A stretch of DNA of 64,000 nucleotides from Sulfitobacter sp. DFL-14. GTDB lineage: Bacteria; Pseudomonadota; Alphaproteobacteria; Rhodobacterales; Rhodobacteraceae. The stretch is taken from the NCBI RefSeq assembly GCF_003335585.1, contig NZ_QBFD01000046.1, forward strand, positions 938,020-1,002,019, in the 5' to 3' direction. This document shows, one piece after another, positions 1-64,000 of this stretch. Numbering within the stretch: position 1 is the first letter of the stretch; every line of letters starts with the position of its first letter. The notes beneath the pieces were generated by a model. That model saw only the letters and a list, made by a program, of their open reading frames with translations. It was not told the DNA's origin and did no database searches. The position numbers were made by a program, and so were the translations under genes.

Positions 1-312
1 AATGTAGGAAGTGCTTGGCTGCGATAAAGTGCCAGTCACTGAGGTCAGATCGCCGCACCACGGCCCTGCGACGCGCGGCTTGACGTTTCGTTGCAAACGG
101 CAACTTCACCCGCAAAGCAGACACCTGAACTGCCCAGTCTGAGCGTCGGCTTTCGACCTTTCGGAGGGTAACGGTTCTGGCGGACCACCATGACGAAAGC
201 GGGTGCCCAGGCATGTCGGATCCCGTGATGACCTGCTCTTGGATATCAGGCAGACACCCAGCCAGATCCGGGTGTCCAGCTCAGGAATGCTGCTATGTTC
301 AACGCATCCGGC
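1..312. other. Intergenic / window edge, no gene seen
   Basis: No reading frame with a plausible start, ribosome binding site or family resemblance was found here on either strand. It lies downstream of the minus-strand cckA stop. No tRNA fold or clear terminator could be recognised. Confidence 0.4.
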
Positions 313-2655
313 TCAATGCATCTGCTTGTGCACCATCTCGGTCAGTTCGTTCAGTGAAAACGGTTTTGGCAGGAAAACGGAATTCGGTATCCTGCTTTGC
401 TCTTCACCGAAACTGTCTTCGGCATAGCCGGAGACAAAGACAACCCGCACGTCCGGCCGTTCCTTCAGCGCCTCGCGCACCCAGCTGGGGCCATCCATGC
501 CGGGCATCACCACGTCGGTCACAAAGACATCCACGGTAAGGTTTTCGTCTTCCAGGGTCTTTAACGCCGCCTCTGCCGATTCAGCCTCAAGGACGGTAAA
601 GCCGCGCAGCCGCAGCGCCCGGCTGGCAAAGGCGCGCACCGGGGCCTCGTCCTCCACCAGCAGGACGACCCCGTCCGATGCATCGGACGGGGTTGACCGT
701 TCCGCGACATCGGGCCGCGGTGATACCTCCGGCCTGTGGTCATGCACCGGGAAATACAGCACGAAGGTGGTGCCGACGCCGGGCTGGGAATCGACAAAGA
801 TGAACCCGCCGGTCTGCTTGACGATGCCATAGGCGGTCGACAGGCCCAGGCCGGTCCCCTCGCCCGTGCGCTTGGTGGTGAAAAACGGCTCGAACACCTT
901 TTGCAGCTTGTCCGAAGCAATGCCCAGCCCGCTGTCAATCACCTCGACGGTCACATAGTCACCGGCCGGCACGGTGACGCGGTCCCGTGTCAGCGGCTCT
1001 TCCAGCGACAGGCATTCCGTGACGATCCTGATCTCACCGCCCGCCGGCATGGCGTCGCGGGCATTGACCACGAGGTTCATCAGAACCTGTTCAAGCTGAC
1101 GCTTGTCGGCGCGGATCGGGCGCAACACCGGATCATGGCTGAGCGTGAGGGTCACCTTTTCGCCGACCAGCCGGTTCAGCAGATGGGTCAGATCCGCCAA
1201 GGTGTCGCGCAGGTCCAGCGTTTCCGGCCGCAGGGTCTGTTTGCGCGAAAAAGCCAGCAGCTGGCGCACCAGCCCGGCGGCACGGTTGGCGTTCTGGTTG
1301 ATCTGGATCAGGTCGCCATAATCGGCATCGCCCTGATCGTGGCGCAGCAGCAGCAGGTCACAATGGCCCGAGATTGCTGTCAGCAAATTGTTGAAATCAT
1401 GCGCAACACCGCCTGCCAACTGGCCGATTGCCTGCATTTTCTGGCTTTGCACGAATTGCGCCTCCAGTGATTTCAGTTCCGTTGCGTCGTGCAGCACGGC
1501 AATAAGCGCCGGCTCGCCGTCTTCCATAATCCGATTCAGCACCACTTGCACGAAAGTTTCCTTGTCGGTGCGGGTCAACCGCAGGAATTCCGACTTCTGG
1601 ACCATCCGGTTGGACAAGGTGTCATTCAGCCAATCCGCGATCGGCCGGCCCAGCCCCTCCATCAATTGCGAAATATTGACGCCTTCAACCAGCTTGGTGC
1701 CGATCAGCCCCGCCGCCATCCGGTTGAAAGAGCGCACGGCACCGTCGGGTGCCACCTTTATCATCGGAACAGGCAGGTCCTGGAAGGCCTGCCACCCCTG
1801 CATCGGCGCCTCCAGGGACGCCTCCGGCGGCGGCAGCAGAAAGATGACGCGGCGCCCTGCCCCGGCATCCATTTCCGCCACCAGCATCCGGCGCGGCCCG
1901 TCAGGGCAGGACACCTCTGCCAGCGCCCCGGGCACGACGGGCAGTTCCGTAAATATGCGATCAAGGGTCTTGACCCGTCCGCCAAGCAGCCGTCGCGCGG
2001 CATCATTGGTAAAGAGCACCGCGCCGCTGCGCCCCAGCATCAGCATCGGCAATTGCACCCCCTCGTGCGGGGTGCGCGCAGCGGTCCGCGCGCCCATGTT
2101 CTCAAGCCGCCACAGGAACCGGTCCTGCGCGATCTCATGGACCGCCACACGCAGGTGCCCGGCCCGTGTCGCAACATCCTCCTGCGCGGCACCGGTGGCG
2201 TCGGCGCGCGATTGCAACCGGTAGAGAATACCCGCCGGATTCGCAAAGGTTTCGGTCAAAGCCGCGCCCAGCGTCGTGAAACTGTCGCGTTCGAACAGGC
2301 GATGCGCGGCGCGGTTCGCCCCGTGAATCAGACCGTCCCTTTCGGCAATGAAACAGGGGGTGGTATCATGTTCGATAAAGGTCTCGATGGTATCGACCAA
2401 TCCGGACCGGCGGACGGCCTGTCCCGCCGCGCGCAGGCCCAGAACGCCGCCCACCATCACCAGAGTCGCCCCGGAGCAGAACAGACCCAGCGCAAATATC
2501 CGCTGCGACACGAACATGCCCACAGCGACCAGCACCGCCCCCAGGATCACCAGCAGCCAGGTTTGTCTGTTGCGCACCCGCAGCGGCGCCGCACCAACCG
2601 GCGGCTGCGGTTCGGCAATAACGTCCGGCGCGTTCTGCCCCAGCGATACAGACAA
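313..2655 (-). CDS. cckA: CckA-type hybrid sensor histidine kinase/response regulator
   Basis: 780 aa inner-membrane hybrid kinase. Two membrane segments lie at about residues 32-50 and 53-74, followed by degenerate PAS-like regions and a PAS domain around 285-395. The HisKA phospho-acceptor is His419 (GGVAHDFNNLL) and the HATPase region has the D-SGLGI and GTGLGLS boxes (about 573-605). A C-terminal receiver domain carries phospho-acceptor Asp714 (TDVVMPGMDG) and Lys764. This is the architecture of CckA, which phosphorylates CtrA and CpdR through ChpT and controls motility, cell-cycle functions and gene-transfer-agent expression in alphaproteobacteria. The start is a TTG with GGAGGA about 7 nt upstream. 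A CtrA-type box (2707-2721) lies upstream, which suggests feedback. Assignment is by architecture and motif; a paralogous PAS hybrid kinase is less likely. Confidence 0.88.
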   Translation of the reverse strand: MSVSLGQNAPDVIAEPQPPVGAAPLRVRNRQTWLLVILGAVLVAVGMFVSQRIFALGLFCSGATLVMVGGVLGLRAAGQAVRRSGLVDTIETFIEHDTTPCFIAERDGLIHGANRAAHRLFERDSFTTLGAALTETFANPAGILYRLQSRADATGAAQEDVATRAGHLRVAVHEIAQDRFLWRLENMGARTAARTPHEGVQLPMLMLGRSGAVLFTNDAARRLLGGRVKTLDRIFTELPVVPGALAEVSCPDGPRRMLVAEMDAGAGRRVIFLLPPPEASLEAPMQGWQAFQDLPVPMIKVAPDGAVRSFNRMAAGLIGTKLVEGVNISQLMEGLGRPIADWLNDTLSNRMVQKSEFLRLTRTDKETFVQVVLNRIMEDGEPALIAVLHDATELKSLEAQFVQSQKMQAIGQLAGGVAHDFNNLLTAISGHCDLLLLRHDQGDADYGDLIQINQNANRAAGLVRQLLAFSRKQTLRPETLDLRDTLADLTHLLNRLVGEKVTLTLSHDPVLRPIRADKRQLEQVLMNLVVNARDAMPAGGEIRIVTECLSLEEPLTRDRVTVPAGDYVTVEVIDSGLGIASDKLQKVFEPFFTTKRTGEGTGLGLSTAYGIVKQTGGFIFVDSQPGVGTTFVLYFPVHDHRPEVSPRPDVAERSTPSDASDGVVLLVEDEAPVRAFASRALRLRGFTVLEAESAEAALKTLEDENLTVDVFVTDVVMPGMDGPSWVREALKERPDVRVVFVSGYAEDSFGEEQSRIPNSVFLPKPFSLNELTEMVHKQMH

Positions 2656-2706
2656 AATCTATCCTCCGACGGCCCTCGAATCGTCCTCCATTAAGCGTCT
2701 CCCGGG

Positions 2707-2721
2707 TTAATCGAACCTTAA
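2707..2721. promoter_or_regulatory. CtrA-type binding box (TTAA-N7-TTAA) upstream of cckA
   Basis: TTAA at 2707-2710 and TTAA at 2718-2721 are separated by exactly 7 nt and followed by C. This matches the CtrA consensus TTAA-N7-TTAAC. It is centred about 60 nt upstream of the cckA start codon. TTAA is scarce in this GC-rich window, so a chance match is less likely. Binding is inferred, not shown. Confidence 0.55.
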
Positions 2722-2755
2722 CCACAGCAGAGATGCATCCCAAAGTTGAGTATGA

Positions 2756-3922
2756 TTAGCCTGATACCCGCGTCAACTGCGCAGTATAGAAACCGTCACC
2801 CGCCGCATCGACGGCAAAACGATGCGCAAAACTGCAGGTCCAGCCGGGGTTTCGCGACAGAAAGGCCGCCAGCCGGTCCTCGTTTTCCGCCCGCAGAACC
2901 GAGCAGGTGGCATAGGCCAAAAGGCCCGACGGCCCGACAAGCGCTGCGGCGCGGTCAAGGATCTCGTCCTGGAGCGCGGTCAATTCTGCCAGGCGCGCAG
3001 GCGTCAGGGTCCATTTCCCCTCGGCGGCGCGCCGCCAGGCGCCTGAACCGGAACAGGGCGCATCGCAAAGCACCACATCAAAGGGCGCGGCATCTGCCAG
3101 CGTCGCGGTTTCGGCAAGTGCCACGGTGACGCCCGCCCGTGCCGCGCGGGCGGGCAGATCGGCCATGCGAGCGGGCGCGATGTCATGGGCGGTGACCTGC
3201 CGCGCCGGGTCCATCGCCAGGGCAAGCGCCTTGCCCCCGCCGCCTGCGCAATAATCCAGCACCCGTCCGCCCGGCGGCAGGGCGGCAACGACGGCCTGGC
3301 TTGCGGCGTCCTGAAGCTCGATCAACCCTTCGGCAAAGGCGGATGAATTGCGAATGCGGCGCTGCCCTTCGGTCACGGTCAGGGCCGCCTCTGCCAGCGG
3401 GTTCACCGTGGTCTCCACCCCCTGTTCACGCAGCATGTCAGCGGCGGCCTGCCGCTGGATGCGGGCAAGATTGACGCGCAGCACGATCGGGGCGCGCGCC
3501 TGAAGCGCGCCAGCGGTGCGGGCGGCATCTTCCCCCAGGGAGGCTTCGAATGGGGCCACCAGCCATTCCGGCAGGCACCACAGGGTTGGACGGTCCTCGG
3601 GCGGCGCGGGAAAATCCAGTTCCGCCGCGGTTGCGGGTTCGGGGGCATGGCCATCGCCGGTGAAAAACGCCGCGATATCAGCCTCTTGCAGATGAAGCAG
3701 CCCCAGCATGAGCTGGCGCCCGGCCTCACCGCGCCCGAAATGAGCCGCCAGCGAACGGCAGCGCAACACGTCAAAGACATGGTCCCGGATTGCCGCACGG
3801 TCCTTGGAACCGGCAAAGCGGCTGCGCCGGGCCCAGCGGGTCAGCGCCTGTTCCGCCGCCTGACCGCCCTGGATGTCATCAAGGATTTCAATCGCCGCCG
3901 CGACCCGTGCCCCCGGGGTCAT
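2756..3922 (-). CDS. rsmB: RsmB/NOL1/NOP2-family rRNA cytosine-C5 methyltransferase
   Basis: 388 aa. An N-terminal NusB-like RNA-binding region (about 1-130) precedes a Rossmann SAM-dependent domain with the glycine-rich DYCAGGGGKALAL motif. The two family cysteines are visible: LCDAPCSGSGAW (motif IV) and YATCSVL (motif VI, catalytic). Members methylate 16S rRNA C967 or related cytosines. It is somewhat shorter than E. coli RsmB (429 aa), so the exact target is not certain. Its ATG overlaps the TGA of a 16-codon mini-gene, implying translational coupling in a guaB-(mini-ORF)-rsmB transcription unit. Confidence 0.85.
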   Translation of the reverse strand: MTPGARVAAAIEILDDIQGGQAAEQALTRWARRSRFAGSKDRAAIRDHVFDVLRCRSLAAHFGRGEAGRQLMLGLLHLQEADIAAFFTGDGHAPEPATAAELDFPAPPEDRPTLWCLPEWLVAPFEASLGEDAARTAGALQARAPIVLRVNLARIQRQAAADMLREQGVETTVNPLAEAALTVTEGQRRIRNSSAFAEGLIELQDAASQAVVAALPPGGRVLDYCAGGGGKALALAMDPARQVTAHDIAPARMADLPARAARAGVTVALAETATLADAAPFDVVLCDAPCSGSGAWRRAAEGKWTLTPARLAELTALQDEILDRAAALVGPSGLLAYATCSVLRAENEDRLAAFLSRNPGWTCSFAHRFAVDAAGDGFYTAQLTRVSG

Positions 3923-3969
3923 CGGGCTGCATTCACATCAAGAACGTCACGCAACAGATTGAAATTCAT
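3919..3969 (-). CDS. 16-codon mini-ORF between guaB and rsmB
   Basis: ATG at 3969 to TGA at 3919 encodes MNFNLLRDVLDVNAAR. It starts 10 nt after the guaB stop, with an AGGAAG ribosome-binding site about 6 nt upstream, and its TGA overlaps the rsmB ATG (ATGA). No function is recognised. It may be a leader that couples rsmB translation to guaB, or a real microprotein. Confidence 0.5.
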   Translation of the reverse strand: MNFNLLRDVLDVNAAR

Positions 3970-3978
3970 GATATCTTC

Positions 3979-5463
<1,485 letters not shown>

Positions 5464-5533
5464 TCATATTTCACGGATGGTCTGGATTGGAAAGACCTAT
5501 TGCGTCCATTTGCGGATGGTTCTGTATCGCGTG

Positions 5534-5899
5534 TCATCGGCAAGGATTCTGATGCCGGACGAACTGAACGACCATCATCGCCGCATCCATCCTGCTCTGA
5601 GCGGCAGGTCCGGGCACGCGGGCGCTGGCGTATCGCCAGAAGTCCACGGCGTCGAACTGCTCCTGCCCCGCTGCTACACATATCGTCGGCCTGCCAGACT
5701 GCCGGTCCTCTGCCATGGCCTGTCCGATGACCTGACGCAGGTAGGCACCCAGCCTCTTCTTTTCTTCGGGATCGGTCCGGGCGCGATCCATCCAGGCGAA
5801 TAGGCGATCAAGGCCCAACCCGGGCGCGCGTTGATCCGCCGCGGCGGGGCCTGTGCCGCAGACAAAGGCGATCAGCAGAATGGCAAGGTGGCGGCGCAT
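5534..5899 (-). CDS. Secreted hypothetical protein, Rap1a/Tai-like
   Basis: 121 aa with a clear signal peptide (residues 1 to about 22, cleavage after PAAA) and an AGGAG ribosome-binding site. The mature part has two cysteines, one in TICVAAG mid-protein and one in the C-terminal QNPC. The spacing and helical pattern between them recall the Rap1a/Tai small periplasmic fold, where a Cys pair forms a disulfide. That resemblance is weak and is inference. No T6SS or toxin gene is nearby, so an immunity role is not supported. It is divergent from the DUF2975/XRE pair. Confidence 0.55.
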   Translation of the reverse strand: MRRHLAILLIAFVCGTGPAAADQRAPGLGLDRLFAWMDRARTDPEEKKRLGAYLRQVIGQAMAEDRQSGRPTICVAAGQEQFDAVDFWRYASARVPGPAAQSRMDAAMMVVQFVRHQNPCR

Positions 5900-5908
5900 T
5901 GTTTACTC

Positions 5909-5956
5909 CTAAACAGAAATTAATTATTGCTAAACGATAATTCATCTGCTTTATAG
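5909..5956. promoter_or_regulatory. Divergent promoter/operator region with 21-bp-spaced direct repeats
   Basis: The AT-rich spacer between divergent genes holds two 13-bp direct repeats, CTAAACAGAAATT (5909-5921) and CTAAACGATAATT (5930-5942), with starts exactly 21 bp apart (two helical turns). An AATTAT/ATAATT inverted repeat (5922-5942) overlaps them. A possible plus-strand promoter is TTGCTA (5928-5933), 17 nt, TTATAG (5951-5956). This could be the operator of the downstream XRE protein. Confidence 0.4.
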
Positions 5957-5986
5957 CGGTCAAGTGCAATACCAGGGAGAGTTGAA

Positions 5987-6520
5987 ATGGATCAGGTCAA
6001 CCGTCAAAAACGCATCATGTGGTGGAGCAGGATCCTCGCCGCAGCAACGCTTGTCCTGGCAGTCGCGCTTCCGCCTTTGGTGTTCATCACGGTGCTGCTG
6101 CTTCCTGTCGACATGCTCGCTGCATCTGCCCATGTCGCCCCGCCGCCATCGGCCCTTTCCTCCGGCACGCAGCTTTTGATTGCCCTTGTTGCAAGCCTGC
6201 CTGCGTTGCTGCTGTCCTGGGGTCTGTGGGCGCTGCGGCCCGCGCTGATCTCCTTTGGTCGCGGCGCCTGTTTCGCCCCCGTGGTTTTCGGCGCGCTCAA
6301 GCGCTTTGCGGTGGCCTTGTTCGTCTCTGCCTTGTTACGGGTGGCTGTGGTCCCGCTGACCGGCGTGATCCTCTCAATTGGTCATGAACAGGGCGCGCTG
6401 AGCCTTCGTTTCGGCATGGGTGATCTGCAGACAATGCTCCTCGCTGCCGGGGTCTGGATCCTGGCCTGGATCATCGTCGAAGCGGCGGCACTGGACGCCG
6501 AAAACAAGCAGTTCGTCTGA
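5987..6520 (+). CDS. DUF2975 four-helix membrane protein
   Basis: 177 aa with four hydrophobic segments at about residues 13-40, 60-82, 104-130 and 147-168, the arrangement of DUF2975. Family members are almost always paired with a small YozG-like XRE regulator. Here the TGA overlaps the ATG of exactly such a gene (TGATG). The likely role is membrane sensing or sequestration of the regulator, but no biochemical function is established. The ribosome-binding site is GGGAG upstream of ATG 5987. Confidence 0.75.
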   Translation: MDQVNRQKRIMWWSRILAAATLVLAVALPPLVFITVLLLPVDMLAASAHVAPPPSALSSGTQLLIALVASLPALLLSWGLWALRPALISFGRGACFAPVVFGALKRFAVALFVSALLRVAVVPLTGVILSIGHEQGALSLRFGMGDLQTMLLAAGVWILAWIIVEAAALDAENKQFV

Positions 6521-6726
6521 TGCAGATCGAGGTACATCTTGCCGTGGTCCTGGCGCAACGTGGCGTGAGCGGGCGCGCATTGGCCGAACACATCGGCATC
6601 ACCCAGGCCAATCTTTCACTGCTGCGGCAGGGCAAGGTCAAAGGGGTGCGTTTCGAGACGCTGGCAAAGATCTGCGATTACCTTGACTGCCAGCCCGGCG
6701 ATCTCTTCACCTTTCGCCGGGATTGA
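6520..6726 (+). CDS. Small XRE/Cro-CI family transcriptional regulator
   Basis: 68 aa that is almost entirely a helix-turn-helix domain, with recognition-helix context ITQANLSLLRQGKVKGVRF and the C-terminal CQPGDLFTF typical of YozG-like regulators. It is translationally coupled to DUF2975 by a 1-nt overlap, forming a two-gene module. It probably autoregulates through the repeats at 5909-5942. Confidence 0.85.
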   Translation: MQIEVHLAVVLAQRGVSGRALAEHIGITQANLSLLRQGKVKGVRFETLAKICDYLDCQPGDLFTFRRD

Positions 6727-6887
6727 TCGCGGGGTTTTCCCCGGTGCGGTGACAAGCCCGAAAATCGACGCCGTGATGGCAAAGGGATGGCGCAAATGAC
6801 GCCCAGCGTTCATTTATTGCCGCCCTTTGGCTTCCACCTGCCGCAGGGGGCGCTATGGTGGCCAAAAGCAGTTAAGGACGGCACGAG

Positions 6888-8933
6888 ATGAGCAGCGATC
6901 CCCTGGTGATCTTCACCCCCTCTGGCAAGCGGGGGAATTTCCCTGTCGGCACGCCGATACTGACGGCGGCGCGACAGCTGGGGGTTGATCTGGATTCGGT
7001 CTGCGGCGGGCGCGGCATCTGCTCGAAATGCCAGATCACGCCCAGCTACGGCAGCTTCTCCAAGCACAAGGTGGAGGTAAAGCCCGACGCCCTGTCCGAA
7101 TGGAACCAGGTGGAACAGCGCTACCAGGACAAGCGCGGCCTGAAGGAGGGGCGCAGGCTGGGCTGTCAGGCCACGGTGCAGGGCGACGTGGTGATCGACG
7201 TGCCGCCCGAAAGCCAGGTGCACAAGCAGGTGGTGCGCAAACGCGCCGAGGCGCGCGACATCGTGCTGAACCCCTCTACCCGCCTGTTCTATGTGGATGT
7301 GGCGGAACCCGACATGCACGACCCTTCCGGCGATCTGGAGCGGCTGCGCGATGCGCTGCGTGAGCAATGGGAGATCGACAACGTCGCTGCCGATCTGCAC
7401 ATCCTGCAAACCATGCAGCCGATCCTGCGCAAGGGCGATTGGAAGGTCACCGTCGCGGTCAACCTGGGCGACGCGGAGAACCCGCCGCGGATCATGCACA
7501 TCTGGCCCGGCTATTATGACGGCACCGTCTATGGCCTGGCGGTGGACCTCGGCTCCACCACCATCGCGGCGCATCTGTGCGATCTGCAGACGGGTGTGGT
7601 GCTGGCCTCTTCCGGTGTGATGAACCCGCAGATCCGGTTTGGCGAAGATCTGATGAGCCGGGTCAGCTATTCGATGATGAACCCCTCCGGGGCTGACGAA
7701 ATGACCCGCGCGGTGCGCGAGGGCATGGCCGCGCTGTTTGACCAGATCGCGGGCGAGGCGGGGATCGACGCGGGCCTGATCGTGGACGCGGTCTTTGTCT
7801 GCAATCCGGTGATGCACCACTTGTTTCTGGGCATCGACCCCTTCGAACTGGGCCAGGCGCCCTTTGCGCTGGCCACCTCCAACGCCATGCGCCTGCGCGC
7901 CACCGACATCGGGCTGAACATCCACCCCGCCGCGCGGATCTACATCCTGCCCTGTATCGCGGGCCACGTCGGCGCAGATGCCGCCGCCGTCGCGCTGAGC
8001 GAGGCACCGGACAAATCCGAGGATCTGGTGCTGGTGGTCGACGTGGGCACCAACGCGGAAATCCTGCTGGGCAACAAGACCAAGGTGCTGGCCTGTTCCT
8101 CGCCCACCGGCCCGGCCTTTGAGGGCGCGCAGATCAGCTCCGGTCAGCGCGCCGCCCCCGGTGCCATCGAACGGGTGGAGATCGACCCGGTGACCAAACT
8201 GCCGCGCTTCAAGGTGATCGGCAGCGACCTGTGGTCCGATGACCCCGGTTTCGAGGCAGAAATCGCCACCACCGGCGTCACCGGAATCTGCGGTTCGGGC
8301 ATCATCGAGATGGTGGCAGAGATGCGCATCCACGGCATCGTCGACGCCCCCGGCCTGATCGGCACGGCAGAGCAGACCGGATCACCTGCGGTCTTTGCCG
8401 ACGGGCGCACCAATTCCTACCTGGTCTATGACGGCACCGGCAATGGCGGGCCGCTGATCACCGTCACCAACCGCGACATCCGCGAGATCCAGATGGCCAA
8501 GGCGGCGCTTTATTCCGGGGCGCGGCTGCTGATGGACAAATTCGGCGTCGACAAGGTGGACCGCATCGTGCTGGCCGGTGCCTTTGGCGCGCATATCAGC
8601 ACCAAACATGCAATGGTGCTGGGCATGATCCCCGATGCGCCGCTGGACAAGGTGACATCGGCCGGAAACGCCGCCGGGACCGGCGCGCGGATTGCCCTGC
8701 TGAACACCGACGCGCGGGCAGAGATCGAACAGACCGTGCGCGACATCCACAAGGTCGAAACCGCGATCGAACCGCGCTTTCAGGAGCATTTCGTCAATGC
8801 TTCCGCCATCCCCAACGCGGTTGAACCCTTTCCGATCCTCCGCTCCATCGTCACCCTGCCGACAGCCACCTTCAACACCGGGGGCGATCACGGCGGCGAT
8901 TCCGGCGGCAGACGCAGGCGGCGCCGGGCATGA
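6888..8933 (+). CDS. 2Fe-2S/ASKHA protein, RACo-like reductive activator of corrinoid proteins (DUF4445)
   Basis: 681 aa. An N-terminal plant-type ferredoxin domain has ligands Cys39, Cys45, Cys48 and Cys93. A linker is followed by an ASKHA ATPase-like domain with GLAVDLGSTTIAA and VVDVGTNAEILLG phosphate loops. Family members use ATP to reduce inactive Co(II) corrinoid proteins to Co(I) for methyl transfer. In roseobacters homologues often accompany MttB-type methyltransferases for methylated amines or betaines, but no corrinoid or methyltransferase partner of that kind is in this window. The protein ends in an unusual GGRRRRRRA tail. Its TGA overlaps the next gene's ATG. Confidence 0.85.
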   Translation: MSSDPLVIFTPSGKRGNFPVGTPILTAARQLGVDLDSVCGGRGICSKCQITPSYGSFSKHKVEVKPDALSEWNQVEQRYQDKRGLKEGRRLGCQATVQGDVVIDVPPESQVHKQVVRKRAEARDIVLNPSTRLFYVDVAEPDMHDPSGDLERLRDALREQWEIDNVAADLHILQTMQPILRKGDWKVTVAVNLGDAENPPRIMHIWPGYYDGTVYGLAVDLGSTTIAAHLCDLQTGVVLASSGVMNPQIRFGEDLMSRVSYSMMNPSGADEMTRAVREGMAALFDQIAGEAGIDAGLIVDAVFVCNPVMHHLFLGIDPFELGQAPFALATSNAMRLRATDIGLNIHPAARIYILPCIAGHVGADAAAVALSEAPDKSEDLVLVVDVGTNAEILLGNKTKVLACSSPTGPAFEGAQISSGQRAAPGAIERVEIDPVTKLPRFKVIGSDLWSDDPGFEAEIATTGVTGICGSGIIEMVAEMRIHGIVDAPGLIGTAEQTGSPAVFADGRTNSYLVYDGTGNGGPLITVTNRDIREIQMAKAALYSGARLLMDKFGVDKVDRIVLAGAFGAHISTKHAMVLGMIPDAPLDKVTSAGNAAGTGARIALLNTDARAEIEQTVRDIHKVETAIEPRFQEHFVNASAIPNAVEPFPILRSIVTLPTATFNTGGDHGGDSGGRRRRRRA

Positions 8934-9772
8934 GCAACGCTGAGCAACAGGAATTCTGGAACGCTCAGGCAGGCCCGATCTGGGTGGCCCAGATGGAAGA
9001 CATGGACCGCGCCCTTGCGCCGGTGCTCGACCATGTGCTTGGCGCGGCACATATCCGGCGGGGCGACAGGGTGCTCGACATCGGCTGCGGTGCCGGGACC
9101 AGCACAGCGGCGGCGGCACGGCTGGCCGGACACGATGGCAGCGCCTGCGGGCTGGACATCTCTCATGCGCTGCTGGCCCATGCCCGCCTGTCAACGGCGG
9201 ATGCCCCCGGCCTGACGTTCATCCAGGGCGATGCGCAGACGTTCGACTTCGAGCCAGATCAATTCGACGCGATGATTTCCCGCTTTGGCGTGATGTTCTT
9301 TGAAAACACCCAGGCGGCCTTTGCCAATATCGCCAGCGGGTTACGCCCTGGTGCGCAGCTGAGCTTTGCCAGCTGGGGTGACATCGCGGAAAACCCCTAT
9401 TTCACCATGCCTGCCGCCATCGCAAAAACGGTGATCGGCGCGGTCCCCAAGTCTGATCCGGATGCGCCCGGCCCCTTCGCCCTGCGCGACAGGCAAAAGG
9501 TTGTCGCATTGCTGGACGCGGCGGGGCTGGTGGAGATCACGGCCCGGGCGCTGCCGATGGAGCTGACACCACCCGGCGACGCAACACAGGTGGCGCAATT
9601 GCTGTGCGACATCGGCCCGGCCCAGCGGGCCCTGACCCATTTCGAGGCGGATGAAGCCGACCGCACACGGCTGGTTGCTGCACTGATTGCAGGTCTGGAA
9701 CCCTTCGAGACGCCAAAGGGCATCCGCATTCCCGCGCTGATCAACCTGTTCACGGCCCGGACCAAGGGCTGA
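8930..9772 (+). CDS. Class I SAM-dependent methyltransferase (UbiE-like)
   Basis: 280 aa with the SAM-binding motif VLDIGCGAGTSTAAAA (about residues 45-60), an acidic residue after strand 2 (GLDIS), and the motif II/III pattern FDAMISRFGVMFF. The substrate cannot be read from sequence; small molecules and quinones are usual for this group. It overlaps the RACo-like gene by 4 nt (ATGA), so the two are co-translated. The first helix (EQQEFWNAQAGPIWVAQ) is typical of a widespread proteobacterial subgroup. Confidence 0.82.
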   Translation: MSNAEQQEFWNAQAGPIWVAQMEDMDRALAPVLDHVLGAAHIRRGDRVLDIGCGAGTSTAAAARLAGHDGSACGLDISHALLAHARLSTADAPGLTFIQGDAQTFDFEPDQFDAMISRFGVMFFENTQAAFANIASGLRPGAQLSFASWGDIAENPYFTMPAAIAKTVIGAVPKSDPDAPGPFALRDRQKVVALLDAAGLVEITARALPMELTPPGDATQVAQLLCDIGPAQRALTHFEADEADRTRLVAALIAGLEPFETPKGIRIPALINLFTARTKG

Positions 9773-9780
9773 TCCGGCCT

Positions 9781-9883
9781 ATAGCGTTTCCAGTTTATGT
9801 CGTAACGCCAATACCCTGCCGCGCCTTCGGCGCTCCCGGGACATTGGCGATGCTTCGTTTCAACGAAAACTGGAATCGCTTTA
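9781..9883 (-). repeat. 103-bp palindromic MITE-like element, copy 1
   Basis: Near-identical (about 99/103) to the reverse complement of 25779-25881. The ends are AGCGTTTCCAGTTT/AAACTGGAA(T/A)CGCT inverted repeats, with an internal hairpin of CGCCAAT/ATTGGCG arms around GCGCC-TTC-GGCGC. It carries no ORF of its own. On the minus strand its end TAAAGCG supplies the TAA stop of the VOC gene. It may also act as a bidirectional terminator between convergent genes. Confidence 0.8.
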
Positions 9884-10255
9884 ATCCAGCTGCCGGGAGA
9901 TCCACCAAGTGACGCCATTGGCATCCCGCACCCCGCCGCGCAGGTCGCCGTCGCCCTTGTCCGTCAGCGGTTGCACCTCCGTCCCGCCAGCCGTCAGCGC
10001 ACGGGCAAAGGCCGCTTCCGCCTCCGCCACATAGACATGCACATGGGCCTCGGTGCTTTCCGGCATTTCGCCCATCATGATCACCGTATCATCCACAAGC
10101 GCCTCTGCATGCATGATCCCCTTGCCGCCCTCGCCCGGGATCACCCGCAGCCGGGTCGCGCCGAAAGCGGCTTCCAGAAAGCCCAGGGTCGCATTGGCAT
10201 CGCGGACCACCAGATAGGGCGACGCGCTGTTGTATCCGTCAGGTTTGTAACTCAT
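9881..10255 (-). CDS. VOC-family (glyoxalase/bleomycin-resistance-like) protein
   Basis: 124 aa single-domain vicinal-oxygen-chelate protein of the PhnB/YdeE-like type: SPYLVVRDANATLGFLEAAF at the N-terminus and GVRDANGVTWWIS at the C-terminus. The start at 10255 has GGAGGA just upstream; longer frames lack this. Members bind metals and small molecules, and the substrate is unknown. The stop codon lies at the junction with the 103-bp repeat. Confidence 0.82.
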   Translation of the reverse strand: MSYKPDGYNSASPYLVVRDANATLGFLEAAFGATRLRVIPGEGGKGIMHAEALVDDTVIMMGEMPESTEAHVHVYVAEAEAAFARALTAGGTEVQPLTDKGDGDLRGGVRDANGVTWWISRQLD

Positions 10256-10325
10256 CCTGTCCTCCGCTTTGTACGCGCCGCCCCCTTGACGGCGCTGCGC
10301 CCCGCGCATATCCAAACGCAGGCGC

Positions 10326-10399
10326 GCGGGTATGGTGAAAAGGTATCACGGCAGCTTCCCAAGCTTTAGTTACGAGTTCGATTCTCGTTACCCGCTCCA
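10326..10399 (+). tRNA. tRNA-Gly (anticodon CCC)
   Basis: A 74-nt cloverleaf can be folded by hand. Acceptor GCGGGTA pairs with TACCCGC, with discriminator T and an encoded CCA. The D-arm is GTGA/TCAC with a short loop. The anticodon loop TTCCCAA gives CCC. The T-arm ACGAG/CTCGT has loop TTCGATT. The anticodon stem has one C-U mismatch. The last 34 nt are overlapped antisense by merR. Confidence 0.9.
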
Positions 10400-10779
10400 T
10401 CTTCCATTTCATTCAATCCATCCTGCGGCGCGCGCGCAAGCGCTTGTCTGGTCTGTTGCAGCAGGGCCAGGAAACGCTGGCTCGCTGCAAGGCGGCCCGC
10501 GACCTCGGCGATCTTGTCATCCAGAAATCGCTCCATCTCCTCCGCGCCGCCGCCCTGCGCCATGAACTGGCTGACGAACAAGGTGATATCGGCAATGCTC
10601 AACCCCGCCGCCTGGGCGTCGCGGATCACTTCCAGGGTCAGAATCGCATCCTCAGGGTAAATGCGATAGCTGTTGGAGGCGTCGGGATCGGTGTCAGACC
10701 GGATCAGCCCGTGGCGTTCGTAGAAACGGATCGTATCGCGGCTGACCTCCGCCCGCCTTGCCAGTTCACCGATGCGCAT
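10366..10779 (-). CDS. MerR-family transcriptional regulator
   Basis: 137 aa. A winged-helix DNA-binding domain (MRIGELARRAEVSRDTIRFY, 1-70) is followed by a dimerisation coiled coil (about 78-118). No cysteine pattern for metals is visible, so it is probably a small-molecule responder. The start has GAGGG 5 nt upstream. It is divergent from a GyrI-like protein, a plausible effector-binding partner. The 3' end runs into the tRNA-Gly gene on the opposite strand: the last residues, GNENRTRN, are the antisense reading of the tRNA T-arm, and the stop lies inside the tRNA. Confidence 0.85.
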   Translation of the reverse strand: MRIGELARRAEVSRDTIRFYERHGLIRSDTDPDASNSYRIYPEDAILTLEVIRDAQAAGLSIADITLFVSQFMAQGGGAEEMERFLDDKIAEVAGRLAASQRFLALLQQTRQALARAPQDGLNEMEDGAGNENRTRN

Positions 10780-10812
10780 GTTGCCCTCAAAACCGTTGAC
10801 AATGGTCCACAG

Positions 10813-10841
10813 TTTATAGTTTGCTTCGACCTGCAGGGCAA
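10813..10841 (-). promoter_or_regulatory. Candidate merR promoter
   Basis: On the minus strand TTGCCC (10841-10836) is followed by a 17-nt spacer and TATAAA (10818-10813). It lies about 35 nt upstream of the merR start, inside the 111-bp divergent region shared with the GyrI-like gene. Confidence 0.4.
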
Positions 10842-10890
10842 TCGGCAATCAAAGCTGATGACCCGTAGACCGGACGGAACGGGTTTCACG

Positions 10891-11529
10891 ATGAAGAAGA
10901 TCGACTTCAAAAAGACGATGAAACAGCTTTATGGCCCCGCGACCGGGCCATTTGCAGAGATTGACGTGCCGCAGATGCGTTTTGTCAAAGTGGATGGCGC
11001 TGGTAATCCGAACACTTCGGCCGAATACCTGCAGGCGGTTCAATGCCTTTATGGTGTCAGCTATGCGATGAAATTTGCCGTCCGGGCGGCGCTGTCACAG
11101 GATTATGTGGTGCCGCCGCTGGAAGGGCTGTGGTGGGCGGATGATCCAACTGCCTTTGCCGCGCGCAGAAAGGATGAATGGCAGTGGACGATGATGATCA
11201 TGGTGCCGGATTTCGTGACATCCGCGATCTACGAGGCCGCGCGCGACAAGACCTGGCGCAAACTCGGCAGCCTGCCCGAAACGCTGCGGTTTGAACGCCA
11301 CGACGAAGGTCTGTCGCTGCAAACCCTGCATTTGGGCAGCTATGATGACGAAGCGCCGGTCCTTGCGGATCTTCATCACAGGGTGATGCCTGAACGCGGG
11401 CTGACCTTTAACGGACCGCACCACGAGATCTACCTCAGTGATCCGCGCCGGACGGCACCTGCCCGGCTGAAAACCATCCTCAGACAGCCGGTCCGTGCCG
11501 ATCCCGCGTCCCTGACCCGCTGCGCCTGA
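10891..11529 (+). CDS. GyrI-like small-molecule-binding domain protein
   Basis: 212 aa cytosolic protein resembling the stand-alone GyrI-like/SOUL-type effector-binding proteins. Features are the early PQMRFVKVDGAGNPN segment, the GVSYAMKF helix, LEGLWWADD, WTMMIMVP, and a late HHEIYLSDPRR strand. Related folds form the effector domain of AraC/MerR activators and can hydrolyse or bind amphipathic compounds. It is divergent from merR, which supports a shared small-molecule response. An in-frame ATG 33 nt earlier is an alternative start. Confidence 0.75.
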   Translation: MKKIDFKKTMKQLYGPATGPFAEIDVPQMRFVKVDGAGNPNTSAEYLQAVQCLYGVSYAMKFAVRAALSQDYVVPPLEGLWWADDPTAFAARRKDEWQWTMMIMVPDFVTSAIYEAARDKTWRKLGSLPETLRFERHDEGLSLQTLHLGSYDDEAPVLADLHHRVMPERGLTFNGPHHEIYLSDPRRTAPARLKTILRQPVRADPASLTRCA

Positions 11530-11547
11530 CCCTTTCGGAGACTCCAG

Positions 11548-11805
11548 ATGGCCACATCCTGTCAAAGTTGCGGCATGCCGCTCAGCAAGGACCCCCAGGG
11601 CGGCGGCACCGAGGCTGACGGCAGCCTCAGCACCACCTATTGTTCGATCTGCTACGCCGAGGGCGCATTCAGGCACCCGGATGTCACGGTGACCGAATTC
11701 CAGCAACACTGCGTCGAGGCGCTGATGCGGTCGGGCATGCCAAAAATCATGGCATGGCTCTTTACCCGCGGGATCCCGAGGCTGGAACGCTGGAAAGGGG
11801 TCTGA
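11548..11805 (+). CDS. Putative zinc-ribbon protein
   Basis: 85 aa. Two CxxC pairs, SCQSCGMP near residue 5 and YCSICYAEG near 32, form a zinc ribbon of the family usually annotated 'putative zinc ribbon domain'. The C-terminal half is a helical segment ending in LERWKGV. The ribosome-binding site is CGGAG. It lies 18 nt after the GyrI-like gene, so it is probably co-transcribed. Function unknown. Confidence 0.78.
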   Translation: MATSCQSCGMPLSKDPQGGGTEADGSLSTTYCSICYAEGAFRHPDVTVTEFQQHCVEALMRSGMPKIMAWLFTRGIPRLERWKGV

Positions 11806-11808
11806 CCC

Positions 11809-13428
11809 CTATCCGATCAGCACCTCGCCAAATTCTTCGCGCAGGTTGCGTTTCAACACCTTGCCCGTCGCATTGCGCGGCAGCACATCGGTGAACACCA
11901 CCTTGTCCGGCACCTGCCACTTGGCAATCTTGCCGTCGAACACGCTCAGCACTTCCTCTTCGGACGGGTCCTGCCCTTCGGCCCTGACCGCGACCAGCAC
12001 CGGGCGCTCGTCCCATTTCTCGTGCCGTGCACCGATCACCGCGGCATCGGCCAACTGGGGATGCGAGATGGCGATATTCTCCAGCTCGACAGAGCTGATC
12101 CATTCGCCACCCGACTTGATGATATCCTTTGAGCGGTCCTTGATCGTGATATAGCCATCCGGGTCCATGGTGGCGACATCGCCGGTGTCGAACCAGCCGT
12201 TGGTCAGGGTCTCCTCCGAGGTTTTCTTGAAATAGGCATCCAGAATCCAGTGCCCGCGTGTCACCAGATCGCCCTGCGCCTTGCCGTCATGCGGCAGTGG
12301 CTTGCCATCGTCGTCCAGAATTTCCAGTTCCACCCCGAACACCGGGCGCCCCTGATTTTCGCGCAGGCGGTGCTGTTCCGCCTCCGGCAGGTCGGCGTGT
12401 TTGGCCAGCGGGCGGTTGACGGTGCCGACGGGCGACATTTCGGTCATCCCCCAGGCGTGGATCGTATCGACGCCGAATTCCTCGCGGAAGCTCTTGATCA
12501 TCGACGGCGGACAGGCCGAGCCGCCCACCACGGTGCGCTTGAGGCTGGCCAGCGTGCTGCCGCTTTTCTTGGCCTCGCCCAGCAGGCCCAGCCAGATCGT
12601 GGGCACCCCCAGCGCCAGCGAGACGCGGTAGGTGTCGATCAGCCTGACCAGCGACGGGCCGTCCAGCCCCGGCCCCGGCATCACCATGCGCGCACCCACC
12701 ATGGCACAGGCATAGGGCGCGCCCCAGGCGTTGACGTGGAACATCGGCACCACCGGCAGCACAACCTCGGCGGCGGAAATCGCAACACTGTCAGCCAGGT
12801 TGATGCCAAAGGAATGCAGCACCGTGGAGCGGTGGCTGTAAAGAACACCCTTGGGGTTTCCGGTGGTTCCCGAGGTATAACAAAGGCTTGAGGCGGTATA
12901 TTCATCCATATCCGGCCAGTCATACGCCGCATCGCCCTGGGCCAGCAGATCGTCATAGGCGATGATGCCAGGTAGTTTACCGGCGGCATCGCCCACCGCG
13001 CCCTCCATCAGGACGATATGTTCCAGATGCTCCAGCTTGTCGCGGATCGCGGCGACCAGCGGGACAAAGGTGGCGTCGATGAACAGCACCTTGTCCTCGG
13101 CATGGTTGAGGATATAGACCAGCTGTTCCGGGAACAGGCGCGGGTTGATCGTGTGGCAGACAAAACCGCCCCCCGATACGCCAAAGTAGATCTCAAGATG
13201 CCGCCGGTTGTTCCAGGCGATGGTGCCGCAGCGCGCCTGCGGGTCGAGCCCCAGGCCAGTCAGCGCCGAGGCGAGACGCCGGGCATTCGCCGCGACCTGC
13301 CCCCATGTGGTTTCCTCGACCCCGCCACCGGTGTTGACCGAATAGATCTGCCCCCCGGAATGGTACTTCTCAGCATGTTCAATCAGGCTGGAAATCAACA
13401 GGGGTTGTGACATCATCTGGCCTAGCAT
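11809..13428 (-). CDS. Acyl-CoA ligase, DmdB-like (3-methylmercaptopropionyl-CoA ligase family)
   Basis: 539 aa adenylate-forming enzyme. The AMP-binding P-loop YTSGTTGNPKGVLYSHRS, the HAWGMTE motif, TGDVATMDPDGY and the C-terminal catalytic LPRNATGKVLKRNLRE are all present. The N-terminus MLGQMMSQPLLISSLIEHAEKYH matches roseobacter DmdB, which activates methylmercaptopropionate in the DMSP demethylation route. Several paralogues exist per genome, so medium-chain fatty acids are also possible substrates. The start at 13428 follows an AGGAGG site. No dmdA, C or D is nearby. Confidence 0.8.
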   Translation of the reverse strand: MLGQMMSQPLLISSLIEHAEKYHSGGQIYSVNTGGGVEETTWGQVAANARRLASALTGLGLDPQARCGTIAWNNRRHLEIYFGVSGGGFVCHTINPRLFPEQLVYILNHAEDKVLFIDATFVPLVAAIRDKLEHLEHIVLMEGAVGDAAGKLPGIIAYDDLLAQGDAAYDWPDMDEYTASSLCYTSGTTGNPKGVLYSHRSTVLHSFGINLADSVAISAAEVVLPVVPMFHVNAWGAPYACAMVGARMVMPGPGLDGPSLVRLIDTYRVSLALGVPTIWLGLLGEAKKSGSTLASLKRTVVGGSACPPSMIKSFREEFGVDTIHAWGMTEMSPVGTVNRPLAKHADLPEAEQHRLRENQGRPVFGVELEILDDDGKPLPHDGKAQGDLVTRGHWILDAYFKKTSEETLTNGWFDTGDVATMDPDGYITIKDRSKDIIKSGGEWISSVELENIAISHPQLADAAVIGARHEKWDERPVLVAVRAEGQDPSEEEVLSVFDGKIAKWQVPDKVVFTDVLPRNATGKVLKRNLREEFGEVLIG

Positions 13429-13567
13429 CGGGATCCTCCTCATCCGTTCTTTTCGCCAGAGTGGATCAGCGGCCCCGCACTTGCAAGCGTACCGTAAGGT
13501 GCCTAAAGGTCAGCTATACGGCCTGCCTGCCTGCCCGCGGGCACACCCTGAACCGGAGGATTTCCCA

Positions 13568-14014
13568 ATGACACTGATCATTCGCCCCACGACATCGGAA
13601 GACCGCAAAAACTGGGACCGGCTTTACCAGGGTTACGCCGAATTCTACAAGGTCGAGCAGACTCCGGAAATGCGCGATACCGTGTTTGGCTGGCTGATGG
13701 ACGAGGCCCATGAATGCAACGGTTTTGTCGCTGAAACCGCAGAGGGTCGCCTGATCGGGCTGACCCATTTCCGCCCTTTCGCCAGCCCCCTGCGGGCGGC
13801 CACCAATTGTTTTCTCGACGATCTCTTTGTCGACCCGGCCGCGCGCGGTTCGGGTGCGGCGCAGGCCCTGATCGACGCGGTGGCGGAACATGCGCGGGCG
13901 CGCGGCTGGGCCACGGTGCGCTGGATCACGGCGGATGACAATTACCGCGGGCGCAATGTCTATGACCGTCTGGCCACAAGGACCATGTGGGTCACCTACG
14001 ACCTCAAGACATGA
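13568..14014 (+). CDS. GNAT-family N-acetyltransferase
   Basis: 148 aa. The acetyl-CoA-binding motif A is visible as LFVDPAARGSGAAQALID (about residues 84-101), with the DDNYRGRNVYDRLA motif B near the C-terminus. The start follows a GGAGGA site. The acceptor substrate is unknown. It overlaps the antiporter gene by 4 nt (ATGA). Confidence 0.88.
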   Translation: MTLIIRPTTSEDRKNWDRLYQGYAEFYKVEQTPEMRDTVFGWLMDEAHECNGFVAETAEGRLIGLTHFRPFASPLRAATNCFLDDLFVDPAARGSGAAQALIDAVAEHARARGWATVRWITADDNYRGRNVYDRLATRTMWVTYDLKT

Positions 14015-15264
14015 ACTTCCTGCAGATCACATCCCTGCTGATTGTCTTGGCCGGGGCGTTTGGTGCGATCAACTACCTGTTTCTGAAGCTGCCCTCGGCC
14101 ATCGGCATCCTTGTGGTGTCGCTGCTGGCCTCCTTCGGGCTGCTGGGGCTGGACCTTGCCCTGCCCGCCCTTGGCATCGCCGACACGGTGCGGCAACTGG
14201 TGACCGACATCGACTTTTCCGAGGCGCTGCTGGAGGGGATGCTGGGCCTGCTGCTCTTTGCCGGTGCGCTCCATGTCAAGCTGAGCGACCTGCGCAGCGA
14301 ATGGCTGAGCGTGTTCCTGATGGCGACGCTGGGCATTGCCCTGTCAACGCTGGTGGTGGGCGTCGGTTTTTCCTGGCTGACCGGCATGCCGCTGCTGCTG
14401 GCGCTGGTCTTTGGCGCGCTGATTTCCCCCACCGATCCGGTGGCGGTGCTGGGCGTGCTGCGCGAGGCCGATCTGCCCAAGGCACTGGAGACCAAGATCG
14501 CGGGTGAAAGCCTGTTCAACGACGGGGTTGGCTATGTGGTGTTTCTGGTGCTGGTGGGTCTCGCCTTTCCGGGCGCGCATCACGGGTCGGGCGGCAGCCC
14601 CTTTGGCGATGCGGCACTGCTTTTCGTGCAGGAGGCCTTTGGCGGCGCGGTGCTGGGGCTGGTGCTGGGTTGGCTGACCTTCCGGGTGATGCGCCGGATC
14701 GACGATTATTCGCTGGAGGTGCTGCTGACACTTGGGCTGGCTTTTGGCGGTTATGAGCTGGCGGTCTGGCTGCAGGTCTCTGCCCCGATCATGGCGGTCT
14801 GCGCGGGGCTGCTGATCGGCGATGTGGGCACCGCGCGCGGCATGTCCGAAGAGACCCGCAAATACGTGGAGGCCTTCTGGAAGCTGAACGACGAGATCCT
14901 GAATGCGGTGCTGTTCCTGATGATCGGCTTTGAAGTCTTTGCCATCGCCCTGAACGCGGATGTTCTGGTGACCGGCGTGATCACGATTTTCATCGCGCTG
15001 CTGGCGCGGCTGGCGGCTGTCGCGGTCCCCATTGCGATGCTGCGCCCGTTCCGCAGTTTCAGCGCCGGGGTGACGCCGATCATGACCTGGGGCGGGTTGA
15101 AGGGCGGCATCTCTGTTGCGCTGGCGCTGTCGCTGCCGGACGGCGAGTGGAAATCGCTGATCCTGACCTGCACCTATGTGGTGGTGGTATTCTCCATCAT
15201 CGTGCAGGGGCTGACCGTGGGGCGGCTGGCAAACCGGATGGGCCGGGCACCGGACCTGATGTGA
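14011..15264 (+). CDS. NhaP-type cation/proton antiporter (CPA1)
   Basis: 417 aa inner-membrane protein with about 12 hydrophobic segments. The family signature FGALISPTDPVAVLGVLREADLPK and GESLFNDGVGYVVF carry the conserved Asp/Asn residues of the ion site. It exports Na+ or K+ in exchange for H+, consistent with a marine habitat. It has no long cytoplasmic regulatory tail. It is translationally coupled to the GNAT gene. Confidence 0.9.
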   Translation: MNFLQITSLLIVLAGAFGAINYLFLKLPSAIGILVVSLLASFGLLGLDLALPALGIADTVRQLVTDIDFSEALLEGMLGLLLFAGALHVKLSDLRSEWLSVFLMATLGIALSTLVVGVGFSWLTGMPLLLALVFGALISPTDPVAVLGVLREADLPKALETKIAGESLFNDGVGYVVFLVLVGLAFPGAHHGSGGSPFGDAALLFVQEAFGGAVLGLVLGWLTFRVMRRIDDYSLEVLLTLGLAFGGYELAVWLQVSAPIMAVCAGLLIGDVGTARGMSEETRKYVEAFWKLNDEILNAVLFLMIGFEVFAIALNADVLVTGVITIFIALLARLAAVAVPIAMLRPFRSFSAGVTPIMTWGGLKGGISVALALSLPDGEWKSLILTCTYVVVVFSIIVQGLTVGRLANRMGRAPDLM

Positions 15265-15273
15265 TCCATCGGT

Positions 15274-15351
15274 GCGGCTGCGCCGCGTTCGATCCATATT
15301 TTGTTGGGGCTCTGCCCCAAACCCCGGGAATATTTACGGCCAAAAAGAAAA
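15274..15351. repeat. GC-rich dispersed repeat with hairpins, copy A
   Basis: Order of parts: hairpin GCGGC-TGC-GCCGC (15274-15286), TTCGAT, hairpin TTGGGGC-TCT-GCCCCAA (15304-15320), CCCCGGGAA, then GGCCAAAAAGAAAA ending just before the pgi stop. The same order recurs at 41286-41384. It sits between convergent genes and probably terminates transcription. Confidence 0.7.
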
Positions 15352-15356
15352 CGGGG

Positions 15357-16949
15357 TCAGGCCCGGTGTTTCAGGATGTAGTCCACCAGGGCGGCGGTGG
15401 AGCCGTCCTTGCCTTGGGGGCTTTCGCGGCCTTCCACGATGGGTTGCAGGGAGGTTGCCAGTTCCTTGCCCAGTTCCACGCCCCATTGATCGTAGGAATT
15501 GATGTTCAGGATCACCCCTTCGACAAAGACGCGGTGTTCGTAAAGGGCGATGATCTGGCCCAGGGTGAAGGGATCAAGCAGCGGATAGACCAGTGTGGTC
15601 GAGGGGCGGTTGCCCGGAAAGACCCGGTGGCGGGCCTGCCGTTCAAGCTCTTCTCCGGTCAGCCCCTTTGCTTCCATCTTGCGCCGCGCCTCGGACAGCG
15701 AGCGGCCCCGCATCAGTGCCTCTGACTGGGCGAGGCAATTGGCCAGCAGCAGCTGGTGGTGATGGGCCAGGTCGGGTTCATGCCCGTTGGCGGCAACCAG
15801 GAATTCGCAGGGCACCACCCGGGTGCCCTGGTGGATCAGCTGATAAAAGGCATGCTGGCCATTGGTGCCTGCCGCCCCCCAGACCACCGGGCCGGTATGA
15901 TGCGCGCAATCGGTGCCGTCCATCTGCACCGACTTGCCGTTGCTTTCCATCTCGAGCTGCTGGAGATAATCCGGCAACATCCGCAGCCGTTGATCATAGG
16001 GCAAGACCGCGCGGGTCGCATAGCCGCAGAGCTGATTGTGCCAGATGCCCACCAGCGCCAGCATCATCGGCAGGTTTTCCAACGGCTCTGCCACACGGAA
16101 ATGCTGGTCCATCGCCTGGCCGCCGCGCAGAAAGGCGTCAAAGCCCTTTGGCCCGATGGCGATCATCAGCGCGAGGCCGATCGGCCCCCACATGGAGTAG
16201 CGCCCGCCAACCCAGTCCTCGAAGCCGAAGACCTGATCGGGGTTGATGCCAAAGGCTGCCGTCTTGTCCTCTGCCGTGCTGAGCGCTGCGAACTGTGTTG
16301 CGGGATCACCGCCGTGATCCGCCATCCAGGCCTTGGCGGTGCGGGCGTTGGTCATGGTCTCGATCGTGGTGAAGGTCTTGGAAGCAACGATCACCAGCGT
16401 GGTTTTCGCATCCAGCCCGCGCAGCGTGTCGGCGATATGCGCGCCATCGACGTTGGAGACGAAATGGCACCGCGGCCCGTCGTGATAGGGGGCCAGTGCG
16501 GCGACCGCCATCGCCGGGCCCAGATCGGAACCGCCGATGCCGATGTTGACCACATCGGTGATGGCGCTGCCACGTACCTCGTCCGCATAGCGGCGCATCC
16601 TCTCAAGCGTGGCATGAACCTGCGGCATCACATCGGCGCCATCCATCATGACCGGCCCGCCGTCGAGATTGCGCAGCGCGGTGTGCAGCACCGCGCGGCC
16701 CTCGGTTTCGTTGATCTTTTCGCCCGCGAACATCGCGTCGCGTTTACCCGCCACACCTGCCTGTTCCGCAAGGGCGATCAGATCGGCGCGGCTGTCCGCG
16801 TCAATGTTTGTCTTGGCGTAGTCGAAACGCAGATTCTCCAGCGTGACGGAGAAATCATCCGCCCTGCCTGCATCCTCGAACAGGGCCAGCAGCGGTCTGT
16901 CGGTGACGGAATCTGCCCGGCTTTTCAGTTTGTCCCAGATCGTCATCAT
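15357..16949 (-). CDS. pgi: Glucose-6-phosphate isomerase
   Basis: 530 aa. It interconverts glucose-6-P and fructose-6-P. Family motifs seen are [12 protein letters not shown] (phosphate-binding region), [12 protein letters not shown], and the signature [12 protein letters not shown]. The catalytic Glu lies in MESNGKS and the late catalytic Lys region is [10 protein letters not shown]. It is the third gene of zwf-pgl-pgi; its first ATG overlaps the pgl stop (ATGA), and an adjacent second ATG is equally possible. Confidence 0.96.
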
Positions 16950-17617
16950 GCGGCCCAATGTACCTCTGCGTTGTTCAGAACGGTGGCGACGGGCGCCTCT
17001 TCGGGGGGCAGCGTTTCAGCGCGTTCCAGTGCCGCGCGTTTCGCATCGCCAAAGATGATCAGATGGGTGGACATCGCGCCGCGCAGCACATGGGCGGGCA
17101 AGGTCACGCGCGCGATCTCCTGATCTTCGGGGCGGACGACGCAAAGGTTGGGCGCGCCTGCGGCCATCGCCGCCGCGACCCCGGGGGCCCCCGGAAACAG
17201 CGAGGCGGTGTGCATGTCATCGCCCATGCCCAGCACCAGCAGCGACAGCGGCAACTGCGTCTCCAGACCGGGCGCGACGGCGGCGGCGCCCTCCTCTGCC
17301 TCCAGACCCGGCTGGTAGAAAGGCAGGAACTGTGCCGCCGCGGCATGGCCGGTCAGCAGCCGCGACCGGACCAATGCCCCGTTGGAACGTGCGTCCTCTT
17401 CCGGCACCCAGCGTTCGTCGGTCAGCATCACATGCACCCGGCCCCAGTCCAGATCGGTGCCGCTGAGCATGTCAAAGACCGGGCCGGGCGTGGTGCCGCC
17501 GGGCACGGCAAAGGAGGCGAATTCATGCACCAGAAGGCATTTCTTCAATTCTCCGGCCAGCCGGTTCGCGACCTTCATCGCCAGGATTTCCCGGTCGGGA
17601 TAATCGATCAGGTTCAT
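16946..17617 (-). CDS. pgl: 6-phosphogluconolactonase (DevB type)
   Basis: 223 aa of the NagB/DevB fold. It hydrolyses 6-phosphogluconolactone to 6-phosphogluconate. Visible motifs are [27 protein letters not shown] and [18 protein letters not shown]. Overlaps of 4 nt with both zwf and pgi show tight coupling. With zwf it feeds the Entner-Doudoroff or pentose phosphate pathways; edd and eda are not in the window. Confidence 0.94.
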
Positions 17618-19110
17618 GGGGTCACCTCGCGCCATTCGCGGCCGTCACGCCGCATCAGTTCGTTTGCGTAATCCGGCCCGGCGGACCCGCTGTCATAGGG
17701 TTTGGGCACATCGTTGCGCGCCTCCCACCCCTGGATGATCGGATCGGTCCAGGCCCAGGCGGCCTCGACCTCATCGCCGCGCATGAACAGCGTCTGGTTG
17801 CCGCGCATCACATCCATGATCAGGCGTTCATAGGCGTCGACCTGATCCGCATCCTCGCCCAGGGCTTCGGCAAAGCTCATGTCGAGGGGCACGTCGATCA
17901 GCCGCATGCCGCCCGGCCCCGGCTCCTTGATGGTCACGCCGAGGGTTATCCCCTCGTTCGGTTGCAGTCGGATCGATAACACGTTGCGGTGGCGGCCCGC
18001 GTCCTCGCCAAAGATCGAATGCGGGGTCTCCTTGAACACCACGGTGATCTCGGAGGACCGGGCAGACAGCCGTTTGCCGGTGCGCAGGTAGAAAGGCGTG
18101 CCGGCCCAACGCCAGTTGCTGATATGGGTCTTGAGCGCCACGAAGCTTTCGGTGCGCGACCGCGGCGATTCCACCGCCTCCCGGTAGCCGGGCGTCTTTT
18201 CCTCATTGCCGGTCTCGGCCAGATATTGCCCCCGCACAATATGGTGCGGCAAGACCGGATCAAGGGCGCGGATGACTTTCAGCTTTTCGTCGCGCACCGC
18301 ATCGGGCGAAAAGCGGGCGGGCGGTTCCATTGCGATCAGGCACAAAAGCTGCATCAGGTGGTTCTGCACCATGTCCCGCATCGCGCCGGACTTGTCATAA
18401 TATTCACCCCTGCCCCCGACACCCACGGTTTCGGCCACGGTGATCTGGATATGGTCGATGAACTGCGCATTCCACAGGGGTTCGAACAACATGTTGCCGA
18501 AGCGGACCGCCATCAGGTTCTGCACCGTCTCCTTGCCGAGGTAATGGTCGATCCGATAGATCTGATCCTCGTTGAAATAGGTGGCCAAAGTGGCATTCAG
18601 CGCATGGGCGCTTTCCAGGTCGCGGCCAAAGGGTTTTTCAACCACGATGCGCGCATCCTTGTCAGCCATGCCCCATTGTTGCAGCCGTTCGGCCAGATCG
18701 CCGAACAATGTCGGCGAGACAGAGAAATAATAGGCTTCGGTCCGGCCCTTGCCCTTCATGATCTCCTGCAGCTCGGCCCATCCGGCCTCACCCCGCGCAT
18801 CGATGGCGGTATATTCGATCCGCGACAGGAATTCCTGCAGCGCTTCGGGCGTGTGGCTGAACCCGGCGTTGAATTCCTCAATCGCCTCTGCCACCATCTC
18901 GCGATAGCCTGCGCTGTCCAGCTCGGTCCTGGCGGCGCCGATGATGCGCGATGCCGGCGGCATCTGTCCGGCGACGAAGCGGCGGAAAAGTCCTGGCAGG
19001 ATCTTGCGGCGCGCCAGATCGCCCGTCCCCCCGAAAATCACCAGATCGAAAGGATCGACGGGAATCACACGGCTGACCATGTGTGGCAGTCTGTCTTTGG
19101 TCTGGGTCAT
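17614..19110 (-). CDS. zwf: Glucose-6-phosphate 1-dehydrogenase
   Basis: 498 aa, usual length. The N-terminal NAD(P) motif is VIFGGTGDLARRK and the substrate-binding active site is RIDHYLGKETVQNL. It oxidises glucose-6-P to the lactone with NADP+ or NAD+. It is the first gene of the zwf-pgl-pgi operon on the minus strand, with an AGGGG-type site upstream of ATG 19110; a second in-frame ATG lies at codon 11. Confidence 0.96.
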   Translation of the reverse strand: MTQTKDRLPHMVSRVIPVDPFDLVIFGGTGDLARRKILPGLFRRFVAGQMPPASRIIGAARTELDSAGYREMVAEAIEEFNAGFSHTPEALQEFLSRIEYTAIDARGEAGWAELQEIMKGKGRTEAYYFSVSPTLFGDLAERLQQWGMADKDARIVVEKPFGRDLESAHALNATLATYFNEDQIYRIDHYLGKETVQNLMAVRFGNMLFEPLWNAQFIDHIQITVAETVGVGGRGEYYDKSGAMRDMVQNHLMQLLCLIAMEPPARFSPDAVRDEKLKVIRALDPVLPHHIVRGQYLAETGNEEKTPGYREAVESPRSRTESFVALKTHISNWRWAGTPFYLRTGKRLSARSSEITVVFKETPHSIFGEDAGRHRNVLSIRLQPNEGITLGVTIKEPGPGGMRLIDVPLDMSFAEALGEDADQVDAYERLIMDVMRGNQTLFMRGDEVEAAWAWTDPIIQGWEARNDVPKPYDSGSAGPDYANELMRRDGREWREVTP

Positions 19111-19267
19111 ATTGGCCCCTGCGGTTCTTGAGCTTCCGTTAGCGCTACCATACTCGTAATTTCGGGCTTCACAAGGTCGTGCAATGCCCCCGGACAGGTC
19201 TTTTCATGCCTTGCCCGATCGCTTAGCACAAAGAATAGCATCCGAAACGATCAGACAAGGACCTATC

Positions 19268-20227
19268 ATGAAAGATATGGCCAACGCCAAATCGCAGGCG
19301 AATGTCGGCAAGTTCGTGGATCCGGCGACCACCGCCAAGGGCGAGCCGCGCGCGACAGTGGCACTGAGCAATCCGCAGACGCTGTGGTTCAACACCGGCA
19401 CGCTGTGCAACATCGAATGCGCCAATTGCTACATCGCCTCCTCCCCCACCAACGACGCGCTTGTCTATATCACCGCCGACGAAGTCCGCGATTATCTTGA
19501 CCAGCTTGAGGCGCGCAAATGGGCGGTGCGCGAAATCGCCTTTACCGGGGGCGAGCCATTCATGAACCCCCAGATGATTGAAATGACCGAGGCATCACTG
19601 GCGCGCGGATACGAGGTGCTGATCCTGACCAACGCCATGCGCCCGATGATGCGCAAGACCATGCAAGAGGGGCTCAAACGGCTGAACACGGCCTACCCCG
19701 GCAAGCTGACCCTGCGGATCTCTGTCGATCATCATCGCGCTTCCCTGCATGATGCGGAACGCGGCGAAGGGTCTTTTGACAAGACCCTCGCGGGCATGAA
19801 ATGGCTGCGCGACAACGGCTTGCGCATGGCCATCGCCGGCCGCTCTGTCTTTGCCGACAGCGAGGCGGAAAGCCGCGCGGGTTATGCCGCATTCTTTGCC
19901 GAACACGGATTCGACATCGACGCCGACAATCCCGGCATGACCGTGCTGTTCCCGGAGATGGACGAACGGATCGACGTGCCCGAGATCACAACCGCCTGCT
20001 GGGGAATATTGAACAAATCGCCTGACGCGGTGATGTGCTCCTCCTCCCGCATGGTGGTCAAGCGCAAGGGCGCCGAGACGCCAGCGGTACTGGCCTGCAC
20101 CCTGCTGCCCTATTCCCCCGAATTCGAACTGGGCACGACGCTGGAACAGGCCGAGGGTGCGGTGGCCCTGAACCATCCCCATTGCGCTAAATTCTGCGTG
20201 CTGGGCGGGGCAAGCTGCTCGGCCTAG
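19268..20227 (+). CDS. Radical SAM protein with extra C-terminal cysteines, function unknown
   Basis: 319 aa. The radical-SAM cluster motif is CNIECANC (Cys47, Cys51, Cys54), with the GGEP SAM-binding motif at 94-97. The C-terminal third has six further cysteines (244, 257, 277, 306, 310, 317), ending HPHCAKFCVLGGASCSA. That number suggests one or two auxiliary Fe-S clusters, as in SPASM/Twitch proteins, although the spacing is not the standard SPASM pattern. SPASM enzymes often modify peptides, but no precursor peptide gene is evident beside it. Solitary, divergent from zwf. Substrate not recognised. Confidence 0.8.
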   Translation: MKDMANAKSQANVGKFVDPATTAKGEPRATVALSNPQTLWFNTGTLCNIECANCYIASSPTNDALVYITADEVRDYLDQLEARKWAVREIAFTGGEPFMNPQMIEMTEASLARGYEVLILTNAMRPMMRKTMQEGLKRLNTAYPGKLTLRISVDHHRASLHDAERGEGSFDKTLAGMKWLRDNGLRMAIAGRSVFADSEAESRAGYAAFFAEHGFDIDADNPGMTVLFPEMDERIDVPEITTACWGILNKSPDAVMCSSSRMVVKRKGAETPAVLACTLLPYSPEFELGTTLEQAEGAVALNHPHCAKFCVLGGASCSA

Positions 20228-20264
20228 CGCCTGGATCTTTCAACCGGGTTGAGAAATACAGGTG

Positions 20265-21344
20265 CTAGGACCCTGACCGATACCGCTGCCAGGCACGATT
20301 CATCGCCTCTGCGCGTGCTTTGATACGGGCCAGGCGTTCGGTTTCGGGCAGCTTGCAGCGCAGGGCGGTTTCCTGCTGAATCCTGTCGGCCAGATCCCCG
20401 GGATCGCGCATTTTACGCGGTTTGAAATATGCCGGGTCGATCCCGAAGGCTTCTGCAAACCGCAGGTTGCGCGGCTCGAACCGGGTGTCGATACAATCGC
20501 CCAGCCAGGTCAGGAATGCGGGGTCGGGCAAGGGTATCGCCTGCACGTCCGCATCACCGGCTGCCAGAAACCTGTTGGCTTCATGTCTTCCCGGCATGGC
20601 GAACCCAAGCTCGATCGCATTGCACACGGCCTCTATGACTGTGGCGTCAAATGCCGGGTTCACCAGCGCCTGATCTGTAAGCGCGCGCCCATCGGTTGCG
20701 ATACCGATCCGCGCGGCAAAATCAGCCAGAAGCGGGCGTTCGGCGTCTCGTGACGGCAGGGCACCGACAGCAAAGGGCACATCCAGCGCCCCCAGCATCT
20801 GCGCCATCTGTGACATGCTTTCGGACCAGTCAAAGGTCGTGTAACCGCCCGCATCCCGCCCCACATCCTGATGGCCAAGGGCAATGGCGATCAGATGTCT
20901 TTCGACGCCGGTAAAAAGCATCGGGTCAATGTCGTGGCTGCGCAATATCCCGGCGGTCTCGGCGATCCGCACAGGCTCACGAAACAGCCATTGGCCATGA
21001 ACCGACCGCAGATAGTCGGACGTCCTGCGCGCATAGGCCAGAGCAGAGGTCTCGGCCCCCTGCTCCCGCGCGGCGCGCACCAGCGCCAGCAGCGCATCCC
21101 TTTTCTTGAACAGTGCCTCGTGGCTGATAATCAACGGCAGATGCGGTGCGGCGGTCCGCGCCATACGTGCCGCATATCTTCTGACGGTCTCACAGTCGCC
21201 GGATTCCATCGCCACAATGTCCTTCGGACGCGGGACTTCCACATCCAGACATGCGTTTTCGGCATCGGCTGCCCGACGCAGAAAGGCCTGGACAGCGGAG
21301 GATCCGCATTTGCCCGGCCCCAGATGAAAAATGATCCGCGCCAT
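20265..21344 (-). CDS. P-loop sulfotransferase-like hypothetical protein
   Basis: 359 aa. It opens with MARIIFHLGPGKCGSS, a sulfotransferase-like P-loop that would bind the PAPS 5'-phosphosulfate. The rest has no clear match that I recognise; a PSTB-like PAPS 3'-phosphate motif is not obvious. It is cytosolic with no signal peptide. It starts 28 nt after the DUF2855 stop, so it is likely co-transcribed, although no strong ribosome-binding site precedes the ATG. A TTG start overlapping DUF2855 is an alternative. Confidence 0.6.
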   Translation of the reverse strand: MARIIFHLGPGKCGSSAVQAFLRRAADAENACLDVEVPRPKDIVAMESGDCETVRRYAARMARTAAPHLPLIISHEALFKKRDALLALVRAAREQGAETSALAYARRTSDYLRSVHGQWLFREPVRIAETAGILRSHDIDPMLFTGVERHLIAIALGHQDVGRDAGGYTTFDWSESMSQMAQMLGALDVPFAVGALPSRDAERPLLADFAARIGIATDGRALTDQALVNPAFDATVIEAVCNAIELGFAMPGRHEANRFLAAGDADVQAIPLPDPAFLTWLGDCIDTRFEPRNLRFAEAFGIDPAYFKPRKMRDPGDLADRIQQETALRCKLPETERLARIKARAEAMNRAWQRYRSGS

Positions 21345-21372
21345 GAGGAAGCGGGCTAAATCACTTCGTGTA

Positions 21373-22449
21373 TCAAGACAAGTTTTCAATCACGACAACA
21401 TGTCCGTCGCGTGGGTTGGCGCGGCCCTCTGCCAGATCGGCATAGACCTGTGGCGCGGCCCCTATGCCCTCGTGCACTCGGACTTGCATCCAGCTCCCGG
21501 CTTCTGCTGCGATACGCTTCCAGGCCGCCGCGATGCGCTTTTCGATCTCGCCCGGCCCCCATTCCTCGCGCCGCTTCGCAATCTGGGATGGGGCGAAAAA
21601 GAACTGTGGTTTCGGCCCCGGCAGGGATTTCTGCGGGCGAAACTGGTCCCAATGGCTGGTGCCGACGGCAGCCGAATGTTTCAGAACCTCCGCCAGATGG
21701 CTGTGCAGCTTCAGCTTGACCTCCGCATTGCCCGACATGTCCACATAGACCGAGGGCAGTTGCGCGATCTTTCCGATCTCATCATAGCTCAGCACCTGGT
21801 CACAGGCGCCCAGCCCTTCGACAAAGCTGCGGTTACCTTCCGAGGTCAGGCCGATGATGCGATACCTGCGGCCTTCCGGCTCTGCCAGGTATTTGCACAG
21901 GCCCAGACCCGTCTTGGAGGAGGCCGAGCCGATGATGATCTGTTCCGCGCCAAAGCAATCATTATCCATCAGCCAGTCGAACAAAAGGTATGAGGTCGCC
22001 AGAAGCGGCTGCAACAGGGCGCGCAGGTGGTCCTGTTCCACCGCCCCCTGCCGCACCGGGATATAGCGGTTGTAGACCGCAGGCAGCCCGGCCCGATGCG
22101 CCGCCGCATCCAGGATTACGCCCTGCCCGTCAATTTCCGGGGTGATTACAAGTTCCTCTGCCAGCGGATAGAACCCATAGATCCGCGCCCCCGGTTCCAG
22201 GGCATCGCTGCGGCTTTCCACCACATTTGCGACGCCCCAGACCGGGACCTGACCCATGCCGTCAACGCTTGTGGGAAAGAACTTCCAGTAGCCGATGTCA
22301 AATCCCACCGCCGCATAGGTGACGTTGTTGGCCGTGATGGCAAAGCTTTCCAGCCGCAGCCGCGCCTCGCCCGGTTGCAACGGCGGGCGCGCCACCTCTT
22401 CCAGCCGGATTTGCGTGATGTTCTTCTGGTCGACAAGCAGCCGTTTCAT
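21373..22449 (-). CDS. DUF2855 family protein (MDR-like)
   Basis: 358 aa. The N-terminal half resembles the GroES-like domain of quinone-oxidoreductase/MDR proteins (ITANNVTYAAVG, PVWGVANVVES). A nucleotide-binding-like stretch (IIIGSASSKTGLGLCKYL) sits near the middle. This is the DUF2855 arrangement, with no characterised activity. The middle gene of usg-DUF2855-sulfotransferase-like on the minus strand. Confidence 0.8.
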   Translation of the reverse strand: MKRLLVDQKNITQIRLEEVARPPLQPGEARLRLESFAITANNVTYAAVGFDIGYWKFFPTSVDGMGQVPVWGVANVVESRSDALEPGARIYGFYPLAEELVITPEIDGQGVILDAAAHRAGLPAVYNRYIPVRQGAVEQDHLRALLQPLLATSYLLFDWLMDNDCFGAEQIIIGSASSKTGLGLCKYLAEPEGRRYRIIGLTSEGNRSFVEGLGACDQVLSYDEIGKIAQLPSVYVDMSGNAEVKLKLHSHLAEVLKHSAAVGTSHWDQFRPQKSLPGPKPQFFFAPSQIAKRREEWGPGEIEKRIAAAWKRIAAEAGSWMQVRVHEGIGAAPQVYADLAEGRANPRDGHVVVIENLS

Positions 22450-22543
22450 GCCGTTCCTCCCATATGGCCTGCCTCAGCCTAACCGGGGAACAGCAGCATG
22501 TGAGCCGAAAAATGCACCGACGCCACGTCACTTTGCGATACGC

Positions 22544-22825
22544 TCAATGCAGGATGAATTCGCCCACCTGATTGCGCCACTCACCCGGGCCGATCAGCTT
22601 GCGATGGGTGAACCGCACGGAATGAAGCGGGCCTTCGATCTGTTCCTGCCAGAACTCGACAAAGCTGAAGAGTTTCGGATGATCCGGTGCCAGGTCGTAG
22701 TCCTGCCAGATGTAGCTGTTCAGCACATGGGTATAATCCGGCATCCGGTAAAAGAACTCTGCCGTGGTCAAACCATATCCTCTGAGCATCATTTCGGTTT
22801 CAGTTGGAACGGGTGTCTGGGCCAT
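22544..22825 (-). CDS. usg: Usg family protein
   Basis: 93 aa alphaproteobacterial protein of unknown function. Core motifs are GYGLTTAEFFYRMPDY, WQDYDLAPDHPKLFSF and EGPLHSVRFTHRKLIGPGEWR. The start at 22825 follows GGAGAGG. It is divergent from gyrA. Confidence 0.85.
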   Translation of the reverse strand: MAQTPVPTETEMMLRGYGLTTAEFFYRMPDYTHVLNSYIWQDYDLAPDHPKLFSFVEFWQEQIEGPLHSVRFTHRKLIGPGEWRNQVGEFILH

Positions 22826-22945
22826 TTGTGACCTCTCCTTGCTGCTGCCATAGCACCACCTTGGCACGAATGAATTACTTTTCAATAAAAACAGCGTGTT
22901 ATCACTCTATAAGATTGGCTGCCAGTGTTCCGGGGGCATCGTGCA

Positions 22946-22975
22946 TTGCACCTGATATGCCCGGTCTGCTATAAA
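22946..22975 (+). promoter_or_regulatory. Candidate gyrA promoter
   Basis: TTGCAC (22946-22951), an 18-nt spacer, and TATAAA (22970-22975), ending 43 nt before the gyrA GTG start. It lies in the 193-bp divergent usg/gyrA region. Confidence 0.45.
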
Positions 22976-23018
22976 AACTTACAATATATAGATCGCCATC
23001 AGAAGCAGAGCAGTCAAC

Positions 23019-25781
23019 GTGAACGACACGCCGGAAACCCCTGAAAACGAAGATGAAATGCCGCCACAGCGGCCCGAATTCGATGGCCCTTCGGTCACCA
23101 TCGAACATGAGATGCGCACATCCTATCTGGATTACGCCATGTCGGTCATCGTCAGCCGCGCGATTCCCGATCTGCGGGACGGGTTGAAACCTGTGCACAG
23201 GCGTATCCTGTTTGCCATGCACGAAACCGGAAATACCCACGACAAGTCCTATCGCAAGTCCGCGCGGCCCGTGGGCGATGTCATGGGCCAGTACCACCCC
23301 CACGGCGATTCCGCGATCTATGACGCGCTGGTGCGGATGGCACAGGATTTCTCCATGTCGCTGCCGCTGCTCGATGGTCAGGGCAACTTTGGCTCGATGG
23401 ATGGCGATAACGCCGCTGCCATGCGCTATACCGAAGTGCGGATGGACAAGCCTGCGGGTTTCCTGCTGGCGGACATCGACAAGGATACCGTCGATTTCCA
23501 GGACAATTACGACGGCAAGCAGAAAGAGCCTTCGGTTCTGCCGGCCCGTTTCCCGAACATGCTGGTCAACGGGGCCGGCGGTATTGCGGTCGGCATGGCC
23601 ACCAACATCCCGCCTCACAACCTGGGCGAGGTCATCGACGCCTGCCTGGCGCTGATCGACGACCCGGATCTGACCTCTGAACAGCTGATCGAATACGTCC
23701 CCGGCCCCGACTTCCCCACCGGCGGCATCATGCTGGGCCGTTCCGGCGCGCGCAAAGCCTACCTTGAAGGGCGTGGCAGCGTCATCATCCGGTCGAAAAC
23801 CCGGGTCGAAGAACTGCGCAAGGACCGCTGGGCCATCGTCATCGACGAGATTCCCTATCAGGTGAACAAGGCCACTATGATTGAACGCATCGCGGAACAG
23901 GCGCGCGATAAGAAGATCGACGGCATTGCCCATGTGCAGGACGAATCCGACCGCAATGGCGTGCGGGTCGTGATCGAGCTCAAGCGCGACGCGACCGCCG
24001 AGGTCGTGATGAACCAGCTCTACCGCTTTACCCCGATGCAAACCTATTTCGGCTGCAACATGCTGGCCCTGAACGGCGGCCGCCCCGAAACGCTGACCTT
24101 GCGGCGGTTCCTGACCAGCTTCATCGACTTCCGCGAAGAAGTCGTGGCGCGGCGCACCGCCTATCTGCTGCGCAAGGCGCGCGAGCGCAGCCATATCCTG
24201 TGTGGTCTGGCCGTTGCGGTCACGAACATCGACGAGATTGTCGCGACCATCCGCGCCTCTGCCGACGCCGCGGAAGCGCGCGAAAAGCTGATGACACGAC
24301 GCTGGCCCGCCGCCAGCATCCTGGAATATATCGCGCTGATCGACGATCCGACCCACACCGCCAATGACGACGGCACCTATAATCTGTCAGAGGCACAGGC
24401 CCGCGCGATCCTTGAACTGCGGTTGCAGCGCCTGACCCAGATCGGCGTCAAGGAAGTCACCGACGAGTTGGAAGAACTGGCAGGCAAGATCAAGGAATAC
24501 CTGGAGATTCTGGGCTCCCGCGAGCGGATCATGGGCATCATCTCGGACGAGCTGCGCGAGGTGAAAGACCTTTTCGCCGTGCCGCGCCGTACCGAGATCG
24601 TGGACTGGTCCGGCGACATGGAGGACGAAGACCTGATCGCGCGCGAGGACATGGTCGTGACCGTGACCTCCGGCGGCTATATCAAGCGGACCCCATTGGC
24701 CGATTTCCGCAGCCAGCGGCGCGGCGGCAAGGGGCTGTCGGGTGGCGGGTTGAAAGAGGACGACGTGGTCACCACGCTCTTTGTGGCCAACACCCATACG
24801 CAACTGCTGTTCTTCACCACCGAAGGCATGGTCTACAAGCTCAAGACCTGGCGCCTGCCGCAGGGCAGCCGTACCTCCAAGGGCAAGGCGATTGTGAACA
24901 TCCTGCCGATCCCGACGGGCGTGTCGATCGCCGCCATCATGCCGGTGGACCGGGACGAAGATGAATGGGACGACCTTCAGGTGATCTTCTGCACCGATCA
25001 CGGCACCGTGCGGCGCAACAAGCTTTCCGATTTCACCAACGTCAAATCGAATGGCAAGATCGCGATGAAATTCGAGGGCGAAAGCGAAGGCTGGAAGCTG
25101 ATCAATGCGCGCATCGCCTCCAACGACGACAATGTGATGCTGACCACCAATTCGGGCCGGGCGATCCGTTTCCGCGCCGATGACGTGCGGGTGTTCAACT
25201 CGCGCGCTTCTACCGGGGTTCGGGGCATCAGGCTGGCGGGCGACGACCGCGTGGTCTCCATGTCCGTGATCCGCCATTTCGAGGCGACGTCGGATGAACG
25301 CGCCGCCTATCTCAAGATGCGCCGCGCGATGGCGGGCATTGCCGATGACGCCGAGGTCGAGGATGAGGACGAGGGCAACGCAAATGCGATCCTGCCGATG
25401 GAGCGTTACGTGGAAATGTCCGAGGCGGAAAACCTGATCCTGACAATCACCTCCGGCGGTGCGGGCAAACTCAGCTCATCCCATGATTATCCGTTGCGCG
25501 GGCGTGGCGGCATGGGTGTCACCGCCTGGGACAAGCGGATGCAGACGGGCCAGATCGTGGCCTCCTTCCCGGTGGAGATGGACGACCAGATCATGCTGGC
25601 CACTTCCAAGGGGCAGTCGATCCGGGTGCCGGTGGATGGCATTTCGTTCCGGTCCCGCTCAGCGGGTGGCGTGAAGGTGTTCAACACCGGCAAGGGTGAA
25701 GAAGTTGTCAGCGTGGCCTGGATCGCGGATCAGGGTGATGCGGATGTCGATGACAGCACATCGGAAGATCCCGCCGAATAA
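23019..25781 (+). CDS. gyrA: DNA gyrase subunit A
   Basis: 920 aa. The catalytic tyrosine is Tyr137 in AMRYTE. The quinolone-resistance region [18 protein letters not shown] keeps Ser98 and Asp102, the sensitive-type residues. The C-terminal beta-pinwheel contains the gyrase-specific GyrA box QRRGGKG, which separates it from ParC. An acidic insertion ([14 protein letters not shown]) and an acidic tail are present. GTG start. The stop TAA is the first three bases of the 103-bp repeat at 25779. Confidence 0.97.
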
Positions 25782-25881
25782 AGCGTTTCCAGTTTTCGTT
25801 GAAACGAAGCATCGCCAATGTCCCGAGAGCGCCGAAGGCGCGGCAGGGTATTGGCGATACAACATAAACTGGAAACGCTAT
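25779..25881 (+). repeat. 103-bp palindromic MITE-like element, copy 2
   Basis: Inverted copy of 9781-9883, same length, with about 4 mismatches. Its TAAAGCG end overlaps the gyrA stop codon exactly as copy 1 does for the VOC gene. Fourteen-base terminal inverted repeats and nested internal palindromes would give a long hairpin in RNA, possibly serving as the gyrA terminator. Confidence 0.8.
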
Positions 25882-26328
25882 GGCAAGGACTGTCGCGTTG
25901 AACGCCGGGCAATTCCAAGCTGACGCAGCCTGCGCAAACATGCTGTGCAGGGGTAGGCCGCGCTCTTGTTGGTGAGACCCCTAGCGAAAAGCCCCTCGCC
26001 CGGCGCAGGCCGGGCATCGGGTGATTTCCCGTCGCACATTCGGTGCGCCAGATGTGTAATGCTCCGACGGTGTGCCGAATTTGATCGGCCTGCCGTTTGC
26101 GGGGCCTGGCACAAACCCGCCCTTGAAGCGTCATGCGAAAAACCTGAATCACGTAACGCTGCCTGATGTTTCAGGTATTTCGTCAGACGCTGTAATTCGC
26201 CAAATGGGATGTCGGTCCGTCGCGTGACGGGCAGGTCAGCTTTGGCTGATCTTAGGCACCTGCGTCAGCACATTCAACGACCAGACGGGTCCACGATCTG
26301 CCGGAAAAGAAGGGGTCATAAACGCAAA
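25882..26328. other. 447-bp intergenic region, no gene supported
   Basis: No frame here has a convincing start or protein-like composition. A perfect hairpin GCCCGGC-GCAG-GCCGGGC lies at 25998-26015, and CCTGAA/TTCAGG arms lie near 26150-26180. It could hold an unrecognised RNA, but nothing matches a family I know. Confidence 0.35.
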
Positions 26329-26356
26329 CGCCTCCCGACCATATGGTCGGGAGGCG
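26329..26356 (-). terminator. Terminator hairpin of the small secreted-protein gene
   Basis: A perfect 28-bp palindrome centred on CATATG (arms begin CGCCTCCCGACC). It lies 43 nt past the minus-strand stop at 26399 and is followed on that strand by a partly T-rich stretch (TTTGCGTTTA). Confidence 0.65.
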
Positions 26357-26398
26357 GGAGTTTTCCAAACCCTGCCCCGGGGGGCAGCCGGTCATGAA

Positions 26399-26746
26399 TT
26401 AGTCAGTGGCAGTTGTGGTGGTTGTTGTGTTGTTGTCGCTGTCGCTGGATGCCAGAACGACAAGCAGCAGCGCACCGGCTGCAACAGCCGCGCCTGTGCC
26501 GAGACCGGCACCGGCTGCGTAGAGCGCGCCTTCATCATCCTGAACGCAACGACGTGCACGCACACCGTCGATTGTTTCGACTTCAGCTTTGCAGCTGTAG
26601 ATCTGGCCATTGCCGCCCTGAACCCGGATCGGGTAGTTCGGATTGCCGGTTTCACCCAGGACAGCTGCCTGAGTTGTATTCTGTGCGGATGCACCTGCGG
26701 CAATGGACATTGCTACAGCTGCGGTAAGTGCGAAAATCTTTTTCAT
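26399..26746 (-). CDS. Small exported/membrane hypothetical protein with Thr-rich tail
   Basis: 115 aa. Signal peptide MKKIFALTAAVAMSIAAGASAQ, then a short domain with two cysteines (SCKAEV and RRCVQDD) that may form a disulfide. A glycine/alanine-rich hydrophobic segment (about 77-100) and a hydrophilic end SDSDNNTTTTTTATD follow. A single-pass membrane protein with a short tail is likely. The start is taken at the signal peptide Met; a longer upstream frame has no signal. It has its own strong terminator. Family not recognised. Confidence 0.7.
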   Translation of the reverse strand: MKKIFALTAAVAMSIAAGASAQNTTQAAVLGETGNPNYPIRVQGGNGQIYSCKAEVETIDGVRARRCVQDDEGALYAAGAGLGTGAAVAAGALLLVVLASSDSDNNTTTTTTATD

Positions 26747-26907
26747 CTGGACCAAACTCCCAAGAGTATTTCTGTTCACAATTCTTATGACACGTATCAA
26801 AAGTCACTGAAAGCCATGTATCGCATTCATCGGCATTTTGCACCTGCTGATACAAAAAAATCGCACAAAAAACAGGAGAACATTGGCGAAAAAATGCTCA
26901 TTGCCCG

Positions 26908-28389
26908 CTACAGCTCGTAAATCTCGGTAAATTTGGTCCGCAAATAGCCCAGAAGCGGCGACTCGGATGGCGGCTTGCCCGTTGCCCGGGCGATGACATC
27001 GCGCGGTTCCAGCAGTCCGCCGTGGCTTTGTACGTTGTCGCGCAGCCAGGAGGTTGCGGTGCTGGTATCCCCTTGCGCCAATTGGTCGTCCAGACCGGGA
27101 ACTGCGGCGCGCATCGCCTCGTTCAGGCACCCGGCATAGACATTGCCCAGCGAATAGGTCGGGAAATAGCCCAACAGACCCACAGACCAATGCACATCCT
27201 GCAGAACACCGTTCGACGGCTTGTCGACCGGAAAGCCGAAATCGGCCTCGAAGCGATCGTTCCAGGCCGCTTCCAGGTCCTGTACCTGCAGGTCATGCGA
27301 CACCAGCGCGCGTTCCAGGTCGAACCGCATCAGCACATGCAGATTGTATTGCAGCTCATCCGCTTCGGTGCGGATAAAACCGTCGGACACCCGGTTCACG
27401 ACCCTGTAAAAGGTTTCGGCATCGGGAATGCCGAAATCGCCAAAGGCATCCTTCATCTCGCCGAACAGCCAGGCGGTAAAGGCGCGGCTGCGGCCGATCT
27501 GGTTCTCGTAGATCCGGCTTTGGCTTTCGTGCACCCCCATCGACACGCCGCAGCCCAGCGGGGTCAGCAGATAGGCCCGGTCGATCCCCTGCTCATAGGC
27601 GGCATGGCCGACCTCGTGAATCGTGGAGTAAAAACAGTTGAACGGGTCTGTCTCATTGGTCCGCGTGGTGATCCGGACGTCCAGACCGGAGCCGGAGGAA
27701 AACGGATGCACCGCCTTGTCCACCCGGCCCATGGACATGTCATAGCCGAAAGTCTTGGCCAGATGGCGGGTCAGCTTCATCTGTGCCGCTTCGTCAAAGC
27801 GGCCCTCCAGCTTCGGCGGTGCCTTGGCGGCACGAACCGCTGCGCGCAGCTCGCTCAACTCCGGGCGCAGTGCGCCGAACATCCCGGCAATTTCCGCGCC
27901 CGTGGTGCCGGGCTCATAATCCTGCAACATCGCATCATAGACATCGCCGCCCATCGCCAGCGCCTGCCCCTCTTCGCGTTTCAGCGCGATGACCTCGGTC
28001 AGGGTCGGGGCAAAACTGGCAAAGTCATCCGCCGCGCGGGCCTCGGCCCAGATGCCCTGTGCCTCGGAGGTGACACGGGCGATCCGTGCCGCCAACTGGG
28101 CGGGCACCTTGCTGGCGCGTTCAAAGCTGCGGCGGATGTGGCGCAGGTTGGCGCGGCCCACATCATCCAGCGCGCTGTCCTCGATCTCGGCCAGCCAGTC
28201 GCCCAGGCGGGGATCGACGCGGCGGGCGTGGAGCACCGATTCCATCGCGGCCATTTCCTCGGCCCGTTGCGGTGCTGCACCGCGCGGCATCATGGTTTCC
28301 TGATCCCAGCCCAGCCTGCCAGCCACCTGCGACAGGGCTTCGGTTTCGCGCTGGTACGCCATCAGGTCAACGTAGGCTGTCATGGTCAT
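26908..28389 (-). CDS. M32-family carboxypeptidase (thermostable carboxypeptidase 1 type)
   Basis: 493 aa metallopeptidase. The zinc motif HEVGH is at residues 258-262 and the third ligand motif HESQS at 287-291. Family blocks at the N-terminus (GWDQETMMP) and the C-terminus (VHWSVGLLGYFPTYSLGN) match M32. It removes C-terminal amino acids in the cytosol. The ATG at 28389 overlaps the ctaA stop; a second ATG two codons later has better spacing from GAGAGG. Confidence 0.92.
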   Translation of the reverse strand: MTMTAYVDLMAYQRETEALSQVAGRLGWDQETMMPRGAAPQRAEEMAAMESVLHARRVDPRLGDWLAEIEDSALDDVGRANLRHIRRSFERASKVPAQLAARIARVTSEAQGIWAEARAADDFASFAPTLTEVIALKREEGQALAMGGDVYDAMLQDYEPGTTGAEIAGMFGALRPELSELRAAVRAAKAPPKLEGRFDEAAQMKLTRHLAKTFGYDMSMGRVDKAVHPFSSGSGLDVRITTRTNETDPFNCFYSTIHEVGHAAYEQGIDRAYLLTPLGCGVSMGVHESQSRIYENQIGRSRAFTAWLFGEMKDAFGDFGIPDAETFYRVVNRVSDGFIRTEADELQYNLHVLMRFDLERALVSHDLQVQDLEAAWNDRFEADFGFPVDKPSNGVLQDVHWSVGLLGYFPTYSLGNVYAGCLNEAMRAAVPGLDDQLAQGDTSTATSWLRDNVQSHGGLLEPRDVIARATGKPPSESPLLGYLRTKFTEIYEL

Positions 28390-29534
28390 TTTCCTCTCAG
28401 GGATGTCGCGACGGGATAGGCGCTCAGGAACCGGGCGCGCAGGATCAGCACCCACAGGACCACTGCAAGCGCCTGATGCGCCAGGGCAATATGGACGGGC
28501 GCCGCGTAGAGCACAGTGGTGATGCCCAATGCGATCTGCAGGGCCAATGCCGCCATCACGGCGTTGAAGGCGAAACGCGTGGTGGCATGGGCCGAGCGGC
28601 GTCCGCGCAGCCAGACGACAATTCCGAAGACAGCCAGCAGATAGCCGGTCATGCGGTGGATGAACTGCACAAGCCCTGCGTTTTCAAAGAAATTCCGCCA
28701 GACCGGGGTCAGGTCAAAGGCTTCGGGCGGAAAGAGCTGCCCCTGCATCAGCGGCCAGTCGATGAAGTAGCGGCCCGCGTCGATCCCGGCGACCAGGGCG
28801 CCCAGCAGGATCTGCACAAACGCGAGATGCAGCAGCCCCGTGGCCATGCCGAATTGTTTTGCCTCCCTGGTCCGGCGCGCCTGCATCAGGTCGCGCTCCG
28901 ACCGGCCCAGCATCAGGATGTACCAGGTGATGAAACCCATGATGACAAAGGCAAGGCCAAGATGCGTCGCGAGCCGGTAACTGGCCACATCCGTGACCCC
29001 CTCGCCGCTGGTCACACCGGAGGAGACCATCCACCAGCCGATCGCCCCCTGCGCGCCGCCAAGCGCGCCCAGCAGCAACAGCCGGCCATGCCAGCCCGCC
29101 GGAACCTGCCGGCGCAGGGCGAACCAGCCAAAGCCAAGCGCCCAGACCAGCCCGATCACCCGGCCCAGCTGACGATGGCCCCATTCCCACCAGTAGATCC
29201 GTTTGAAATCAGCCAGTTCCATCCAGGCGTTCTGCACCTGGAATTCATCGATGGCCTGGTATTTCTCGAACTCCGACTGCCAATGCGCCTCGCTCATGGG
29301 GGGCAGCGCGCCGGTCACGGGGCGCCATTCGGTGATCGAAAGGCCGGAATCCGTGAGCCGGGTCATGCCGCCCACCGCGATCATGATGAAGACCAGCGCG
29401 AAGAGGATCATCAGCCAGACCCGCATCGCGCGGCGGCCAGCGCCCCTGCCCCGGTCGATCACACCAGGCTGGGTCTGCGGCCTTGTGGTGCCGGTCTCGG
29501 CCACTTCTTCGAACAACTTGCGTTTTTCAGCCAT
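28386..29534 (-). CDS. ctaA: Heme A synthase (COX15/CtaA)
   Basis: 382 aa integral membrane enzyme that oxidises heme O to heme A for aa3-type oxidases. About eight membrane segments are visible. Conserved histidines occur in GHRQLGR, ATHLGLAF, FIHRMTGYLL and LAHQALAV. GGMTRLTDSGLSITEW is the diagnostic N-terminal block. The start follows GAGG upstream of ATG 29534. It overlaps the carboxypeptidase gene by 4 nt. Confidence 0.95.
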   Translation of the reverse strand: MAEKRKLFEEVAETGTTRPQTQPGVIDRGRGAGRRAMRVWLMILFALVFIMIAVGGMTRLTDSGLSITEWRPVTGALPPMSEAHWQSEFEKYQAIDEFQVQNAWMELADFKRIYWWEWGHRQLGRVIGLVWALGFGWFALRRQVPAGWHGRLLLLGALGGAQGAIGWWMVSSGVTSGEGVTDVASYRLATHLGLAFVIMGFITWYILMLGRSERDLMQARRTREAKQFGMATGLLHLAFVQILLGALVAGIDAGRYFIDWPLMQGQLFPPEAFDLTPVWRNFFENAGLVQFIHRMTGYLLAVFGIVVWLRGRRSAHATTRFAFNAVMAALALQIALGITTVLYAAPVHIALAHQALAVVLWVLILRARFLSAYPVATSLRGK

Positions 29535-29673
29535 ATCCTGCCTCGGTCTTGAAGTACCGCCTTGGTAGGTCACGGCGCGACAGAGGTCCAGTGCGGCAAA
29601 CCACCTGTCCGGGCGCGCAGTGTCGCACCCATGGGTTTGTTCCGGGCGGGAAATCTGTCGGCAAAAATTCTGG

Positions 29674-29739
29674 CAGGCCCGGCATCGCCCTGGCAATGGC
29701 ACAACCGACACCAGCGTTGACCGGTCCGCCGGGCCTGCA
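29674..29739. other. 11-bp inverted repeat with 44-nt loop
   Basis: GCAGGCCCGGC (29674-29684) and GCCGGGCCTGC (29729-29739) are perfect inverted arms in the long gap upstream of ctaA. They could be part of a structured RNA or the 5' leader of ctaA. Confidence 0.4.
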
Positions 29740-29814
29740 CAGGGTTTGATCCTGACGGGACTTTCACCCTTGCACCACGTCATGTCAGAGGCCTGTGCAG
29801 TGCCGAAACTGCTG

Positions 29815-29862
29815 ACATGTCATTTATGACAGGTCATCGAAGACATGTCATAAATGACATGT
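29815..29862. promoter_or_regulatory. Tandem 20-bp palindromes (operator-like)
   Basis: ACATGTCATTTATGACAGGT (29815-29834) and ACATGTCATAAATGACATGT (29843-29862) lie 28 bp apart start to start. The second is perfect outside its AA centre; the first has one mismatch. They sit in a gene-free stretch of about 575 bp (29535-30108) between ctaA and trmJ. The regulator is not identified, and no other gene is seen in the gap. Confidence 0.55.
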
Positions 29863-30108
29863 CTTCACCTTTTGATGCCTTCGCCAATTGTCTCTGCTTA
29901 TGTCTCGGTAATTGTCTATGTGAGCATCTGCGCGTGGTGCGCCGCGTTTCGACGGGGGAGCGCTTTTTGCAAGGCTCTCACATTTCAATTCAATGGGGGG
30001 CACTCATTGGATAGGCGTCTTTGCCAACGAAGGTGAATGCCAATGCCATCGCACCTCTCAGGCATGTCGGATTTCGGGCAACCGCGCAGCGGCGCAGCAG
30101 CCCGCACC

Positions 30109-30864
30109 TTAATTGCCCCGATCCTTCCACCGCACCATCTGCCGCATCATCCCGTGCATCATCTGCACATCCGCCCGCGTCATCGGCATCCGCGACCACA
30201 TGTTGCGCAGGTTCAGCTTCATCGAGGCGACCTTATGCGCAGGGAAAAAGAACCCCGCCTCCTCAAGCCGTTCCTCGTAATGCGCCGCCAGATGCTCGAT
30301 CTCCTGGCCGCTGGCCCAGTCCGTGCCTGCCATTTCGGTGGTCACATCGGTGACAGCGGCCGTGGCGCGCATCCATTCATAGCCCATCAGCAAGACACAT
30401 TGCGCCAGGTTCAGCGATGCAAACGCCGGGTTCACCGGGACCGAAACAATGGCATTGGCCCGCGCCACATCCTCGTTCTCCAGCCCCGCGCGTTCCGGAC
30501 CGAACAGCACCGCAACCCGCTCGCCCCGGGCGATCCGTTTCGCCGCCTCCGCCATTGCCGCCTCGGGCGCGAAGACCGGCTTGGTCATATCGCGTCCGCG
30601 CGCCGTGGTCGCCAGCACGAAATCGCAATCCGCCAGGGCATCCGGCAGATCAGGGCAAAGCCGCGCCTCGTCCAGCAGCCGCCCCGCGCCCGATGCCATG
30701 GCAACCGCCGCAGGGTTCGGCCAGCCATCGCGCGGTGCCACGATGCGCATATGGTCCAGACCGAAGTTCCACATCGCGCGGGCCGCCGCGCCGATGTTCT
30801 CGCCCATCTGCGGACGCACAAGGACAAAGGCCGGAATTTTCGGAAGGCTCACAGGGCGGGTCAT
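30109..30864 (-). CDS. trmJ: TrmJ/LasT-type SPOUT RNA methyltransferase
   Basis: 251 aa. SPOUT-fold signatures are PAFVLVRPQMGENIGAAARAMWNFG (5' region), VLFGPERAGLENEDV and NPAFASLNLAQCVLLMGYE, which forms the knot. TrmJ methylates the 2'-O of tRNA position 32. The start at 30864 follows GAGGC; a longer frame has no site. It is divergent from the thiE-like gene. Confidence 0.88.
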   Translation of the reverse strand: MTRPVSLPKIPAFVLVRPQMGENIGAAARAMWNFGLDHMRIVAPRDGWPNPAAVAMASGAGRLLDEARLCPDLPDALADCDFVLATTARGRDMTKPVFAPEAAMAEAAKRIARGERVAVLFGPERAGLENEDVARANAIVSVPVNPAFASLNLAQCVLLMGYEWMRATAAVTDVTTEMAGTDWASGQEIEHLAAHYEERLEEAGFFFPAHKVASMKLNLRNMWSRMPMTRADVQMMHGMMRQMVRWKDRGN

Positions 30865-30964
30865 GCCGCCTCTTACCGCCCGTCCATCAGGCCCGCAAGA
30901 AAGGTTTTCATTTCCCCGCCGCTTGGGGTACGCAGACCGCCAAAGACCGCAAAGGACCGCGCCC

Positions 30965-31585
30965 ATGGACACCCCCGAACAGCCGCAGATCTATCTGATC
31001 ACCCCACCCGAAATCGAACTGGGCAGTTTTCCGGCCCTGCTGGGTTCCGTTCTTGATGCGCATCCCGTGGCCTGTGTCCGCCTGGCCCTGTCCAGCAAGA
31101 ACGAAGACCGCGTTGCCCGCGCCGCCGATGCGCTGCGCGAAGTGACCCATGCCCGCGACGTGGCGCTGGTGATTTCGGATCATCTGCTGATGGTCGAACG
31201 GCTGGGCTTGGATGGCGTGCACCTGTCCGATGCCGCGCGGTCGGTCCGGTATGCGCGCAAGGAACTGGGCGAAGACGCCATCGTGGGCAGCTACTGCGGC
31301 CCCTCCAAACACGATGGCATGGCCGCCGGCGAAGCTGGTGCAGATTACGTCAGCTTCGGCCCGGCGCAGGCTTCTGCCCTGGGCGATGGCAGCCATGCAG
31401 AAACCGAATTGTTCCAGTGGTGGTCCGAAGTGATCGAAGTGCCCGTCGTCGCGGAAGGGGCGCTGGACGCAGAGATGATCCGCACCCTGGCCCCCTATAC
31501 CGACTTTTTCGGCATCGGCGACGAGATCTGGTCCACCGAAGATCCCGCTGCCACCCTCGCCACGCTGATCAGGGCGATGGTCTGA
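30965..31585 (+). CDS. Thiamine-phosphate synthase-like protein (ThiE/TenI family)
   Basis: 206 aa TIM barrel starting IYLITPPEIE. The family pattern LDGVHLSDAARSVRYARKELGEDAIVGSYC and ADYVSFGPAQAS corresponds to ThiE strands 4-6, but the typical HLGQ is HLSD and the usual IGGI near the end is not clear. It could be a genuine ThiE or a TenI-like paralogue. No other thi gene is nearby and no THI box is visible upstream. Confidence 0.75.
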   Translation: MDTPEQPQIYLITPPEIELGSFPALLGSVLDAHPVACVRLALSSKNEDRVARAADALREVTHARDVALVISDHLLMVERLGLDGVHLSDAARSVRYARKELGEDAIVGSYCGPSKHDGMAAGEAGADYVSFGPAQASALGDGSHAETELFQWWSEVIEVPVVAEGALDAEMIRTLAPYTDFFGIGDEIWSTEDPAATLATLIRAMV

Positions 31586-31598
31586 GGCAAGGGTCGCG

Positions 31599-31616
31599 CC
31601 CACCCCGAAGGGTGGG
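31599..31616. terminator. Hairpin between convergent thiE-like and hupE genes
   Basis: CCCACCC-CGAA-GGGTGGG, a 7-bp perfect stem with a 4-nt loop, 13 nt after the thiE-like stop. No T-run is present. Confidence 0.5.
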
Positions 31617-31651
31617 TGCCGCTTCCGGCGTCCGGGCCTAGGCTCTGGACC

Positions 31652-32842
31652 CTAGAGGAACACCCGCTCTACCACCCAATAGGCCCCGATGATCGCGATC
31701 AGCAGCGATCCTGTGACCGAGACGGCGCGGAACATCACCGGGTATTCGGTCACCAGTTCTTCCTGGCCTTCCAGATGGGCCTTGCGCGCGGCGCCGACCG
31801 CCAGCCACAGCAGGATTGCAGCCATCGCGATCACGGTCAGCTGGCCCAGTTCCACCCCGATGTTGAAGCCGATCAGCGCCGGCACGAAATGCCCCGGCGG
31901 CAGGCCGAAATCGCCCAGGACCGAAGCAAAACCCAGCCCGTGCAGCAGCCCGAAGCCAAAGATCACCATCGGTCTCCAGCGGCTGAGGCGGTGGAAAAAG
32001 ATATTCTCGACAGCAACATAGACGATTGAAGCGGCAATCAGCGGCTCTACGATGGCGCCCGGCACATTGACCAGCCCCAGCGCCCCCAGCGCCAGCGTGA
32101 CCGTATGCGCCAGCGTGAATGCAGAGACCTGCCAGACCAGCGGCCGCAGGTGGATGGAAAGAAAGAACAGGCCAAGCACGAACAGGATATGGTCCAGCCC
32201 CTTGGGCAGGATGTGGTCGAACCCAACCGGGATATAGCCGACAAAAGTGCCAAGGCCGGTCTGCTCCGCACCGCCCTGCAAGGTGATCTCCGAGCTGGTG
32301 TCGCCCCCGTCAAGATAGCCGGTGTAAGGGTCTTCCACCCCCTGCTGGCGCAGCACCATGGCCCCGCCGCCTTCCGGCCAGCGGACCTGCACAACCTCGG
32401 CGCGCGGATCAACCGGCGCGGTCAGCGTCCAATCGGAAATGCGGGACAGTTCGATGTCCACATCCTCCGGCATGGTAACTGACGCGGTGCTCAGCGCCAC
32501 CGGCGCGCCATCCGTGCTGAGCAAGGGCAATGCATTCCACCGCTCAAGCAGGCCGGGGACACGGGCAATGATCTCCTCGTTGGAGAGCGCGCGCAGCGCA
32601 TCATAGTCTTCGGCATTGGCGGCATCATTGGTGTCATCCACCGCGTCCAGGTCGATCCCGGCCAGAAACGCCTCAAGATTGATGTGCAGCACCAGTTCGA
32701 TGGTGCCGTCCTCGACGCTCAGATCGCCAATGGTCGGCTGCACCTCATGCGCCCCCGCGCGCTGCCCGCCAAGAATGAACACGCTTGACAAAAGCGCCAC
32801 CAACAACAGCTTTGGTATCATCCCGGTGAAAGTTTTATGCAT
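31652..32842 (-). CDS. HupE/UreJ_2-family membrane protein (probable Ni/Co or metal uptake)
   Basis: 396 aa. A signal sequence (to about residue 31, cleavage before HEVQP) and a periplasmic domain of about 170 residues precede six to seven membrane segments. Histidine-rich GFDHILPKGLDHILFVLGLFF is the HupE/UreJ_2 hallmark. Related proteins transport nickel or cobalt. The first ATG shares two bases with the ATG of the divergent DUF4198 gene; a start seven codons later (32821) is also possible. Confidence 0.82.
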   Translation of the reverse strand: MHKTFTGMIPKLLLVALLSSVFILGGQRAGAHEVQPTIGDLSVEDGTIELVLHINLEAFLAGIDLDAVDDTNDAANAEDYDALRALSNEEIIARVPGLLERWNALPLLSTDGAPVALSTASVTMPEDVDIELSRISDWTLTAPVDPRAEVVQVRWPEGGGAMVLRQQGVEDPYTGYLDGGDTSSEITLQGGAEQTGLGTFVGYIPVGFDHILPKGLDHILFVLGLFFLSIHLRPLVWQVSAFTLAHTVTLALGALGLVNVPGAIVEPLIAASIVYVAVENIFFHRLSRWRPMVIFGFGLLHGLGFASVLGDFGLPPGHFVPALIGFNIGVELGQLTVIAMAAILLWLAVGAARKAHLEGQEELVTEYPVMFRAVSVTGSLLIAIIGAYWVVERVFL

Positions 32843-33659
32843 GTATCTGTCCCGTCTGTTTTTACTTGTTACCCTTGGCGCGGTGCCTTTGTCGCCCGCA
32901 CTGTCCCATGAATTCTGGATCGAACCGCATGATTATCAAGTCGATAATGGCGGAACCGTAGTGGGGGATTTCAAGAATGGACAGGAATTCGTGGGCAACA
33001 CCCTGTCTTTCTTCGACAAAAGCACAGAGCGTTATGCCATGGTGGCGGATGGTGTCAGCACGCCGCTCAAACCCCGCGCGGGCGACCGCCCCGCGCTGAA
33101 TATCCCCGCCCCCATCGACGACGGGCTGGTGGTGGTGGTGCATGAAACCACACCGCAATACGTGACCTATACCGATTGGGACAAGTTCGTGAAATTCACC
33201 AAACACAAGGATTTCACGGATGCCGTCGCCATCCACGAACAAAGGGGATGGAGCAAGGAAAGGCTGCGCGAGCGCTATACCCGGCACGTCAAGGCGCTGA
33301 TTGCCGTGGGCAGCGGCGCGGGTGCAGACCGGACCGTCGGGATGGCCACGGAATTCACCGCGCTGACCAACCCCTACGACCCCGGATTCGACGGCACCAT
33401 GCAGGTCAGGCTGACCAATGACGGCGCACCGCGCGCGGATGCGCAGGTGGAGGTTTTCGACCGTGCCCCCGACGACAGCGTCACCATCACCCTGCACCGG
33501 ACCGACACCGAGGGGCTTGCCGAGATCCCCGTCACGCCGGGGCATGCGTATCTCTTTGACGCCGTGACCCTGCGCGCGGCCGCCGATGCGGGCGAAACCG
33601 AAAACGCGCCGGTCTGGGAAACGCTCTGGGCCGCGCTCACCTTTGAAGTGCCGCAATGA
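32841..33659 (+). CDS. DUF4198 periplasmic protein (NikM/Co-transport-like)
   Basis: 272 aa with a signal peptide (MYLSRLFLLVTLGAVPLSPALS) followed immediately by HEFWIEPHDYQV. After cleavage this gives an N-terminal His typical of DUF4198/COG5266 metal-binding proteins. The C-terminal half looks like an Ig/transthyretin-like domain (GTMQVRLTNDGAPRADAQVEVF). It is divergent from and overlapping at the 5' end with the HupE/UreJ_2 gene, supporting a joint role in divalent metal uptake. Confidence 0.8.
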   Translation: MYLSRLFLLVTLGAVPLSPALSHEFWIEPHDYQVDNGGTVVGDFKNGQEFVGNTLSFFDKSTERYAMVADGVSTPLKPRAGDRPALNIPAPIDDGLVVVVHETTPQYVTYTDWDKFVKFTKHKDFTDAVAIHEQRGWSKERLRERYTRHVKALIAVGSGAGADRTVGMATEFTALTNPYDPGFDGTMQVRLTNDGAPRADAQVEVFDRAPDDSVTITLHRTDTEGLAEIPVTPGHAYLFDAVTLRAAADAGETENAPVWETLWAALTFEVPQ

Positions 33660-33701
33660 CATGGCTTGCGCCCCCACCTTGGGCGCGGGTAAAGCATCAT
33701 C

Positions 33702-34592
33702 ATGACGGCATCGCATCCCCCTGATATCCTGTGCATCGGCTCTGTCCTGTGGGACATCATCGGCCGCTCCGATCAACCCATGCGGCAAGGCTCTGACATG
33801 CCGGGGCGGATTACCCGCCTGCCCGGCGGCGTGGCGCTGAACATCGGCATGGCGCTGTCGCGCTTCGGGCTGGCCCCCGCCCTGCTGTCGGCAGTGGGCC
33901 GCGACCCGGAGGGGGATGAACTGATCACCGCCTGTGCCGTGCGCGGCCTGATCACCGATTTCATCTACCGCTCCGACGATCTGCCGACCGACCGTTACAT
34001 GGCGGTCGAAGGGGCCAACGGGCTGATCGCGGCCATCGCGGATGCCCATTCGCTGGAAGCCGCAGGTGACAAGATCCTCGGACCCCTGTCCGACGGCCGC
34101 CTGCCGCAGCCCTTTACCGGCGCCGTCGCGCTGGACGGCAACCTGACCATCGACCTGCTGAGCCAGATCGCCGAAAGCCCGCTGCTCGCCCGGGCCGACC
34201 TGCGCGTCGCCCCCGCCTCGCCCGGCAAGGCGCTGCGCCTTGGCCCATTTGTGAAGGCGGGGCGCGGGACGCTCTATGTGAACCTTGAGGAAGCAGGCCT
34301 GCTCTGCCAGGCCGAATTTGCCGATTCCCGCGCGGCGGCGACGGGCCTGCTGACGCGGGGCGCCGCTCGCGTGGTGGTCACCGATGGCAGCAAACCCGCC
34401 ACCGTGGCCGACCCTGACAGCATGCTGACCCAGACCCCGCCGCCCGTCCATGTGACCCGCGTCACCGGCGCGGGCGATACATTCATGGCCGCCCATATCG
34501 CAGCCGAACGCAGCGGCATCCGCGCCGAGCAAGCCCTGCACCGCGCGCTGGAGGCCACAGCCCTTTACGTTTCCGGAGAGACCCGCATATGA
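33702..34592 (+). CDS. psuK: PfkB-family pseudouridine kinase
   Basis: 296 aa ribokinase-fold kinase. N-terminal DILCIGSVLWDIIGR and GGVALNIGMALSRFG bind substrate; the anion hole and catalytic Asp are in VTGAGDTFMAAH. The function as pseudouridine kinase is inferred from the 4-nt overlap with psuG, the classic psuK-psuG order. Confidence 0.9.
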   Translation: MTASHPPDILCIGSVLWDIIGRSDQPMRQGSDMPGRITRLPGGVALNIGMALSRFGLAPALLSAVGRDPEGDELITACAVRGLITDFIYRSDDLPTDRYMAVEGANGLIAAIADAHSLEAAGDKILGPLSDGRLPQPFTGAVALDGNLTIDLLSQIAESPLLARADLRVAPASPGKALRLGPFVKAGRGTLYVNLEEAGLLCQAEFADSRAAATGLLTRGAARVVVTDGSKPATVADPDSMLTQTPPPVHVTRVTGAGDTFMAAHIAAERSGIRAEQALHRALEATALYVSGETRI

Positions 34593-35506
34593 CCCTGCCC
34601 CTGATCCTCAGCGCCGAAGTTGCCCGGGCCCGCGACAAAGGCGCGCCCATCGTGGCGCTGGAAAGCACCATCATCACCCATGGCATGCCGCACCCCCAGA
34701 ACCTGGAGGTCGCCCGGCAGGTCGAAGACGACATTCGCGGCGCCGGTGCCGTCCCCGCCACCATCGCTGTCATCGAGGGGCAATTACACATCGGGTTGGA
34801 GCCCGAACAGCTGGAAGCCCTGGCAAAGGCAACCAATGTGGCCAAGCTCAGCCGCGCGGACCTTGCCGTTTGCATCGCGCGCGGCGGCACCGGGGCCACC
34901 ACGGTTGCCGCCACCATGATCGCGGCACATCTGGCGGGAATCGCGGTCTTTGCCACCGGCGGGATCGGCGGCGTGCACAAGGGGGCCGAGAACAGCTTTG
35001 ACATCTCGGCCGACCTGATGGAACTGGCGCAGACCCCGGTGACAGTTGTGGCAGCCGGGGCCAAGGCGATCCTGGATGTGGCAAAGACGCTGGAAGTGCT
35101 GGAAACCCAGGGCGTGCCGGTGATCGCCTTTGGTCAGGACAGTTTTCCGGCCTTCTGGTCGGCCTCATCGCCGCTCAAGGCACCGCTGCGCATGGATGAT
35201 CCGGCCCGGATCGCAGCGGCGCACCGGATGCGCGCGGCACTGGGCCTGCCGGGCGGACAACTGGTGGCAAACCCGATTCCCGCGGCAGATGAGATCCCGG
35301 CGGCAGAGATGGCGCCGGTGATTGCCAAGGCGCAGGCCGATGCCACCGCCCATGGGATCAGCGGCAAATCCGTCACGCCCTACCTGCTGCAACGCATTTT
35401 CGAACTGACCGAGGGCCGCTCGCTGACCGCCAATATCGCCCTGGTGCGCAACAATGCCCGCCTTGCGGCCCGGATTGCCGCAGAAATCGTGAAAGCACCC
35501 GCATAA
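34589..35506 (+). CDS. psuG: Pseudouridine-5'-phosphate glycosidase
   Basis: 305 aa. It cleaves the C-C glycosidic bond of pseudouridine-5'-phosphate to uracil and ribose-5-phosphate. Family blocks: PIVALESTIITHGMPHPQNLE, ARGGTGATTVAATM, FATGGIGGVHKGAENSFDIS and the SVTPYLLQRI C-terminal helix. It acts after psuK to salvage pseudouridine from RNA turnover. Confidence 0.95.
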   Translation: MTLPLILSAEVARARDKGAPIVALESTIITHGMPHPQNLEVARQVEDDIRGAGAVPATIAVIEGQLHIGLEPEQLEALAKATNVAKLSRADLAVCIARGGTGATTVAATMIAAHLAGIAVFATGGIGGVHKGAENSFDISADLMELAQTPVTVVAAGAKAILDVAKTLEVLETQGVPVIAFGQDSFPAFWSASSPLKAPLRMDDPARIAAAHRMRAALGLPGGQLVANPIPAADEIPAAEMAPVIAKAQADATAHGISGKSVTPYLLQRIFELTEGRSLTANIALVRNNARLAARIAAEIVKAPA

Positions 35507-35518
35507 TTGCCAGGCAAA

Positions 35519-35570
35519 CCGCCTGAAATGAGGCGGAAATGGATTGCCTGCCATTGTGGCAAGCAGGCAA
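35519..35570. terminator. Two hairpins after psuG
   Basis: CCGCCT-GAAATG-AGGCGG (35519-35536) is followed by TTGCCTGC/GCAGGCAA arms with an 11-nt loop (35544-35570). No T-run follows either. They lie between psuG and the DUF502 gene and may attenuate read-through. Confidence 0.45.
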
Positions 35571-35607
35571 AGGTCTTAGCTATATCGCGATCTTGCCGGG
35601 ACTGCCC

Positions 35608-36345
35608 ATGAACACGCCTTTTGATCTTGATACTTCCGAACCCCGCCGCCCCGGATTGGTGGCGCGCCTGCGCGCGTCCTTCCTGACCGGCCTTGTGGTG
35701 ATCGCACCTGTCGGGCTGACCATCTGGCTGATCTGGTCCGTCGTCGGCTGGATCGACGGCTTTGTGCTGCCGCTGGTGCCCAAGGCCTATCACCCCGACC
35801 GGATGCTGCAGGATTTCCTCGGCTTTGACCCTTCCGTGCAGATCAACGTGCGCGGGCTCGGGGTTGTCATCTTTCTGGTGTTCACCATCATCGTCGGCTG
35901 GATGGCCAAGGGCATCATCGGCCGGTCGCTGATCCGCTTTGCCGAAAGCCTGGTGGAGCGGACCCCGGTTGTGCGCACCATATACTCCGGGATCAAACAG
36001 ATATCCGAAACGATCTTTGCCCAGTCCGAACGCAGCTTCGAGACCGCCTGCCTGATCGAATACCCCCGCAAGGGCATCTGGGCGCTTGGCTTTATCTCGA
36101 CCACGGCCAAGGGCGAAGTGGCGGAAAAATCGGACCCCTCGGACGAGATGATCAGCGTCTTCGTGCCCACCACGCCCAACCCCACCTCGGGTTTCCTGCT
36201 GTTCTTTCCCAAGAAGGATGTGATCGAACTGGACATGACGGTGGAAGATGCCGCGAAACTGGTGATTTCGGCCGGGCTGGTCTATCCCAGCGACCGCGCA
36301 GAACAGGGTGATATTCTGGACATCGCACCGGTTTCCCGCGACTGA
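35608..36345 (+). CDS. DUF502 membrane protein
   Basis: 245 aa with two membrane segments (about 22-47 and 82-104) and the DUF502 signature SLVERTPVVRTIYSGIKQISETI, followed by a soluble domain containing VPTTPNPTSGFLLFFPKKDV. Widely conserved; proposed to act at the cell envelope, function unproven. The downstream double palindrome at 36408-36450 separates it from the convergent patatin gene. Confidence 0.88.
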   Translation: MNTPFDLDTSEPRRPGLVARLRASFLTGLVVIAPVGLTIWLIWSVVGWIDGFVLPLVPKAYHPDRMLQDFLGFDPSVQINVRGLGVVIFLVFTIIVGWMAKGIIGRSLIRFAESLVERTPVVRTIYSGIKQISETIFAQSERSFETACLIEYPRKGIWALGFISTTAKGEVAEKSDPSDEMISVFVPTTPNPTSGFLLFFPKKDVIELDMTVEDAAKLVISAGLVYPSDRAEQGDILDIAPVSRD

Positions 36346-36407
36346 GCAACGTCAATGACCTGCGCCAAGCTGCTGTAACAAATACCAGTTCACATTGCGC
36401 GCAACGT

Positions 36408-36450
36408 CGTTTTCTTCAAAGAAAACGGTCCGGAGTTTTTAAAAACTCCG
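36408..36450. terminator. Double 20-bp palindrome unit (bidirectional terminator)
   Basis: CGTTTTCTTCAAAGAAAACG (36408-36427), GTC, CGGAGTTTTTAAAAACTCCG (36431-36450). Each half is a perfect palindrome apart from its centre. It lies between convergent genes. The same 20-3-20 architecture occurs three times at 59320-59670. Confidence 0.7.
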
Positions 36451-36467
36451 CCGCCCCCCTCCGGCTC

Positions 36468-37505
36468 CTAGCCAAACATCTCCGGAAGGTTCACGCTGCT
36501 TTCCACACCGATCTTCTCCTTATGCGCATCAAGGAAGCCCTCCGCCGCAGCTTGACCCGCTTCGAAAAGGGTCGCGATCACAGCGGGCAGCGGCACCAGT
36601 TTGGTGGCCACGGACAATTTCTCCATCAGCTTGTCATCGGCCACCATATGCACCCTGATCCGGCTCATCGAGCCTTCGGGGATCTTGCCGCTGTCCAGCA
36701 GGCGCTGGACAAATTCAATCGCGCGCAGCTCCCTCAGCAGGCTTGAATTGAAGCTGATCTCATTGATCCGGTTCTGGATCTGCTTTGGCGTGCGCGGCAG
36801 GTCGTGCCGTTCCAGCGGGTTGATGTTGATCACCAGAACGTCGTCCGGCAACCCCTTGTCAAACAGGGGAAAAAGCGCCGGATTGCCGGTGTATCCGCCA
36901 TCCCAGAACGCCTCCATCTGGCCGGTTTCCGTGTCGTGCATTTCCACCGCCTGGAACACCGTGGGCAGGCAGGCGGAGGCCATGATCGCCTCCGGCCCGA
37001 TCTCATCCCCCGAGAACACCCTGATCTTGCCGTTCCGCACCCGCGTCGCGCAGATGAAAAGCTGCGGCGCTATGCCATTGCAGACCTTGTCGTAATCCAG
37101 CCTGGTCACAATATCGGTCAGCGGATTGCGGTAGAACGGGCCATAGGCATAGGGCGAGGTCACATTCGACACCGCAGCCGCCATGGCAACCGGCCATGAA
37201 TATTCCAGCGCCTGGCTGACGGCAGCGATGCCGAAAGGGGCCATCCAGCCCTGCATCCGCAAATCCTGCATTCCCGACACCTGCCGCCAGAGCCAGGCCA
37301 GGTTTTCCCGCGCACCTTCGGCACCTCCGGCAACGAAACCGGCTTTCACCGCCGCACCGTTCAACGCCCCGGCGGAGGTTCCGGAAATGCCGCAGATTTC
37401 CAGGTCCGGCTCCTGCAGGAGCCGGTCCAGCACGCCCCAGGTGAAGGCGCCATGCGCGCCGCCGCCCTGAAGCGCCAGATTTATCCGCTTTTTCCCGGCT
37501 GCCAT
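36468..37505 (-). CDS. Patatin-like phospholipase/esterase
   Basis: 345 aa. The catalytic dyad motifs are GTSAG (GxSxG, nucleophile Ser near residue 44) and DGGYTGNP (Asp). The oxyanion-hole glycine run is LQGGGAHGAF. The ATG shares one base with the bdhA stop (TGATG), so it is co-translated with 3-hydroxybutyrate dehydrogenase. This pairing suggests hydrolysis of a hydroxybutyrate oligomer or granule-associated lipid, but that is inference. Confidence 0.88.
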   Translation of the reverse strand: MAAGKKRINLALQGGGAHGAFTWGVLDRLLQEPDLEICGISGTSAGALNGAAVKAGFVAGGAEGARENLAWLWRQVSGMQDLRMQGWMAPFGIAAVSQALEYSWPVAMAAAVSNVTSPYAYGPFYRNPLTDIVTRLDYDKVCNGIAPQLFICATRVRNGKIRVFSGDEIGPEAIMASACLPTVFQAVEMHDTETGQMEAFWDGGYTGNPALFPLFDKGLPDDVLVININPLERHDLPRTPKQIQNRINEISFNSSLLRELRAIEFVQRLLDSGKIPEGSMSRIRVHMVADDKLMEKLSVATKLVPLPAVIATLFEAGQAAAEGFLDAHKEKIGVESSVNLPEMFG

Positions 37506-38290
37506 CAAAGTGCGGTCCAGCCACCGTCCACGCTGATCGCTGTCCCGGTGATCTGCGCGGCCGCGTCAGAGCACAGGAAGGTGGTGGTCCCGCCCAGTTG
37601 TTCGACCGTTGCAAATTCCTTGCTGGGCTGTCTTTGCAGCATCACGTTCTTGATCACATCCTCGCGCGACATGTCGTATTCCTTCATCGTGTCGGGAATC
37701 TGCGCTTCGACCAGCGGCGTCAGCACATAGCCCGGGCAGATGGTATTGGCGGTGATCGGATCCTGCGCGGTTTCCAGCGCCGTGGTCTTGGTCAGGCCGA
37801 CGATCCCGTGTTTTGCCGCCACATAGGCGGATTTGAAGGGCGAGGCGGTCAGCCCGTGGGCAGAGGCGATGTTGATCACCCGGCCCCAGCCGGCCTTGCG
37901 CATCATCGGCAGCGCCATGGCGGTGGTGTGAAAGGCAGAGCTGAGGTTGATCGCGATGATCGCGTCCCATTTCTCGACCGGGAAATCCGGGATCGGCGCC
38001 ACATGCTGAATGCCCGCGTTGTTGACCAGAATATCGCAACGCCCCGCCTCGGTGATCAGCTGGCGGCATTGGTCGGCCTTGGACATATCCGCCTGGATGT
38101 AACGCGCGGTGACCCCGGTCTCCGCCGCGATCTGCTTGGCCAGATCGTGGTCTTCGGCGTTGTCGGTAAAGGAATTGAGCACGATGTCCGCCCCTGCCCG
38201 CGCCAGTTCCCAGGCAATGCCAAGCCCGATGCCGGAATTGGAACCGGTGATCACGGCGGTCTTGCCGGAAAGGTCGATTGTATAGGCCAT
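37505..38290 (-). CDS. bdhA: D-3-hydroxybutyrate dehydrogenase (SDR family)
   Basis: 261 aa short-chain dehydrogenase. NAD-binding ITGSNSGIGLG, NNAGIQH, active-site Ser in INIASAHG and YVAAKHG (Tyr/Lys) are present, with the BdhA-typical ICPGYVLTPLVE and QRQPSKEFATVEQLGG. It interconverts 3-hydroxybutyrate and acetoacetate in PHB turnover. The start follows AGGAG. Confidence 0.92.
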   Translation of the reverse strand: MAYTIDLSGKTAVITGSNSGIGLGIAWELARAGADIVLNSFTDNAEDHDLAKQIAAETGVTARYIQADMSKADQCRQLITEAGRCDILVNNAGIQHVAPIPDFPVEKWDAIIAINLSSAFHTTAMALPMMRKAGWGRVINIASAHGLTASPFKSAYVAAKHGIVGLTKTTALETAQDPITANTICPGYVLTPLVEAQIPDTMKEYDMSREDVIKNVMLQRQPSKEFATVEQLGGTTTFLCSDAAAQITGTAISVDGGWTAL

Positions 38291-38514
38291 GGTGAAATCT
38301 CCTGAAGTTGGATGCTGCGCCGCATCATGCCGCGCTGCACCTGCAAAGTGAACGCGCCGGGCAGAATAATCTTTCCCCTTGCATAGCGCGTCCGGGGGAA
38401 AGCTGAAACACCGGGTGTGGGCGGCCGATGACCCCGGACAAGGTATCTGGCCCCGGGGGTTTTCACGGGCAAAGCGCCGCGCCCGCCGCAATTTACGCGG
38501 CACCGGGCGGGGCC

Positions 38515-38592
38515 AAAAAAAAAACGCCAGCACGAAGCTGGCGTTAAGTTATTGAGGCAGGTTTCATACAGGCAAGAAACCTATCGAGCAGT
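38515..38592 (-). ncRNA. Candidate small RNA (about 78 nt) with intrinsic terminator
   Basis: On the minus strand: promoter TTGGCC (38627-38622), 17-nt spacer, TATACA (38604-38599). The expected start is near 38592. Two hairpins follow, GGTTTC/GAAACC (38581-38560) and AACGCCAGC-TTCGT-GCTGGCGTT (38545-38523), ending in ten T residues (38524-38515). No protein gene lies between this promoter and terminator. The 220 bp downstream to bdhA shows no gene. Confidence 0.6.
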
Positions 38593-38697
38593 GCCCTATG
38601 TATAAGCAATCTCGCGCCTCAGGCCAAGCATTAAGTTTGAAGTGCCCTCCAAGCCCAGCTATGCAAGGCCCTAACAAAATAAGGGCAGTGCGAGATT

Positions 38698-40542
38698 GTG
38701 CAGAAAATGGTGATTCATTTTTTCCAGAAAGCTTGGGTGGTTGCGGCGTTTTCTTCACTGATTCTCTGTGCCGCCCCGGCGCGCGCAGAACCGCAGCACG
38801 GGATATCTATGTACGGCGAACCCGCCCTACCACCCGATTTTGTGTCCCTGCCTTACGTGAACCCGGATGCGCCCAAGGGCGGGCGGATCGTGCTGGGTAA
38901 TTCCGGCAGCTTCGACAGCCTCAATCCATATGTCCTCAAGGGCTCTGTCCCCTGGCAATTGCCGTTCTTCACCCATGAGACGCTGATGGGGCGATCCCTG
39001 GACGAACCTTTCACACTTTACGGTCTGCTGGCCGAATCAGTGGAGGTGCCGGAGGACCGCTCCTGGGTCGCCTTCACCCTGCGCGAGGAGGCCCGATTCT
39101 CTGACGGCACCCCGGTAACGGTCGAGGATGTCATCTTTTCCTTCGAACTTCTGGGAACGGAAGGCCACCCGCGCTACCGGGACTTCTGGAAACAGATCGA
39201 AAGCATCGAACAGACCGGCCCCCGGTCGCTGCGCATCACCTTCAACACCGACAACCGCGAATTGTCGCTGCTGGCCGGCATCCGCCCGATCCTGAGCAAG
39301 GCACAGTGGGAGGGCAAGGATTTCGCCAATGCGCCGCTGCAGGAGGTGCCGCTGGGCAGTGGCCCCTATGTGATCAGCGACTATCAGGCCAGCCGCTATG
39401 TCACCCTGCGGCGCAATCCCGATTACTGGGGGGCAGATATTCCGTTTCGCCGGGGCACCAACAATTTCGACGAGATCAAGCTGGACTTCTACGGCGATGC
39501 CAATGTTGTCTTTGAAGCCTTCAAGGCAGGCGAGATTTCCGCGGTGCGCGAATTCAACGCCGAGACCTGGGACACGCAATACGACTTTCCCGCCGTCCAG
39601 CGCGGCGAGATCGTGAAATCGACGTTCCCCCATGCCAAGCCCTCGGGCATGACCGGATTCGTGATGAACACGCGCAAACCACCCTTTGACGACTGGCGGG
39701 TGCGCGACGCGCTGATCTGGGCCTTCAACTTTGAATATATCGGCGAAACATTGACCGGCGGCAGGCTGCCGCGCATCACCTCCTATTTCTCGAATTCCGA
39801 ACTTGCGATGCGCCCCGGGCCTGCACCGGCGCCGGTGGCCGATCTGCTGAAACCCTTCAGCGACGCCCTGCCCGAGGGCGCGCTGACCGGCTATGCGCTG
39901 CCCGAAGGGGATGGATCAGCCCGCAACCGGGCAGGCATCCGCCATGCGATGAAACAATTGCAGGCGGCAGGGTATTCGGCGCAGGACGGGGTGATGCGGG
40001 ATGCGGCGGGCAAACCGCTGACCGTGAATATCCTGCTGTCCAAGGGCAGCAGGCTGGATGTGGCCGGTTCGGACAAGATTGCCGATCTTTATGTGCAGGC
40101 GCTTGCCCGGCTGGGGATCGCCGCAGCGGTCGATGTGGTCGATAATGCCCAGCTGAACAAGCGGCTTGAGACTTTCGATTTCGACATCACCACCTTCCGG
40201 CGCTCATTGTCGCTGAGCCCCGGCACCGAACAGCGGTATTACTGGGGGTCTGACGCGGCGTCAGTGCCCGGATCGGGCAACCTGATGGGGATCGAAAGCC
40301 CGGCCATCGACGCGATGATCGACAAGATGCTGACCGCGCGCGGGGCGGATGACTTCACCCATGCCGTGCGCGCGCTGGACCGGCTGCTGACGGCGGGGCG
40401 CTACGTGATCCCCTTCTGGCAGTTCGACGAAGGGTTGATCGCCCATAAGGTCGAAATGAAATACCCCGACAAGATCCCGCTTTACGGCGACGGACCGAAT
40501 TACATGCCAGAGGTCTGGTGGTGGGATGCGTCACAAAATTGA
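38698..40542 (+). CDS. ABC transporter substrate-binding protein, family 5 (YejA-like)
   Basis: 614 aa periplasmic oligopeptide-type binding protein. The signal peptide ends near ARA|EPQHG, then ALPPDFVSLPYVNPDAPKGG, the hallmark of YejA-type microcin C/peptide-binding proteins. GTG 38698 is the longest start; ATG 38707 three codons on is equally possible. No yejB, E or F genes follow, so the membrane and ATPase subunits must be encoded elsewhere. A candidate antisense-oriented sRNA lies just upstream on the other strand. Confidence 0.88.
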   Translation: MQKMVIHFFQKAWVVAAFSSLILCAAPARAEPQHGISMYGEPALPPDFVSLPYVNPDAPKGGRIVLGNSGSFDSLNPYVLKGSVPWQLPFFTHETLMGRSLDEPFTLYGLLAESVEVPEDRSWVAFTLREEARFSDGTPVTVEDVIFSFELLGTEGHPRYRDFWKQIESIEQTGPRSLRITFNTDNRELSLLAGIRPILSKAQWEGKDFANAPLQEVPLGSGPYVISDYQASRYVTLRRNPDYWGADIPFRRGTNNFDEIKLDFYGDANVVFEAFKAGEISAVREFNAETWDTQYDFPAVQRGEIVKSTFPHAKPSGMTGFVMNTRKPPFDDWRVRDALIWAFNFEYIGETLTGGRLPRITSYFSNSELAMRPGPAPAPVADLLKPFSDALPEGALTGYALPEGDGSARNRAGIRHAMKQLQAAGYSAQDGVMRDAAGKPLTVNILLSKGSRLDVAGSDKIADLYVQALARLGIAAAVDVVDNAQLNKRLETFDFDITTFRRSLSLSPGTEQRYYWGSDAASVPGSGNLMGIESPAIDAMIDKMLTARGADDFTHAVRALDRLLTAGRYVIPFWQFDEGLIAHKVEMKYPDKIPLYGDGPNYMPEVWWWDASQN

Positions 40543-40614
40543 AACATCTTCGCGATACCGCAGCGCCATGAGTATTTTCGCAACGCACCCCGCACCCTTC
40601 CGGCCCCTCTTGCC

Positions 40615-41277
40615 ATGTCCACAGCCATGAGGCGCCTCGCCGCCGAGGGGCTGGGCACCGCGATGCTGCTGGTCTCTGTCATCGGCTCCGGAATCATGGG
40701 CGCCTCCCTGGCCGAGGGAAACAATGCAATCGCCCTGCTGGCCAATGCCATTGCCACGGGATGCATGCTTTTTGCCATCATCACCGTGCTGGGGCCGATT
40801 TCCGGCGCGCATTTCAACCCGGCGGTCACGCTGGCCTTTTACCTGCGGGGCCAGATGCCCGGCAGGGAAGTCCCGCTATTTATCGCCGCCCAGGTGGCAG
40901 GTGCCGTGCTGGGGGTCTGGGTGGCACATCTGATGTTCGACCTGCCGGTGCTGCAGGTCAGCCAGACCATGCACCGCACCGGTGCCGCTCAGTGGTTTGC
41001 CGAAGCCATCGCAACATTTGGCCTGTTGTTCGTGATTTTCGGCGGGCTGAAACACCGTGAAGAGGCGGTGCCGGTTCTGGTCGCGCTTTATATCACCGGC
41101 GCCTATTGGTTCACCGCCTCCACCAGTTTTGCCAATCCGGCGGTGACCTTTGCACGCGGGTTCTCCGATACCTTTGCAGGCATCTATCCGGGCCATATCG
41201 CGGCTTTCATCGCGGCGCAGATCGCGGCGGTGTTTCTGGCCCATGTCATCCTGCGCCCGCTTTTCGACGACAGGTAG
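40615..41277 (+). CDS. MIP-family aquaporin
   Basis: 220 aa with six membrane segments and both half-helix motifs intact: NPA at 68-70 (HFNPAVT) and 174-176 (FANPAVT). It channels water or small neutral solutes across the inner membrane. The selectivity filter cannot be settled by eye; the type found with ars genes (AqpS) is an alternative, but no ars genes are nearby. Confidence 0.88.
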   Translation: MSTAMRRLAAEGLGTAMLLVSVIGSGIMGASLAEGNNAIALLANAIATGCMLFAIITVLGPISGAHFNPAVTLAFYLRGQMPGREVPLFIAAQVAGAVLGVWVAHLMFDLPVLQVSQTMHRTGAAQWFAEAIATFGLLFVIFGGLKHREEAVPVLVALYITGAYWFTASTSFANPAVTFARGFSDTFAGIYPGHIAAFIAAQIAAVFLAHVILRPLFDDR

Positions 41278-41285
41278 CAAATTGA

Positions 41286-41384
41286 GCGGCTGCGCCGCAT
41301 TCGATTTTGACCGGGGGCTCTGCCCCGTCCTTTCGCTGCAAGCAGCAAAAGGACTCCCCGGGATTTTCAGGGCCAAAAAGAAAA
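41286..41384. repeat. GC-rich dispersed repeat with hairpins, copy B
   Basis: Same order as copy A at 15274: GCGGC-TGC-GCCGC (41286-41298), TTCGAT, GGGGC-TCT-GCCCC (41314-41326), CCCCGGGA, GGCCAAAAAGAAAA, ending at the stop of the minus-strand gene. It contains an extra hairpin, TCCTTT-x-GCTGC/GCAGC-x-AAAGGA (41328-41353), absent from copy A. Confidence 0.7.
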
Positions 41385-42002
41385 TCAGACCAGCGAGGTC
41401 ACCCAAAGGATCGTGGCATCCTCGGCAGAGGTGGAGATCACGTTGTGACCCATGGCCGCATCGTAATAGGCGCTGTCACCCCGGCGCATCTCCACCGGTT
41501 CGTAAAATTCCGTGTAAAGCGTGATCACGCCGGTCAGCACGTAAAGGAATTCCTCGCCGTCATGGCGCACCCAGCCGTCGAATTCCTCCATCGTGCGGGC
41601 CCGGATGCGCGCGCGGTAGGGCAGCATCTGTTTCTTGCGCAGGCTCTCGGCCAGCAGCTCATGCTCATAGGTGGTGGTGGCCTTGGCTGCACCCTCGCCC
41701 GACTTGGTGACCACCATGCGGCCATTGATCTTTTCCGCGGCAGGCGGCGTGAAAAGCTGCGGCACCGAGATTTCAAGCCCGGTAGCCAGTTTCTTGAGCG
41801 CCTCATAGGTGGGCGACATCTGGCCGTTTTCGATCTTTGAAAGGGTGGAGCGGGCCAGACCCGCCTGCTTTGCCGCCTGTTCCAATGTCCAGCCGCGCGC
41901 CTTGCGCAATTCGCGCACGCGCGCGCCCAGATCCAGAGGCGGGGTGATTTCCGGCTCACCGCTGGCGCGTGCAATCTCGATCAGGCTGGCGTTCTGGCTC
42001 AT
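41385..42002 (-). CDS. XRE-family regulator with C-terminal cupin domain
   Basis: 205 aa. The helix-turn-helix (about 25-80; LEQAAKQAGLARSTLSKIENGQMSPTYEAL) is joined to a cupin sensor domain (about 125-200; HDGEEFLYVLTGVITLYTE). Members such as PuuR-like proteins sense amino-acid or polyamine-type ligands. Divergent from the acyl-CoA synthetase gene 65 bp away, which it may control. Confidence 0.88.
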   Translation of the reverse strand: MSQNASLIEIARASGEPEITPPLDLGARVRELRKARGWTLEQAAKQAGLARSTLSKIENGQMSPTYEALKKLATGLEISVPQLFTPPAAEKINGRMVVTKSGEGAAKATTTYEHELLAESLRKKQMLPYRARIRARTMEEFDGWVRHDGEEFLYVLTGVITLYTEFYEPVEMRRGDSAYYDAAMGHNVISTSAEDATILWVTSLV

Positions 42003-42066
42003 CCCCCTGCTTTAGCGCCCCGTGGCGGTGCTTGCAACGCACCACGTGCTGGGCTAGCGCGGTGGC

Positions 42067-43581
42067 ATGGCAAGAACAAACGCATATACCGACTTCAATC
42101 TGGCGCAGCATGTGCTGCGGGCAGGCCTTGCCACGCCGGACAAGGTGGCGCTGTCGCTGCTCTCGGCGGACACAAGCGAGGACTGGTGCTTTGACCGGCT
42201 GACACGGGCGGTCCGCGGCACCGGGACCGGATTGCGGGCGGCTGGCCTTGCGCCGGGCGACGTGGTGCTGATGCGCCTGGGCAATACCCCCGATTTCCCG
42301 ATTGCCTATCTGGGGGCGCTGGCCGCCGGGCTGGTGCCGGTGCCCACGGCAACGGCGCTGACCGAGGGCGAAGTGGCGCGGCTGTTGCCCGATCTGCGCC
42401 CCGCCGCCATCCTGCACGACCCCGATGTCCCCTGCCCGCCGCATCCGGCGCGCATTGATGTGGACGATCTGCGTGCCATGCAGGCGCTGCCGCCGGTGGA
42501 CTGGCATCTGGGCGATCCCGACAGGCTGGGCTATATCATCTATACCTCCGGCACCTCCGGCAGGCCCACGGCGGTCATGCATGCGCATCGTGCGATCCTG
42601 GCGCGGCAGATGATGTTCGATGGCTGGTACGGGCTGCGCGCTGAGGACCGGATGCTGCACGCGGGCGCGTTCAACTGGACCTTTACCCTGGGCACCGGGC
42701 TGATGGACCCCTGGACGATGGGCGCAACTGCGCTGATCCCGGCGCCCGGCACCCTGGCCGCAGATCTGCCCGAGCTGATGGCACGGCATGGCGCGACCCT
42801 CTTTGCGGCGGCCCCGGGAGTGTACCGGCAAATGCTGAAAGGGCGCGACCACGTCGCCCTGCCCGATCTGCGCCACGGGCTGAGCGCGGGGGAAAAGCTG
42901 AACCCGGTGGTGCGCGACGCCTGGACCGCAGCCACCGGCACCCCGGTTTACGAGGCCTTTGGCATGTCGGAATGTTCCACCTTCATCTCGGGCTGCCCGG
43001 ACCATCCGGCGACACCCGGCGCATTGGGCCGGGCGCAGGCGGGACGCCAGGTGGCGATCCTGACCGAAACCGGCCCCGCCGCAACCGGCGAAGCGGGCAC
43101 AATTGCCATTCACCGCAGCGACCCCGGCCTGATGCTGGGCTACCTTGGCGCGCCGGAACAGACCGCTGCACGCTTGCAGGGCGACTGGTTCCTGACCGGG
43201 GATCAGGGCGTGATGGATGCGAAGGGGCAGATCACCTATCTGGGGCGGCGCGACGACATGATGAACGCGGGCGGCTTTCGGGTCTCGCCGGTGGAGGTCG
43301 AGGCGGCGCTTGCCAATGCGCCCGGCGTCACCGGCGTGGGTGCCGCCGAGGTGGAGGTCAAACCCGGTGTCAGCGTGATCGCCGCCTTCTACACCGCGCC
43401 TGCCCCTCTGGACGATGCGGCGCTGGCCCGTTATGCGGAACGAACGCTGGCGCGCTACAAGCAACCGCGCCTTTACATTCACCTTGCCGCGCTGCCCACC
43501 GGGGCCAATGGCAAGCTCTTGCGGCGCAGGTTGCGCGCGGAATTCGAGGCCAGAAAAGATGCCGGACCCGATCAAGCTTGA
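42067..43581 (+). CDS. AMP-dependent acyl-CoA synthetase
   Basis: 504 aa adenylate-forming enzyme. P-loop YTSGTSGRPTAVMHAHR has PTAV in place of the usual PKGV, so the P-loop lysine is missing. YEAFGMSE, TGDQGVMDAKGQITYLGR and the C-terminal PTGANGKLLRR with the catalytic Lys are intact. The group resembles benzoate/fatty-acid CoA ligases; substrate unknown. It overlaps the DsbA/FrnE gene by 23 nt. Confidence 0.85.
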   Translation: MARTNAYTDFNLAQHVLRAGLATPDKVALSLLSADTSEDWCFDRLTRAVRGTGTGLRAAGLAPGDVVLMRLGNTPDFPIAYLGALAAGLVPVPTATALTEGEVARLLPDLRPAAILHDPDVPCPPHPARIDVDDLRAMQALPPVDWHLGDPDRLGYIIYTSGTSGRPTAVMHAHRAILARQMMFDGWYGLRAEDRMLHAGAFNWTFTLGTGLMDPWTMGATALIPAPGTLAADLPELMARHGATLFAAAPGVYRQMLKGRDHVALPDLRHGLSAGEKLNPVVRDAWTAATGTPVYEAFGMSECSTFISGCPDHPATPGALGRAQAGRQVAILTETGPAATGEAGTIAIHRSDPGLMLGYLGAPEQTAARLQGDWFLTGDQGVMDAKGQITYLGRRDDMMNAGGFRVSPVEVEAALANAPGVTGVGAAEVEVKPGVSVIAAFYTAPAPLDDAALARYAERTLARYKQPRLYIHLAALPTGANGKLLRRRLRAEFEARKDAGPDQA

Positions 43582-44197
43582 CATCATGTCAGACCCGATT
43601 TGCCCCTGGTGCTATATCGGAAAAGCCCATCTTGACCGGGCCCTGCTGGACCATCCGGACCATCCTTTCGTGATCGAATGGCACCCGTTTCAGCTGAACC
43701 CGGATATGCCCGCCGAAGGCATGGACCGGCGCGCCTATCTTGAGAACAAATTCGGCGGCAAGGAGGGCGCGGTGCGTGCCTATGCCCCGATCGTGGATCA
43801 TGCCCGGGAAGCCGGGCTGACGATCAACTTCGAGCAGATGAAACGCACGCCCAACACGCTGGATGCCCACAGGCTGATCCATTGGGCCGGGATCGAAGGG
43901 CGCCAGACGGCGGCGGTCTCTGCGCTGTTCAAGGCCTATTTCGTGGAGGCCCGCGACATCGGCGATGCCGAGGTGCTGGCCGATATCGCAGACAGCATCG
44001 AGATGGACGCAGGGGTCGTGACCCGGCTTTTGCAAACCGACGAGGACTGCAAGGCGATTCAGGACCGCGATGCCCACAGCCGCCGGATGGGGATCAATTC
44101 GGTTCCGACCTTCATCGTGGCGAACCAGCACGCGGTTCCCGGCGCGCAGCCGCCCGAGCTTTGGGCAAAGGTGATCGCAGAGCTGCGGGCCAGCTAG
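43559..44197 (+). CDS. DsbA-family FrnE-like thiol oxidoreductase/isomerase
   Basis: 213-residue-scale thioredoxin-fold protein with active site CPWC (SDPICPWCYIGK) and the family C-terminal block RRMGINSVPTFIVANQ (cis-Pro loop). There is no signal peptide, so it is cytosolic, like FrnE or 2-hydroxychromene-2-carboxylate isomerase relatives. Co-transcribed with the synthetase, perhaps in aromatic or fatty-acid metabolism. Confidence 0.88.
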   Translation: MPDPIKLDIMSDPICPWCYIGKAHLDRALLDHPDHPFVIEWHPFQLNPDMPAEGMDRRAYLENKFGGKEGAVRAYAPIVDHAREAGLTINFEQMKRTPNTLDAHRLIHWAGIEGRQTAAVSALFKAYFVEARDIGDAEVLADIADSIEMDAGVVTRLLQTDEDCKAIQDRDAHSRRMGINSVPTFIVANQHAVPGAQPPELWAKVIAELRAS

Positions 44198-44356
44198 CTG
44201 ACCCCAAACCAACATTCTGTTTTCGCGTGACTATGGCAGATCGGTCACATCCGGTGTCCATGTGGCACGCGGGCTTTGCCAGCACCCGCCCGCTGGCCTA
44301 ACCTGATGGCACAAATGGGGCACAGACCCCTGATCAGAACAGGTTGAGCGGGTACA

Positions 44357-44542
44357 ATGACAGACATTCAGGCGACGCCGGACCGCGATGCCGTGTGGCA
44401 TTCAGGCAAGGCTTTCATCATTCTTCCCCCCTCTGAAGAGGGCGGAAAAGCGGTGGCAGAGCCGGTATTCTTCCCCAGGCCCAGCCCCGTTCATGCCATC
44501 TGGCTGAAGGAATCCGGCCCGGTGCAGAGGACCGACGCATGA
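44357..44542 (+). CDS. Small hypothetical protein, partner of TagD-like gene
   Basis: 61 aa (MTDIQATPDRDAVW...). No signal or membrane segment; proline-rich centre. Its TGA overlaps the ATG of the next gene (ATGA), which is the main evidence that it is real. No family recognised. Confidence 0.5.
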   Translation: MTDIQATPDRDAVWHSGKAFIILPPSEEGGKAVAEPVFFPRPSPVHAIWLKESGPVQRTDA

Positions 44543-44943
44543 TCGGCCAGGTGCCCGGCCGGGTGGTGCTGACATATGGTGTTTTTGACGATATCGGGCC
44601 GCAAACCAGCGCAAGCCTGCGCCATCTGGGCGGCCTTGGCAGAGAGCTGATCGTGGGCTGCGCCACCGATGCGCTTTGTCTGCGCAGCGGCATCCGCTGC
44701 GCTTTGCCCTACCGTCAGCGGCGCGCGATGCTCGAACGCGCGCGCTTTGTGTCGCGGGTCATTGCGCAGGATTGCTGGGACCAGCTGCGCACCGATATCG
44801 TGAACTACAATGCAGGTGCCTTGGCACTGGGCGAAGTGCCCCCGTTTGTCGACCTGCAGGGGTTGAGCGACATCGTTCAGCTGCTTGAAATGCCCAATAC
44901 ATCAGCAACATTTTCTTGCGCGGAGATGCGGCTGGCGTCCTGA
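44539..44943 (+). CDS. Degenerate TagD-like nucleotidyltransferase lacking HxGH
   Basis: 134 aa that aligns end to end with glycerol-3-phosphate cytidylyltransferase-type proteins: VLTYGVFDD, ELIVGCATD, LPYRQRRAMLERARFVSRVI, CWDQLRTDIVNYNAGALALGE. However the catalytic HxGH that should follow FD is replaced (D-I-G-P-Q-T, residues 18-23) and the late ISST motif reads TSATF. Catalytic nucleotidyl transfer is therefore unlikely; a binding or regulatory role is plausible. Coupled to the preceding 61-aa gene. Confidence 0.7.
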   Translation: MIGQVPGRVVLTYGVFDDIGPQTSASLRHLGGLGRELIVGCATDALCLRSGIRCALPYRQRRAMLERARFVSRVIAQDCWDQLRTDIVNYNAGALALGEVPPFVDLQGLSDIVQLLEMPNTSATFSCAEMRLAS

Positions 44944-45056
44944 ATGTTAAAAATTCACGACTGTTTTTATAAGTTGTTGTCTGACCTGCAACCATGGGTT
45001 ATCCAAACGACGGAAAGCGCCAGTTTTTTTGTTCGGCGCACCTGTTGGAGTGCCGT

Positions 45057-46289
45057 GTGGACAAGCCGAAGCAAGAACTGACAATCCACAGGGCAGAGTT
45101 TGTCGGACTGATCGCGATGATGTTCGCCTCCATCGCGTTTTCCATTGATGCGATGCTGCCCGCGCTGCCGGAAATCTCGCGCGAACTGTCACCGGAACTT
45201 GCGCATCGTGCGCCGCTGATCCTGACCGCCTTTGTCTTTGGCATGGGGGCGGGCACATTGGTGACCGGCGCGCTTTCGGATGCCTTTGGCCGTCGTCCGG
45301 TGATCTTTGGCGGTGTGGTGCTTTATATAATCGGCGCAATGGCGGCCTGGGCCAGCCAGTCGCTTGAGGCGATGCTTGTCGCGCGGGTGTTTCAGGGATT
45401 GGGCGCCGCCGGCCCCCGCGTGGTGGCGATTGCCGTGGTCCGCGATCTTTTCTCGGGCCGGGATATGGCCAAGATCGTCTCTTTCATCATGCTGGTCTTT
45501 ACCCTGGTGCCGGCGCTGGCCCCGATCATGGGATCGCTGATCATCGAATTGTCGGACTGGCGCGGCATCTACCTGGCCTTTGTCGCATTCTCGGCCATCA
45601 GCGTGATCTGGATGGCAATCCGCCTGCCAGAGACCTTGCGGACCGAAGATCGCCGCCCCCTGCGGCTGCGCCTCTTGCTCGATGCCATCCGCGAGATCAT
45701 GACACATCGCACGGTGCGGCTGGCGATCATTGTTCAGGTCATGGCGATGGCCATGTTTTTTTGCACCCTGATGCTGATCCAGCCGGTCTATGCCCAGGTC
45801 TATGGCCGGGCAGAGACCTTCCCCTATTGGTTCGGCGCCGTGGCCGTGATCGCGGGCACATCCAGCATCCTGAACGCGCTGCTGGTCGAACGTCTGGGCA
45901 TGCGGCGGCTGGTCAGGCTGACGTTGTTCGGACAGATCCTGCTGTCCGGGTTCATGTATTTCTCCGGCCTTGCCAGCGCCGGCGGCGTGCTGGGGTTCGG
46001 GGCCTTCCTGTTCTGGCAATTGTGTCTCTTCGCCCAGGTCGGGCTGACGCTTGGCAACCTCAATGCCATCGCGATGGAGCCGATGGGCCATATGGCGGGC
46101 ATGGCGGCCTCTGTCATTGGCTCGATATCGACCATTCTGGCGGCGCTGATCGCCTCGCCCGTTGCCCTGATGTTTGCCGACGATGTGTCGCTGCTCTTCG
46201 GTTCCGTCTTGCTCATGGCCTGCGCGGCCTGGGGTCTGATGCTGATGCTGACACGCACCGAAGCGGACCTCGCCGCCCCGGCGGAGTAA
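45057..46289 (+). CDS. Bcr/CflA-family MFS drug-efflux transporter
   Basis: 410 aa with 12 membrane segments. Bcr/CflA signatures are SIDAMLPALPEIS in helix 1 and the loop 2-3 motif GALSDAFGRRPVIFGG, with ARVFQGLGAAGPRVVAIAVVRDLF in helix 5. The GTG at 45057 has GGAG 8 nt upstream and gives the normal length; a longer frame starts at 44994. Exports small drugs by proton antiport. Confidence 0.9.
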   Translation: MDKPKQELTIHRAEFVGLIAMMFASIAFSIDAMLPALPEISRELSPELAHRAPLILTAFVFGMGAGTLVTGALSDAFGRRPVIFGGVVLYIIGAMAAWASQSLEAMLVARVFQGLGAAGPRVVAIAVVRDLFSGRDMAKIVSFIMLVFTLVPALAPIMGSLIIELSDWRGIYLAFVAFSAISVIWMAIRLPETLRTEDRRPLRLRLLLDAIREIMTHRTVRLAIIVQVMAMAMFFCTLMLIQPVYAQVYGRAETFPYWFGAVAVIAGTSSILNALLVERLGMRRLVRLTLFGQILLSGFMYFSGLASAGGVLGFGAFLFWQLCLFAQVGLTLGNLNAIAMEPMGHMAGMAASVIGSISTILAALIASPVALMFADDVSLLFGSVLLMACAAWGLMLMLTRTEADLAAPAE

Positions 46290-46333
46290 CCCGCTGGGCG
46301 TGAAGACCGGGGCACTTGCCGCTGCGCCTTGGG

Positions 46334-49300
46334 TCAGGACACCTTTTTGACCTTCTTTTCCTTGGCAATCACATGCTCTGCAAGGTCACGGGCGATGGCA
46401 AAGGCGCCCTTGATCTTGTCGGCTTCGGATTTCCAGTCGCGGCGCACGACAATCTTGTTGTCCTTGACGCGTGCCAGCCCGCGCTGGTCCTGGATAAAGG
46501 CCACCAGCCCCTCGGGTGAAGCGAACTTGTCGTTGTGGAACTGGATTGTCGCCCCCTTCGGGCCACCGTCCAGCTTGGCGATCCCGGCGCGTTTGCACAT
46601 CGCCTTGATCCGCACCACCAGCATCAGCGTGTTGACCTCGCGCGGCAGCTTGCCGAACCGGTCGATCAGCTCGGCGGCGAAACCTTCCAGCTCCACCTTG
46701 GTGCTCAGCCCGGACAACCGGCGGTAAAGCCCCAGCCGCACGTCGAGGTCCGGCACGAAATCCTCCGGGATCAGCACCGGCACGCCGAGGTTGATCTGCG
46801 GGGCCCATTGCTCGTCCGCTTCCGACAGCCCCTCCATCTCGCCTGCCTTGATCTTGGCAATCGCCTCTTCCAGCATGGATTGATAAAGTTCGAACCCCAC
46901 ATCGCGCATCTGGCCGGATTGCTCCTCGCCCAGCAGGTTGCCCGCCCCGCGAATGTCCAGATCCTGGCTGGCCAGCGTGAACCCCGCCCCCAGCGTATCG
47001 AGCGAACCCAGCACCCGCAGACGTTTCTCTGCCGATGCCGTCAGCCTGGCGCGCGGTTTCGTGGTCAGATAGGCATAGGCGCGGGTCTTGGAGCGCCCGA
47101 CCCGCCCCCGGATCTGGTAGAGTTGTGCCAGACCGAACATGTCGGCACGGTGCACGATCATCGTGTTTGCGGTGGGAATATCCAGCCCGGATTCCACGAT
47201 GGTCGTGGCCAGCAGGATGTCGAACTTGCCATCGTAAAAGGCGTTCATCCGGTCATCCAGCTCGCCCGCCGCCATCTGGCCATGAGCGACCACGTAAGTA
47301 AGTTCCGGCAGTTGTTCCTTGAGAAAGGCTTCGATCTCGGGCAGGTCCGACACCCGCGGCACCACATAGAACGACTGCCCCCCGCGGTAATGTTCGCGCA
47401 GCAATGCCTCGCGCAGGGTGACCATGTCGAATTCGCTGACATAGGTGCGGATCGCCAGCCGGTCGACGGGCGGCGTGCCGATGATCGACAGGTCGCGCAC
47501 CCCCGTCAGCGACAGCTGCAGCGTGCGCGGGATCGGCGTGGCGGTCAGGGTCAGTACGTGAATATCCGTGCGCAGCGCCTTCAGCCGTTCCTTGTGGGTG
47601 ACGCCGAAATGCTGTTCCTCGTCGATGATCAGCAGCCCGAGGTTCTGGAACTTGATGCCCTTGGCCAGCAGCGCATGGGTGCCGATCACGATGTCGCAGG
47701 TGCCCTTGGCCATGCCGTCACGGGTCAGCGCCGCCTCCTTCGCCGACACAAACCGGCTGAGGGTGCGCACCTGGATCGGGAAGCCCCGGAAACGTTCGGA
47801 GAATGACTTGTAGTGCTGGCGCGCCAGCAGCGTCGTGGGGGCAATGACCGCCACCTGCACGCCGCTCATCGCCGCGACAAAGGCCGCGCGCATCGCCACC
47901 TCGGTCTTGCCAAAGCCGACATCGCCGCAGACCAGCCGGTCCATCGGGTTGCCGCTGGTCATGTCGTCCACGACATCCGTGATCGCGCGCAGCTGGTCGT
48001 CGGTCTCCGTATAGGGGAAACGCGCCGCGAAGGCGTCCCAGGCGCCCACAGGGGGTTCCAGCACCGGCGCCTTGCGCAAGGCGCGTTCCGCCGCGATGCG
48101 GATCAGCTTGTCTGCCATCTCGCGGATGCGTTCCTTGAGCTTGGCCTTCTTGGACTGCCAGGCGCCGCCGCCCAGCTTGTCCAGCAGCCCCTCCTCGTGG
48201 CCGTATTTCGACAGCAGTTCGATGTTTTCGACCGGCAGGTAGAGCTTTGATCCTTCGGCATATTCCAGCAGCAGGCATTCATGCGCGGCCCCGGCGGCGG
48301 TGATCACCTCCATGCCCTGATAGCGCCCGATGCCGTGGTCCACATGGACGATCAGATCACCGGGCGTCAGGCTTTGCGCCTCGGTCAGGAAATTCTCCGC
48401 CCGGCGCTTGCGGCGCGGCGCGCGGATCAGCCGGTCGCCCAGCACATCCTGCTCGGAAATCACCGTGATGCGGCCCTGTGGTCCCGCTGCTTCCCATGGC
48501 GCCTCGAACCCGGATTCCAGCGCCCAGACCGCCAGATGCAGGCCGCGCTTGCCGATGCGGGTGGCATTCCTGACCGGGATCGCCTCTGCCAGGCCCTCGT
48601 CCTCGATCAGCCCGGTCAGACGTTCACGCGCGCCTTCGGAATAGCTCGCGATCAGCACCGGGCCTTCGGCCATCTTGCGGCGGATATGATCCGCCAGCGC
48701 GCCAAACAGGCTGATCGCTTCCTGCTGCCGCTCCGGCGCAAAGCTGCGCCCGATCCGCGCGCCTGCATCCAGCACGCCAGGCCCGGTGGGTTGCGGCAGC
48801 GGCATGAACTGGATCACCCGGTGGTCCTGCGTCGCCAGCAGCCAGGCCTCGTCGTCCAGATAGAGCCCTTCGGGCGGCGCGGGCTTGTAGACGCTGTCCA
48901 TCTTCGACCGGTTCGACATGGCGATGCGCCGGGTCTCGTATTGATCGGCGATGCTGTCCCAGCGGGCCAGCCGCGCCGGTGTCACCTGATCGTCCATCGT
49001 CACCGTGGCCTGCGGCAGATAGTCAAAAAGCGTCTCAAGGCTCTCGTGGAAGAAGGGCAGCCAATGCTCCGCGCCCTGATGCTTGCGCCCCGCGCTGATC
49101 GCCTCGTAAAGCGGATCATCCGTGCCCGCCGCGCCGAACTCGATCCGGTAGTTCTGGCGGAACCGGGTGATCGCGGCCTCGTCGAGGATGACCTCGCTCA
49201 CCGGGGCCAGTTCCACCACCTCCAGCTTGTCGGTGGTGCGCTGGGTCGCCGCATCGAAACGGCGCGCGCCGTCCAGCACATCGCCAAAGAAATCCAGCCG

Positions 49301-49816
49301 CACCGGGCCCAGATCACCCGGCGGATAGATGTCGATGATCCCGCCCCGGATGGCATAATCGCCCGGCTCGGTCACCGTGGGGCTTTGCACAAAGCCCATG
49401 CGCACCAGAAAGGCCCGCAGCGCGGCCTCGTCAATGCGGCTGCCGACCCGCGCGGAAAAGGCCGCCTCGCGCAGTACGCTGCGCGCAGGCACCCGCTGGG
49501 TTGCGGCGTTCAGCGTGGTCAGCAGGACAAATTTCTCGGGCATCCCGTGCACAAGGGCCGCCAGCGTCGCCATGCGCTGGGCACAGATGTCGGCATTGGG
49601 CGAAACCCGGTCATAAGGCAGGCAATCCCAGCCCGGAAAGGTGACCACCGGCATGTCCGGCGCGAAAAAGGCCAGCGCCGCCTGCATCGCCGCCATCCGC
49701 TTGTCATCGCGCGCGATGTGCAGCACCGGAGCGCCTTTGGCGACCTCCTCCAGCAGGGCCCGTGCGTCATGGCCTTCGGGCACGCCCGACAGCGTGATTT
49801 TGCTCTGCTTAACCAT
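46334..49816 (-). CDS. mfd: Transcription-repair coupling factor
   Basis: 1160 aa, standard length. UvrB-homology region at the N-terminus, CarD-like RNA-polymerase interaction domain (LTPGDLIVHVDHGIGRYQGME), then a RecG-like translocase with Walker A GDVGFGKTEV and DEEQHFG box. The TRCF C-terminal domain precedes the basic VIAKEKKVKKVS end. It removes stalled RNA polymerase and recruits UvrA to lesions. Confidence 0.97.
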   Translation of the reverse strand: MVKQSKITLSGVPEGHDARALLEEVAKGAPVLHIARDDKRMAAMQAALAFFAPDMPVVTFPGWDCLPYDRVSPNADICAQRMATLAALVHGMPEKFVLLTTLNAATQRVPARSVLREAAFSARVGSRIDEAALRAFLVRMGFVQSPTVTEPGDYAIRGGIIDIYPPGDLGPVRLDFFGDVLDGARRFDAATQRTTDKLEVVELAPVSEVILDEAAITRFRQNYRIEFGAAGTDDPLYEAISAGRKHQGAEHWLPFFHESLETLFDYLPQATVTMDDQVTPARLARWDSIADQYETRRIAMSNRSKMDSVYKPAPPEGLYLDDEAWLLATQDHRVIQFMPLPQPTGPGVLDAGARIGRSFAPERQQEAISLFGALADHIRRKMAEGPVLIASYSEGARERLTGLIEDEGLAEAIPVRNATRIGKRGLHLAVWALESGFEAPWEAAGPQGRITVISEQDVLGDRLIRAPRRKRRAENFLTEAQSLTPGDLIVHVDHGIGRYQGMEVITAAGAAHECLLLEYAEGSKLYLPVENIELLSKYGHEEGLLDKLGGGAWQSKKAKLKERIREMADKLIRIAAERALRKAPVLEPPVGAWDAFAARFPYTETDDQLRAITDVVDDMTSGNPMDRLVCGDVGFGKTEVAMRAAFVAAMSGVQVAVIAPTTLLARQHYKSFSERFRGFPIQVRTLSRFVSAKEAALTRDGMAKGTCDIVIGTHALLAKGIKFQNLGLLIIDEEQHFGVTHKERLKALRTDIHVLTLTATPIPRTLQLSLTGVRDLSIIGTPPVDRLAIRTYVSEFDMVTLREALLREHYRGGQSFYVVPRVSDLPEIEAFLKEQLPELTYVVAHGQMAAGELDDRMNAFYDGKFDILLATTIVESGLDIPTANTMIVHRADMFGLAQLYQIRGRVGRSKTRAYAYLTTKPRARLTASAEKRLRVLGSLDTLGAGFTLASQDLDIRGAGNLLGEEQSGQMRDVGFELYQSMLEEAIAKIKAGEMEGLSEADEQWAPQINLGVPVLIPEDFVPDLDVRLGLYRRLSGLSTKVELEGFAAELIDRFGKLPREVNTLMLVVRIKAMCKRAGIAKLDGGPKGATIQFHNDKFASPEGLVAFIQDQRGLARVKDNKIVVRRDWKSEADKIKGAFAIARDLAEHVIAKEKKVKKVS

Positions 49817-49847
49817 GTCGTTCCAATTGGCCCTGCGCAGGGCGCTG

Positions 49848-50375
49848 TCAACCGCCCAGAGGGCCGAGCGCCACGTTTTGATACATGCCCCAGATCGCAG
49901 TGACGAAAATCGACACCATGCCGATGATCTGGGTATAAAGCCGGTGCCGCGTCAGTCGCTTGCGCAGCCGCTCTCCGGCAGCACCTTCCGACTGGATCAG
50001 CCGCGCGGTGGACAGGCTGAGCACCCCGATCAGCGACAGCGGAAAGGCCAGAAGGAACACCGCCTGCGCGAATTCCATGCCATAGACGAAGCCCAGCAGA
50101 ACCAGCATGGTCAGCCCGAAACAGGCAAATCCCAAGATCCAGAGGCCCGAGACCTGCGCGATGAACAACAACCGGTTCACATTGATGCGCACCATGTCTT
50201 CCAGATCGACCTCGGCCTGATCGCCCTGACGGCGGGCCCGCAGCACCATGTCATAGGGCACGCCCAGCACCCAATGGCTGGCCGTCGACCAGGTCACCGC
50301 AAGTACAATCCAGAACCACAGGTTCGAAAAGGACCGCATGTCGATGAGTTCGAATAGGGTCTGATACCAATCCAA
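49848..50375 (-). CDS. Conserved Rhodobacteraceae membrane protein ('component of SufBCD complex')
   Basis: 175 aa with four hydrophobic segments. The N-terminus DWYQTLFELIDMRSFSNLWFWIVLAVTWSTASHWVLGVPYD is the conserved block of the family usually labelled component of SufBCD complex, although no suf genes are here and the label is not well supported. A TTG start at 50375 follows AGAGGA and gives the family length. Confidence 0.75.
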   Translation of the reverse strand: MDWYQTLFELIDMRSFSNLWFWIVLAVTWSTASHWVLGVPYDMVLRARRQGDQAEVDLEDMVRINVNRLLFIAQVSGLWILGFACFGLTMLVLLGFVYGMEFAQAVFLLAFPLSLIGVLSLSTARLIQSEGAAGERLRKRLTRHRLYTQIIGMVSIFVTAIWGMYQNVALGPLGG

Positions 50376-50494
50376 GTCTTGTCCTCTGGACCACAAGTGC
50401 GCAGGTCATACCCAAGGCGCCGGGCAATTCCTACCCTTGAGAGCCCACTTTTTTCATGCCAAGCAATGGGTCTGGCAAACTGAGGTATTTTTGC

Positions 50495-51496
50495 ATGAAT
50501 CCCATCGTCGCCCCCTTCCCCGCCGCGCGCCTGCGCCGGACCCGTGTCAGCCCCGCCGTGCGCGCGCTGGTGCGCGAAAACGCACTTGAAGTGGGTGATC
50601 TGATCTGGCCGGTCTTCGTGCGCGCAGGCGAAGGCATAGAGGAACCGGTGCCCTCGATGCCCGGTGTCATGCGCCGGTCGGTCGACAAGATCGTCGAGGC
50701 CGCGGCAGAGGCCGATGCCCTGGGGATCGGGGCGATGTGCATCTTTCCCTATACCGGCCTCGAAGAACGGACAGAGGATTGCACCGGCGCCTGGGACCCG
50801 CAGAACCACGCCAACCGCGCGATTGCCGCGATCAAGGCAAAGTTTCCGCAGATGGCGGTGATGACCGACGTGGCGCTGGACACCTACAACATCAATGGCC
50901 ACGACGGTTTCGTCGAGGATGGCATCATCGTCAACGACCGCACGGTCGAGGCGCTGGTCAGGATGGCGCTGGCCCAGGCCGAAGCGGGGGCCGACATCAT
51001 CGGTCCCTCCGACATGATGGACGGCCGCATCGGCGCGATCCGCGGCGCGCTGGAATCGGGCGGGCATTCCGACGTCATGATCCTCAGCTATGCCGCGAAA
51101 TATGCCTCTGCCTACTACGGCCCCTTCCGGGACGCTGTGGGGGCCTCCGGCGCGCTGACCGGGGACAAGAAGACCTATCAGATGGACCCCAGCAATGCCG
51201 ACGAGGCGCTGCGCCTGGTGGCGCGCGATCTGGCCGAGGGTGCGGATATGGTCATGGTCAAACCCGGCCAGCCCTATCTGGACATCTGCCGAAGGGTGAA
51301 AGACAGTTTTGGCGCGCCGACATTCGCCTATCAGGTGTCGGGCGAATTCGCGATGATCAAGGCCGCCGCACAGAACGGCTGGATCGACGAAGAACGGGTG
51401 ATGATGGAAAGCCTGATGGGGTTCAAACGCGCGGGCTGCGACGGCGTGCTGACCTATTTCGCCCCCGCCGCCGCGCGCCTGCTGAACGGCGGCTGA
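50495..51496 (+). CDS. hemB: Delta-aminolevulinic acid dehydratase (porphobilinogen synthase)
   Basis: 334 aa. It condenses two 5-aminolevulinates to porphobilinogen. Active-site lysines are in SYAAKYASAYYGPFRDA and MVKPGQPYLDI. The metal site reads DVALDTYNINGHDG, lacking the zinc-binding cysteines, so this is the Mg2+/metal-independent type usual in alphaproteobacteria. The start at ATG 50495 follows GAGG. Confidence 0.96.
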   Translation: MNPIVAPFPAARLRRTRVSPAVRALVRENALEVGDLIWPVFVRAGEGIEEPVPSMPGVMRRSVDKIVEAAAEADALGIGAMCIFPYTGLEERTEDCTGAWDPQNHANRAIAAIKAKFPQMAVMTDVALDTYNINGHDGFVEDGIIVNDRTVEALVRMALAQAEAGADIIGPSDMMDGRIGAIRGALESGGHSDVMILSYAAKYASAYYGPFRDAVGASGALTGDKKTYQMDPSNADEALRLVARDLAEGADMVMVKPGQPYLDICRRVKDSFGAPTFAYQVSGEFAMIKAAAQNGWIDEERVMMESLMGFKRAGCDGVLTYFAPAAARLLNGG

Positions 51497-51896
51497 CGCC
51501 CGGCCGAACATCCGCGGCCCTGTGGAACTGCCGGACCCGGGCGGGCTGCACAATCAGCCATGACCTGACAAAATCTGCTGCGGACGGGTCCGCCGCTGCA
51601 GGATCACATCGCCTCAGGACCGCATCCGTGACCTGACAGATTTTCCCGCATTACGGGTAAGAATCACTGCATTTCCATATTCCAACGCGACGGGCAGATG
51701 GGCCGCCCGGCAAACAGGCGGCCAGAACACACGAAAACCCTGTAAAAAATTCAACAAAACACTTTTCAGACATAAATCAGCCCACAGTTAGACACGATTT
51801 CAGTCATTACTCAACCTATAGGTTAGTCAGTGCGGGCGGCCACAGATTCCCGCACCGGTCGTATTGTGTGTTTCTTGGTGTTGCGCGGAGGGTCGC
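51497..51896. other. 400-bp intergenic region with repeats
   Basis: TGACCTGACA occurs twice as a direct repeat (51561-51570 and 51629-51638), each followed by an AT-rich AATCT/GATTTT element. A hemB terminator candidate GCGGAC-GG-GTCCGC lies at 51580-51593. AACCTATAGGTT, a perfect 12-bp palindrome (51813-51824), lies 73 bp before the kinase start and may be an operator. No gene seen. Confidence 0.45.
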
Positions 51897-53762
51897 GTGT
51901 CGAATATTGCGAAGATAAGGCCTGACGTGATGGTTGAACACGAGTTGTTGGCACAGGCGATTGCCACTGCGGAGATCGCGGTGATCGTACTGGATCACAA
52001 AGGCGAGGTTCTGATCAGCAATCCTGCCGCATGCACCCTGCTGGGATATGAGCCCGGCCAGCTGACCGGCATGGACATCTCAACCGTTCTGCCGGGCCTC
52101 GACAGCGCCGCCCTGGACGCCCGGATCGCACCACCCGCCACCTCTGTCACATTGCATGACATCACGGGCACCCGCCGCGACAAGGAGCAGCGTCACTTCC
52201 TGGTGCATGTCACCGCTCGGAAGGACGCGGATGCACCTGCCCGTTATACCCTTGTCCTGCGCGACATCACCGAAGAACGCGCCCGTGAAGACGCCCGGAA
52301 CGCCGAATTGCTGCGCGCGCAGAATGCAATCAGCGGGGCCGGGATCGGGGTGTTCGAATTCGACGTGATCACGAAGGAGGCCCATGTCTCCGACATCTGG
52401 CGCGACCTGATGGAACTGCCCCGCGATGAGATCGTGGACGTTCAGAAGGAATGGCGCAGCCGGGTCCACCCCGATGACCTGAACGCCGCAGATGCCCCCA
52501 TGCGCAGGCTCGCAAAAGGTCTGGAAAGCCGGAGCAGCAATGAATTCCGGCTGTTCAACCGCGACCGCAGCGCAATGCGCTGGATACGCACCGATCTTTC
52601 CGTGGCCCAGCGGGACGCACAGGGAAACCCGACCCGGATCGTCGGCGCCCAGGTCGATGTGACCGACCGCAAGAGGACGGAACTGGCCCTGCGCAAAAGC
52701 ATGAAGCAGTTCCAGTCGGCCTTTGACAACGCGCCGATCGGCAAGGCGATCATGGCGCTGGACGGCAAGCTGCTGAAGGTGAACCCGGCTTTCTGCACCT
52801 TTGTCGGTCACGACAAATCGGCGCTGAAGGGCAAGGGATTCCCGATGATCCTGCACCCTGATGAAATCGCGGAAAACATGCTGGAACTGGAGCGGCTGAA
52901 AGACGGCTACCTGTGCTATCAACAGACCGAAAAGCGTTTCCTGCACAGAAGCGGCCAGGTGATCTGGGGCCTGCTCAGCATCGCTGCCGTCCGCGACGAG
53001 GATGGCGAGGCCGTGCAATTCATTGCCCAGGTCGTCAATGTATCCGAACAGCACCGCCTGCAGGACCTGAAAAGCGAATTCGTCGCCACTGTCAGCCACG
53101 AGCTGCGCACGCCGCTGACCTCGATCCTGGGCGCGCTCAAGCTGTTTCAGGCGCAGGCCGCAGATCAGGACCTGCCAAAACCGATGAGACGCCTGCTGGA
53201 GATATCGCTTCAGAACGCCGATCGGCTGGGGATGCTTGTCGGCGACATACTTGATTTCGAAAGGTTCTCGAAAGGCGATCTGGACATTGAAACCGGCGAT
53301 CACGATCTGGGCGGGCTGATCGCAACAGCGGTCGAAGAGAACCGATCGCTTGCCAAAAGCTACCGGGTCACCATCACCACGAAACTGGACGCAGGGCCGC
53401 TGCTGTGCCAGGTCGATCCGGCGCGGATCTGCCAGATCATGACAAACCTGCTGTCGAATGCCGCGAAATTCGCCGATAACGAGACAATCGTCGAAGTGAT
53501 CATGGACCGCAGGGACGATATGGCGCGGGTTGTGGTGCGCAACCGCGGACGCGGCATTCCCGAGGCATTCCGCCCCACCATCTTCCGGCCCTTCGCGCAG
53601 GCCGCCCCCACCCTGACACGCGACCATGGCGGCACCGGTCTGGGCCTGAGCATCTGCAAGCAGATCGTGGAGTATCTGGGCGGCGAGATCGGCTTTGTCA
53701 GCGTGCCCGGCGACTTCACCGACTTCTGGTTCACCCTGCCACTCTCCCGATCCCAGCAATAA
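51897..53762 (+). CDS. Multi-PAS sensor histidine kinase
   Basis: 621 aa, soluble, without membrane segments. Three PAS domains (about 15-125, 140-258, 265-385) precede HisKA with phospho-acceptor His401 (VSHELRTPLTSI) and a HATPase with NLLSNAAKF and GTGLGLSICKQ. The G1 box reads NRGRG at 549-553 where DxGxG is usual, so the adenine-contacting Asp is Asn. No receiver domain. The GTG start has GGAGGG 6 nt upstream. No response regulator is adjacent, so the partner is unknown. Confidence 0.88.
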   Translation: MSNIAKIRPDVMVEHELLAQAIATAEIAVIVLDHKGEVLISNPAACTLLGYEPGQLTGMDISTVLPGLDSAALDARIAPPATSVTLHDITGTRRDKEQRHFLVHVTARKDADAPARYTLVLRDITEERAREDARNAELLRAQNAISGAGIGVFEFDVITKEAHVSDIWRDLMELPRDEIVDVQKEWRSRVHPDDLNAADAPMRRLAKGLESRSSNEFRLFNRDRSAMRWIRTDLSVAQRDAQGNPTRIVGAQVDVTDRKRTELALRKSMKQFQSAFDNAPIGKAIMALDGKLLKVNPAFCTFVGHDKSALKGKGFPMILHPDEIAENMLELERLKDGYLCYQQTEKRFLHRSGQVIWGLLSIAAVRDEDGEAVQFIAQVVNVSEQHRLQDLKSEFVATVSHELRTPLTSILGALKLFQAQAADQDLPKPMRRLLEISLQNADRLGMLVGDILDFERFSKGDLDIETGDHDLGGLIATAVEENRSLAKSYRVTITTKLDAGPLLCQVDPARICQIMTNLLSNAAKFADNETIVEVIMDRRDDMARVVVRNRGRGIPEAFRPTIFRPFAQAAPTLTRDHGGTGLGLSICKQIVEYLGGEIGFVSVPGDFTDFWFTLPLSRSQQ

Positions 53763-53864
53763 TTCGCCCAAAAGCCCAAAGGGCATGACATCCTGCGGAA
53801 TTATGCTTAAAGTTGCCGCAAGTCGGACCAACCGGCATCAGGCAACTTTTACGGGCAGAAAAAC

Positions 53865-54431
53865 ATGAAAAACACTCAGATTTCGCGGCGGGCGTTTACC
53901 TTTGGTGCGCTGGCGGCAACTCCTGTACTCGCGGCATGCGGCAACGGTGTGGGCGGACGTGGCAGCGGCACCATCGACGCGCGCGTGCGCGCGACACTGG
54001 AAGAAATGTACCGCAGCTATCCCAACACCCGCAGCCTTGCGGAAAAGGCCAACGGCATGCTGGTGATGCCGCTGGTGACCGAAGCGGGCCTCGGCTTTGG
54101 CGGCGCCTATGGGCGCGGTGCCCTGCTGATCGACAATGTGACGGTGGATTACTATTCCGTCGTCAAGGGATCGGGCGGCCTGCAGATCGGCGCGCAGCAA
54201 TATGCGCATGTGCTGTTCTTCATGACCCAGGCAGCATTGACCGAATTCCGCCGCTCCCCCGGCTGGGCTGCGGGTGCCGATGTGGAATACGTGATTTCGG
54301 ACAAGGGCGACAGCGTGTCTGCCGATACCACGACGGTCCTGACTCCGGTTCTGGCAGCGGTCTTTGGCCGCGCCGGTCTGCGCATCGGTGCCACGCTGGA
54401 AGGCACCAAATATACGCGCATCATTCCGTAA
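53865..54431 (+). CDS. SYLF/Ysc84-domain lipoprotein with Tat-like signal
   Basis: 188 aa. The N-terminus SRRAFTFGALAATPVLAAC combines a twin-arginine motif with a lipobox (LAAC), predicting a Tat-exported lipoprotein. The rest is a SYLF (lipid-binding) domain with GLGFGGAYGRGALL, VKGSGGLQIGAQQYAHVLFF and VSADTTTVLTPVLAAVFGRAGL. Probably anchored in the envelope and binds phosphoinositide-like or other lipids. Confidence 0.85.
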   Translation: MKNTQISRRAFTFGALAATPVLAACGNGVGGRGSGTIDARVRATLEEMYRSYPNTRSLAEKANGMLVMPLVTEAGLGFGGAYGRGALLIDNVTVDYYSVVKGSGGLQIGAQQYAHVLFFMTQAALTEFRRSPGWAAGADVEYVISDKGDSVSADTTTVLTPVLAAVFGRAGLRIGATLEGTKYTRIIP

Positions 54432-54515
54432 ACCGGGTCAATTTCTGTTTATGTTGACTCTGCGCCGGGGCGACACCTAACCTCGGCGCATTCAACGACA
54501 GATTTGGAGCCAGGA

Positions 54516-54767
54516 ATGATCAGAACAACAGCAATTATCGCCACTGCCCTCACCCTTGGTCTGGGCGCCGCACCGGCATTGGCCGGAGATGCCGCATGGA
54601 CATATTCAGACGGCATGAAGCTCAAGATCAAATGCCGTTCCAGCGGATGCAAGGTCACCGCCAAGAAGCCGGGCGGCAGCTGGGTGCTGGTCGAGGAAGG
54701 CAAAGGCGGCAACGAGAACTTTCAGGTGCTCGAAGCCAAGTACAAAAAGGTCAAACCGGCGTATTGA
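54516..54767 (+). CDS. Small periplasmic hypothetical protein
   Basis: 83 aa with a signal peptide ending GAAPALA and a mature, very basic chain of about 63 residues with one CRSSGC motif that could form a tight disulfide. Ribosome-binding site GGAG plus AGGA precede ATG 54516. Family not recognised. The SYLF gene ends 84 nt upstream. Confidence 0.65.
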   Translation: MIRTTAIIATALTLGLGAAPALAGDAAWTYSDGMKLKIKCRSSGCKVTAKKPGGSWVLVEEGKGGNENFQVLEAKYKKVKPAY

Positions 54768-54830
54768 CCGCCGATTTACCTTAACGTCAACCTGTAACCA
54801 CCTGACAATATGATGTTAATTCAGGATTGA

Positions 54831-54852
54831 ACCTGCCCCATCCGGGGCAGGT
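54831..54852. terminator. Bidirectional terminator hairpin
   Basis: ACCTGCCCC-ATCC-GGGGCAGGT, a 9-bp perfect stem, lies between the convergent small protein gene and the minus-strand dehydrogenase gene, 1 nt before the latter's stop. Confidence 0.65.
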
Positions 54853-54853
54853 C

Positions 54854-55726
54854 TCAGCCCATCGCGCGCAGGCGCTTGATCAGGCTCGATGTATCCCAGC
54901 GCGCACCGCCCAGTTTCTGAACATCCTTGTAGAACTGATCGACCAGCGCGGTGACCGGCAGGCTGGCCCCGTTTTCATCGGCTGTTTTCAGACAGATGCC
55001 CAGATCCTTGCGCATCCAGTCCACCGCGAACCCGTGGTCGAATTCATCGTCCAGCATGGTTTCATAGCGGTTGGCCATCTGCCAGGAACCGGCAGCACCC
55101 TGGCTGATCACCTCCACCACAGCGCGACCGTCCAGACCGGCCTTCTCGGCGAAATGCAGCGCCTCGGACAGCCCCTGCACCAGTCCCGCGATGGCGATCT
55201 GGTTGCACATCTTGGTCATCTGGCCGGCCCCGCTCTCACCGATGCGACGGCAGATCTTGGCATAGACCTCCATCACCGGCAGCGCCCGGTCAAACGCGCC
55301 CTTGTCGCCACCACACATGATCGACAGCGCGCCGTTTTCCGCACCCGCCTGCCCGCCCGAGATCGGCGCATCCACAAAACTGATCTGAGCGGCATCGGCG
55401 GCCTTGTACATTTCCCGCGTGACTGCCGCCGACACGGTGGTGTGATCAACAAAGATCGCCCCCGCCGTCATCCCGCCAAAGGCCCCGGCATCGCCCAGGC
55501 AGACAGAGCGCAGATCGTCGTCGTTGCCGACACAGGCCATCACAACTTCGGCATCTTTCACCGCCTCGCGCGGGGTCCGCGCCATCGCGCCGCCATGTGC
55601 CTTGACCCAGTCCTCGGCCTTGGCCGCAGTGCGGTTATAGACGGTCACGTCATGCCCGGCCTTCTGCAGATGCCCCGCCATCGGCGCGCCCATAACCCCC
55701 AACCCCAAAAATGCGAGTTTTGTCAT
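54854..55726 (-). CDS. 3-hydroxyisobutyrate dehydrogenase-family oxidoreductase
   Basis: 290 aa beta-hydroxyacid dehydrogenase. NAD-binding FLGLGVMGAPMAGHL, substrate-site SFVDAPISGGQAGAENG and catalytic Lys in GAGQMTKMCNQI are all present. Substrates in the family include 3-hydroxyisobutyrate, tartronate semialdehyde and glyoxylate; which applies here is not resolvable. The start at 55726 is preceded by AAGGAA; a longer frame adds six residues. Confidence 0.9.
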   Translation of the reverse strand: MTKLAFLGLGVMGAPMAGHLQKAGHDVTVYNRTAAKAEDWVKAHGGAMARTPREAVKDAEVVMACVGNDDDLRSVCLGDAGAFGGMTAGAIFVDHTTVSAAVTREMYKAADAAQISFVDAPISGGQAGAENGALSIMCGGDKGAFDRALPVMEVYAKICRRIGESGAGQMTKMCNQIAIAGLVQGLSEALHFAEKAGLDGRAVVEVISQGAAGSWQMANRYETMLDDEFDHGFAVDWMRKDLGICLKTADENGASLPVTALVDQFYKDVQKLGGARWDTSSLIKRLRAMG

Positions 55727-55819
55727 CTGCTTTTCCTTGTCCATCAGTTGCGCTAGTCAGAGTTTTACCTATCACCCTGCGCGCGTTGGTCAATCGCGCC
55801 AGTCCCCTCGGAGCGCTTA

Positions 55820-58288
55820 ATGGTCACTGTCTTTCGCTGGCTTGTACGGATCACCGCCGCCCTGATCGTGCTGAGCGTGGTGGTGGTGTCGCTCGTCTAC
55901 TGGCTCGCGTCACGGTCCCTGCCCGATTACAACGACACGGTCGAGGTGGCCGGGCTGCGCGCCCCGGTCGAGATCGTGCGCGACAATGCCAATGTGCCGC
56001 ATATCTTCGGCAGCGACGACATGGATGTGTTCTTTGGCCTCGGCTTTGCCCATGCCCAGGACCGGATGTGGCAGATGATCACCCTGCGCCGCACCGCCCA
56101 GGGCCGGCTGAGCGAGGTCTTTGGCGCAAGCACCCTGAACACCGACAGGCTGCTGCGCCGCTTCGACATCTACCGGCTTTCGGTGCAATCGGTCGAGGCG
56201 CTGGATGACGCCTCCCGTGCCAAGCTGGAAGCCTATTCCGCCGGGGTGAATGCCCGGATCGCACAGATCAACTCGGAGGCGCTGGGGCGCGGCGCACCTG
56301 AGATGCTGCTGTTCAACGCGCCCATGGCCCCCTGGCGGCCGGCGGATTCCATCGCCATCGCCAAGCTGATGGGCCTGCAACTTTCGGGGCACCTTCAGGC
56401 CGAGGTGCTGCGCGCGCGGGTGTCGCTGTCACTGGCGGAGCCGGACCGGCTGCGCGACATCCTGCCCGATGTGCCCGGCCCAGGCATTGCGGCCCTGCCG
56501 GAATATGCCGCACTTGTGCCCGGCGCGCCCCACTTTGCGGCAAACATGCCCCTTGATCCGCATCCGCTGTCCCCCTTCAAGGACATGGCCTTTGCCGGGG
56601 CTTCGAATGCCTGGGCCGCCGCCCCCTCGCGCTCTGCCGCCGGGGGGACATTGCTGGCCAATGATCCGCACCTGGGCTTCACCGCCCCCTCGGTCTGGTA
56701 TCTGGCGCGGATGGAACTGGCCTCCGGCGGTGTGATCGGCGGCACGATCCCGGGGATTCCGGTGGTCCTCACGGGGCGCTCCGCCACCCTGGGCTGGGGT
56801 CTGACCTCTGCCTATGTGGATGACCAGGACGTGCATATCGAAGCGCTGAACCCCGACGACGGCGAACAATACCGCACACCGGAGGGGTTCAAGGACTTTG
56901 TCACCCGGTCCTCGATCATCACGGTCAAGGACGGCGATCCCGTCACCATCACCCTGCGCTGGACCGACAATGGCCCGGTGCTGCCCGGCAGCCTTTACAA
57001 TCTGGCCAGCATCACCCCGCCCGGCCATGTCGCCTCTGTCAGCTGGACGGTGCTCAGCGCCAAGGACACCTCGCTGGGCGCGGCCCTCGACCTGATGGAG
57101 GCGAAATCCATCGCCGATGCGATCCGCGCCTCGGAACGCTATATCGCGCCGGCACAGAACCTGATGCTGGTGGACCGCCAGCAAATCGCGATGAAGACCA
57201 TCGGCGCGCTGCCCCGCCGGGATGCGGCGCATCAGTCCAGGGGGCGCCTGCCCTCGCCCGGCTGGATCGCCGCGAACCGCTGGCAGGGGGTGATGCCCTT
57301 TACCGCCAACCCCGCCTTTGTAGCGCCTGCGGGCGGCATCCTGGGCAATACCAACAACAAGACCGTGGACCGCCCCTTTCCGAACCATGTCTCCTATCTC
57401 TGGGGCGATACCCAGCGGGTGCAGCGCTGGCAGCGCCTGATGCAGGGGCGGCAGGTGCATACCCGCGACAGCTTTATCGAGGCACAGCTCGACACCGTCA
57501 GCTTTACCGCAAGATCGCTGCTGCCGCTGATCGGGGCGGAACTGTGGTTTACCGAGGAAGCGGCCCCCGACGGCACCGCCGAACGCCAGCGCCAGCGCGC
57601 GCTGAACCTGCTGGCCGAATGGTCCGGCGAGATGAACGAACATCTGCCCGAACCGCTGATCTATGCCGCCTGGCTGCGCGCGTTGCAGGCGCGGCTGATC
57701 CAGGACGACCTCGGCCCGCTGGCCGCCGAATTCACCCATGTGGACCCGCTGTTCATCGAACGCGTGTTCCGCAATGTCGAAGGCGCATCGGTCTGGTGCG
57801 ACGTCCGCCAGTCCGCCCCGGTGGAAACCTGCCCCGACATGGCCCGGCTGGCGCTGGATGACGCGCTGCTCTGGATCAACGAACACTGGGGCACACAACT
57901 GGAATCCCTGCGCTGGGGCGATGCGCATCAGGCGACCCATGATCATCCGGTGCTGGGACAGGTGCCGGTGCTGCGCTATTTCGTGAACATCCGGCAATCG
58001 ACCTCCGGCGGCGACAACACCCTGCAGCGCGGCCTGACCAAGGGCAGCCTGCCCGACCCGTTCAACAATGTGCATGGCGCGGGCTACCGGGGGGTCTACG
58101 ACTTTGCCGACCCCAATTCATCGGTCTTCATCACCTCGACCGGGCAATCGGGGCATTTCCTGTCGCGCCACTACGACGATCTGGCCCAGCTGTGGCGGCG
58201 CGGCGAATATATCCCGATGTCGCTGGACGAGGATCTGGCCCGCGCCGCCTCGGTGGGGATCACCACGCTGACGCCAGAAACCCCATGA
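55820..58288 (+). CDS. Penicillin-acylase-type Ntn hydrolase
   Basis: 822 aa precursor. An N-terminal hydrophobic segment (about 10-32) directs export or anchoring. Autocleavage would expose Ser262 (GA|SNAWA) as the nucleophile of the beta chain. The substrate may be N-acyl-homoserine lactones (quorum quenching) or other amides. It overlaps rluE by 4 nt (ATGA). Confidence 0.88.
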
Positions 58289-58848
58289 ACCGGGTCATCC
58301 TGTTCAACAAGCCCTTTGGCGTCCTGTCCCAGTTCACCGACAAGGGCACCGAGGGGTCCTCGCGCCCGACCCTGTCGGGTTTCATCGCCGAGCCGGGATT
58401 CTACCCCGCAGGACGGCTGGACAAGGACAGCGAGGGGTTGCTGGTGCTGACCGACAATGGCGCCTTGCAGGCCCGTATCGCACATCCGAAATACAAGCGG
58501 CCCAAGACCTATCTGGCTCAGGTAGAGGGGCGGCCGGATGCGAAAGCACTGGATGCGCTGCGCCGGGGCGTTGTGCTGAAGGACGGCAAGACTGCCCCCG
58601 CCGAAATCACCCAGGTGGACGAACCCCTGGGCCTGTGGCAGCGCGACCCGCCGGTGCGGTTCCGCAAATCCGTACCCGACGCCTGGCTGCGCATCACCAT
58701 CCGCGAAGGCCGCAACCGCCAGGTGCGCCGGATGACAGCCCATGTGGGCCTGCCGACGCTGCGGCTGATCCGCTGGAGGATCGGGGATTGGGAACTGAAC
58801 GATCTGGCCCCCGGCGCCTGGCGCTGGGCCTCCGAGACCGGAGCCTGA
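58285..58848 (+). CDS. rluE: Ribosomal large subunit pseudouridine synthase E
   Basis: 187 aa RsuA/RluE-type synthase without an S4 domain. The catalytic Asp46 lies in [13 protein letters not shown]. The [16 protein letters not shown] opening and [22 protein letters not shown] block closely resemble E. coli RluE, which modifies 23S rRNA U2457. Coupled to the acylase gene by overlap. Confidence 0.92.
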
Positions 58849-58874
58849 AAACCGGGGCCTGAAAGCGTCGGGGC

Positions 58875-59276
58875 CTAACCCACCAGCCGCGCCACCCAGA
58901 CCCCGCCCGTGGCCGCAACCGCTGTCAGGCAGGTGCCCCAGGTCACATCGGTCAGCGTCATCTGCCAGGTCCAGTCCTTCATCACCGCAAGCGAGGTAAA
59001 CTCATAGGTGCCATAGCCCATCGCACCAATCAGCGCCGCATTGCCCAGAACCCACAACAGGCTCCTGTCCTGCGTCACGGCGGGCCAGGACACGAACCAG
59101 AGCAGGACGCCCACATAGAAGGCATAGAACATCAGCGCCGGGCCGATGCGGAAATTCTCCAGCAGCAGCGGGCCGATGTCGCGCTCAAAGACGGGTTGGA
59201 TCAGCTTTGTCAGCCCGATGTAATCAAGCCCCATGAAAATGACGAAAGTGGCAAGATAGAGAACTGCAAGGGTCAT
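58875..59276 (-). CDS. DUF2177 membrane protein
   Basis: 133 aa with four membrane segments. DUF2177 signature: DYIGLTK near residue 19 and MGYGTYEFTSLAVMKDWTWQMTLTDVTWG. No function established. The start at 59276 is preceded by GGAG-like sequence. It is downstream of hflX on the same strand, separated by the palindrome array. Confidence 0.85.
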   Translation of the reverse strand: MTLAVLYLATFVIFMGLDYIGLTKLIQPVFERDIGPLLLENFRIGPALMFYAFYVGVLLWFVSWPAVTQDRSLLWVLGNAALIGAMGYGTYEFTSLAVMKDWTWQMTLTDVTWGTCLTAVAATGGVWVARLVG

Positions 59277-59319
59277 GGGGGTGCTCCGCCTGGGGTGTGC
59301 AACCATATGATGCGGGGAC

Positions 59320-59670
59320 CGGAAAATTCAAATTTTCCGGTCCAAACTCTTCAAAGAGTTTGCCAAGAAATGCCTCTGAAACGGAGAACCCCACTCGACA
59401 GGCAGCACAGAACGAGACCGAACCATCGCAGGTGTTTTCACCCTTCCGAAAGCGCCTGCGATATTGTGTAAATCGGAAAATTCAAATTTTCCGAACCAAA
59501 CTCTTCAAAGAGTTTGTTGTGTCATGGTCCTGAAACCGAGATCACCGCTCGACAGCCAGCACAGAACGAGATCGAACCATCGGAGGCGGCTTCACCCTAC
59601 CGGGAACGCCTGCGACATCGCGCGTATCGGAAAATTCAAATTTTCCGGACCAAACTCTTCAAAGAGTTTG
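59320..59670. repeat. Tandem array of double 20-bp palindromes, period 154 bp
   Basis: Three units, each CGGAAAATTCAAATTTTCCG, 3 nt, CAAACTCTTCAAAGAGTTTG: 59320-59362, 59474-59516 and 59628-59670. The period is exactly 154 bp. The two 111-bp spacers are about 75% identical. The third unit begins the hflX 3' flank and probably terminates hflX; the other two appear to be tandem duplications. Confidence 0.85.
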
Positions 59671-59675
59671 CCGCG

Positions 59676-60974
59676 TCACAGCCCCTGAAACTGGGCTTCC
59701 TGTTTGGCCGACCAGCGCACAACCAGGTCGAATCCGGTCTCCGACGGGGTTTCCTTCTCTACCACGTCCTGCTCGAACAGCCAGGCGCGTTTGCGCCCTT
59801 CGGAGAAGGCCAGCGATATCTTGGCAACCCGCACCGCCCCTTGCAAGGCCTCGGCCACGGCGGTCTGAAGCCGGTCCAGCCCCGCGCCGGTGATCGCGGA
59901 AATGGCGATCATGTCTGGGTCCCGCTCGGCGCGCTGGCGCATCGCTTCGGCGGTCTCGGGCGGCAGCAGATCAAGCTTGTTCCAGACCTCGAAGGTGCGG
60001 GTCTCCTTGGCCACCCCCAGTGAGGTCAGGATCTCGCGCACATCATGCGCCTGTTCCTCGGTCTCTGCATGGCTGATGTCACGCACATGCAGGATGATGT
60101 CCGCTGCCAGCACCTCTTCCAGCGTCGCGCGGAAGGCGGCGACCAGTTCGGTCGGCAGGTCAGAGATGAAACCGACCGTATCGCTCAGGATGATCTCGGG
60201 CCCGTCCGGCAGCGCCAGACTGCGCATGGTGGGGTCCAGCGTGGCAAAGAGCATGTCCTTGACCATCACATCCGCCCCGGTCAACCGGTTGAACAGTGTC
60301 GATTTACCCGCGTTGGTATAGCCCACCAATGCCACGATCGGGTAAGGTACCTTGGCCCGGGCGGCCCGGTGCAGCGCACGGGTCTTCACCACCTTGTCGA
60401 GCTGGCGGCGCAGGCGCACGAGCTGTTCGTCGATGGCGCGCCTGTCGGCCTCGATCTGGGTTTCCCCCGGACCGCCGACAAACCCCAGCCCGCCGCGCTG
60501 GCGTTCCAGGTGGGTCCAGGCCCGCACCAGCCGCGTGCGCTGATAGTTCAGCGCGGCCATTTCGACCTGCAGCACACCCTCGCGGGTTGCGGCACGGTCG
60601 CTGAAAATCTCAAGGATCAGGCCGGTCCGGTCCAGCAGCTTGACGCCCCAGGCCTTTTCCAGGTTGCGTTGCTGCACCGGGCTGACCGTGCCGTCGACCA
60701 GCACCAGCTCCACCTCCGCCACTTCCAGCGCATCATGCAGATCGGCGATCTTGCCCTTGCCAAAGAGCTTGCCCGCATCGACCTTGCGCAGCGGCACCAC
60801 CTCGGCGCCCACCACCTCAAGCTGCGGCAGGGCATGGGCCAGCGCCACGGCTTCCTCCAGCGCGGGTTGCGGCGCGCGGCGGTCCGGGTCGGATCTGATT
60901 TCAGGGTGCAAAACCCAGGCCCGCGTCACGCGCGGGCCATCGGTATTGTCGATCTGAAAGGGCGTCTTGCTCAA
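59676..60974 (-). CDS. hflX: GTPase HflX
   Basis: 432 aa ribosome-associated GTPase. An HflX N-terminal domain ([30 protein letters not shown]) precedes the G domain with Walker [17 protein letters not shown] and NKLD. It splits stalled ribosomes after stress. A TTG start at 60974 overlaps the hfq stop (TTGA); a longer in-frame extension (to 61082) overlaps hfq and lacks family character. Confidence 0.95.
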
Positions 60975-61210
60975 GAAGCGTCTTCGCCCTCGTAAAGGCT
61001 GATCGGCTGGCTTGGCATGATGGTCGAAATGGCGTGTTTGTACACAAGCTGAGACTGACCGTCGCGGCGCAGAAGCACGCAAAAGTTGTCAAACCAGGTG
61101 ATGACACCCTGCAATTTCACACCATTGATCAGGAAAATCGTTACCGGAACCTTGGTCTTGCGTACGTGATTCAGGAATGCATCCTGAAGGTTCTGTCTGT
61201 CAGACGCCAT
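60971..61210 (-). CDS. hfq: RNA chaperone Hfq
   Basis: 79 aa. Sm1 ([28 protein letters not shown]) and Sm2 ([12 protein letters not shown]) motifs are complete, with YKHA in place of YKHA/S as usual in alphaproteobacteria. It forms hexamers that pair sRNAs with mRNAs. Coupled to hflX by overlap. This is relevant to the sRNA candidate at 38515. Confidence 0.97.
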
Positions 61211-61341
61211 AAGACTTCTCGCTTTTATTCTTGCCGGCACCCGCGGACCGGGCCCCCCCAATTTGGCCAACTATGCAGTCCCTGCCGGGGAGTTTCCACC
61301 CCCAATCTCCGCAGGTTGACCGGTTTTGGGTCAGCCCAGTG

Positions 61342-62892
61342 TCAGCCGCGCCACAGGTCGGGTGTCAGCAGCGCGATAATGGCCAGAGTTTCGAGCCGTC
61401 CCAGCACCATTGCACCGCAAAGGATCGCCTTGGCCGAGACCGTCAGTTCGATCAGCCGGATCGGCGTATCGGTGGCATATTCGATCAGCGGCCCGGTGGT
61501 CGCCAGCGATGCGACCGACAACACCACCGCATTGTCGAAACGCACACCGGTCAGGGTCAGTAGCAGGGTCACCGCCGTCAGCGACAGGGCAAAGAGCATG
61601 AAAAAGATCCAGGCGATGAAGGCCCCGTTGGATTGCAGCCGCCGTCCTGCGGCCCCGGCCCCGCTGACCGAGGAGGGATGCACCAGCCGCTCCATCTCCC
61701 GCGCGCCATTCTGATAAAGCGCAAAGACCCGCAACAGCTTGACCCCGCCCGCGGTGGTGGCCACGCCGCCCCCGATCAGCGCCAGCCCCATCAGGATCAG
61801 CCCCGGCGTCGGCAGCCCGGACCAGTTCTGTGCCTCGATCCAGTGGACGGAAACAAAACCCGTCGTCGTGAGGAAGGACAGCACCGTGAACAGCGCCCCC
61901 CAGAGCGCGCGCACCGCCTGGCCCAGATTCTCCATCGCCGACACGTCATAGGCCCCGATGAAATGCCGGGCAAACAGCACCAGCGGCACCGCCAGCGTGA
62001 TGAAGATGCCGATGCGGAATTCGGGATCGGTGCGCAGCCCGCCTTGCGTCGCCGTCACCGTGTCCTTGGAAAAGGTCAGCCGCGACAGGGCAAACAGCAT
62101 GAACAGCGCCATCACCGCCTCGCCCGACAGGCCGATGCTGGTGTTCTGGACCCCGCCCACCGGCGAGATGCCGGAAGTGGCCATCACCGACATCGCATGG
62201 CACAGCGCCACCAGCGGCGCCTGCCCCTCTGCCAGCAGCAGCAGCCACAAAAGCAGCGTCAGCCCGGCATAGATCGGCAGCAGCGTCATCGTCACCCGGA
62301 TCAGCCGGACCCGGGGGTTCATCGGGACCATCCGCGACGAGGAGGTATCGCGCCGCCCCGGCTCGGCCTGGGAGGTCACCTCGAATCCGCCCAGATGCAG
62401 CGGTGCAAGGATCGCCGATGCCGCGACCCACATCAGCAGCCCCCCCATCCAGCCGACCTGGGCACGCCACAGATGCAGCGTCGGGCTCAGCCGTCCGGGC
62501 TCCTGGAACATGGCGGCGCCGGTGGTGGTGATGGCGCTGACCATCTCGAAATAGGCGTTGACGAAACGTGTTGTCGGCAACGCCTCCACGAAGGGCAGCG
62601 CCAGCATTACCGGCAGAAAGACAAAAGCCGAGAGCAGCGACATCAGGGGCCCCAGCGGGCCGTGACGCGGCGCGCGCCCCGCATGTGCGATGGCAATCAG
62701 GGAAAAGGCCACCAGCCCCAACACCCCCGCATAAAGAAAGGCCTGCGAGGTGCCATGATCATTCACCGCAAACCCGTGCAGCGCCGGCACCAGCATCGAG
62801 GCGCAGGCCACGCCGAAAATCAGCAGGAACAGGGGCAGCTCCAGGAAACTGTTGCGCAGCGTCGTCTTTTGCCTGTGGTGTGCGGGTCTCAT
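61342..62892 (-). CDS. trkH: TrkH-family potassium uptake protein
   Basis: 516 aa with about 10-12 membrane segments in four M1-P-M2 repeats. Selectivity-filter-like segments include ITTTGAAMF, SVMATSGISPVGG, TTTGFVSVHW and SLATTGPLIEY. It imports K+ under TrkA control. The start lies 3 nt after the trkA stop. Confidence 0.94.
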   Translation of the reverse strand: MRPAHHRQKTTLRNSFLELPLFLLIFGVACASMLVPALHGFAVNDHGTSQAFLYAGVLGLVAFSLIAIAHAGRAPRHGPLGPLMSLLSAFVFLPVMLALPFVEALPTTRFVNAYFEMVSAITTTGAAMFQEPGRLSPTLHLWRAQVGWMGGLLMWVAASAILAPLHLGGFEVTSQAEPGRRDTSSSRMVPMNPRVRLIRVTMTLLPIYAGLTLLLWLLLLAEGQAPLVALCHAMSVMATSGISPVGGVQNTSIGLSGEAVMALFMLFALSRLTFSKDTVTATQGGLRTDPEFRIGIFITLAVPLVLFARHFIGAYDVSAMENLGQAVRALWGALFTVLSFLTTTGFVSVHWIEAQNWSGLPTPGLILMGLALIGGGVATTAGGVKLLRVFALYQNGAREMERLVHPSSVSGAGAAGRRLQSNGAFIAWIFFMLFALSLTAVTLLLTLTGVRFDNAVVLSVASLATTGPLIEYATDTPIRLIELTVSAKAILCGAMVLGRLETLAIIALLTPDLWRG

Positions 62893-62895
62893 GGC

Positions 62896-64000
62896 TCAGA
62901 AAAAGTCGATCGAAACTTGCAGCAGCTGCTCGACCTTGGGCACATCCCCGGCCAGGGCAAAGACCGCAATCGTGTCGCCCTCGTCGATGCGGGTATTGGC
63001 CAGCGGGCGCACGATCTTGCCGTTCTTGCGCAACATGCCCACCAGCACCCCTTCGGGAAACTCGATCTCCGAGACGGTGCGGCCGGCAATGGGCGAGGTC
63101 GACAGCACCTCGGCCTCGATCACCTCGGCCTCGGCATCGCCAATGGAATAGACCGCGCGCACCCGGCCGTGACGGATATGGCGCAGGATCGAACTGACCG
63201 TGGTGGCGCGCGGGTTGATATAGGCATCAATGCCCAGCGGGGTCATCAGCGGCACCAGCGTGGGATCGTTGATCAGCGCGATGGTAAAGGGGCAGCCCTC
63301 GGCCTTGGCGCGCACGCAGGACAGCAGGTTGGTCTTGTCGTCGTCGGTCACCGCCAGCATCGCATCGGCGCGGCTGATGCCCGCCTCCGCCAGCAGCGCG
63401 GCATCCAGACCGTCGCCGTTCAGCACGATGGTCCGCTCCAGCGCCTCGGCCGCGCGTTCGGCGCATTTGCGGTTCTTCTCGATCATCTTGGTGCGCATCC
63501 GGCTGGCACCGCTTTCCAGATGCTGGGCCACGGTCAGCCCCACATTGCCGCCGCCAACCAGCACGATCCGCTCCTGTTTGGAGGTGCGCTTGCCGAAGAT
63601 TTCCATCGTGCGGGAAATGTCCTCGTGATGACAGAACACATAGGTGTCATCGCCCACGAAAAGCTGGTCCGCCGATTCCGGTGCAAACAGGGTCCCGTCC
63701 CGGCGCACGCCGACAACCACCGCCCGCAGCGTGGAAAACAGATCCGTCAACTGGCGCAGCGGCGTGTTCACCACCGGGCAATCCTGGTCGATGGTGATGC
63801 CCAGCAGATGCGCCTTGCCGTCCATGAACACCTCGGTGTCAAAGGCGGCAGGGGCCGAGAGGCGCTGCAGGGCGGCGGCGGCCACTTCCTTTTCGGGGCT
63901 GATCACCACGTCGATGGGCATGTGGTCGCGCCGGTAGAGATCGGAATAGATCGCATCCAGATAGCTTTGCGAACGCAGCCTCGCGATCTTGCGGTTGATG
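62896..64000 (-). CDS. trkA: Trk potassium uptake regulator TrkA (5' end outside window)
   Basis: About 367 residues visible; the reading frame continues in-frame to the window end (…RSQSYLDAIYSDLYRRDHMPIDVV). It contains an RCK-C segment, then a second Rossmann RCK domain (VGGGNVGLTVAQHL) and a second RCK-C ending VSIDFF. It gates TrkH in response to NAD(H)/ATP. In alphaproteobacteria it usually follows ntrY-ntrX. Confidence 0.93.
   Translation of the reverse strand, partial: INRKIARLRSQSYLDAIYSDLYRRDHMPIDVVISPEKEVAAAALQRLSAPAAFDTEVFMDGKAHLLGITIDQDCPVVNTPLRQLTDLFSTLRAVVVGVRRDGTLFAPESADQLFVGDDTYVFCHHEDISRTMEIFGKRTSKQERIVLVGGGNVGLTVAQHLESGASRMRTKMIEKNRKCAERAAEALERTIVLNGDGLDAALLAEAGISRADAMLAVTDDDKTNLLSCVRAKAEGCPFTIALINDPTLVPLMTPLGIDAYINPRATTVSSILRHIRHGRVRAVYSIGDAEAEVIEAEVLSTSPIAGRTVSEIEFPEGVLVGMLRKNGKIVRPLANTRIDEGDTIAVFALAGDVPKVEQLLQVSIDFF

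Follow-up and report, generated by a model that had tools for sequence, protein, structure and literature searches.

A TagD-like candidate pseudoenzyme and a small reading frame at the position of a LicD-like gene in Sulfitobacter

In the window, by which we mean the whole stretch of 64,000 nucleotides from Sulfitobacter sp. DFL-14 that was analysed, an open reading frame (ORF) of 61 codons ends on the start of a gene for a 134-aa protein resembling the glycerol-3-phosphate cytidylyltransferase TagD, the two sharing the four nucleotides ATGA (Table 1). An earlier note, made from the sequence alone, had pointed out this pair, and both reading frames were confirmed to be present. As the note regarded the larger protein as a TagD fold without its catalytic motifs, the question arises what such a protein and its small partner could be good for, and whether they form an undescribed two-gene module, as had been proposed, or a decaying copy.

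From our point of view, the module is real and goes beyond a decaying copy, and no paper that apparently deals with it was found in the open-access literature. It is, however, better read as a remodelled LicD-TagD operon, since the small gene begins where some relatives have the start of a LicD-like gene, a circumstance that was missed by the earlier note, as was the conserved stem-loop ahead of it. The explanation that we prefer, and that we hold to be reasonably probable, is a non-catalytic dimeric TagD-like scaffold that is translationally coupled to a mini-ORF in the place of LicD.

Table 1. Coordinates of the module, its leader and its neighbours in the window.
Feature	Position	Strand	Basis or spread
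DsbA/FrnE-like gene, constant upstream neighbour	43559..44197	+	PF01323, 7.3e-36; synteny
Promoter-like block TTTGCC...CCTAAC	44275..44302	+	by eye only; similar blocks 5' of the leader in relatives
Leader stem-loop GGGG-CACAGA-CCCC	44317..44330	+	conserved leader comparison
Conserved GAGCGGG immediately 5' of the first start codon	44346..44352	+	leader comparison
Small ORF of 61 aa at the LicD start position, AIWLKE near the C-terminus	44357..44542	+	22 genomes of the genus
ATGA stop/start overlap of 4 nt, putative translational coupling	44539..44542	+	NTGA in 22/22
Putative TagD-like pseudoenzyme of 134 aa, start within the small ORF	44539..44943	+	homologues in 52/62 genomes of the genus
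Codons of residues 20-23, GPQT, at the HxGH place of TagD	44596..44607	+	alignment
Codons of residues 50-52 at the place of TagD K44 and K46 (lost)	44686..44694	+	alignment
RFVS codons (residues 69-72), corresponding to the motif RYVD at the TagD dimer interface	44743..44754	+	alignment; motif role from PMC4470507
C-terminal tail (residues 121-134), where the ISTT region would be	44899..44940	+	pLDDT <50
MFS transporter, constant downstream neighbour	44994..46289	+	PF07690, 6.4e-39; synteny

One locus in several states

A TagD-like gene was found in 52 of the 62 genomes of the genus, that of the window included, and none of the listed matches contains an internal stop. Only four of the other 131 genera searched gave a TagD-like match, all four with HxGH and three of them adjoining a LicD-like gene. 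The order acyl-CoA synthetase (ACS)-DsbA-X-TagD-MFS is found in 50 of the 52 loci of the genus; in the other two, L058 and L082, the contig ends on the upstream side, and the TagD-like and MFS genes are still present. Four genomes (L055, L087, L058 and L053) have a LicD-like gene as X, and 22 have a small ORF of 55-66 aa. In 13, X is a stretch by which the TagD-like protein is extended in frame; L048 can be added to these, with ACG at the place of the start codon. Neither LicD nor an ORF of the small family is recognisable in the remaining 12, of which 11 have frames of 1-54 codons past the LicD start position (that of L075 has no start codon), while in L062 the frame from this position continues into the TagD-like gene. 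Five of these loci (L072, L074, L075, L083 and L090) show an open stretch of 34-36 codons that begins at the LicD start position and stops 16-53 nt 5' of the TagD-like match start; this is perhaps another upstream ORF.

The LicD-like proteins of the locus, which we take to be transferases, carry the core NSGTLLG...DHDDD. Since two of them fall just under the PF04991 cut-off of 22.6 bits (L087 with 22.3 and L055 with 21.6), this Pfam model alone is a weak test. A LicD protein search gave matches in all four LicD genomes, and neither this search nor PF04991 found a LicD-like protein in the genome of the window, in which a second TagD was likewise not found by protein search or TIGR01518. A second, canonical TagD occurs elsewhere in five of the 52 genomes (G031, G041, G043, G055 and G058). 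As a separate observation, G031 has an intact LicD-like gene at the locus (L053, about 4109-5418) next to a TagD-like protein without HxGH, besides its canonical TagD (L099) and two more LicD-like genes.

Compared with the LicD-TagD pairs of L055, L087 and L058, the window has the locus, the leader and the gene order in common, but the LicD body is missing and the 61-aa ORF stands there instead. Ancestrally, the locus probably had a stem-loop leader followed by a gene for a LicD-like transferase and then one for a TagD-like cytidylyltransferase. If the direction of change is read correctly, the LicD body would have been lost from most of the sampled genomes, and its start position would now be taken by an ORF of 55-66 codons ending on the TagD-like start (NTGA), by a fused extension or by short frames.

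In the 10 genomes without a TagD-like gene, DsbA is directly followed by MFS, and these genomes form one clade (SH-aLRT 100) in a quick DsbA+MFS tree with a distant outgroup. The module is dispensable, being absent from this clade, and since DsbA and MFS both remain where it is gone, these neighbours give no functional lead. In the same tree, the LicD carriers L055, L087 and L053 share a group (98) with the 12 genomes that have neither LicD nor small ORF, and most small-ORF genomes fall elsewhere. This suggests that LicD was probably lost more than once. As such, one locus within one genus presents a series of states from an intact two-enzyme operon to a putatively non-catalytic protein, namely the intact pair, LicD beside a TagD-like protein without HxGH, HxGH without LicD, the coupled mini-ORF, the TagD-fused extension and full loss, and this makes the change from enzyme to pseudoenzyme under selection directly testable.

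The leader and the small reading frame

Whatever the form of the locus (LicD, small, fused or other), the stem-loop leader was found ahead of it: one pattern picked 48 of the 52 loci, a covariance model added L047 and L082, and L085 and L058 were identified by eye. Where the loop has 6 nt (17 leaders), every cell of the stem is paired (shuffled mean 97.3%, with 2 of 500 shuffles as high), and for two of the four pairs one sequence each carries a change of both partners; taken together, this pairing and covariation provide modest sequence evidence for an RNA stem. RNAalifold gave 3 pairs and -2.49 kcal/mol on 48 leaders, the low yield being due to loops of unequal length, over which the alignment slips. 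With E values of up to 1 accepted, a model built from the 17 leaders recovered 33 of the 52 loci of the genus and missed 19; it also gave one stray match, in L050. Neither in the 10 module-less genomes nor in the outgroup loci did this model, with its recovery of 33/52 genus loci, find a leader, and none was seen when the DsbA-MFS gap of the 10 genomes was read by eye. When 150 of 1869 first-look candidates in the window's own genome were scored, one strong match (53.4 bits) was obtained and the next reached 16.7 bits (E 1.25), for which reason we discarded the idea of a regulon. Between 44000 and 45200, Rfam 15 gave only two chance-level matches, with E 0.92 and 3.4, which lie on the opposite strand.

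The small ORF starts at the same site as LicD, directly after the leader, and 13 of the 14 fused forms begin 10-11 nt past the leader motif. All 22 small ORFs end in NTGA with an in-frame ATG or GTG inside the stop, so that the 4-nt overlap is more than chance; other starts of the TagD-like gene are possible, as four of these loci offer an ATG at -1 nt and others have further in-frame starts. Ribosomes that end the small ORF would, in the mechanism that we propose, re-initiate on the TagD-like gene.

No match to the 61-aa protein was found in Pfam or NCBIfam up to E 1, the LicD domain included. An anchored comparison of 19 of the 22 small ORFs with the four LicD N-termini gave a mean score of 4.13; none of 300 shuffles exceeded 1.09, and none of 61 other LicD windows exceeded 0.33. 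The best E value of the small-family HMM against LicD was 0.081, which is not significant, and reversed decoys started from 0.75. The locus is a candidate for a small gene that arose where a larger one, now lost, used to begin, with leader and coupling kept. That our preferred explanation does not account for the origin of the AIWRNE motif of the small ORF speaks against it.

With respect to its spread, a profile of the 22 small ORFs run on 193 relatives returned, by construction, the same 22 genomes at E 2e-13 or better and, among the best first-look candidates per genome, nothing above marginal beyond them (G016, G058, G096 and G110, E 0.003-0.008). The sole match outside the genus in 390 genomes of the order, again among the best first-look candidates per genome, was that of G403 (E 1.7e-5), which is spurious, as it has an internal stop and neither a syntenic gene nor a TagD-like match. 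The small ORF of L050, which has no AIWRNE motif, was missed by the HMM and included by hand on position and NTGA overlap, and a 27-aa match inside the LicD of L087 was dropped.

One could imagine that the small ORF, as a mere translational leader, serves to bring ribosomes to the TagD-like gene and that the peptide itself has no role; the TagD-like protein could then still be functional. The small ORF varies strongly in sequence (12-27% identity to that of the window outside the window's own four-genome clade), with a variable middle, its length and overlap are constant, and its AlphaFold model has a mean pLDDT of 50 and no confident structure. However, [IV]WRNE near the C-terminus is found in 17 of the 22 and AIWLKE in 4, with W in all 22 and third codon positions that vary, as judged by eye; dN/dS lies at 0.17-0.44 in 9 pairs; and an upstream peptide is fused to the protein in 13-14 genomes. 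We thus regard a leader without a working peptide as a serious but rather unlikely alternative. Under the scaffold explanation, the upstream peptide would probably act jointly with the TagD-like protein, as the fused forms hint.

A predicted TagD-like fold and its missing active-site residues

The 134-aa protein matches TIGR01518 with an E value of 9.4e-12 but its 45.1 bits do not reach the curated TagD cut-off of 165.4, which the apparently intact TagD of L087 likewise misses (157.1 bits). Its alignment with Bacillus subtilis TagD (1coz) has an E value of 1.6e-9 over residues 9-121 and is gap-free from residue 9 to about 100. The AlphaFold model (pLDDT 82.9) is predicted to adopt the Rossmann-type TagD fold: Foldseek matches it to 1coz (E 1.3e-8), and the top structural matches in VIA-align are the TagD enzymes 2b7l (Z 17.6) and 1coz (Z 17.4). 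The claim that the whole fold is kept holds for the model to about residue 120, up to which it is confident; residues 121-134 have a pLDDT <50.

The window protein resembles TagD in fold, YG.FD strand, dimer-interface arginine and length, but differs from it in its active site. At the places of what we take to be K44, K46, K77 and D94 of TagD, with the roles that we assume for them, it has S, I, L and V; the GDDW aspartate is gone, neither histidine of HxGH is kept, and no RT..ISTT motif was found. The earlier note was hence right that HxGH and the late ISST/ISTT motif are gone, but understated the extent of the loss. HxGH and RTEG(I/V)ST(S/T) are the active-site signatures according to PMC6060094.

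Among the 22 small-partnered proteins HxGH is kept in two (L047 and L092) and lost in 20, and RT..ISTT, K44, K46 and GDDW are each kept in none. The fused forms (n=14) have HxGH in five and have lost it in nine; the 12 forms with neither LicD nor small ORF all have HxGH, and none of them has ISTT or both lysines. All motifs are present in three of the four LicD-partnered forms, the one of L053 having lost HxGH, one lysine and ISTT. Over the whole locus, RT..ISTT is found in 3 of the 52 homologues of the genus and absent from 49, and both lysines occur in 3/52. The co-occurrence of HxGH loss and small gene is therefore good but imperfect, being seen in 20 of 22 cases, and HxGH has also gone from proteins that have no separate small gene beside them (9/14 fused, 1/4 LicD-partnered). 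Nor are LicD loss and HxGH loss tied, since 12 genomes have HxGH without LicD and L053 has LicD without HxGH. The TagD-like tree shows five changes of the HxGH state, a count in which loss and regain are indistinguishable because the tree is unrooted and includes those columns. The simplest order suggested by the sequences would be that the lysines and ISTT went first, around the loss of LicD, followed by HxGH more than once, so that CTP-binding and catalytic residues would have been lost step by step.

The small and fused forms, 36 in all, have lost most catalytic residues. However, the residues that correspond to D11, R55, R63, Q76 and D80 of TagD are unchanged in 36/36, that for R63 being R69 in the window protein, and W74 is retained in 18/36. 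According to PMC4470507, the (R/K)(Y/W)VD motif that includes R63 sits at the TagD dimer interface, and the R63A variant of the B. subtilis enzyme had a tenfold lower kcat without considerable change in the KM for CTP. As this arginine is invariant, a role as protein partner, one of the two functions the note had suggested, is somewhat better supported than the other, a nucleotide-binding sensor. The latter finds little support, because the active-site signatures are what disappeared; a residual site is possible, as the second histidine of HxGH is found in 27 of the 36 small or fused forms (14/22 small-partnered, 13/14 fused) and is absent in the window. We infer that the product would act as a non-catalytic (homo)dimeric binding protein, its fold and interface arginine being kept by selection.

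It is also conceivable, if unlikely in our view, that the cytidylyltransferase fold has acquired a new ligand or chemistry in a rebuilt site. YG.FD and GC, which are present in 36/36 or 35/36 of the small or fused forms, would fit this, as would the frequent second histidine and the 12 homologues that have HxGH but neither both lysines nor ISTT. On the other hand, the place of the first histidine shows no new consensus in the small-partnered homologues (G, H, S, D or N), and the window protein has neither histidine.

A parallel to the scaffold explanation may be seen in CTP:phosphoethanolamine cytidylyltransferase, in which reportedly one domain of two is active, so that a cytidylyltransferase domain would likewise be retained without activity. 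There, the dead domain is said to be fused to a live one, whereas here a second TagD was not found in the genome.

As an additional observation, the motif TDIVNYN (44791-44811, residues 85-91) is highly conserved among small and fused forms, at 86-100% per position over the 36 proteins; a similar form occurs in the LicD-partnered proteins, and the motif is absent from 10 canonical outgroup proteins.

Selection and the remaining readings

For the TagD-like gene, dN/dS was 0.19 between the window and L042 (p 4.5e-9) and 0.05-0.40 in the other 15 pairs with finite dS (of 20; four pairs with infinite dS were not used), and the excess of silent change was significant in all nine pairs tested (Fisher p 3.8e-4 to 4e-29). 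The small ORF gave 0.30 between the window and L042 (p 4.3e-3), with p values of 4.3e-3 to 1.5e-7 in 4/4 pairs tested. The dN/dS of DsbA was 0-0.11, slower than both ORFs, which indicates that the module is selected, yet less tightly than its neighbour; MFS values of three pairs (dN >2, segments out of register) were not used. With catalytic residues lost and with fold and selection retained, the TagD-like protein would, as judged from sequences and a predicted model, qualify as a pseudoenzyme.

These values bear on the possibility that both ORFs are slowly decaying remnants of a dead LicD-TagD operon that have stayed open by chance. An intact LicD is missing in 48 of the 52 genomes with the TagD-like gene, the whole module is lost in 10 genomes, the derived part of the TagD-like tree has long branches, and the dN/dS of both ORFs exceeds that of DsbA in most pairs compared, all of which would agree with decay. 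Against it stand the significant Fisher tests in all TagD-like and small-ORF pairs tested, the lack of internal stops in the listed TagD-like matches, the NTGA overlap in every small-ORF genome and the residues that do not vary among the 36 small or fused proteins. We consider slow decay quite improbable, and the note's preference for repurposing is borne out by a gene that is open in 52 of 62 genomes and by dN/dS well below 1 in both ORFs. The note had taken the case that all homologues with the small gene keep HxGH as a sign of a decaying copy; only 2 of the 22 do.

A bolder and, to our mind, very improbable idea is that a dimer of the dead TagD would form, with the upstream peptide (joined to it as one chain in a sister clade), a regulatory complex that senses a metabolite or protein and acts on its own stem-loop leader, which has its only strong genome match at this locus; this would be a self-contained regulator derived from a discarded surface-glycan operon. 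Genus-wide retention and dN/dS disfavour a lone decaying copy, a pseudo-subunit of a live TagD has no second TagD to join in this genome (five genomes of the genus do have one), and a link to a LicD elsewhere has no counterpart in it either.

Two further observations concern the surroundings of the locus. The gene mfd was not found 3' of MFS within the DNA available for the 13-genome fused clade, unlike in the rest of the genus, some of the contigs being short (L045, L046, L048, L052, L054, L060, L061, L066, L067, L069, L070, L076 and L082). The module-less loci L114-L123 contain a different inverted repeat in the gap between DsbA and MFS, for example GCGTTCTCGA CTA TCGAGAACGC in L116.
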